Source of the DNA: a virus | IMG/VR virus record: IMGVR_UViG_3300031975_000077 | Coordinates: 1 to 25,969 of that record | Direction: 5' to 3' (one strand) | DNA length: 25,969 bases | Shown here: one piece after another, positions 1 to 25,969 of the stretch | Numbering within the stretch: the stretch's first letter is position 1 | Layout: each line of letters begins with the position of its first letter | Program-made: the position numbers and the translations under genes | The notes under the pieces: generated by a model | The model's input: the letters and a program-made list of their open reading frames with translations, nothing else | Told to the model about the DNA's origin: nothing | Database searches by the model: none

Positions 1-1598
1 ACCGGGCCATTAATTGTGTTAACCGCAGTACAGATAAACAAGTTCAAGCCTGTTGCCCATTCAGCAGATACCCAATCTTCATGCGCAAAAGTATAGCTGC
101 GTTCTGTCCAATTAACACCACCATCATCAGAGGTATAAACACGATTGCCACCGGGGGAAGTTTCATTACCGACTGCAACCAATCGTCCATTTGGTGCACT
201 GCCAACTGTTGGAGAATGTGCAACACTACGAATATCGACATTAGGTGTTGTTCTTGCAGTCCAGCTTGTACCATTAGCTGATGTCATTACACGTTGCGTT
301 GTGCCTGAGATTGCAACAGCAACAAATACATCTGGGCCATCAGCATAGATTACTTCTGCCCATTGCTGATCGAGAGGCATTGTACGTTCTGTCCAGTTGA
401 TACCATCTGGACTTGTAATAATTCCATTTTCACTTGTGCCACCAACAGCACAGAATAGCTCAAGGTCTTCTGACCACGCGACAGACAAGAACCCAGCATC
501 AATTGGAGTTTCTTGCAGCTTCCAATTGTCAAGAATTGTATCATCACTTGATGTTTTTAGCTGATGGAGATTAACAATTTCACTTACAGCACCACCAGAT
601 ATTGTTACTGCACCATTAGCAAAAAACTTACCTGTGGTAGTGCCAGTTAGTTTATAAGTTCCCTTTGGCACAAAAACAGCAAGTGGATCAGATGCAGCCC
701 AAGCATTAGCAAATGCAGCAGCATCATCAGTTACACCATCACCAGCCGCACCAAAGTCTTTGACCGATATAAAGTCTTTTAACCTAGAACTAAGCGTGCG
801 ATCTTGCGCTCCTGTTCCACCTTGATTGTATATTACAATATCAGGATCAGCCGTTAATGACTCGACAGCCTCGCCCATCATAAACTCAATCGCGGCATTT
901 AGCGGTGGAGCCTCTGAGAATGTAAGCGTAGAGCCGGTGAGAGCGAACGTTGCTTTGTTCTGATACACTCCATCTATATAAACTTGGATGTTTGTTTTAG
1001 AGCCAGGAGAAGATGTTAATGCAAAAGCAGTCTTAGATCCCGTGCCTGTAGCCGTGTTAATGATATAGTTCCCACCAAGCACTGCGTTTGTGAAAAAGTC
1101 AGTGGCGTTAGCAGCCGTTACATTGCCTTCTGTGTCAAACTGTACGATCTTATCAGCGCGGTCAGTCGCGGACGGCAATATGTTATTGATGCCTGCGCCC
1201 ACGTCACCTTGCGGGAATTGGATTGCTATGTTGTTGTTTGAGACTTCCTGCTGCACAAGCATCGTAAGCTTATCCAAAGCATCCTCGTGGGCCTCTGCGG
1301 GGAAAGGATCATTTGGTACATAGTTTGTTTCTTGCGTGACCGGCAACACGCGACGGATAAGTACCGTGTTACCGCTAGCAGGAGCCGTCGTAAACACTAC
1401 GTTGCCGCCGCCATCAGCACCTGCGCCAGTGACTGTGTAGTCTGCATCCAGCGTCTGGGCTGTCTCAACCCCGCTTGTATCGTTAACTAATGCGACAGTA
1501 AGGTTGCTGTCTTTAAAGATCTTAAACGAATACGCAAAGCTAGTCGTGCTGCCGTCGCCAGCGTAACTGTTAAAGCTTATGGCTGTTGATACTGTCAT
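1..1598 (-). CDS. Tail fibre / receptor-binding protein, T7-type anchor with BNR-like propeller (3' end outside window)
   Basis: The minus-strand frame starts at ATG 1598 and has no stop through position 1, so at least 532 residues are encoded and the C-terminus is missing. Residues about 1-115 resemble the N-terminal anchor of T7-type tail fibres (YAGDGSTTSFAYSFKIF, then LIRRVLPVTQETNY and FPAEAHEDALDKL), which binds the tail. Residues about 170-240 look like a second beta-rich fibre segment (NIQVYIDGVYQ, TLTFSEAPP). At about 279-295 is the cap motif KDFGAAGDGVTDDAAAF typical of pectate-lyase-type beta-helix fibres, but the helix seems very short. From about 350 come spaced SPDGINW, SANGTSW and SDDGGVNW (starts near 396, 440, 490), like BNR/Asp-box or photosynthesis-system-II-stability-factor propeller blades of 44-50 residues. 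It overlaps the upstream gene by 4 nt (ATGA). Codons shift to more A/T-ending forms after about residue 280, suggesting a swapped receptor-binding module. Function is inferred from the anchor and position. Confidence 0.85.
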   Translation of the reverse strand, partial: MTVSTAISFNSYAGDGSTTSFAYSFKIFKDSNLTVALVNDTSGVETAQTLDADYTVTGAGADGGGNVVFTTAPASGNTVLIRRVLPVTQETNYVPNDPFPAEAHEDALDKLTMLVQQEVSNNNIAIQFPQGDVGAGINNILPSATDRADKIVQFDTEGNVTAANATDFFTNAVLGGNYIINTATGTGSKTAFALTSSPGSKTNIQVYIDGVYQNKATFALTGSTLTFSEAPPLNAAIEFMMGEAVESLTADPDIVIYNQGGTGAQDRTLSSRLKDFISVKDFGAAGDGVTDDAAAFANAWAASDPLAVFVPKGTYKLTGTTTGKFFANGAVTISGGAVSEIVNLHQLKTSSDDTILDNWKLQETPIDAGFLSVAWSEDLELFCAVGGTSENGIITSPDGINWTERTMPLDQQWAEVIYADGPDVFVAVAISGTTQRVMTSANGTSWTARTTPNVDIRSVAHSPTVGSAPNGRLVAVGNETSPGGNRVYTSDDGGVNWTERSYTFAHEDWVSAEWATGLNLFICTAVNTINGP

Positions 1599-4500
1599 CG
1601 GACTATTTCACCCTGTTCCTGTAGGCGCTGGCTGTCTTCGTAAGCTTGCGCCAAGTTAGCATACTCTGGCTTCTCTAGCAAAATTTTAAAACCTTTATCT
1701 AGATATTCTTTGTTTAAGTCCTGCAACAAGCCTATGCGGTCTTTATCTAAAGCATTGTCGTAAGCCCTAGCAGCGCTGCCGATTGTCGTTGTGGTCATCG
1801 CTTCTAATGCTTCGCGAAACGTTAAATCGCCCAAGCGAGGCCGTCTGCGCGTTACTTCATTTTTACTAATGTTTATCCAATCAGACATTTGACCGTAACT
1901 TAACTTAAACCCAGCTTTTGATTTAGGATTTGTTAAAGGCCAGTTCCCAGTCACAGAGGTTAAACGCATGAGCTCTGCTTGGTACTCAGGCACCTTTTCG
2001 CCTTCGCGTATTCTAATGCCACTTAGGTTGTTAAAAATAGCTAAGCCTGGCTTTGTTGCAAGGCTAACGTCATTGGCCCCGATCTGGTTTCCAAGGGTAT
2101 CAAAGACAGGTGCGTTACGATCACTCTCATCGCGGAACATACTGTCTTTAGATTGGTAAGCATCCAGGGATTTAAAAATACCCATAATCTGACTACCAAA
2201 ATCATTTTTGACCATGCCTACCATTCTATAGTCTGGGGTGCCGTCAGCTTTAGCATATCTGAACGTGCCGTCTTCATTCTTCTGCAAAACATCTTGCTCT
2301 GTATAGAACGTAACGTCTTTGCGCGGCCTGATTGCGGACGGGTCTACCATGCGCCCGGCTGCGCGCTGCAACGAGCTAACAGGACTTGGAATACCAACAA
2401 TAGTAGCAGCCTCTGCTGGGCTCCTAGCAAGACGAGTAGGATCTCCATACTCCAAGGCCATAGTAACATCAGACAAGCCTTGAAGCATGGGCAACTGCTT
2501 GTAATACTCAAGGACAGAGGCAAGCGCAGCAGCAGGAAGGTTGCCGCGCATCTCTGGGTCTCTTGTCTTATTCATTCGCTGCACAACATCAGCGGTTAAT
2601 GCAATGATACCGCCGACAGGCTCGTAGCCAGAATAGCTTACATAAGTGAGCGGCCCGTTTGGCGCCCCAAAAACATCATACAGCGGCATCTCATTGCCAT
2701 CACGATCTTTAGGCCAATCATCCCCTCGAAACACTAGGCTGTAAGGTTGCCAGCCTGGCGGCAAGGCTTCGCGTAACTTAGGGTCAGACGGCATAGCGCC
2801 AGTAATTTGGCCCTTCACTGCATAGTCAGCGACTACAGCCATAGTAGCGCCGCCAAGAGTTAGCCGCCCCATAGTCATCTGTTGCGCTCGCGCGCCATTC
2901 CTACCGGCAAGATCTGCATAAACTTTAGGGTTAAGCCCCATAAACTCTGTTGTGCGCAGGAATGCGTTTGTTGGCGCAGTGGCAAAAGGTAGTATCATCC
3001 TGCCTACAGGAATGCCACCTAAGGCTCCGCGTATGGAGCCTCCTGAGAGGCTCCCTATATCAAACCGCTGTACCATTCCAGTAAACTTGCCAAACTGACC
3101 TAAGTCACTTTGCAACGTTGCAGCTTTTGCGTTGTAGTCTAATTCTTCAGCAACATACTGGGGATCTAAAAGAAGCATACCTGCTTCATCTTGGGCCTCT
3201 TCTACAGTTTTGCCGTCGCGCAGCGCCTTTTTGTACTGCCGATTTGCTTGAACGTATAATTCACCGCGCTGCGCAATTGTTTTGTAAAACTCATCTGATG
3301 CGAGTAGCAACCTAAACGGTATGCGAATGCGCTTACCTAGCCCAGTTATTGCTTTAGCCAACGTACTGTCGCTTTCACCTGCTATGGACGTGTATTGTTC
3401 AACGTCAAGTTTACTAGCCTCACTAGAAGGTACTTCCATTTTCCATGCGATAGAGCCAGATTTCAAAGCATCCTTGTAGCTGTCCATCCAACCCTTAAAA
3501 CGTATCAGGGCATCATCAACGTAAACTTGCTCATCACTAATTGGCATGCGACCAATCATTTGACCTTTTCGTATAAGGGCGCCGTACATGCCGCCTATCA
3601 TTTCGGCAGGCAATTGATACGCCATAAAGGCGCCAGTGCCGACAATGTTTTTAACTTGTGTGGCAGGGTTGCTAAGAAGACCAGCTAGGTAAGCTTCAGA
3701 AATCATCTGCCTTGTTTTAGCTCTCCAACCGCCGCGCGCAAATTCATTAGCACCCTTCATGCCGTTTTCTTTAGCACTTTGCAAAAATCTTTCAGCCATG
3801 TCATCAACAAGCGCAACACCACCACTTTCCTGCAGCAATCGTTTTGCCTCTTGTGCCTGGCGCACTGCACTCTCTTCACCGCCAACCTTGATTTGGAATG
3901 ATTGCAGTGCGCGCGCTGCCTCTGTCTGGGCGCCCTTCACTTGCAACTGTATGCCGGCATGTATTGACAATTGCCTGCGGAATGCCAGCCTGTCTACATC
4001 AGACCCAACGCCTGATTTGATTTTAGTTGCCAACCCCTCAAGCTTTTCAGCACTGCGCACCAGTAGCTCACGAGCTGCAACCATTTCCTCTGCGTTAAGA
4101 GAACCGTCACCGATTTTTCTTTTAAGTAATCTTTTGGTAAAACCAGTTTCATCCGCTAACGTTTCAGCCGCATTGTTAACTGTAACGTCATTAGGAATGT
4201 AACCGCGTTTGCGCGCTACTGTCTCATCCTTGTAAATCTCAGACAGCGCTGTAATTGTAGCTTTTACGTCGTCGCTGCCTTCAATGTAATCAAAGTTAAA
4301 ATCGCCGCCATCCTTTAGGCTCTTAATGCCAGCCTCGCGCGTTGTTAGCATGGCCTCTAGCTGGTCTGTTACTTCCTCACTTGCAACGGCTGTCTCTGGC
4401 TTTCGTCCCTGCAGATCCGCTTGCAAAGATTTCTTTGCCATGTCGTTAACGTCAACGGCTAAAGCTTCAGTCTCAACAGCCTGCTGATTAATAGCTTCTT

Positions 4501-4894
4501 GCGCGTCAGTTAAAATTGATGGCGTTTCTTCTGGCCTTGCTTGGAAGCCGCGACGCTCAAACTCTTCAACGCCTTCTGGGCTAAGAACTTGTGGCGCTAA
4601 TCTTTGTTTTGTTGCCCTTTGAGAATACTGACTAGGGGTAGGAACTAAACCCCGCTCTATTGGCGTAGGCACGCGCTGTGGCACAACACGATCCGTAGTA
4701 GCCTCAGGCTGGACAGGAACGCTAGGGCTCTTGCCTAATCTGTTTAGAACCTCCATCAATCCCTTGGTGCCAAGACCTGCAACCTGCACGCCTTCGCGCT
4801 CTGGCCCTACAGCAAATTCAGTCGGAGCACCCGCCACTTCGATGCGCTGCCGTTGTTCTTGCTCTTCAGCCAGTTGTGCTGGATTTATTGCCAT
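1595..4894 (-). CDS. Large internal virion / ejection protein (1099 aa)
   Basis: Very long protein at the end of the internal virion protein block and next to the tail fibre, the place where T7-like phages keep the gp15/gp16-type ejection proteins. Residues 1-200 are Pro/Glu-rich and look disordered. Residues about 200-390 are mostly helical and charged. A hydrophobic stretch at about 400-441 (AYLAGLLSNPATQ, then GTGAFMAYQLPAEMIGGMYG) could insert in a membrane, and more Gly/Ala-rich hydrophobic segments lie near 615-690. I see no clear lytic transglycosylase motif, so a peptidoglycan-degrading activity is not supported. ATG 4894 has GAGG 5 nt upstream. The stop overlaps the fibre start (ATGA). 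A 22-bp sequence coding for GGSIRGA (about residues 617-625) also forms the terminator at 21233-21254. The role in genome ejection is inferred from size and position. Confidence 0.8.
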   Translation of the reverse strand: MAINPAQLAEEQEQRQRIEVAGAPTEFAVGPEREGVQVAGLGTKGLMEVLNRLGKSPSVPVQPEATTDRVVPQRVPTPIERGLVPTPSQYSQRATKQRLAPQVLSPEGVEEFERRGFQARPEETPSILTDAQEAINQQAVETEALAVDVNDMAKKSLQADLQGRKPETAVASEEVTDQLEAMLTTREAGIKSLKDGGDFNFDYIEGSDDVKATITALSEIYKDETVARKRGYIPNDVTVNNAAETLADETGFTKRLLKRKIGDGSLNAEEMVAARELLVRSAEKLEGLATKIKSGVGSDVDRLAFRRQLSIHAGIQLQVKGAQTEAARALQSFQIKVGGEESAVRQAQEAKRLLQESGGVALVDDMAERFLQSAKENGMKGANEFARGGWRAKTRQMISEAYLAGLLSNPATQVKNIVGTGAFMAYQLPAEMIGGMYGALIRKGQMIGRMPISDEQVYVDDALIRFKGWMDSYKDALKSGSIAWKMEVPSSEASKLDVEQYTSIAGESDSTLAKAITGLGKRIRIPFRLLLASDEFYKTIAQRGELYVQANRQYKKALRDGKTVEEAQDEAGMLLLDPQYVAEELDYNAKAATLQSDLGQFGKFTGMVQRFDIGSLSGGSIRGALGGIPVGRMILPFATAPTNAFLRTTEFMGLNPKVYADLAGRNGARAQQMTMGRLTLGGATMAVVADYAVKGQITGAMPSDPKLREALPPGWQPYSLVFRGDDWPKDRDGNEMPLYDVFGAPNGPLTYVSYSGYEPVGGIIALTADVVQRMNKTRDPEMRGNLPAAALASVLEYYKQLPMLQGLSDVTMALEYGDPTRLARSPAEAATIVGIPSPVSSLQRAAGRMVDPSAIRPRKDVTFYTEQDVLQKNEDGTFRYAKADGTPDYRMVGMVKNDFGSQIMGIFKSLDAYQSKDSMFRDESDRNAPVFDTLGNQIGANDVSLATKPGLAIFNNLSGIRIREGEKVPEYQAELMRLTSVTGNWPLTNPKSKAGFKLSYGQMSDWINISKNEVTRRRPRLGDLTFREALEAMTTTTIGSAARAYDNALDKDRIGLLQDLNKEYLDKGFKILLEKPEYANLAQAYEDSQRLQEQGEIVR
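3021..3042. repeat. 22-bp inverted copy of the 21233-21254 terminator stem, inside a coding region
   Basis: AGGCTCC-loop-GGAGCCT lies here within the 1099-aa ejection gene. It is identical over 22 bases to the reverse complement of 21233-21254. The bases just beyond, 3041-3054 (TCCTGAGAGGCTCC), also match 21227-21240 in direct orientation over 14 bases. In this copy no T-run follows the stem on either strand, so it should not terminate transcription. Confidence 0.8.
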
Positions 4895-4910
4895 ATTACC
4901 TCACAAACGT

Positions 4911-4930
4911 AAAAGGGCGCATAAGCGCCC
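4911..4930 (-). terminator. Intrinsic-terminator-like hairpin before the 1099-aa gene
   Basis: GGGCGC (4915-4920), loop ATAA, GCGCCC (4925-4930) is a perfect 6-bp GC stem. Read on the minus strand it is followed by TTTT (4914-4911), then A. It lies in the 78-bp gap between the 62-aa gene and the 1099-aa gene, so it could trim read-through into the ejection protein and fibre genes. The T-run is short, so termination is probably partial. Confidence 0.6.
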
Positions 4931-4931
4931 C

Positions 4932-4963
4932 ATTATATCGTCCTTGTATCAGATTTAAGTCAA
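4932..4963 (-). promoter_or_regulatory. Possible internal late promoter
   Basis: On the minus strand a perfect TATAAT lies at 4937-4932 and TTGACT at 4963-4958. The spacer is 20 bp, longer than the usual 17, so the pairing is weak. It would start transcripts within the hairpin at 4911-4930, upstream of the 1099-aa gene. Placement in one of the few gaps of the late block is the main support. Confidence 0.3.
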
Positions 4964-4972
4964 CTGAGAAAG

Positions 4973-5161
4973 TTATTTATTTGTTTGAAATTGAACAGGC
5001 ATTTCTACCTCAACTTCAGCCTCAATTGTTTCCGGAGGTTCACCCATGTAAGCAAGATCAATATATTGCTCGCGCGTCATAGGCATATTAAATGCTTTCA
5101 TCATTGCAATAACTGTATCATCACTCCCAGGTTGGGGGGTTGATGCCATCGGCTCTTTCAT
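4973..5161 (-). CDS. Small acidic protein of unknown function (62 aa)
   Basis: I do not recognise this protein. ATG 5161 is preceded by AAGGAG with an 8-nt gap, which supports this start; a TTG directly before it (5164) is possible but less likely. The sequence has an N-terminal SxPQPGSD segment, a Met-rich helix (MMKAFNMPMTREQYIDLAYMG) and an acidic tail (ETIEAEVEVEM). It overlaps the end of the 903-aa gene by 41 nt, so its start and ribosome binding site lie inside that gene and translation is probably coupled. It ends just before a gap with a hairpin and a TATAAT. Position in the virion block suggests a small structural or assembly protein; that is inference. Confidence 0.65.
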   Translation of the reverse strand: MKEPMASTPQPGSDDTVIAMMKAFNMPMTREQYIDLAYMGEPPETIEAEVEVEMPVQFQTNK

Positions 5162-7832
5162 CAACTAGTCTCCTTGTTTCATCAAGCTCAATTTCGCCGT
5201 TCTTGTATCTTTGCCATATAGCGTCAACTTCCGCAACATTTTTTGAGTTTGCTTTAAATGTATCGGTGAACAGTCCGCGCACGGCTTCCCATGTAATTGA
5301 TTGCATTTGTCTTGGCTGGATGCCGCGTTCTGCTGCGGCTCGGCGGTACGCTTCAGCATAGAGCCCGTAGTTGCCAGACACGCCAGTCTTAGCCGACCCT
5401 TTAGTTGTACCCCTGCCTTTAACGCTCATGTTTTTAAAGTTATGGTCAACCTCTAGAGCATTGCCAGACAGTGGACGCAGAAGGCCTGCCGCAACGGCGT
5501 GCGTGTCAATTGTTACATCACCCAATGGAGAGTTGGGATCATAGATGTTGTTGTAGAAGTTACGCACCTTATGGCGCTCGCCCATCAATGGGGAGATAAT
5601 ATTAACATCTCCGTTAGCCTCAATAGCTGCAACAGCTTTGCCTATTTCATTTAAGCTACCCCACGCAGCCTTTTTGGGGTTGCCGGATTTTGTGCGCGCT
5701 AAGTCTAGGAAGTCACCTTCTGGGCCTACAATCGGATAGTCTGGCTTATTGTACGTTTGATCATACAAGCGCACAAACATTGCCTTCAACCCGTTTTCAA
5801 CTTTTGGATCTGGATGGGAAATTTCGGCGTATGTTTTGCCATCTAAGAACTTGCGCATTTCTTGATACGCTGGCTTGTTTAACGAAGGCAGGCCTTCAAA
5901 CGTAGCCAACATCTCTGGTGAAAAAGTAAAATCTCTTTGTTTTACTAGAACATCTAGTGTGCGCCTTGCCAAGCTTACATTCTGATACCAATCCTTTTGC
6001 GGAGATAGCGCTGCCAATGCGCCTGCAATAGATGTATCAGGCACGCCATATTCTTTCTGCCAGCGGTCAGTGATAGCTCGCGCCCCGTCATACCACTTCT
6101 GCGACCTTACCCGCGTACCTTCTGGAACCTTGTCGTGCAAGTAAAGCAGGTTGTCTTTTACATGAGTAATAAATTGCTCTGATGTTTCATCGACTGTAGC
6201 GTTCGGAGCAACACGCATGTTCGGGTAATCTTTAGTGATGTTAACATTAAACTCATAAAGCTTGGGGTCTGCCTTCATTTCTTCTAGACCAACAACCAAA
6301 TCACCAGTTAAGGGATCTTCTGTTGCAGCTTTAGCCGTAGGCAATCGCGTTGATATACGGCCTGGTAAACCTGCGCTAGATACTTTTTTAACTTTTACAC
6401 CGGCAGGGCCAAGTTTTAACGGGGTTACTTCAAACCCCGCCCCTAAAGTTTGCGTAATATATTCTTGCAACTCTGTTTGAGTAAATCCCTTTTGATATGT
6501 TCCTATTGAAGTAACTTGAGACATAGGTTCCGGGCCTGGTGTACCTTTTGCAGTCATAACGTCTCGACCGCGAGTTGTAATAAGAGCTACACCGCCATCC
6601 TCCAAAACCCGCCCAATGTCTAAAACAATTTCATCTCTCATTTTGCGAGGGACTACATTTAACACGTTGAAGTTAGTAACCCTGGAATAAGAGCTATCAG
6701 GTATTTCAGAGGCGTTTATAAACGTCGGATCAAAGCCTTCTTTAGGAAAAGGCTCGTAGGTGTCATAGCCGAGTTTTTTCTGAGATAAGCCTAATCCGGC
6801 TCCAAAGTCTAAAGTTTGCTTGCCTGGGGCTATATCATCCAAAATTTTGTCTGCTTTTTCATAAGTAGGCAGCGTTCCTGCAATTTGTGTTTTTTGGGAA
6901 TTTGATGCGGGAGGTAAATCTATTTCTGGGGCATCTGCCGCACGTCCTGCAGCGGAGACCAATGGGTCTGTTACTGCCGTAGGGTCAACCCCAGAAAATA
7001 GTGTAGTGCCACCCGCTCGGTCTGCCATTCGTGCATCAGCCTGCTTGCCTAGATCAATCAAAGCAGAGCGCATTCCAGGTATTTGCTGTTTAATAGCTTT
7101 AGCCCCTGCTTTAGTTAGCGGGTATGCCTCGGCTGCTGACAATGCTAAAAACAAAAGTCCAAAACCAATTCCGAATTTGTCACCTGTATTAAGACTGCGT
7201 TTTAACTGATCGACAACCTCTTCGACGCCCATTGCAAATCCAATTGGCGTAAAATCTGCAACAGCAATGCCACTATCAAAAATTCCTGTTCCACCACTTG
7301 TGTCAACTTGACCTATAAAAAAATCGGCAATTTGATCTGCTTGCTGCTGTGGCACGCCAATTGCTCTCATTAGGTCTACTGTGTCTCTGTTCCAGTCATC
7401 ACGCATAAACATGCGATAAGGCTCAACAATATCCGACCCTTCACGCCCTAACCGCCGCACCTCGCTTTCTGTCAGTGGCTTTGTTCTGCCTGATTTTTCT
7501 ACTGGCGTACTAATAACACCAGCCTGTTCAATCTCTTCAGCGCTGTACCCAGCGGCCTCAAGATCTAAAGCGTCAAACCCACCAGACCCAATGGTGCTAA
7601 GACTTTTCGCGTAGCCTTGGAGCTCAGTTATTCGATCAACAGGCTCTTCGCCAAGCTTTACATAACCACCCAATGACATTGGCACGACAATGTCGTTACG
7701 CCCATTTAGCGGGTTGTAGACTGACATCTTATCCTTTGTCATATCGAGAGGTGGTGGATTGCCTGCAATCAGAGTTGCCTCATTGTACTTGTCAATCTCT
7801 TCGTCGGTATCAATCGCTATGAGGTCAGCCAT
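5121..7832 (-). CDS. 903-aa virion-module protein with an embedded methyltransferase-like domain
   Basis: Residues 1-320 include a hydrophobic stretch at about 221-240 (GFGLLFLALSAAEAYPL) that may be membrane-active. Residues about 320-475 read like a class I SAM-dependent methyltransferase: glycine-rich motif LDFGAGLG (341-348), DTYEPF after strand 2 (357-362), NVLNVVP (389-395), and a VLEDGGVALITTRG strand-turn (409-422). The C-terminal half contains ALSPQKDWYQN (608-618), VTIDTHAVAAG (773-783) with a D-x-H pair, and YAEAYRRAA followed by QSITWEAVRGLF. This part resembles a conserved module of unknown function in other large phage proteins. Start ATG 7832 overlaps the previous stop (TAATG) and has AAGGAG upstream. 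Between the 579-aa internal protein and the 1099-aa protein, it is probably packaged or ejected. I cannot tell whether the methyltransferase is active. Confidence 0.8.
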   Translation of the reverse strand: MADLIAIDTDEEIDKYNEATLIAGNPPPLDMTKDKMSVYNPLNGRNDIVVPMSLGGYVKLGEEPVDRITELQGYAKSLSTIGSGGFDALDLEAAGYSAEEIEQAGVISTPVEKSGRTKPLTESEVRRLGREGSDIVEPYRMFMRDDWNRDTVDLMRAIGVPQQQADQIADFFIGQVDTSGGTGIFDSGIAVADFTPIGFAMGVEEVVDQLKRSLNTGDKFGIGFGLLFLALSAAEAYPLTKAGAKAIKQQIPGMRSALIDLGKQADARMADRAGGTTLFSGVDPTAVTDPLVSAAGRAADAPEIDLPPASNSQKTQIAGTLPTYEKADKILDDIAPGKQTLDFGAGLGLSQKKLGYDTYEPFPKEGFDPTFINASEIPDSSYSRVTNFNVLNVVPRKMRDEIVLDIGRVLEDGGVALITTRGRDVMTAKGTPGPEPMSQVTSIGTYQKGFTQTELQEYITQTLGAGFEVTPLKLGPAGVKVKKVSSAGLPGRISTRLPTAKAATEDPLTGDLVVGLEEMKADPKLYEFNVNITKDYPNMRVAPNATVDETSEQFITHVKDNLLYLHDKVPEGTRVRSQKWYDGARAITDRWQKEYGVPDTSIAGALAALSPQKDWYQNVSLARRTLDVLVKQRDFTFSPEMLATFEGLPSLNKPAYQEMRKFLDGKTYAEISHPDPKVENGLKAMFVRLYDQTYNKPDYPIVGPEGDFLDLARTKSGNPKKAAWGSLNEIGKAVAAIEANGDVNIISPLMGERHKVRNFYNNIYDPNSPLGDVTIDTHAVAAGLLRPLSGNALEVDHNFKNMSVKGRGTTKGSAKTGVSGNYGLYAEAYRRAAAERGIQPRQMQSITWEAVRGLFTDTFKANSKNVAEVDAIWQRYKNGEIELDETRRLVDERADGINPPTWE

Positions 7833-9571
7833 TAGTTAAGAACTCCTTCGTTAATATACTCCCGCATCAAAGTCTTTTTTATTCTGGAGTAAGTTGTTCT
7901 TTGCTGGCTTTGATCTGTTGTTGCCCACCAATCGTCCAAAGACCCGATTGGATCTTTAGGGTCTAAAACCAAGGAGTTTCCTGATTGTTTTGTATTTACA
8001 TTATCAATGTATTCTAGGTAATCTGCGCGCAATTCTATTGCAAAAATTTCTTGCTGTTCATCAAGAAGCGCTTTCCCTAAAGTGTTTATTTCACTCGGTG
8101 ACATTGGCCCTTCGTCACTAAACCTTCTTGCTATTATCTTTTCTTCAAGCGATCGGACTACAGAAAAGTATGCTGCCCTAGATGACCGAGCCTCATCCGT
8201 GTCCAAAGCCGTAAGCTCACTGTACCGAAACTGAGCTCTGGCAAGGGTTTTAAATTCACTTTTAAACTGTTCTTCCTTAGACCCAATTTCGTCATAAAAA
8301 AACTTTATATCAGATTTTGTTAATAAAGACTTGGAGGCATCAACATCTGCTGTTGTTAAATCGCCTTTTTCTTTCAAACGGAAAAGATTGTCGTAGACAG
8401 TCCTACTGCTGTTCTTAGCGTAGCTTCCAGCGAATAGATCATCTTCAGTTTTATCAAACGTTTTCTGCATGGCAGGCGTAACGGCGTTTAAACTGTACAA
8501 AATACGTTTCATCGCTTCTGCTGCAGCATTTGGATATATTAGTGCATTTGGGTCTGGGAAGGTTTCCGCAAGAGATGGAAAGTAGTTTGTGACCTCAGAA
8601 GCTTTTATGGTCTCCCCAGGTTCAAACGCCCCAGTAAAGTATGCAAACCTGTTCAACGCGGCTTCTGCAATATTGTTAGCCTCGGCGTCTCTTCTTTGTT
8701 CAAGCTTTTGCGCTGCTGCAGAAAATCTAGAGGCTACCTTTAAAGCATCGTCAAGAACATCAATAGCCACGTCCTTTGGCAGGTTCTGCAGGGTGTACAA
8801 CGGGTAAGCTCCACCTGGCAGATTAGCGGCCTTTTCTGGATCAATCGGGCCTTCTTCCATTTGTTCAAGCGCATCCATCAAGCTAAGTGCTGCGTTAGGG
8901 CTCCCCCCAATATACGCTCCTACAACATTTTCGGCTATCTTCTTTTGCATCTTTGTATTGCCAAGCTTTACAATGTTTGGATTAGCCATTCCTGATTTAA
9001 CAAGCCGCCCTTGATCTACAGTTAGGCCCAGAACTTTTTCGTCGTATTCTTCAATGCTGGCACCTGGTGAAGACAGATCCGCAACAATTCCATTCTGGCG
9101 GCTAGCCAACGCGGCTTGGTTGGCGGCATCTATTTTTCTGTCAAGCGTTCCGCGCAGCTTTAAGCGCTCGTTCAATTCCATTTGACCAAAGCGTTCTTCA
9201 AAAGCCTTTCGGGTAAACCGATTAGGGCCGAGAGCATCAAGCACTTTATTTCTGATGCTTTCACTTTGTTGTGACCAGAGCGGGTTGTCGCCGTCCAGAA
9301 CGTTATAAAGCTTGCCTGACTTTAAAAGATCCCTAGAGGACATAGCCAGACCTTCAGTAGCAGCTAGAAGCCCCTCGTTTAGCTTTGTTTCTTCTGCTAC
9401 CTTGTAACGCATAGAGGCGTATGCCCCTACTTGGTTTATAGCCTCTGAAACCACCTTGCCCTTTTGCAGTTCCGCTTGGGCTAGAATATCACCACGCATA
9501 CGCGCGCCAATGCTTCGTCCAGGCGCCTCACTCGTTGCAGTGGCCTGGCTGCGATATACAGGTATTCTCAT
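7832..9571 (-). CDS. Internal virion protein, helical (579 aa)
   Basis: Gene between the gp14-like internal protein and the 903-aa protein, matching the position of internal core protein C (gp15-type) in T7-like phages. The protein opens with MRIPVYRSQATATSEAPGRS, a short basic tail, then is mostly charged helix with no membrane segment (for example GDILAQAELQKGKVVSEAINQVG and KLEQRRDAEANNIAEAALNRF). The reading frame joins its neighbours by TAATG overlaps on both sides (stop at 7832, start at 9571), so all three are co-translated. I see no catalytic motif. The call rests on order, size and helical composition; direct homology to T7 gp15 is not visible by eye. Confidence 0.75.
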   Translation of the reverse strand: MRIPVYRSQATATSEAPGRSIGARMRGDILAQAELQKGKVVSEAINQVGAYASMRYKVAEETKLNEGLLAATEGLAMSSRDLLKSGKLYNVLDGDNPLWSQQSESIRNKVLDALGPNRFTRKAFEERFGQMELNERLKLRGTLDRKIDAANQAALASRQNGIVADLSSPGASIEEYDEKVLGLTVDQGRLVKSGMANPNIVKLGNTKMQKKIAENVVGAYIGGSPNAALSLMDALEQMEEGPIDPEKAANLPGGAYPLYTLQNLPKDVAIDVLDDALKVASRFSAAAQKLEQRRDAEANNIAEAALNRFAYFTGAFEPGETIKASEVTNYFPSLAETFPDPNALIYPNAAAEAMKRILYSLNAVTPAMQKTFDKTEDDLFAGSYAKNSSRTVYDNLFRLKEKGDLTTADVDASKSLLTKSDIKFFYDEIGSKEEQFKSEFKTLARAQFRYSELTALDTDEARSSRAAYFSVVRSLEEKIIARRFSDEGPMSPSEINTLGKALLDEQQEIFAIELRADYLEYIDNVNTKQSGNSLVLDPKDPIGSLDDWWATTDQSQQRTTYSRIKKTLMREYINEGVLN

Positions 9572-10092
9572 TAGATAATTCCCATTTCGTAGCTCATCTT
9601 GGCAGCAGAACCAAGGCTGTTAATTAGACTGCCTGTCCCTTGCGCCCTTAGACCTGCCGCCTGGGCGCCGCCTTGCATTCGCGCAAGTTCTGCGTTTAGC
9701 TCGGCTTCTTCTTGCGCATCGTTGATCTGCATATTGGTCACGGCGTTATTAAAACGCTCCACTTTTTGTGAATACTCAAACTCTCTGGCGTTCTCGCGCA
9801 GTACGTCCATTGGCGTCCCACTGCTAAGATCAAACCCACCATAAGCATACCCAGACCGCGCCCCACCTTGGACTTCTGTTTCAAAGGCATCTCTAGCCCT
9901 GTCCTGCGCCACAAGGTAGTTTGCGTTGATTATATCTCTCTGCCTGCCAAGCAGATCTATATCGCGCTCAATCAGATCAGCATTAAAATCAGCAGCACGC
10001 TGGGCCGCGCCTGCCGCTTTATTTGCAGCGCTCTTTTGCTGCATCCCGCCAAGAATTGTTGCACCTAGCGATAAAAACCCAAATATACTCAT
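9571..10092 (-). CDS. Internal virion protein B-like (T7 gp14 type, 173 aa)
   Basis: Small protein with a hydrophobic N-terminus (MSIFGFLSLGATILGG) followed by a long Ala-rich amphipathic helix with heptad-like spacing (NKAAGAAQRAADFNADLIER through LLGRQRDIINANYLVAQDRA). A Gly/Tyr-rich turn (GGARSGYAYGGFDLSSGTP) and a second helix (EFEYSQKVERFNNAVTNMQI) follow. Length, composition and place directly after the tail tubular B gene match internal virion protein B of podoviruses, which is ejected first and forms part of the trans-envelope channel. It lies 10 nt after tail tubular B and overlaps the next gene by TAATG. Confidence 0.8.
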   Translation of the reverse strand: MSIFGFLSLGATILGGMQQKSAANKAAGAAQRAADFNADLIERDIDLLGRQRDIINANYLVAQDRARDAFETEVQGGARSGYAYGGFDLSSGTPMDVLRENAREFEYSQKVERFNNAVTNMQINDAQEEAELNAELARMQGGAQAAGLRAQGTGSLINSLGSAAKMSYEMGII

Positions 10093-10102
10093 TTATCCTG
10101 CC

Positions 10103-12616
10103 TTACAAATCAAACGTGTTCATGCGCGGGAACAGTGCCAGAACGGTAAGTGGAAGCGCTTGCTCTTGCCTTACATACAGTCGGTCATCGTCAAACCCGC
10201 CTGGGAACTCTATATTCTTATCACCACTAAATAGTGGGATACCTTCATCCATATCATCGGAGCTGCTTCTGAATGGAATACGATCTGTTTCATTAGAGCT
10301 ATTGCCGATCTCAGCCCCGACCGTTTCAAAGAACCTAGCAGTTAAGGCGTGGACACGCTTTGGCTTACCTTGGCTTGTGCCATCGCGTGAGCCGCTTTCA
10401 ATACGCATTGTCTGCATATTGCTGGTGTACCCAAACCCCAGAGCCGCAGTCGTGGCGCTATAGTTTAGGGTCACGCTGCCATTAGAAACAGTAACGTCAG
10501 GGTGGGCTGCACCATTTGCAATAACCGTCAGGGTTTCGCCTTCCAAGTGATACAAGCCACTAAGCGTTGTTGTCGCCGTTCCATTGTAAGCCAGGCCGCA
10601 GTCCACAAAGAAAGCGCCAGTTGTTACGCTGCCAAAGTCAAACAAATTCATCTTTTCAATATAGCGCTTAGTCACACTGTTGATTGTCCTTTTTACAATC
10701 ATGTACAGTTCGTCTTCGCCTGTTTCAGTCGGCAATGTCGTAATGCTTTCCACAACAGCCTGACCAGTTCCAAACACGCCGCCAACCACATGCTTGTGCC
10801 AGGCAACAATTTGCTCTTCCCTGCGATAACTGAGGCCAAGCAACGTTCCATCAGATCGCAAAGCCCATACTATGCTGTCGGGCTCTTGCTGGTAGGCAAA
10901 CTGCGTCAGACCACCCTTGGTGATATGTTCTGCTAAAATTGTCATATCAGGCGCGGCGTAAGCGTTTACATCGACATCCCCGGCATACTTAAATTCCCTG
11001 ACCTTACGATCTCCACGCTGCAGGAATAGCGTTACGTCAGCAACCTGCACTGGCTCTGCATTGCCAGACCCATAATTGCTGTACTTGCGGATCACAGTGG
11101 TTGTCGGTGTAATGGGGCCATCACTTGTTGCCGACAGTACAAACTCGCCGCCGCCGGTGCCTATTGTTAAAACGCGCGTTGCCGACAAATAACGTATGTC
11201 ATCTGATTGGTTGCTGGCGATTGTGTAGATTAAAGCATCATCTGCCGCAGTGCCTGTATCAAAGTTTTGGTAGTCTGCATTCTTACTAAACCAAAGGGTT
11301 TGCGGGTTTTCATTTGTATTACCAAACACCAAACGTTGTTCAAAGAAGGTTACAACACTGGGCCTGTTGTTTGCACCAGAAAGCGCTTGCGTTACTGGAT
11401 TAATTTTCTGCACGCTTGAAAGCGTAAGATCTGCTGTACCGCCAGACGTGTAAGTTGTGAAGCCCGTGCTATCAACAGCCACCCCTGCCAATGTTTTTAT
11501 TTTAAAGGTGTTCGTTGTGGCGCCAGTAACGATGTAATGGTTACCGTTCAATTGAGTCATCCCACCTACGCTTTGAATGTAAATTACGTCATCATCAAAA
11601 AAAGCATGATCATTGCTAGTTATGACGCACTCGGTTTGTTTTGACGCGCCGGTAATTACTTGCTCTACACCGCCGCCAGGATCAAACGTAGTAAACGATG
11701 TCGTGTTTACGTTGTCACCAGCCTCATCTGTTAGTGTGAATGTATCGGTGGTAACGTTAGCAACCCTAAAGTTTGCCGCATTGATCTCGATCATGCCTTG
11801 GATGTTAGACAACGCAATTTCATCGCCGTTGCTATAGCCGTGCGCTGTAACTGTTAACACTCCAGGGTTGGCCTTCGTAATCGCTGTTATCTTCTTTACC
11901 GCTTCAAGTGGGCCTTGGAATATAGGGATGGAGAACTTCCAAGCGTTGTGGTCTGTGCGCGATAGCTTGCGGACATCATAATTTGGATGCACAAGGTACA
12001 TGGTGTCTGCCGACTGCACAAACCTTATCCCAAAAAGATCTGCCTCTGCATATGGCGTGGCAAGCTCAAATATTTCCGTGGCTGAACCGCCAGACGTGTA
12101 GGCAGTAAATGACGTCGTATTTATAGCGTTACCGAATAAATCTGTCAGTGTGAATGTATTGGTGGTTGAGTTTGCAACAAGGTAATTGCGACCGTTCAAC
12201 TCGGTCATCCCAGAGATGCCTGTAACGAATACCTCATCGCCATTACTTAAAGAGTGCGTTCCACTGGTGATAACACCAGGGCTCGCCTGCGTAATCGCAG
12301 TTATTGTCTTAGCAGACGCATCCAGAACCTGCGCACCGTTGCGATACACACGCATGATCTGGTTTCCAAACTCTAAGATGTAAGTATCAGATGCCTTGAA
12401 TTGAAACGGAAACAAACGTGTTTTTACGTTGCTGCTTTTAACCTCACCCAAAAACTCTGTACCCGGCCTACGTGTAACCCCACCAGAGGGGATGACGATC
12501 ATGTTAGTTAGATCTGCTAAACCCTCCTTGTACTTTTCAATGTTTATGCGGCCCTCAAACTTTGGGCTGATCTCACCCGCCGTAAAAGAGCTAAATGCTG
12601 GGGCAGAGCGAACCAT
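10103..12616 (-). CDS. Tail tubular protein B (nozzle) with three FCCH-like insert repeats
   Basis: The 837-aa protein starts with the typical nozzle signature: AGEISPKFEGRINIEKYKEG and then GGVTRRPGTEFLGEVK (about 45-60). This protein closes the tail tube below the gatekeeper ring and carries the fibres. Residues about 103-178, 243-316 and 321-398 are three copies of one domain, each with a GDEV-type turn, a GMTELNG-like motif, Y-x-V-x-N and a TNTFTL strand ending in TSGG. These look like the E1-type FCCH beta domain often found in phage tail proteins. The remainder has beta-propeller-like strands (FFEQRLVFGNTNENPQTLWFS). The start overlaps the tail tubular A stop (TGATG). The protein is somewhat longer than T7 gp12, which the repeats explain. 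Confidence 0.92.
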   Translation of the reverse strand: MVRSAPAFSSFTAGEISPKFEGRINIEKYKEGLADLTNMIVIPSGGVTRRPGTEFLGEVKSSNVKTRLFPFQFKASDTYILEFGNQIMRVYRNGAQVLDASAKTITAITQASPGVITSGTHSLSNGDEVFVTGISGMTELNGRNYLVANSTTNTFTLTDLFGNAINTTSFTAYTSGGSATEIFELATPYAEADLFGIRFVQSADTMYLVHPNYDVRKLSRTDHNAWKFSIPIFQGPLEAVKKITAITKANPGVLTVTAHGYSNGDEIALSNIQGMIEINAANFRVANVTTDTFTLTDEAGDNVNTTSFTTFDPGGGVEQVITGASKQTECVITSNDHAFFDDDVIYIQSVGGMTQLNGNHYIVTGATTNTFKIKTLAGVAVDSTGFTTYTSGGTADLTLSSVQKINPVTQALSGANNRPSVVTFFEQRLVFGNTNENPQTLWFSKNADYQNFDTGTAADDALIYTIASNQSDDIRYLSATRVLTIGTGGGEFVLSATSDGPITPTTTVIRKYSNYGSGNAEPVQVADVTLFLQRGDRKVREFKYAGDVDVNAYAAPDMTILAEHITKGGLTQFAYQQEPDSIVWALRSDGTLLGLSYRREEQIVAWHKHVVGGVFGTGQAVVESITTLPTETGEDELYMIVKRTINSVTKRYIEKMNLFDFGSVTTGAFFVDCGLAYNGTATTTLSGLYHLEGETLTVIANGAAHPDVTVSNGSVTLNYSATTAALGFGYTSNMQTMRIESGSRDGTSQGKPKRVHALTARFFETVGAEIGNSSNETDRIPFRSSSDDMDEGIPLFSGDKNIEFPGGFDDDRLYVRQEQALPLTVLALFPRMNTFDL

Positions 12617-13221
12617 CAGAAGCGTGCCTCAATGAAGTCACTAGCCTCAATTTTTTGCGGTGCGCCTTCTGTGCTGTCTACAAAGCGCGCCTCTTTCAAT
12701 TTGCTTTCGTACAAAGACGCCATTAATTGGATCATATTCGTAGAGCCCGTGACAGCATATGCTATTTCTTGTGCTATCCTAGCTGAGAGTGTGTCAGTTA
12801 GTGTCGCGTCATACTCTGCGGCATCTGCAATCTGACCTATATACTTAATTTTTGCGGTGCCTTCATCTGTTAAAAGCTTTCTGCCCTCAATAACAAAAAC
12901 TGGCCCACCGCGTGAATTGGTCATGTTGTCCTGCGGATAACCCATTGAGCCGTTATTGAACTCTAAGACACGCAGGCAAAGAGGATCTGTGGGCAACTGA
13001 AAAGAATTTGCATAGCCGTAGGCTGGAGCCAAAGTGTCTTTTGCTAGCTCTGCCCGGCGTATTAAACAGTTCCAAGGGTGCGACCTAAACACTGCATCCC
13101 GTGCGCTGTTATATCGTTGGTTAACAATGCGCGCTGCTTTGCTATCTTCAGTCAAACTGATGATGTTAGAAGCGCCGATCATGTTAAGTGCATTGTTGGC
13201 AATATCAATTACGCTAGACAT
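12616..13221 (-). CDS. Tail tubular protein A (gatekeeper)
   Basis: 201-aa protein with the classic N-terminus of podovirus gatekeeper proteins: IDIANNALNMIGASNIISLTED, then ARIVNQRYNSARDAVFRSHPWNC and FQLPTDPLCLRVLEF. In T7-like virions twelve copies form the ring between portal and nozzle and recruit the fibres. ATG 13221 has GGAG 7 nt upstream. It follows the terminator at 13235-13265 and overlaps tail tubular B (TGATG). Length matches the family (about 195-205 aa). Confidence 0.93.
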   Translation of the reverse strand: MSSVIDIANNALNMIGASNIISLTEDSKAARIVNQRYNSARDAVFRSHPWNCLIRRAELAKDTLAPAYGYANSFQLPTDPLCLRVLEFNNGSMGYPQDNMTNSRGGPVFVIEGRKLLTDEGTAKIKYIGQIADAAEYDATLTDTLSARIAQEIAYAVTGSTNMIQLMASLYESKLKEARFVDSTEGAPQKIEASDFIEARF

Positions 13222-13234
13222 TAAGCATCTCCAT

Positions 13235-13265
13235 ATAAAAAGAGTGGGGCGGTCACCCGCCCCAC
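13235..13265 (-). terminator. Strong intrinsic terminator after the capsid-region genes
   Basis: GTGGGGCGG (13244-13252), loop TCAC, CCGCCCCAC (13257-13265) forms a perfect 9-bp stem. Read leftward it is followed by TCTTTTTAT (13243-13235). It separates the capsid and 153-aa protein genes from the tail genes and probably raises capsid-region mRNA over tail mRNA by partial termination, since no clear new promoter follows. Confidence 0.88.
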
Positions 13266-13275
13266 GCTGTAGGCC

Positions 13276-13737
13276 TTAGTCAACCACGTACTTGATGGTC
13301 ACTTCAATGGTTCCAGTACCAGCGCCACCGCCCATTGTGGCAGTAACAATCATACCGTCTTCATTGGTGTCTGTCACTGTGCCGGAGCCCAAAGCCAGCG
13401 TTGCCAAGATGTCCACTTTCTGGGCACCAGTTGACGCAGCAGCAGCTTTGTAAGCAGCAGGCGCAGCAGAAACAGCAGTGCCAGCAGAATTGGTATGCGC
13501 AGCATAACCAACCGACAAAGTGGTGCCGCTACCCAGCGCATCATGCGCTAGTGAGCCTTCAAGCAAACGTGCCCCATCAGGCAGTACAAACATCTCAATG
13601 ACATCGCCAGATGCCAAAGATGATGCCTCGTACACACCATGTGCTACGCGGATGCGACCGCCCAGAACATTTGATGGGTTTTTGACAACAGGATCTGCAG
13701 TCGCGTTAGTCTGTTGTACAGAATAAACAGTAGCCAT
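13276..13737 (-). CDS. Virion protein next to capsid, decoration/stabiliser candidate (153 aa)
   Basis: Lies between the major capsid protein (12 nt gap) and the strong terminator. ATG 13737 has AAGGAG at 8 nt, a very good ribosome binding site. The protein is beta- and Ala/Gly/Thr-rich and uncharged overall: GGRIRVAHGVYEASSLASGD, EMFVLPDGARLLEGSLAHDA, TLSVGYAAH, and a C-terminal GTIEVTIKYVVD strand. This pattern fits small beta-sandwich virion proteins, such as head decoration or stabilising proteins made in high copy. The assignment is inferred from position, strong translation signal and composition; no family is certain. Confidence 0.75.
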   Translation of the reverse strand: MATVYSVQQTNATADPVVKNPSNVLGGRIRVAHGVYEASSLASGDVIEMFVLPDGARLLEGSLAHDALGSGTTLSVGYAAHTNSAGTAVSAAPAAYKAAAASTGAQKVDILATLALGSGTVTDTNEDGMIVTATMGGGAGTGTIEVTIKYVVD

Positions 13738-13749
13738 ATCCTATTCTCC

Positions 13750-14619
13750 TTACGCTTCAGAACACAACACTTCGACCACTTTTGCTTCTTCCATGCGTGT
13801 AGCACCCACGGATTGGCAATAGTAGACTTGTGTCGCGTATGATTTATCAGCGCGCTCATCAATGCGTGCAGTTGGCTCTTTGCCGATTGCAACCTTGATA
13901 CCATCGCTAGCGAAAGCAATCACGCGGCGATAGCTGGATGCGTCAACACCCAAGCGGTTTGAAGTGATGAATGTGAAACCAACAAACTGATTAAGCTCGC
14001 CTTGGGCTAAAGCTTTTACAGTGTTGAAGTCACTCGATGTTACAGTGGTGTCACCCAACAGATCGGAAATCTGCTTGGGAGCTACAACAATGTAACGTGG
14101 GATTGATGGGTCAACATTACCGGCATCCAAGATTTCCTTGGCTTCCAGCAGCTTTGCCAGCGTCAAACCAGCGGCAGGAGAACCCACAGCGATTTGGTTG
14201 TTGCTGTCAAAAGCAGTAGTTGTTGAACCGTCTTTACCAGTCTTTGCATTACCAAGGGCTGCAGTGATGATCACGTCATCCATTGCGCGGCCCATAGCTG
14301 CAGCAGCAGCACGGCTATATGTCGAAGTCGGGTCTACCAACAAGCGAACTTTGTCCTGATCGTCGATCAGATCCGCGTATTCATAGTCAGACATCGTCAC
14401 CATACGGCGACTGTGAGGGGTATCGATCAGCGGTGTATCCGCATGCCGAGTAGTTCTCAGAACAGCAGCAGCGCTACCGACCTGATCAAAAAAGGCTTTT
14501 TCGCCGTTTACAGTTTCCACATCAACTGCGGGACGCAGCAGTGAACCCATCTGCTGTGATAGCATTTGGATGTTCGCGGAGAACTGATTGACAAAAGCCG
14601 TAGTGATTTGTGAAGACAT
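13750..14619 (-). CDS. Major capsid protein
   Basis: 289-aa protein (from ATG 14619) following the scaffold gene, with HK97-fold-type capsid features of T7-like podoviruses: QITTAFVNQFSANIQMLSQQ, DTPHSRRMVTMSDYEYADLI, LVDPTSTYSRAAAAAMGRAM, and IPRYIVVAPKQISDLLGD in the middle. It forms the icosahedral head. A GTG at 14628 would add three residues; ATG 14619 is preferred because it follows GTGGA with a short gap, although the ribosome binding site is weaker than expected for an abundant protein. It sits 131 nt after the scaffold gene and 12 nt before the 153-aa virion protein. Confidence 0.92.
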   Translation of the reverse strand: MSSQITTAFVNQFSANIQMLSQQMGSLLRPAVDVETVNGEKAFFDQVGSAAAVLRTTRHADTPLIDTPHSRRMVTMSDYEYADLIDDQDKVRLLVDPTSTYSRAAAAAMGRAMDDVIITAALGNAKTGKDGSTTTAFDSNNQIAVGSPAAGLTLAKLLEAKEILDAGNVDPSIPRYIVVAPKQISDLLGDTTVTSSDFNTVKALAQGELNQFVGFTFITSNRLGVDASSYRRVIAFASDGIKVAIGKEPTARIDERADKSYATQVYYCQSVGATRMEEAKVVEVLCSEA

Positions 14620-14688
14620 TGTTTCCACTTTCTACAGTTTAGGTTTCAGATTGCTGCGCATAGTTATCCCATAAAGGGGCCAATGCTT

Positions 14689-14723
14689 ACTGCTTGGGCA
14701 GTCACTCCACCTGACACACAGGT
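14689..14723. other. Two small inverted repeats between scaffold and capsid genes
   Basis: ACTGC-TTGG-GCAGT (14689-14702) and ACCTG-ACACA-CAGGT (14709-14723) are two adjacent 5-bp stems in the gap of about 130 bp before the capsid gene. Neither has a T-run on the minus strand, so they are not intrinsic terminators. They could be an RNA processing site or a capsid mRNA stabiliser; this is inference. I see nothing else convincing in the gap. Confidence 0.35.
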
Positions 14724-14750
14724 ATGATGCGTGGGTCTTGCGGTTATCCA

Positions 14751-15548
14751 CTATAAATACTCCCTGAGAGTTAGAACCTGTTGAACATAGCTCTCATGCT
14801 CTGGGTGCATTTTATCCCAATATGGCCCACCACGTCCAGTCATCTCAGCAATTTGCCGTGATGCTTCGTCAGGGGTCATAATCATTTCTGTCGGCGCGCC
14901 CTCTAGGCTATCCTCACCGATCTGCTCAGCCAGGCCAGCAAACATCTTAACAATCTGCGGGTGATCTCCCAGCATGCGACCGTCTGCTAGCGTGATTTCA
15001 TCAAAGATCTCAGTGCCACCCAACAGCGTATGCGCTGCCTTCTGTGCCAAATCAACCTTCTGCTCAAAAGCTTTCCCAAACTCCTGGCGCAGTTCTTGTT
15101 CGCCTTGGTATCTCAGATCCTCTGCGGTTCCCTCAAACGTAGATTTGGCGCCTGTAATAGTTTCCTCAAAGTACTGAGCAATGCGCTGTGCTTGCGTATT
15201 GTTCAGACCAGCGTCTAATGCCGCAGCCTTTAGACTACCTATGTCACTGTCACTAAAATCTGACCCGTCAAACTTAATGTCATATGCATCGGCCTCATCT
15301 GGCGCACCCAGCTTTTGATACACTGATCGCCACTCATCAGGCGTAGCGCTCTTGCCAGGTAACGGCACCTTATCCGCTCCGATCATGCGCTGTGCGTGTA
15401 CATAGCTTTTGGCTAAAGACGCAGGGTCAGTAAAATTTCTTAATGACGGCTCCGCGCGTAAATCCTCTGGTAAGCTTTCCAGAAAGTTAGCCGGTGCCGC
15501 CTCTGCGACTTCTTGAGATCCAGTGTCTTGGATTGCCTCTTCGCTCAT
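14751..15548 (-). CDS. Capsid assembly scaffolding protein
   Basis: The 265-aa protein is acidic and helical with the recognisable scaffold N-terminus of podoviruses: FLESLPEDLRAEPSLRNFTD, LAKSYVHAQRMIGADKVPLP, DEWRSVYQKLGAPDEADAYD. It would guide procapsid assembly around the portal and leave before DNA packaging. The C-terminal part is charged and helical (GEQELRQEFGKAFEQKVDLA). ATG 15548 overlaps the upstream stop by ATGA and has AAGGA 6 nt before it. It lies directly upstream of the capsid gene, the normal order. Confidence 0.92.
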   Translation of the reverse strand: MSEEAIQDTGSQEVAEAAPANFLESLPEDLRAEPSLRNFTDPASLAKSYVHAQRMIGADKVPLPGKSATPDEWRSVYQKLGAPDEADAYDIKFDGSDFSDSDIGSLKAAALDAGLNNTQAQRIAQYFEETITGAKSTFEGTAEDLRYQGEQELRQEFGKAFEQKVDLAQKAAHTLLGGTEIFDEITLADGRMLGDHPQIVKMFAGLAEQIGEDSLEGAPTEMIMTPDEASRQIAEMTGRGGPYWDKMHPEHESYVQQVLTLREYL

Positions 15549-15754
15549 TGTGGTTCCTTCTCATCGGACAGCATTCGGGTGATGAGCAACACAGTTGCGC
15601 GCTGTCCTTCGTTAAATGCAGATTGATATGGATCACCCGAAAATGTGGTTGTCTCAAAGCTAAACCGCTTTTTAAGATCACTTAATACCTGTTCACCGTC
15701 ATCTGTATTAAACGTGCGACGATACGCTAGCTTTAATTCTTCTACCTTATTCAT
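15545..15754 (-). CDS. Bbp19-like small phage protein (69 aa)
   Basis: 69-aa protein between portal and scaffold. Its pattern (YRRTFNTDDGEQVLSDLKKR, then FSGDPYQSAFNEGQRATVLL) fits the small Bbp19-like family often found at this place in podovirus genomes. The function of that family is not known to me; a role in head assembly is inferred from the constant position. It overlaps both neighbours by ATGA (start 15754 with the portal stop, stop 15545 with the scaffold start), so translation is coupled. Confidence 0.8.
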   Translation of the reverse strand: MNKVEELKLAYRRTFNTDDGEQVLSDLKKRFSFETTTFSGDPYQSAFNEGQRATVLLITRMLSDEKEPQ

Positions 15755-17343
15755 TGACTAAGCGCCTTTACTAACGGCGCGACCTGTTGCGCTTGCTGCG
15801 CTTCCATCATGTCTTGCTCTTGGCTTGCCATCACCTGCGCTTGCTCTTCTTGCTCTCGACGCAGTTGTGCAATTTCATCTTTACTGCGGACAACGCGCGC
15901 CGGCATGCCAGTAACCTCAACAAGATATTGAACAAGCTTGTCAGGATCTAAGTAATCTTGAACTGGAGCTATTTCTCCAACTTGCGTTAACACCTCAAAC
16001 CCGCGCAACATTCCCTGCAGGTCTGTCATTTTCTGGGCCTTCGCCAGAGGAGATACATATTCGATCTCAATGTCCTGACCTTGTAAGAACTCAGGGGCAG
16101 GGGGGAGAAGCCCTTCCCTGAGTAACAACGCAAAAGATCTCGAGATAAGTGGGCGAAGAAGCTCTGCTTGCAGACGACCCAACACCGGCCCAAGAAGCCG
16201 CATCTTTTCCTCATTGCGTTGTAACACTTCAGTCGCTGTCATTGACGGGCCACCGCCAAGCAACAACTGATCAACATAAAACGCCTGCCTAATTGCATTG
16301 CGTCGTTGTTCTTCCATATTCAGACCCAGCGGATTGTTTGCGCCGATTTGCAAAGGCTCTAGCCTGTCTCTTGTGCCAGATCTGTAAAAGTTTAATGAGC
16401 CTGGCGTTGTTCTTACCGGCAGCATGAACCCATCGTCTGGAACCATAAGTGGCGGATCTATCTGCTTTTGTGCGGCCCTGATCGTCACCTCAGACATTTT
16501 GTTAACCATCTTAACGTCTGGCAACGCAGTCATCGCCGGTGATCGTCCATAGCTGCTAACGCTATCTTTATTAAAGCGAGGCACCATAAACGGGAAATCA
16601 TCAAAGCCACCTTCGCTTAGTATCTGTTTACTAGCTAGGTGGTAATACACAGACGCTACCGGCTTACTTTTCGCCATCTTTCCTTTTGCTTCAGCGCGCG
16701 GGAAAACAGCGTGTATGATTTCGTGTTCTTTAAACGGGTCATTCTTTTGATCTGCAAGAACAGCGCGCGGCGAGTTTTCCTCGCCAAAGCGCATAACAAT
16801 TGCACGCGCCGTTAGCTTAAATTTACGGTAGACCGTATCAACGCGGCCTTCAGCATCCTCAGAGATCATTATCTCCGCTATGTGCCGAGAACTAAACCGC
16901 AAGCCATCCCTGTCGCCTTCCACATAGAATGCAGCAGTTCCAAAAACTACTAAGTCATAATACAGTTCATGGATCTCTTGTTGAAAGTTAGACCTGTTAA
17001 ATGCCTGGTACATCTGATCCAAGCTAGCCTCTAGCCACTCGTTAGCCTCATCATTGCCCTGCAACTCCTGACCACTAAAGCGCATGGAGAACCAAGGCGT
17101 GCTAGGCCCAGTGAGCATTCCATGTAAGCTTGACGCTAGCAACTCTACCGCATGGATGGCGGTGCCGTCATAGATCAGCTCTGTGCGCTTGTCGCCCTGC
17201 GTGCGCTTCTTTGTGATGTCAGCCTTACGTGGGAGCATATAATCCGCTAGCTGCTGCCAGTGGTTCTCCCAGTTCGACCGTTGAGACTGTAGCGTTTTAT
17301 ATCGACGCTCTAGCTGTGTAACTATCGGAGACACTTGTGCCAT
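15751..17343 (-). CDS. Portal (head-to-tail connector) protein
   Basis: 530-aa protein, the usual length for T7-like portals. Diagnostic stretches: YKTLQSQRSNWENHWQQLAD, YMLPRKADI, LIYDGTAIHAVELLASSLHG and MLTGPSTPWFSMR near the N-terminus; YDLVVFGTAAFYVEGD; GRSPAMTALPDVKMVNKMSE and AAQKQIDPPLMVPDDGF in the centre; and ATEVLQRNEEKMRLLGPVLG near residue 375. Twelve copies form the channel for DNA packaging and ejection. The C-terminus is Gln/Glu-rich and helical. The start overlaps the 65-aa gene stop (TAATG) and the stop overlaps the Bbp19-like start (ATGA). Confidence 0.95.
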   Translation of the reverse strand: MAQVSPIVTQLERRYKTLQSQRSNWENHWQQLADYMLPRKADITKKRTQGDKRTELIYDGTAIHAVELLASSLHGMLTGPSTPWFSMRFSGQELQGNDEANEWLEASLDQMYQAFNRSNFQQEIHELYYDLVVFGTAAFYVEGDRDGLRFSSRHIAEIMISEDAEGRVDTVYRKFKLTARAIVMRFGEENSPRAVLADQKNDPFKEHEIIHAVFPRAEAKGKMAKSKPVASVYYHLASKQILSEGGFDDFPFMVPRFNKDSVSSYGRSPAMTALPDVKMVNKMSEVTIRAAQKQIDPPLMVPDDGFMLPVRTTPGSLNFYRSGTRDRLEPLQIGANNPLGLNMEEQRRNAIRQAFYVDQLLLGGGPSMTATEVLQRNEEKMRLLGPVLGRLQAELLRPLISRSFALLLREGLLPPAPEFLQGQDIEIEYVSPLAKAQKMTDLQGMLRGFEVLTQVGEIAPVQDYLDPDKLVQYLVEVTGMPARVVRSKDEIAQLRREQEEQAQVMASQEQDMMEAQQAQQVAPLVKALSQ

Positions 17344-17540
17344 TACATAATCCCAATGCTGTTAAGCATACTTTTCTTTTTCTTAACGCCCTCTAACGCA
17401 CCACCTTTCGTGCGCCCCGCCATGCGCTGCTGTAGGCGTTCAAGTGGGTCAATTGTCGCCGCCGCCATGCCTTGTGCTGGTTGCGAAGAAATTTTACCCA
17501 TCATCCCCGCAATATTCTGCGGTTGTTTTTTTATCATCAT
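17343..17540 (-). CDS. Small basic protein before portal (65 aa)
   Basis: Unrecognised short protein, basic and Met/Gln-rich, with a Lys cluster near the C-terminus (GGALEGVKKKKSMLNSIGIM). ATG 17540 forms an ATGA overlap with the stop of the 187-aa gene, and its TAA overlaps the portal ATG. Both couplings argue that it is translated. The tail LEGVKKKKSMLNSIG resembles the short C-terminal basic motif of the next protein (VRPKRSLMGLI), so the two may bind the same partner. Its place between terminase and portal suggests a head or packaging accessory. Function unknown. Confidence 0.7.
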   Translation of the reverse strand: MMIKKQPQNIAGMMGKISSQPAQGMAAATIDPLERLQQRMAGRTKGGALEGVKKKKSMLNSIGIM

Positions 17541-18100
17541 TGGATCAAGCCCATTAGGGAACGTTTAGGGCGTACCGCAGGGTCAGCAAGTAGGCCTTGC
17601 GGCCCTGTCATTATAGTGCTCTTGCGACCCTTTTTCCCAGACTTTGCCGCGTCTGCCTCGGCTTGGCCCGACACGCCACTGCCTTTTAGTGGCTCTCCAG
17701 CGCCAGGCACGGCAACATCAGACGCACCGTCGGCAGTATCAGCGTCGTCCTCTTCTTTTGGCCTTGTGCCTTTTTTAATTTCTTCTGGCGTCGGAGCATT
17801 GCCTTCAAATTCTGCTTGGTTTGCTGCAGATCTTTCCATTGATGCGGCTGTTCTTGCGTCATAGCCTGCTGGCTTATCCTTGCTTAAACCTAAACCGTAG
17901 GAAATGTCACCCTTGGCTCTAGATAAGCCAGACGTTATGTCACTGCGCAAGTCTGCCATTTCGTCGCTAAAGCTCTGTCCGCTACCAAAAAAATTACCGC
18001 CTGTCTCTGCGGAGCCCTTGTCGCCCTTGTCACCAAGGCCGAGGCCTCTTCCGCCAAACATACCTGCCGCTGCCATTGCGCCTATCAAACCAGCTATCAT
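17537..18100 (-). CDS. Low-complexity head-region protein with KSTIMTGPQGLL tail (187 aa)
   Basis: N-terminus is hydrophobic and Gly-rich (MIAGLIGAMAAAGMFGGRGLG). The middle is Asp/Glu/Ser/Ala-rich and looks disordered. The end carries KSTIMTGPQGLLADPAVRPK, a TIL-TGPQGLL-type motif I know from small podovirus proteins encoded near the terminase and portal, whose role is not established. ATG 18100 has AGGAA 6 nt upstream. It lies 9 nt after terL and overlaps the next gene by ATGA. It is likely a virion or assembly accessory; confidence in the gene is high, in the function low. Confidence 0.75.
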   Translation of the reverse strand: MIAGLIGAMAAAGMFGGRGLGLGDKGDKGSAETGGNFFGSGQSFSDEMADLRSDITSGLSRAKGDISYGLGLSKDKPAGYDARTAASMERSAANQAEFEGNAPTPEEIKKGTRPKEEDDADTADGASDVAVPGAGEPLKGSGVSGQAEADAAKSGKKGRKSTIMTGPQGLLADPAVRPKRSLMGLIQ

Positions 18101-18109
18101 GTTATATTC

Positions 18110-19384
18110 CTATGCTGCAAAAGGGTCATACTCCATGACCGCCTGTCTCTGCGGGGCCCTAGACCTATCCCGCGTTTCCCTTAACCCGACCGCAAAATAC
18201 CTAAAGGCATCTGCCGCGTGGCTACTCCAATCATGCACTGGCGAAGCCCTAAAGCTCCGCGTTCTTTCATTATACGCCCGATGGTACTGGCGCAGCGCCT
18301 CAAGACCATCTTTGCACTTTTCACGATCAAACCACAGCCGAGGTATCAACATCTGCGCGGCGTGTATACCGTCTTCCACAGGCAACTTAGGAACGACACG
18401 GAAGTTTAACCCTAAATCCCAAGCAACCTCTCTACGGCTCTTGCCAGACCCAAGCTCACGCACTTCAATATCGTGCGGGGCATTGTGATCCCCGTACAAA
18501 TATTTTTTGCTAGAGAGAACCTGGCAGTAATGCGGCAACCCCTCGTTTCTGTTTTCATAGAAGTCGATCACATGAACCGCGCGCCCTACGTTCTGCGTAA
18601 ACCAAACCGCAGTGCTATCACCAATACCCAGATCCCACCACGTATCCACACGCATAGAAGGATCATAAGGCACATTCGTTATACGACCTGACGCCGTTAT
18701 CTCTTCCAAGTCCTTGCCATAGATCGCGCCTGGAACGTTTGCATTCCAGCTACACTCAAACTCTTGAGCATACTGGTCAACGCTCATCATGTTCTGCGCA
18801 GCAGCCAGTTCCTCATCGTCCAGCAACCCAGTCTCTGAAGCTTTATAAATCGCAGTTAACCAATCCTCATTAGCCGCAGACTGCTCATAAAGCTCGTAGA
18901 ACGCGTTGTGGCCCTTTGGGGTGCCAACAAACACGCCCCATCCCTTACGGTCACTCAGAGCCGGTCTGATGACCTCTGGGAACACATTCTCAGGCATCTG
19001 TGCAACCTCGTCCATCACACAGCCGTCCAAGTAGATCCCACGAAGGCTGTCAGGGTTCTCAGCACCCAGCAAAGAAATCCTGCCTCCAGTAGGCAAATCA
19101 CAACGCAGTTCCGTCTCGTGAAACTTCACGCCAGGGATCTTACCAGCAAACTGCTTTAGATAATCCCAAGCAACGTTCTTAGCTTGCCTGTACGTCGGCG
19201 CCATGTACGCATAACGCGGCGAGGACTTCGGGTTCATAATCGCATCCCTAAGAATGTGATTAATCGCCCACACAGTCTTGCCAAAGCGACGATGACAAAC
19301 AACAACACCCCAACGCTTCATCTGCATCTCATCGTGAAGCTTCCTTTGTAGCTCCCTCGGTTGGTATGGTATCTCTATTCTCAA
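18110..19384 (-). CDS. terL: Terminase large subunit
   Basis: 424-aa DNA-packaging motor protein: ATPase plus headful or end-cutting nuclease. An adenine-binding segment PYQPRELQ is at 6-13, Walker A CHRRFGKT at 30-37, Walker B YLDGCVMDE with D125-E126, and coupling motif VGTPKG at 153-158. The RNase H-like nuclease starts with WWDLGIGD (D251), has YGDHNAPHDIE near 297, and ends with SSHAADAFRYF near 387. The start is TTG at 19384: the first ATG in frame is residue 20 and would remove the conserved PYQPRELQ motif, while TTG overlaps the upstream stop (TTGA) and has GGAG 10 nt before it. It acts with the small subunit at 20154-20630 and the portal. Confidence 0.95.
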   Translation of the reverse strand: MRIEIPYQPRELQRKLHDEMQMKRWGVVVCHRRFGKTVWAINHILRDAIMNPKSSPRYAYMAPTYRQAKNVAWDYLKQFAGKIPGVKFHETELRCDLPTGGRISLLGAENPDSLRGIYLDGCVMDEVAQMPENVFPEVIRPALSDRKGWGVFVGTPKGHNAFYELYEQSAANEDWLTAIYKASETGLLDDEELAAAQNMMSVDQYAQEFECSWNANVPGAIYGKDLEEITASGRITNVPYDPSMRVDTWWDLGIGDSTAVWFTQNVGRAVHVIDFYENRNEGLPHYCQVLSSKKYLYGDHNAPHDIEVRELGSGKSRREVAWDLGLNFRVVPKLPVEDGIHAAQMLIPRLWFDREKCKDGLEALRQYHRAYNERTRSFRASPVHDWSSHAADAFRYFAVGLRETRDRSRAPQRQAVMEYDPFAA

Positions 19385-19575
19385 TGCTCAGTCTCTCCAC
19401 GCCGGAACGTCACCACCCCAGTACGCTCTAACATCTGCTCGTACAAGTCAATCAGCAGCAACTGCGCCTCTTCGCGGCTGTCGTCGTTCGCATCGTGCGC
19501 AGCGGCCCTCAGTAGCTTTAGGTGGGCAAAGAATGCTTGTGTAGTAGGATCCATGTCAGTGTGTGTGTGAGACAC
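19381..19575 (-). CDS. Small helical protein upstream of terL (64 aa)
   Basis: Unrecognised short protein: Thr/His-rich start, then helix TQAFFAHLKLLRAAAHDAND, then REEAQLLLIDLYEQMLERTG and VVTFRRGE. It overlaps terL (TTGA), which argues for coupled translation. The start is uncertain: GTG at 19575 gives 64 residues, ATG at 19554 gives 57, and neither has a good ribosome binding site. It lies downstream of a gap carrying a palindrome and a G-rich tract. It may be a packaging accessory; this is only positional inference. Confidence 0.55.
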   Translation of the reverse strand: MSHTHTDMDPTTQAFFAHLKLLRAAAHDANDDSREEAQLLLIDLYEQMLERTGVVTFRRGETEH

Positions 19576-19830
19576 CCCAGTGTATGTATATTACGTGTAT
19601 AGCACCGGCGGGTGGATTGGCGGGGGGTAGGGGTCTGCGGATCTGTACATTTAACATAATAGCTATTATGCGCCTTACGGTTCTAGCAAAATCAATGACT
19701 TAGCAAATGGCCTCTCAGATCCAGACCGCAAACCACAACATGTAGTATCTCAAACTCTGCCGGCGGGGTGCCCGGTTCTCGCGCGTACCTCGGTCACTGA
19801 CTGTGCCTTATATACACACAAATCCCCCAC
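19576..19830. other. 255-bp gap next to terminase with a palindrome and a G-rich tract
   Basis: The only sizeable gap among the packaging genes. It holds a perfect 16-bp palindrome CATAATAGCTATTATG at 19655-19670, and a G-rich run of short G blocks at 19607-19633 on the plus strand that could form a two-tetrad G-quadruplex. On the minus strand a CATAAT box inside the palindrome could serve as a -10, but its best -35 (TTGATT) is 19 bp away. Possible roles are a packaging recognition site, an operator, or a promoter for the 64-aa gene and terL. I see no gene here. Confidence 0.5.
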
Positions 19831-20154
19831 TTATCTGCTCATCAACGATCTCTTTGTTGCACCGCCTTTGCTGCTTCTATCCTTGGCAAACCCTGTTGCT
19901 TCTGGCTCTCCTTTGAACCGTGGAAACCTTTTGCCTGTGTCCTCTTCGTAACGCCTAGCTATTCCTGCTGCTGTCTCTTCATCAAGCACCATGTGTTCAC
20001 CGTCTTGGTTGAACCACACTGACGGTACTGCCCACCATTGATTGTCTGGTGATGGCGTTGTGACTAGCCGCTCTGTCATTTGCCTTCCGTCTTCTAGCTG
20101 CACTGGCTTGTGCTTAGCTGGATCAAACGGTATTGGGCCATTCCAATCTGGCAT
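19831..20154 (-). CDS. Conserved-type phage protein between terS and terL (107 aa)
   Basis: Trp-rich N-terminal half with WNGPIPFDPAKHKPVQLEDG and NQWWAVPSVWFN, then a helix LDEETAAGIARRYEEDTGKR with FPRF, and a basic C-terminal tail (KGGATKRSLMSR). I recall similar small proteins near terminase genes in podoviruses, but I cannot name a function. ATG 20154 overlaps the terS stop (TAATG). It precedes the 255-bp gap. The helix and basic tail could bind DNA or protein; that is speculation. Confidence 0.75.
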   Translation of the reverse strand: MPDWNGPIPFDPAKHKPVQLEDGRQMTERLVTTPSPDNQWWAVPSVWFNQDGEHMVLDEETAAGIARRYEEDTGKRFPRFKGEPEATGFAKDRSSKGGATKRSLMSR

Positions 20155-20630
20155 TAGTGCTTCACCACCTGCTGCACTGCTTGTGCCTCAACAACCACGC
20201 TGTCCTCGTCGTGAGCGTTCACCGCTATGTCACCACCTGCCCAAGAGATTGTGATGGCCTGCTGCTGCGGCGCCTCTTCTTTTTTGTCACGTACACCCCA
20301 GGGCTGGTTCCTACCTAGCGTCCACTTAAGCGTGTCTATCTCTAGCCTACGTCTCTGAACTTCTGCATTCGCTAACCTGTTGTCCTCAAATTGTGGCAAC
20401 GGCGACAATGCTAGCTGGTTAATATGATCTGTGTAGTACTCGGCCTGCATTACTCTGCCCTGCCTGTACATCTCCCACATGTCATCATCACGCACGGCAG
20501 CCCGTGTGATAGTCCGATAGCTTGGCATGTCCTTGTCCCTCACGATCTGCACCAGCGTTTCACCCTGGGCTAACCTGTCCACGACCTTTTGCATCACAGC
20601 CTTGCTGACCTTGCTTTTATCTTTACTCAT
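20154..20630 (-). CDS. terS: Terminase small subunit
   Basis: 158-aa protein (from ATG 20630) with the layout of Sf6/Bam-type small terminases. A basic start and a helix-turn-helix lie in VSKAVMQKVVDRLAQGETLV QIVRD with MPSYRTITRA. Then comes an oligomerisation region with MYRQGRVMQAEYYTDHINQL and VQRRRLEIDTLKWTLGRNQP. It would recognise phage DNA and feed it to TerL. A TTG at 20642 would add four residues, but ATG 20630 has GGAAAG just before it. The gene is first in the late block and lies 11 nt after the hairpin and T-run at 20641-20662. Confidence 0.9.
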   Translation of the reverse strand: MSKDKSKVSKAVMQKVVDRLAQGETLVQIVRDKDMPSYRTITRAAVRDDDMWEMYRQGRVMQAEYYTDHINQLALSPLPQFEDNRLANAEVQRRRLEIDTLKWTLGRNQPWGVRDKKEEAPQQQAITISWAGGDIAVNAHDEDSVVVEAQAVQQVVKH

Positions 20631-20640
20631 AGCTCTTTCC

Positions 20641-20662
20641 AAAAAAAGCCCCTGCCCGGGCT
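20641..20662 (-). terminator. Intrinsic terminator/attenuator in the late leader, just before terS
   Basis: On the minus strand AGCCC (20662-20658), loop GGGCAG, GGGCT (20651-20647) is followed by a run of seven T (the last stem T plus TTTTTT, 20647-20641). The stem is 5 bp, so moderate. It ends 11 nt before the terS ATG and downstream of the TATAAT box at 20750-20755, so full termination here would silence the late genes. Confidence 0.65.
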
Positions 20663-20749
20663 CAGACCCAAGACAGAGGCAGTTACCTACATTACAGGAG
20701 GATCAAGTAGGTTAAGGAGTACAACGTACAATCGGGCGAAAGGCTGCCG

Positions 20750-20755
20750 ATTATA
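20750..20755 (-). promoter_or_regulatory. Candidate late promoter (-10 box)
   Basis: Read leftward this is a perfect TATAAT, in the only large gap upstream of terS. The hexamer 17 bp before it is ACTGAA, a poor -35, so an activator or phage factor may be needed. Transcripts would start near 20743, giving a leader of about 110 nt with an inverted repeat (ATCGG...CCGAT, 20731-20751) and the terminator at 20641-20662. Confidence 0.5.
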
Positions 20756-20814
20756 CCTAAAGGTTACTACTTTTCAGTACACTGGGCAAGAACAATTTGT
20801 TTTTACTTGCTTTG

Positions 20815-20829
20815 TGACAGCAGCTGTCA
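20815..20829. promoter_or_regulatory. 15-bp palindromic operator candidate
   Basis: TGACAGC-A-GCTGTCA is a perfect palindrome around one central base. It fills the 17-bp spacer between a weak TTGCTT (20807-20812) and TACCTA (20830-20835) on the plus strand, upstream of the 41-aa gene. It matches 12 of 15 positions of TGACAGTATCAGTCA at 23643-23657, in the other divergent control region. Confidence 0.6.
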
Positions 20830-20862
20830 TACCTATGCTTTAGCTATTGAGGAGATAAAGCT

Positions 20863-20988
20863 ATGAACAAACTACACAAACTGCGTGCGATCGTGCGTGA
20901 TATGGAAAACGACTTAGGAATATGGGCAGACATCATCGGCTGTGTTTGCCTGTTTGGACTGATCTTTGGTTTACTGGTGCTGGTGTAA
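20863..20988 (+). CDS. 41-aa single-span membrane protein
   Basis: Very short gene not long enough for usual ORF cut-offs, but well supported. GAGGAG lies 8 nt before ATG 20863, and the product has a charged start (MNKLHKLRAIVRDMENDLGI) then a clean hydrophobic span WADIIGCVCLFGLIFGLLVL ending in V and TAA. An N-in topology with a basic N-terminus is likely. It is the first gene of a two-gene rightward unit with its own operator-like palindrome upstream and a terminator downstream. Small one-span proteins in phages include holins, spanin parts and superinfection-exclusion proteins; none of these can be chosen from sequence alone. Confidence 0.7.
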   Translation: MNKLHKLRAIVRDMENDLGIWADIIGCVCLFGLIFGLLVLV

Positions 20989-20990
20989 CA

Positions 20991-21206
20991 ATGCTATTCA
21001 AACGCGAACCCGCCCAGAAACCGCAAAGAATAAATCCACACATAGTGCCTGCAGTTATGATCCAGGATGCAGCGGCAGTGTTGCCATCGCAAAAGCTTTG
21101 TAACACAGTGCTCGTAGCTATTGCAGACAACCCCAGCGTGAAGCCAGAGCACATAGAAGCGTTGTCCAATTCGCTTGGTAGACTAGCACACGACCGCAGC
21201 AGATAA
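20991..21206 (+). CDS. Small protein of unknown function, second gene of the rightward unit (71 aa)
   Basis: ATG 20991 lies 2 nt after the stop of the 41-aa membrane gene, so coupled translation is likely; the longer frame from 20922 would overlap that gene heavily and reads as non-protein-like sequence. The product has a basic Pro-rich start (MLFKREPAQKPQRINPHIVP) followed by a helical part (QDAAAVLPSQKLCNTVLVAI, then SVKPEHIEALSNSLGRLAHD). There is no signal peptide or membrane span. It is followed after 27 nt by a strong rightward terminator. Function unknown. Confidence 0.65.
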   Translation: MLFKREPAQKPQRINPHIVPAVMIQDAAAVLPSQKLCNTVLVAIADNPSVKPEHIEALSNSLGRLAHDRSR

Positions 21207-21233
21207 CCGTAAATACACCTGACACTTCCTGAG

Positions 21234-21265
21234 AGGCTCCATACGCGGAGCCTTTCGCTTTTTAT
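21234..21265 (+). terminator. Strong intrinsic terminator of the rightward two-gene unit
   Basis: AGGCTCC (21234-21240), loop ATACGC, AGCCT-closing arm GGAGCCT (21247-21253), then TTCGCTTTTTAT. The 7-bp stem and T-run give a good rightward terminator. The leftward genes end at 21278, so transcripts converge here, but the minus strand has no T-run. The stem plus one base on each side (21233-21254) is repeated exactly, inverted, at 3021-3042. Confidence 0.88.
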
Positions 21266-21277
21266 AGCCCAACATAC

Positions 21278-21742
21278 CTAAGAATACTTACGCACGTTTA
21301 GATGCTCCCTGCGAGCCTCTGCGCGCATCGGGTCTATAATCCAAGTCAGCCTGACCAGTGCTGCATTGTAATCTGCTTTCGCAGAATGCCGAGATATACT
21401 CAGCATCTTGCCAATCTTTGTCCACTTTGGCCCTCGCGCTGCATTCACCGCGCTGTGTGCCGCAGCCCAAACAATGCGCCTGTCGTACTCTGGCATCTTC
21501 AAGCCTAGATCAATTGCTAAATCTAGCCTATCAATCTCAGCGGCTGTTGGCGGTATCCGAATAGGCCCAGCGCTTTCCCAGCCATAGGCCTGCCAAGACT
21601 GCGCATAATCAGGCCAGCTAGCCATCTTCTGCTTGCGAATAGGACGTGGCAATTTACGCTCAGTGCCTGCCGCCTCCATAAACAATTCGTCAAAATCTAA
21701 CACAGTCCACTTCGCGAGCTCTTCAATATTCCTTATCTGCAT
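21278..21742 (-). CDS. DUF6362-like helix-turn-helix protein (154 aa)
   Basis: The pattern KLPRPIRKQKMASWPDYAQS, then AYGWESAGPIRIPPTAAEID and RLDLAIDLGLKMPEYDRRIV, ending in a helix-turn-helix GPKWTKIGKMLSISRHSAKA, matches my memory of the DUF6362 family of phage and alphaproteobacterial proteins. In these a conserved WP...YGY region precedes a C-terminal HTH. The function of the family is not established; DNA binding, perhaps as a late regulator or packaging-related factor, is inferred from the HTH. ATG 21742 has GAGGAG at 7 nt and overlaps the upstream gene by 20 nt. It is the last gene of the leftward early cluster. Confidence 0.8.
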   Translation of the reverse strand: MQIRNIEELAKWTVLDFDELFMEAAGTERKLPRPIRKQKMASWPDYAQSWQAYGWESAGPIRIPPTAAEIDRLDLAIDLGLKMPEYDRRIVWAAAHSAVNAARGPKWTKIGKMLSISRHSAKADYNAALVRLTWIIDPMRAEARREHLNVRKYS

Positions 21743-22121
21743 TTATACGCTCCTCAACGATATGACAAAACTGCGCCTGATCCATTGGCTCCATCGAATA
21801 CACAGAAGTTACTATCGATATGTATCTGTCAGCGCTCATAGTTGGCTTGATCTTACGCAGCACTTTGCTCAGACGATGACCAAGCGGATCTGAGATGCTC
21901 GCCGCCTTACCTGCCTTGTATGCCGGTGACATTTTAGTAAGCGCCGACAGTACTACACTGCCTGCGCTTACACTGTAATCACTTACACTGTTATTTATAG
22001 TTAAGTAATCTTCAGTGTATACACTGTTATTAGCACTGTATGTACTAGCACTGTAATCACTTACAGTGTAATTACTATCTCGGTCTGACGACCTCGCGTT
22101 AGCGTACTTTCTTATTGGCAT
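21723..22121 (-). CDS. Repeat-rich protein with Ser/Tyr/Asn pentapeptide-like N-terminus (132 aa)
   Basis: Residues about 17-55 are low-complexity and built of Y-S-V/A-S-x units (YTVSD, YSAST, YSANN, then SVSD, YSVSA, GSVV), encoded by a 15-bp degenerate tandem repeat at 21956-22068. The rest is basic and then ordinary: SPAYKAGKAASISDPLGHRL, SKVLRKIKPTMSADRYISIV, ending in FCHIVEERINADKEY. ATG 22121 has only a weak GGGGG upstream. Another in-frame ATG at 21932 would start after the repeat, but it has no ribosome binding site. The C-terminal part resembles phage regulators of replication only loosely, so I assign no function. It overlaps the DUF6362-like gene by 20 nt. Confidence 0.65.
   Translation of the reverse strand: MPIRKYANARSSDRDSNYTVSDYSASTYSANNSVYTEDYLTINNSVSDYSVSAGSVVLSALTKMSPAYKAGKAASISDPLGHRLSKVLRKIKPTMSADRYISIVTSVYSMEPMDQAQFCHIVEERINADKEY
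21956..22068. repeat. 15-bp degenerate tandem repeat with CACTG half-sites
   Basis: Eight copies of CACTG or its inverse in 113 bp: CACTG starts at 21956, 21971, 21986, 22022, 22034, 22049, and CAGTG at 22013 and 22064. Most steps are 15 bp. Two form symmetric sites: the perfect palindrome CAGTGTATACACTG (22013-22026) and CACTGTAA-TCAC-TTACAGTG (22049-22068). The array may be a protein-binding region or an iteron-like origin, or it may only be a coding minisatellite. Confidence 0.75.
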
Positions 22122-22143
22122 TTGTAAACCCCCATATTAAGCA

Positions 22144-22410
22144 TTATTTTCTGCCCGCTAAATCTGCATAAAGATAGGCGTAATTTACTAAGTCAACCAC
22201 GTTATCTTCATCAGGTCTCCCGTAAATCTCTCTGCAGATCTTCATGTCTGCCAGCATCAGGCACGTCTGCTCGGCTGTTAACTTTACTCCAACTATCTGG
22301 CTCCAGCGCTCGGCCAGCCCATCATAAAGCTTCTCTGCGGGCCCGCGCGACTGCGCCCTGCCCTTCAAAACTGCTGCGCTCTTTTGCTGCAAGCTTTCTA
22401 TAGTGTTCAT
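22144..22410 (-). CDS. DUF6378-like phage protein (88 aa)
   Basis: Sequence features AERWSQIVGVKLTAEQTCLM, LADMKICREIYGRPDEDNVV and DLVNYAYLYADLAG. These match the DUF6378 pattern: a Trp-Ser after an early helix, a catalytic-free LADMK helix and a final Asp-x-x-x-Tyr-Ala stretch. I know the family from phages, with unclear function. ATG 22410 has AGGGA 8-9 nt upstream; the TTG at 22413 directly before it is an alternative. It overlaps the upstream Cys-rich gene by 89 nt in another frame. It ends 22 nt before the repeat-rich gene. Confidence 0.75.
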   Translation of the reverse strand: MNTIESLQQKSAAVLKGRAQSRGPAEKLYDGLAERWSQIVGVKLTAEQTCLMLADMKICREIYGRPDEDNVVDLVNYAYLYADLAGRK

Positions 22411-22546
22411 CAATAAAATCCCTACATTCTTGTTTACTTGAACAGATCAACTCACCACTGAGCAAAATGATCCAACCCCCCAGATTAAGGTCATGCAAGA
22501 ACCCGCAGGCCTTGCATGCCACTGGCCTACTCTTCTTCTTCGCCAT
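22322..22546 (-). CDS. Small Cys-rich, zinc-ribbon-like protein (74 aa)
   Basis: ATG 22546 begins MAKKKSRPVACKACGFLHDL, with LGGWIILLSGELICSSKQEC following: a CxxC pair, a hydrophobic strand and a later C-x5-C pair, which could bind one zinc. The C-terminus is basic and helical (RDFIDEHYRKLAAKERSSFE). It overlaps the preceding gene by 20 nt and the following DUF6378-like gene by 89 nt in a different frame, an unusually long overlap. I see no good ribosome binding site, so it probably depends on upstream translation. Function unknown; nucleic-acid or protein binding is inferred from the Cys pattern. Confidence 0.65.
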   Translation of the reverse strand: MAKKKSRPVACKACGFLHDLNLGGWIILLSGELICSSKQECRDFIDEHYRKLAAKERSSFEGQGAVARARREAL

Positions 22547-22760
22547 CGTCAGGAATATACCCGTAACCGCCGCAATCTTCGCAGGTAATAATGATCTCTT
22601 CGATGTAACCACCGTTCACATAGTCAACCACTGGCTTGTCTGCAGGGTGCTCGCCCTGCCCCATGCAGATGGTGCATTCGATTGCAGGCTCCTCCCACTT
22701 GCGCCCGTCAGTTGCAGTGAAAACAAAAACACGTCGGCCTCCAACATTCTCAAGCCGCAT
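22527..22760 (-). CDS. Small zinc-finger protein with two CxxCxGxG-type motifs (77 aa)
   Basis: Start ATG 22760 has GGAGG at 9 nt and gives MRLENVGGRRVFVFTATDGR. Two DnaJ-like knuckles follow: ECTICMGQGE and TCEDCGGYGY, separated by a beta-like VVDYVNGGYIEEIIIT. The end is strongly acidic (PDDGEEEE). A longer frame to 22877 would overlap the winged-helix gene by more than 100 nt and adds Ala/Arg-rich non-conserved-looking sequence, so I reject it. A single zinc held by the two CxxC pairs is expected. Small proteins of this kind are frequent in phage early regions; role unknown. It overlaps its neighbours by 11 and 20 nt. Confidence 0.75.
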   Translation of the reverse strand: MRLENVGGRRVFVFTATDGRKWEEPAIECTICMGQGEHPADKPVVDYVNGGYIEEIIITCEDCGGYGYIPDDGEEEE

Positions 22761-23049
22761 GCGAACAGACCTCCCAAAGAATGCAGGCCTTACCCCACTC
22801 GCTCTTTCCGCGACGGCCGCTGTCATCAATCTTGCCGGCCTTGCGGAGCTCGGAGATGCGGGGCTGTATGCTGCCATATGGACGCTTCAGTGTGGACGCT
22901 ATTTGCTCACTGCTCAGTGGCAATGAAGATGATTGCAGCAAGTTGTATACTTGATCGCGCAGCGTTAACTTTTGTGCTGCGCCAGACATTGCAGCAGCCT
23001 TGCTGGTGTCTGTCTTTTGATAACCAATCCCCTGGTCAGTATATCCCAT
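22750..23049 (-). CDS. Winged-helix DNA-binding protein (99 aa)
   Basis: ATG 23049 has AAGGAG at 7 nt. The core is a winged helix: LTLRDQVYNLLQSSSLPLSS, EQIASTLKRPYGSIQPRISE, LRKAGKIDDSGRRG. In this fold EQIASTLKRPYGSIQPRISE supplies the turn and recognition helix and KIDDSGRR the wing. It ends with a Trp-containing strand (ACILWEVCSHAA). Such proteins resemble phage regulators that read a DNA end or operator in MarR/DprA-like style. It overlaps the zinc-finger gene by 11 nt and comes 1 nt after the resolvase-like gene. It is likely an early-region regulator; target not known. Confidence 0.8.
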   Translation of the reverse strand: MGYTDQGIGYQKTDTSKAAAMSGAAQKLTLRDQVYNLLQSSSLPLSSEQIASTLKRPYGSIQPRISELRKAGKIDDSGRRGKSEWGKACILWEVCSHAA

Positions 23050-23050
23050 T

Positions 23051-23416
23051 TTACTTCTCCTTTTTTGTTTTTATCCATCCGAGCCAATCCAAGAATGCCT
23101 CATAGGTTTCTAACGGCAGCACAACCAACGTGCGCTCCCGATCCCTTCGAACAAACAGCATGTCGCTGTCGTCCTGATCAAGCGCATCATATAAATCTTT
23201 ATACGCTCTAGCTCTGCGTTTGCATTCAGCAGTCAGCCCAAGTGATGGGCCAAGCTTTATGTCGCTCGCATAGTTTCCCTTCATTGCACCTGACAACGGG
23301 ACACGCTCGGCATCAACGCCGCGCTCCCTGTGCCAGTTTACAATCTCGCGCTCATAAGCAGCGCCTTTATCTCTGCTAGCCTTACCGCCCATGTGCCTAG
23401 TCCCTGTAAAAATCAT
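23051..23416 (-). CDS. Holliday-junction-resolvase-like PD-(D/E)XK endonuclease (121 aa)
   Basis: Core motifs fit Hjc-type or related phage endonucleases: RDKGAAYEREIVNWHRERGV (E22/E24), RVPLSGAMKGNYASDIKLG (S42-G43, D52), then ECKRRA (E64-x-K66). It could cut recombination or replication intermediates and so serve the recombination genes divergently encoded at 23674. Two starts are possible: ATG 23416 (GAGGT upstream, 20-nt overlap with the HTH gene) and ATG 23392 (AGGGA at 8 nt), which gives a start closer to family members, 113 aa. The nuclease motifs are unaffected. Read-out substrate specificity is inference. Confidence 0.82.
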   Translation of the reverse strand: MIFTGTRHMGGKASRDKGAAYEREIVNWHRERGVDAERVPLSGAMKGNYASDIKLGPSLGLTAECKRRARAYKDLYDALDQDDSDMLFVRRDRERTLVVLPLETYEAFLDWLGWIKTKKEK

Positions 23417-23603
23417 TAGGTTTTACCTCGCCCAAACTAGCGAGCTCTATCAGCCGCATAAACTTCGGCGCCGGGATCATACGATCCTTGTGACTGGATG
23501 GTAGGCACCAACGTCTCGCAACAGTAGCATGTGACGCGCCGACCTTCTTTGCGAGCTTGGCATATGAATAGCCTTGCTTTAGTCTCCACTGCTCAATCGT
23601 CAT
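23397..23603 (-). CDS. Cro-like / XRE-type helix-turn-helix repressor candidate (68 aa)
   Basis: MTIEQWRLKQGYSYAKLAKK then VGASHATVARRW is a compact HTH: helix 2 is YAKLAKKVG and the recognition helix is ASHATVARRW. The length and the position as first gene next to divergent promoters resemble phage Cro/cI-type regulators. ATG 23603 has AAGGA 6 nt upstream. The C-terminus (PAPKFMRLIELASLGEVKPN) lacks a peptidase domain, so it is not a classic LexA-like repressor. It probably binds the operator at 23643-23657, and perhaps the similar site at 20815-20829; that is inference. Confidence 0.8.
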   Translation of the reverse strand: MTIEQWRLKQGYSYAKLAKKVGASHATVARRWCLPSSHKDRMIPAPKFMRLIELASLGEVKPNDFYRD

Positions 23604-23612
23604 ATTATGTCC

Positions 23613-23663
23613 TTGAATAATTTGTTCTCAGGTTATACGCTGTGACAGTATCAGTCAACACAG
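23613..23663. promoter_or_regulatory. Divergent early promoters with operator
   Basis: The 70-bp gap between the Cro-like gene and the exonuclease gene. Leftward: TTGACT (23658-23653), 15-bp spacer, TATAAC (23637-23632). Rightward: TTGAAT (23613-23618), 15-bp spacer, TATACG (23634-23639). The -10 boxes overlap, so the two polymerases would exclude each other. TGACAGTATCAGTCA (23643-23657) is a quasi-palindrome across the leftward -35, matching 12 of 15 positions of 20815-20829. Confidence 0.6.
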
Positions 23664-23673
23664 GGAGATTTAA

Positions 23674-24651
23674 GTGGGACTAAAAGTATCTACAGAATTT
23701 GCAGATCGATTTAATTATCGCTGGCATTCCAACCCAAGTACCCCAGATGCTTGGACTTTTTTTGACAAGGGCGTGCAGCGAGTGCAGAGAGACAAAGCCT
23801 TCAAGATCCTGCGAGGCGAGACAGAAGGTGACAAATCATGGGCTGAAGGCATCTTAGAACAAGGCGCGCACTACAAAGACGTAACAGGATCGACGCAGTT
23901 TACCGATAACCCAAACATGGTTAGCGGACGTGCGGTGCAGCAGTATGCCGACCGCCTGCTTGTTGATGAAGTGACACCCTCGGACGCTTATGCAGATGCA
24001 GTCAATATGCTGCACGGCTTTCAGGGTGGGCAGTGGAGAGACACAGAAAAAGACGCTCGGATCATAGAGAACAGAGAGCGCATCTACTATACTGATGAAG
24101 GCAAGCGCAGCAAGGAGCCTACGCACAATGAGTTTGGCTTGGTCTGTGAGAATGCTGCGGCTGGTGTACGCGAGGCGCTTCAAGGCGCCAATAGAATTAC
24201 AGGTGAAATAGAATTGTTTGGCCCTCTGCCGGGTTGTGATCTGCCGTACTTTGGCAAGCCTGACTATGGTGATGGACGTTGTGAATTGAAAACACAGTGG
24301 GATCAGGCGGCTGATACAGACAGCCCTCGCGCAAACTCTTTGCCAAAGAAGATCAAAGCCCCGCACATGATGCAAATTGCCGGCTATTGGTATCTGTCAG
24401 GCATCGTGCCTCGAATAGTTTACGCAAACAGGCTGGGCTACATCGTGCATGAGCCCACAGAGGAAGAGCTAGACCGCGCGCTGGGCGACATAGCCTCTGC
24501 CTGCCGGCGACGTGAAAAGCTTATGAAGGTTGCGGATGACATACAGGATCTGCTGCGCCTGACCGATCCGCATTTCGCTGACAGCTTTGTGTGGCGTGAT
24601 GTACACCCGCAAGTATTAATTGAAGCTAAAAAAATGTTTGGAGTATTGTAA
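23674..24651 (+). CDS. PD-(D/E)XK exonuclease (recombination)
   Basis: 325-aa protein with the catalytic set of a RecB/Cas4/lambda-exo-like nuclease. E159 lies in a helix (FGLVCENAAAGV), then PD197 in FGKPDYGDG, E204-L-K206 in RCELKTQWD, and the Q-x-x-x-Y motif QIAGYWYLSG near 234-238. The N-terminal region is helical and may bind DNA. It would resect dsDNA ends for the annealing protein encoded next, a common phage exo-SSAP pair. The start is GTG 23674 with GGGAG 7 nt upstream, and its TAA overlaps the next ATG (TAATG). First gene of the rightward early unit, next to overlapping divergent promoters. Confidence 0.85.
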   Translation: MGLKVSTEFADRFNYRWHSNPSTPDAWTFFDKGVQRVQRDKAFKILRGETEGDKSWAEGILEQGAHYKDVTGSTQFTDNPNMVSGRAVQQYADRLLVDEVTPSDAYADAVNMLHGFQGGQWRDTEKDARIIENRERIYYTDEGKRSKEPTHNEFGLVCENAAAGVREALQGANRITGEIELFGPLPGCDLPYFGKPDYGDGRCELKTQWDQAADTDSPRANSLPKKIKAPHMMQIAGYWYLSGIVPRIVYANRLGYIVHEPTEEELDRALGDIASACRRREKLMKVADDIQDLLRLTDPHFADSFVWRDVHPQVLIEAKKMFGVL

Positions 24652-25292
24652 TGACAAATTTAATAGACGCAATGAAACAGGTGAACGACCTAAACAAAAG
24701 TCATGGCGTACAGCAACGGGGTGGCAAGCAGTATACAGAGGTCAGCCTGCGAGTTGAAACATTCCGCAAGACGTTTGGCTTAGATTTTGGCATCAACACA
24801 GAGATACTTGTGGATGACGGTACGCGCGTAGTGGTAAAAGCTACTGTGGTTAACCAGCAAGGCAGCGTTATTGGGAGTGGAATGGCAGAAGAAATACGCG
24901 GACAGGGCAATGTGAATAAAACATCTGCATTGGAGAACGGTGAAACTTCTGCGATAGGCCGAGCGCTTGCGAGCTTGGGCTTGCATGGCGGCAGTTACGC
25001 TTCGCTAAACGAGATAGATGCAGTGCAAAGAAAGACGCAGGCAATGGCATCGCAGCCGGCAGCGGCACCGCAGTCACAACAAGTTAAATCAGGCAATGAC
25101 CGTGACCAAGCCGTGGCCTGGTGCAAGGATCTAGTGTCGAAATACAATGCGGCACAGACAATGCGGGAGCTCCATGAGATCGACCGCAACACAACCGACG
25201 CAGACTTGGGTGCTTTGAAAGAAGATTACCCAGATCTGCACAAATTGCTCTTAGAGCGTTACACTCAGAAGGAGAAAACCTTTGTCAAATAA
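24651..25292 (+). CDS. ERF/Rad52-like single-strand annealing protein (213 aa)
   Basis: N-terminal region GGKQYTEVSLRVETFRKTFG, a strand with VVVKATVVNQQGSVIGSG, and the helix SALENGETSAIGRALASLGL fit the ERF/Rad52-like phage annealing fold, in which the TSAIGRALASLG segment is typical. The C-terminal half is Gln/Ala/Ser-rich, then helical and charged (DRDQAVAWCKDLVSKYNAAQ), possibly for partner binding. It would anneal resected ends made by the upstream exonuclease. ATG 24651 overlaps the exonuclease TAA; the stop overlaps the next start by 11 nt. Confidence 0.82.
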   Translation: MTNLIDAMKQVNDLNKSHGVQQRGGKQYTEVSLRVETFRKTFGLDFGINTEILVDDGTRVVVKATVVNQQGSVIGSGMAEEIRGQGNVNKTSALENGETSAIGRALASLGLHGGSYASLNEIDAVQRKTQAMASQPAAAPQSQQVKSGNDRDQAVAWCKDLVSKYNAAQTMRELHEIDRNTTDADLGALKEDYPDLHKLLLERYTQKEKTFVK

Positions 25293-25623
25293 ACCAGAGC
25301 TCGGCGTTAAGAGCCTTAATATAGATGGCTTTATGCAGAACGGCGTACCAGTAGATATGCGCGCGTCTGCCTGGCTGAATGTACCAAAGGGGATGGATCA
25401 AAACCCCGCCGCAACGCAGGCGCTAAACCAAGTGCGTCAGCTAATGCTTGACCACGGCATATCTGTACGCGTCCAGATGCAACATCGTGCTGGGGAAGAT
25501 CCCAAAATGTGGCCTAGGATTGCAAGCTTTCCTTTGTTTCCAAATAAGCCGCAACCCCCAGCGGCCTCTTATCAATCAGCACCGGCAGGAAATCAAGAGT
25601 TAGATGATGAAATACCATTCTGA
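25282..25623 (+). CDS. Single-stranded DNA-binding-like protein with DDEIPF tail (113 aa)
   Basis: The C-terminus ends ELDDEIPF, the hallmark acidic tip of bacterial and phage SSB proteins that recruits replication and repair enzymes. The body (VDMRASAWLNVPKGMDQNPA, ISVRVQMQHRAGEDPKMWPR) is short and only loosely like an OB fold, and a Pro/Gln/Ala linker precedes the tip. Start is TTG 25282 with AAGGAG at 7 nt; the first ATG is at residue 18 and has no such signal. It overlaps the annealing gene by 11 nt, so an exo, annealing and ssDNA-binding gene form one unit. Whether it binds ssDNA itself needs proof; the tail is clear. Confidence 0.75.
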   Translation: MSNKPELGVKSLNIDGFMQNGVPVDMRASAWLNVPKGMDQNPAATQALNQVRQLMLDHGISVRVQMQHRAGEDPKMWPRIASFPLFPNKPQPPAASYQSAPAGNQELDDEIPF

Positions 25624-25897
25624 TATTTTAGAACTAATGAAGGCAGACGCGCGGCTATGTAATGAGGCTGCGCGTCAAGCCCAAGGCATTAGAGGTTTAG
25701 AAGGTATGCAGACAGCCGGGCCATTACAATTAACAGAAGGCGAACCGGCAACAGGCTTTCGCTCAACGCCTTTATCTGAACAAGAGAAAAAGGATATAAT
25801 CCATTACATAAAAAAGGGCTGGAGTACTAAGTCGATAGCTGTTTTTGTAGGCGTCAGTAAAGCTACTGTCAGCAGATATAGAAACAATCTAAAATAA
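25604..25897 (+). CDS. Small helix-turn-helix protein (97 aa)
   Basis: N-terminus is helical (MMKYHSDILELMKADARLCN) and Ala/Gln-rich. The C-terminus has a clear HTH: PLSEQEKKDIIHYIKKGWST, then KSIAVFVGVSKATVSRYRNN, similar to resolvase/transposase or Trp-repressor-like HTHs. It overlaps the SSB-like gene by 20 nt (ATG 25604, weak ribosome binding site), so translation is coupled. It closes the rightward early unit within the window. Likely a DNA-binding regulator or replication helper; target unknown. Confidence 0.72.
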   Translation: MMKYHSDILELMKADARLCNEAARQAQGIRGLEGMQTAGPLQLTEGEPATGFRSTPLSEQEKKDIIHYIKKGWSTKSIAVFVGVSKATVSRYRNNLK

Positions 25898-25903
25898 TTT
25901 GCG

Positions 25904-25954
25904 TCTGGCTCTTGATTGTGAGGGCCAGATGCCCTAACGTAGTGTGCATAGGGC
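25904..25954 (+). other. Two tandem stem-loops after the last HTH gene
   Basis: TCTGGC (25904-25909) pairs with GCCAGA (25924-25929), and GCCCTA (25931-25936) pairs with TAGGGC (25949-25954). Both stems are 6 bp with 12-14-nt loops. There is no T-run before the window ends, so a terminator cannot be claimed. It may be an RNA processing or leader structure for the next gene outside the window. Confidence 0.4.
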
Positions 25955-25969
25955 AATGAAGCCCACTAA

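Follow-up and report, generated by a model that had tools for sequence, protein, structure and literature searches.

Apparent exchange of a cap-plus-propeller tail fibre tip between unrelated phages at a conserved KDFGAxGDGVTDD joint

Enterobacterial phages keep the anchor and exchange the tip, with conserved DNA near the joint, and the conserved DNA motifs near the anchor-tip borders have been proposed to be recombination hot spots (Pas et al., 2023, PMC10408124). T7gp17-like anchors act as general adapters (PMC12692247), and endosialidases were gained by horizontal transfer onto different anchors, as stated in the part of PMC6966330 that cites Stummeyer et al. (2006). The gp17 tailspike of phage K1F (NC_007456) is composed of a PF03906 anchor, a GDGVTDD cap GWGAKGDGVTDDTAAL and a propeller, with hardly any helix, and is alike in this to the fibre described here.

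In this work we analyzed a DNA stretch of 25,969 nucleotides (the window), positions 1 to 25,969 of the IMG/VR virus record IMGVR_UViG_3300031975_000077. It begins with a tail fibre gene which, by comparison with a related fibre gene on another contig (L011), probably lacks its last few hundred codons. The following features were revealed:

3..1598, minus strand: 5' part of the tail fibre gene, 532 codons, from the open reading frame and its translation; the frame runs from 1598 to 3 and is cut by the contig start
1209..1598, minus strand: T7 gp17-type anchor, residues 1-130, from PF03906, PHROG 1640, the Dpo31/Dpo36 match and the model
864..1115, minus strand: DUF4183-like middle module, residues 162-245, beginning with NIQVYIDGVYQNK, from PF13799
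564..773, minus strand: remnant of a pectate-lyase cap, residues 276-345, from PF12708, the model and nucleotide identity to L002 and L011
720..764, minus strand: putative swap joint, codons 279-293, VKDFGAAGDGVTDDA, from the codon alignment and the identities before and after it
3..563, minus strand: predicted first part of a seven-bladed Asp-box propeller, residues 346-532, from motifs, models and L011
393-413, 261-281 and 108-131, minus strand: blade motifs S-x-[DN]-G-x-x-W

The T7-type N-terminus read from the sequence in an earlier note is borne out, on the minus strand, by matches to PF03906 (residues 6-88, E 3.4e-6, 27.2 bits, above the curated Pfam cut-off of 25.2), to the PHROG 1640 tail protein (residues 1-130, E 1.7e-50) and to the solved Dpo31/Dpo36 tailspike structure (E 1.5e-21). 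The motifs YAGDGSTTSFAYSF (residues ~12-25) and LIRRVLPVTQETNY (residues ~80-93) are located inside or beside the PF03906 match, and the anchor is modelled as strands at 5-85 followed by a helix at 102-121. A podovirus morphogenesis module, assigned with PHROGs and comprising TerL, head-tail adaptor, capsid, tail tube and internal virion proteins, is located upstream of the fibre gene. With the anchor match above the cut-off and this module, the gene encodes a T7 gp17-type anchored podovirus tail fibre. The middle module matches PF13799 above the Pfam cut-off in L011 (E 1.3e-6), and the window match (E 0.015) falls short of this cut-off. None of 50,697 phage genomes contained a fibre match spanning at least 80% of the query.

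It should be added that two other virion genes of the window have unusual parts. The tail tubular protein B homologue (10103-12616, minus strand) contains three E1_FCCH-like repeats (PF16190, E 1.4e-29, in three stretches), an apparent insertion relative to PHROG 376. A putative virion protein (5121-7832, minus strand) contains a stretch (LDFGAGLGLSQ...) that resembles a class I methyltransferase to the eye but was not reported by Pfam; it is followed by a match to DUF7178 (E 1e-24).

The pectate-lyase cap that had been placed near residue 280 was recovered by PF12708 at residues 276-320, with KDFGAAGDGVTDD beginning at residue 280; residues 281-340 were modelled at pLDDT ~75-89. Of the 213 positions of the PF12708 model only the first 49 are matched, so the beta-helix after the cap is indeed nearly absent from the window fibre. 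This part of the earlier reading stands; the helix-poor arrangement is, however, no oddity, since K1F gp17 has the same order of anchor, cap and propeller. A tailspike of the pectate-lyase (beta-helix) fold was rejected, with PF12708 limited to 49 of 213 positions, blades in the model from residue ~370 and seven blades in L011.

The window tip consists of blades 1-3 and part of blade 4, as judged from the sequence and the window model. Three spaced S-x-D/N-G-x-x-W blades had been claimed, and the motifs were found at residues 396, 440 and 490; in 20,000 shuffles of the 188-residue tip not one contained even two of them. When seven other phage propellers were combined into a profile, it gave 118 bits with the window and at most 5.5 bits with 50 shuffles. 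A structure prediction of the window part of the fibre returned the anchor, the middle module, a short cap, three blades and part of a fourth, with no continuous beta-helix; in the fold comparison of this model the propeller part alone was informative.

The same tip was found complete in L011, a gene of 905 codons that is in frame through seven blades and a C-terminal domain. Its order is a remnant of a T7-type anchor at the contig end (YTPNDPFPAASHEDALDKL), a different linker, the DUF4183 module, the same cap and seven blade units (six motifs and one degenerate unit), followed by the C-terminal domain of ~150 residues. AlphaFold2 predicted a closed seven-bladed propeller at pLDDT ~90. Among the matches listed to solved folds, the closest were propellers such as YncE, designed proteins with seven blades, and virginiamycin B lyase, which superposes on 294 residues at Z 33.4 and rmsd 2.3 A with 10% identity. 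The likeness is one of fold, not of function. Thus, the tip is predicted to be a seven-bladed Asp-box propeller, and its closure in the window, where the last blades are absent, is inferred from L011. The L011 C-terminal domain (after residue ~750) had no Pfam match and was modelled with low pLDDT. A search with the L011 tip for more members returned L011 itself only, and the NCBIfam matches, BamI and Ycf48, were sub-threshold and belong to generic propellers. Directly 3' of the L011 propeller fibre gene there is a second tailspike gene (L011:2829-4493), which encodes no long anchor itself and has a degenerate cap, VLDFGALGDRVTNDAVAIQ, close to its beginning.

To describe the relationship of the fibres, identities were calculated from codon-level alignments for the 120 codons upstream of KDFG and for the part downstream. 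Two close relatives of the tip were found, L002 and L011. Over the tip including most of the cap, nucleotide identity of the window is 97% to L002 and 82% to L011. The window and L002 are 55% identical before the joint and 97% identical after it, the latter figure resting on ~370 nt because both contigs end inside the shared tip: from KDFG to the L002 end 357 of 372 nucleotides are the same, with eight synonymous and six amino-acid codon differences. The L002 anchor is of another type, which does not align with that of the window and matches the N-terminus of the Roseobacter phage CRP-5 fibre (75.8%) as well as the Lentibacter phage ICBM2 fibre. The primases of L002 and Roseobacter phage CRP-4 share 66% identity, and by its anchor and primase L002 is a Cobavirinae-type (CRP-4 type) contig. 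No match to the virion genes of the window was found in L002 or L011, with the fibre as positive control; the tip is thus common to unrelated phages. Separately, gp56 of Roseobacter phage CRP-4 (L046:38766-39059) looks like an L002-type anchor, a 97-residue stub from which the tip is absent.

The mirror of the L002 pattern was revealed in L003 and L006, which are 74% identical to the window before the joint and 40-45% after it; these two are 96% identical to each other before the joint and 42% after it. In general, the window shares its upstream part at 68-74% nucleotide identity with other relatives whose tips are of the beta-helix type: the tips of L003, L004, L006 and L007 run on without blades, and that of L007 has a PF13229 helix. 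Since the identity breaks at the same codons (~279-293) in several pairs, the joint is not peculiar to the window gene. With the break at the cap motif, the exchanged unit is the cap plus the propeller. Identity of 97% after the joint and 55% before it, on anchors and in genomes that are unrelated, gives a sharp boundary and marks a horizontally exchanged module; the alignments support its movement from phage to unrelated phage through a single joint, KDFGAxGDGVTDD. The earlier note had supposed a recent swap of a propeller onto a conserved anchor; the L002 comparison supports the swap, but not the transfer of a propeller alone, since the cap moved too.

The same note had described a codon shift after about residue 280 and proposed a plot along the gene. 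GC3 indeed falls from 0.48 in codons 1-279 to 0.245 in codons 280-532 (z 5.8). The best change point, codon 246, lies somewhat upstream, so the shift holds and its exact site does not. Compared with the late genes of the window, codon usage differs in residues 280-532 (p 2.6e-5) and not in 1-279 (p 0.29). A similar GC3 drop after the joint was found in L003, L004 and L006, which have no propeller, and was absent in L007. The drop is thus typical of many distal modules in these phages and by itself neither dates nor identifies the swap; codon bias, to which the note had given weight as evidence of the swap, was rejected as its specific proof.

We consider it very probable that the gene encodes a modular podovirus fibre whose tip was gained by recombination at the KDFGAxGDGVTDD codons and whose distal unit meets the host surface. 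The T7-type anchor would hold the fibre (or short tailspike) on the tail hub, followed by a spacer. The fibre is probably a homotrimer, and the propellers presumably bind a surface structure; for the window tip, a receptor-binding role is suggested by its position and architecture. The distal unit would consist of the short cap, the seven-bladed Asp-box propeller and a C-terminal domain, the last as in the full-length relative L011. The same tip occurs on different anchors and different tips occur on the same middle part, and hence the conserved cap codons would serve as the common joint at which tips are exchanged. Recombination as the mechanism, gain of the tip by the window phage as the direction, and a tip devoid of enzymatic activity are the likely components of this scheme. 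It would mean that a recent tip exchange between phage families has been caught with its crossing point within a few codons, the same joint carrying other tips in relatives.

Could the pattern have arisen otherwise? Reads of two phages might have been joined by the assembly at the conserved KDFGAxGDGVTDD. Mis-joining is conceivable there, the joint being conserved DNA, and both contigs stop within the common tip, as is typical when several genomes share sequence; these contigs are the window and L002. Yet the frame is unbroken through the joint, and the tips of the window and L002 differ at 15 of 372 nucleotides and hence do not come from one molecule; moreover, in a third contig, L011, this joint is likewise followed by this tip and preceded by a T7-type anchor remnant, and the break recurs in L003 and L006, whose tips are different. 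An assembly chimera at the joint in the window is therefore unlikely, and we leave it only a slight chance. The chance is slighter still that no recent swap took place, i.e., that anchor, cap and propeller are an old combination and the change in composition reflects only different selection on the distal fibre. The lower GC3 downstream of the joint in propeller-less relatives would fit such a history. It is contradicted by L002, which is 97% identical on one side of the joint and 55% on the other, with an anchor and a genome unrelated to those of the window, unless L002 is itself chimeric.

A different question is whether the exchanged tip is an enzyme, sialidase-like or another depolymerase as in K1F, rather than purely binding. 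The domain order is that of K1F gp17 (T7-type anchor, GDGVTDD cap, catalytic propeller), the window tip contains Asp boxes, and residues 431-505 gave weak sialidase matches with phmmer (E 0.0097). On the other hand, the endosialidase propeller PF12217, PF12219 and PF13884 have no match in the window or L011, and the R-I/L-P motif is absent from the propeller part of the window as read in the sequence. No sialidase occurs among the fold matches listed for the window or L011 model, the best ones included, which by itself excludes nothing. We regard an enzymatic tip as rather improbable and prefer the exchanged tip as a binding module.

As for the host, the window phage resembles the HTVC010P group in its capsid protein (65-71%) and TerL (55-57%), and this group is best known from SAR11. 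GC content is 0.486 in the window phage, 0.320 in HTVC010P and 0.452 in CRP-4. Since the tip is common to the CRP-4-type contig L002, a Roseobacter-like host is a reasonable guess, and this HTVC010P-group phage may infect such a host rather than SAR11. In a wider form, the DNA of SVKDFGAxGDGVTDD would be a general joint for tip exchange between marine podoviruses of unrelated families, namely the HTVC010P group and Cobavirinae, even where the tips have entirely different folds (beta-helix or propeller), with a Roseobacter-like host for the window phage; we offer this combination tentatively, at somewhat less than an even chance. If the tip decides host range, its sharing with L002 allows the host of this uncultured phage to be predicted in a testable way.

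Comparison with described systems revealed several partial likenesses. The K1F gp17 cap matches the window cap over 29 amino acids (48% identical, E 0.001). Unlike the window and L011, K1F gp17 has a catalytic PF12217 propeller with an inserted barrel, a PF12219 stalk and an S74 chaperone, whereas the window propeller is predicted to be of the seven-bladed Asp-box, non-endosialidase type. A K1F-type endosialidase was rejected: PF12217, which gives E 1.8e-222 with K1F, matched neither the window nor L011 at E up to 1. The S74 chaperone (PF13884) had no match in L011, where the C-terminus is complete; that of the window lies off the contig. The Dpo31/Dpo36 tailspike (PDB 28lx, 8ck1) is similar to the window in the anchor (1-122) and in a stretch into the cap (215-335), but the similarity ends at residue 335 and there is no propeller match. 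Fibres of HTVC010P-group pelagiphages share the anchor (41-50% identical over 1-158), while the HTVC010P fibre has neither the cap motif nor the blade motifs.

The same blades terminate many other phage proteins. Asp-box/DUF6242-like seven-bladed propellers with blades ~30-41% identical to the window were found in L013, L014, L016-L018, RAS14, CM1 and the BFVD entries M1PQ47 and A0A6J5SXG5, and viral predicted structures with this propeller are common (M1PQ47, TMt 0.85; A0A6J5SXG5, 'DUF6242', TMt 0.87). Unlike the window, L013, L014 and L016-L018 carry it on other fibre backbones, with no T7 anchor or pectate-lyase cap. It should also be noted that in Synechococcus phage B23 (214733-215599; L009:4001-4468) the propeller match is on the plus strand, whereas b23_0328 and b23_0329 have been annotated on the minus strand; this region may have been annotated on the wrong strand.

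Thus, fibre-tip swapping has precedent, as has the order of anchor, cap and propeller without a helix, known from K1F gp17. What the metagenomic contigs appear to add, as a demonstration from their sequences, is the type of the propeller and a very recent tip transfer between phage families.

Follow-up and report, generated by a model that had tools for sequence, protein, structure and literature searches.

The window, by which we mean the whole stretch of DNA that was analysed, is a linear viral record of 25,969 bases with a G+C content of 48.6%. Two of its control regions hold a similar 15-bp sequence, and these two copies (site 1 and site 2) are 2.8 kb apart (Table 1). Site 1 lies between a terS-like gene and a small divergent unit, termed here the accessory unit, that begins with the gene for a single-helix membrane protein of 41 residues, whose start codon at 20863 is 33 nt past the site. 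Near relatives repeatedly encode homologues of this protein, for which neither Pfam nor PHROGs gave a match, in their own accessory units, and relatives of the 71-residue protein encoded behind it were found in two other contigs only. Site 2 is contained in the 70-bp gap between the gene for a 68-residue Cro-like protein (cro) and the rightward early operon, the first protein of which (325 residues) also had no match in Pfam or PHROGs. Dense CACTGTAAT/ACAGTG-like repeats were observed at 21970-22060 within a leftward open reading frame (21723-22121), where they encode a low-complexity N-terminus (SVSDYSAS...). An Rfam scan of the window gave no matches.

Table 1. Features at and around the two candidate operators in the window.
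Feature	Position	Strand	Remarks
TerS-like protein, divergent neighbour of site 1	20154..20642	-	adjoins terminase large subunit
Inferred accessory promoter	20807..20835	+	TTGCTT (20807-20812), 17 nt, TACCTA (20830-20835); read by eye
Site 1, predicted operator	20815..20829	.	TGACAGCAGCTGTCA; perfect palindrome within accessory promoter spacer
41-aa single-helix membrane protein, first gene behind site 1	20863..20988	+	
71-aa protein, second gene of accessory unit	20991..21206	+	
Terminator-like hairpin with T run, end of accessory unit	21230..21257	+	
Holliday-junction-resolvase-like nuclease, second gene of cro operon	23051..23416	-	PF24608, E 6e-7; phrog_244, E 1.4e-16
68-aa Cro-like helix-turn-helix repressor (predicted)	23397..23603	-	
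Inferred cro promoter	23630..23658	-	TTGACT (23658-23653), 17 nt, TAACCT (23635-23630); read by eye
Site 2, predicted operator	23643..23657	.	TGACAGTATCAGTCA (other strand TTGACTGATACTGTCA); cro/early-gene gap
325-aa conserved protein, first gene of rightward early operon	23674..24651	+	

The 68-aa protein matched the Pfam families HTH_38 and HTH_3 slightly under the cut-off, and its predicted structure is a five-helix helix-turn-helix (HTH) fold (pLDDT 94.5). The P22 c2 repressor-DNA structure was among the best solved-structure matches to this model (Z 8.3), with SinR and P22 Cro ranked lower; Foldseek E-values were weak, as is usual with so short a fold. At 68 residues the protein falls within the range of a Cro-type repressor (an XRE/Cro-like HTH of 60-70 residues), and its gene adjoins a divergent early promoter region with a candidate operator of its own, site 2, as in a Cro-type circuit. 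The turn and recognition helix, (S)HATVARRW, hardly vary among relatives, even at 49% identity, which fits the invariant half-site of the operator described below. No close homologue of the protein was found among the named phages searched.

An earlier note, made from the window alone, had reported the same 15-mer at both control regions, and sites 1 and 2 do have the same base at 12 of the 15 positions. The palindrome of site 1 is perfect and odd-centred (TGACAGC-A-GCTGTCA), and 5 of the 7 positions pair in the arms of site 2. The note had also seen no further copy in the gaps, which held true: TGACAGNNNCNGTCA is absent elsewhere in the record, and TGAC-N7-GTCA occurs only twice in the window (0.33 expected). 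As two or more such sites were reached by 6 of 100 shuffles, this excess is only suggestive on the window data alone. The likeness of the two sites thus stood, but the pattern proposed for them, TGACAG-N3-C-N-GTCA, did not, because the core that is kept in relatives is TTGAC-N7-GTCAA.

The placement of the sites was as described, with site 1 filling a promoter spacer and site 2 lying over a -35 box, on hexamers read by eye. A strict sigma-70 consensus scan of the window listed neither the accessory nor the cro promoter hexamers. Both boxes of the accessory promoter are kept around the operator in near relatives, and in most relatives the first half of the cro-side operator doubles as the -35 (TTGAC) box of the cro promoter. 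On the minus strand upstream of terS (20742-20781), an element consisting of TGTAC(T/C)GAAA and then TATAATCG is kept in the near relatives and in loci L146, L151, L161 and L162; it may serve as a late or middle promoter whose -35 is unusual.

A scan of viral contigs identified 80 loci with Cro-like proteins 49-100% identical to that of the window, from which a non-redundant set of 35 upstream regions (100 nt before cro, mutual identity under 70%) was drawn. GAC-N7-GTC was present in 28 of these 35 regions compared with 1.0 expected from the same loci, and spacings of 3 to 12 other than 7 had 0 to 3 occurrences each. The consensus of the operator is the palindrome TTGAC-N7-GTCAA. With terS used as the anchor for locating equivalents of site 1, the same palindrome was found at a fixed place: in the window's clade, and in several divergent lineages whose TerS proteins are 59-66% identical, it lies 139-197 nt from terS. 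There the sites usually scored 19-23 bits. Between the terS-side site and the start codon of the accessory unit there are 19-67 nt across many lineages. The earlier note had named poor conservation of the two sites as a finding that would count against it; this was clearly not what we observed, as both are kept in relatives.

A matrix trained on the cro-side sites of relatives, with the window's clade left out, ranked site 2 first in the window (15.8 bits) and site 1 third (9.6 bits). A score of 9.6 bits is reached about once per window in random sequence, and the case for site 1 therefore rests on its position. Most near relatives have TAAC replacing TGAC in one half of the terS-side site, so that binding to this operator may be weaker there, and the terS-side site is absent in one near-complete Cro-bearing lineage (L129, L139 and kin). 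It is the relatives, not the window alone, that make the case for a shared operator convincing.

When strong sites were defined as those of 16 bits or more, the Cro-bearing loci had 136, compared with 1.3 expected from shuffles; 69 were within 130 nt before cro and 67 were elsewhere. Pairs of half-sites numbered 171 at a spacer of 7 versus 1-23 at other spacers. The sites elsewhere recurred in front of the early operon (about -800 relative to cro), a tyrosine integrase gene (-4,100 to -5,200) and the terS-side accessory genes (+2,700 to +4,700). Nearly all the non-cro-side sites inspected were intergenic. No strong site was identified in a related Cro-less group (33 loci, 262 kb). The operators are conserved, occupy fixed places and are tied to the Cro gene. 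The presence of strong sites only where there is a Cro-like gene supported the central proposal of the earlier note, that one repressor controls the early genes and the small membrane-protein unit together.

In the arrangement with a site at -800, a CI-type repressor gene (HTH_26/HTH_3; phrog_3, phrog_1373), divergent from cro, lies between the early gene and cro. These temperate relatives have operators at four promoters (the cro/early gap, the terS side, the integrase and the early operon). The recognition helix of the CI-type proteins, usually (T/A)PET(L/V)SRH, is nearly invariant and has the pattern T-V/L-A/S-R in common with that of Cro. Their integrases were at most about 26% identical to integrases of named phages among the matches listed, and the Cro protein of one temperate relative, L043, had no match among named phages. 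A search for the host via prophages produced one weak 15-residue match in a gammaproteobacterial bin, which was discarded.

Among loci whose upstream sequence extends for 5 kb or more, an integrase, as identified by a PF00589 search, was present in 30 of the 30 that have CI and in none of the nine without it. Loci without CI include those of the window's clade, L014, L151 and kin, L029 and L047. No CI gene was found in the window or its near relatives, in which cro and the early gene are immediate neighbours, and no PF00589 match was found in the window (a fragment), G003, G004 or G005, or in loci of the window's clade with 5-8 kb beyond cro. In a tree built on the first early gene, L029 and L047 lie nested within the CI-bearing relatives. 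The tree has four changes of CI state, three of them forced by well-supported branches; as this is a quick single-gene tree with long branches, the number of CI losses is approximate. Together, these comparisons point to CI and integrase having been lost repeatedly, with Cro and the operators retained. L029, L030 and L032, all without CI and integrase, still have a strong operator 2.9-3.0 kb from cro (-2,927 in L029), before a small gene. The circuit proposed in the earlier note was thus supported, with two amendments: the circuit of the temperate relatives also includes an integrase and a CI-type repressor, and the membrane-protein unit is an accessory slot.

This slot is variable, and its genes are swapped between relatives: across phages the promoter, operator and ribosome site are constant and the genes behind them vary. 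The terS-side accessory units of 37 loci plus L072 and L074 encode 96 distinct proteins in 59 families. ArdA antirestriction proteins are encoded behind the terS-side operator in L127 and L072 (Pfam E 2e-30 and 1e-8, respectively), and L163 has a DNA methyltransferase (phrog_757) at this position. The presence of antirestriction genes behind the terS-side promoter of relatives fits an early, transient role. Membrane proteins of 29-44 residues that carry an IIG-like motif are found repeatedly, often toward the distal end of the unit; such tiny membrane proteins are encoded at 20863-20988 in the window and by distal accessory genes of L127, L134, L146, L151, L161, L162 and L163. The first accessory proteins of L127 (166 residues) and L162 (170 residues) are of a common family with a GHCGV/PHCGI motif that had no Pfam match and, from its sequence, looks like a papain- or C39-type cysteine peptidase.

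We consider it probable, at about 0.83, that sites 1 and 2 are TTGAC-N7-GTCAA operators of the 68-aa Cro-like protein, which would repress cro, the early unit and the accessory unit. One Cro-like protein probably switches both units off, since dozens of relatives keep the arrangement. We infer that Cro is the binder, that it represses by binding and that it acts early. All three transcripts would be on just after injection, and early transcription would make Cro, giving negative feedback. A Cro dimer at site 2 would cover the -35 box of its own leftward promoter and lie over or beside the point where the rightward transcript begins; with no more than about 20 nt between the site and the start codon of the rightward early gene, it would damp both the cro operon and the rightward early operon. 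Cro at site 1, between the -35 and -10 boxes, would repress the accessory promoter and with it the genes for the 41-aa and 71-aa proteins. Accumulating Cro would then shut all three transcripts off together, once replication is under way.

The sites could instead be real and have their main reader elsewhere, either the CI-type repressor of a related resident prophage or a host regulator, the window phage keeping them as an ancestral temperate footprint or as lysogen sensors. The temperate relatives do have a CI-type HTH repressor adjoining cro, with operators at four promoters and a recognition helix that resembles that of Cro. However, the CI-less branch keeps cro, an unchanged recognition helix and the sites over a long divergence, an argument for continued use of the sites by the branch's own protein, and the Cro-less group is without sites. 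We regard a main reader elsewhere as unlikely. The FNR/FixK pattern is TTGAT-N4-ATCAA, and a host site of the FNR/CRP type was rejected on its half-site spacing, as the gap in TTGAC-N7-GTCAA is 7 nt rather than 4.

It is very unlikely that site 1 is mainly an upstream element of a late terS promoter rather than an accessory operator. Although a promoter-like TGTACTGAAA...TATAATCG is kept in several relatives, 34 bp or more from the site, the site-to-terS distance varies over 139-197 nt, and of the distant lineages in which the site is kept, about half have no TGTAC element. In every readable case the site overlaps or adjoins the accessory -35 or spacer, and L014, L151 and L162 have a further site inside the accessory region, away from terS. 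Two other readings, that the palindromes are alike by chance in a record of 26 kb and that site 1 forms an RNA hairpin or a terminator, would agree with the 6% of shuffles that reach two TGAC-N7-GTCA sites and with the listing of site 1 as terminator-like. Neither agrees with the relatives, which are enriched at one spacing only, before one gene and at fixed further places; moreover, the palindrome of site 2 is imperfect, and no hairpin is preserved as the centre of the operator varies. We give these two readings a negligible probability and consider them ruled out by the enrichment in relatives.

The preferred reading, Cro acting at both sites, has parallels in lambda and P22, where a small HTH repressor is likewise encoded at the head of one of a pair of divergent early transcripts, with palindromic operators covering the repressor's own promoter and another early promoter farther away. 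The P22 c2 repressor has an HTH fold that matches the 68-aa model, and the CI partner and integrase of lambda and P22 have counterparts in the temperate relatives. By analogy, the proposed circuit of the window is one that would work like that of lambda or P22 Cro. In contrast to those phages, the window's branch is without CI and integrase, each control region of the window has one operator rather than three, the operator sequence is TTGAC-N7-GTCAA, and the remote operator would control an exchangeable slot beside terS. Because CI and integrase are both absent from the window's clade, this is not a full lambda-type switch, and the best reading of the window's branch is that it has a Cro-only remnant of one.

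A comparable situation is that of mycobacteriophage D29 and cluster A, where the repressor was lost in a virulent relative and its sites remain (PMC6550527). In both cases the sites are spread over the genome. However, the repressor is the only known regulator there, whereas Cro is kept here, and the sites there are mostly stoperators outside promoters, whereas here they are nearly all intergenic before genes. By terminase, the nearest named phages are those represented by Pelagibacter phage HTVC010P, whose TerL is about 57% identical to that of the window. HTVC010P encodes a homologue 33% identical to the 68-aa protein, but the recognition helix of this homologue differs and there is no TTGAC-N7-GTCAA upstream; HTVC010P was thus rejected as a second case of the circuit, the homologue being present and the operator absent. 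Integrase-bearing marine phages distantly related to those of the HTVC010P type are known, such as those of the CRP-810 type (PMC11288001) and further ones in the groups of Mizuno 2013 (PMC3861242). No description of the operator was found in the literature searched, a set that left out the main paper on the life strategy of HTVC010P (Du 2021).

More tentatively, and with somewhat less than even odds, we speculate that in these abundant uncultured marine phages a lambda-type switch lost CI and integrase on at least two to three separate occasions, and that Cro and the dispersed operators were kept to time an exchangeable early anti-defence slot by the terminase genes. If so, CI from temperate cousins in the same hosts would still shut the Cro-only lineages down. 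For uncultured marine podovirus-like phages, a large group, the analysis provides a defined operator sequence and a candidate regulon. The presence of CI and integrase and the number of operators are simple markers that distinguish temperate from probably non-lysogenic branches, and the genes behind the terS-side operator offer a route to finding accessory anti-restriction genes.
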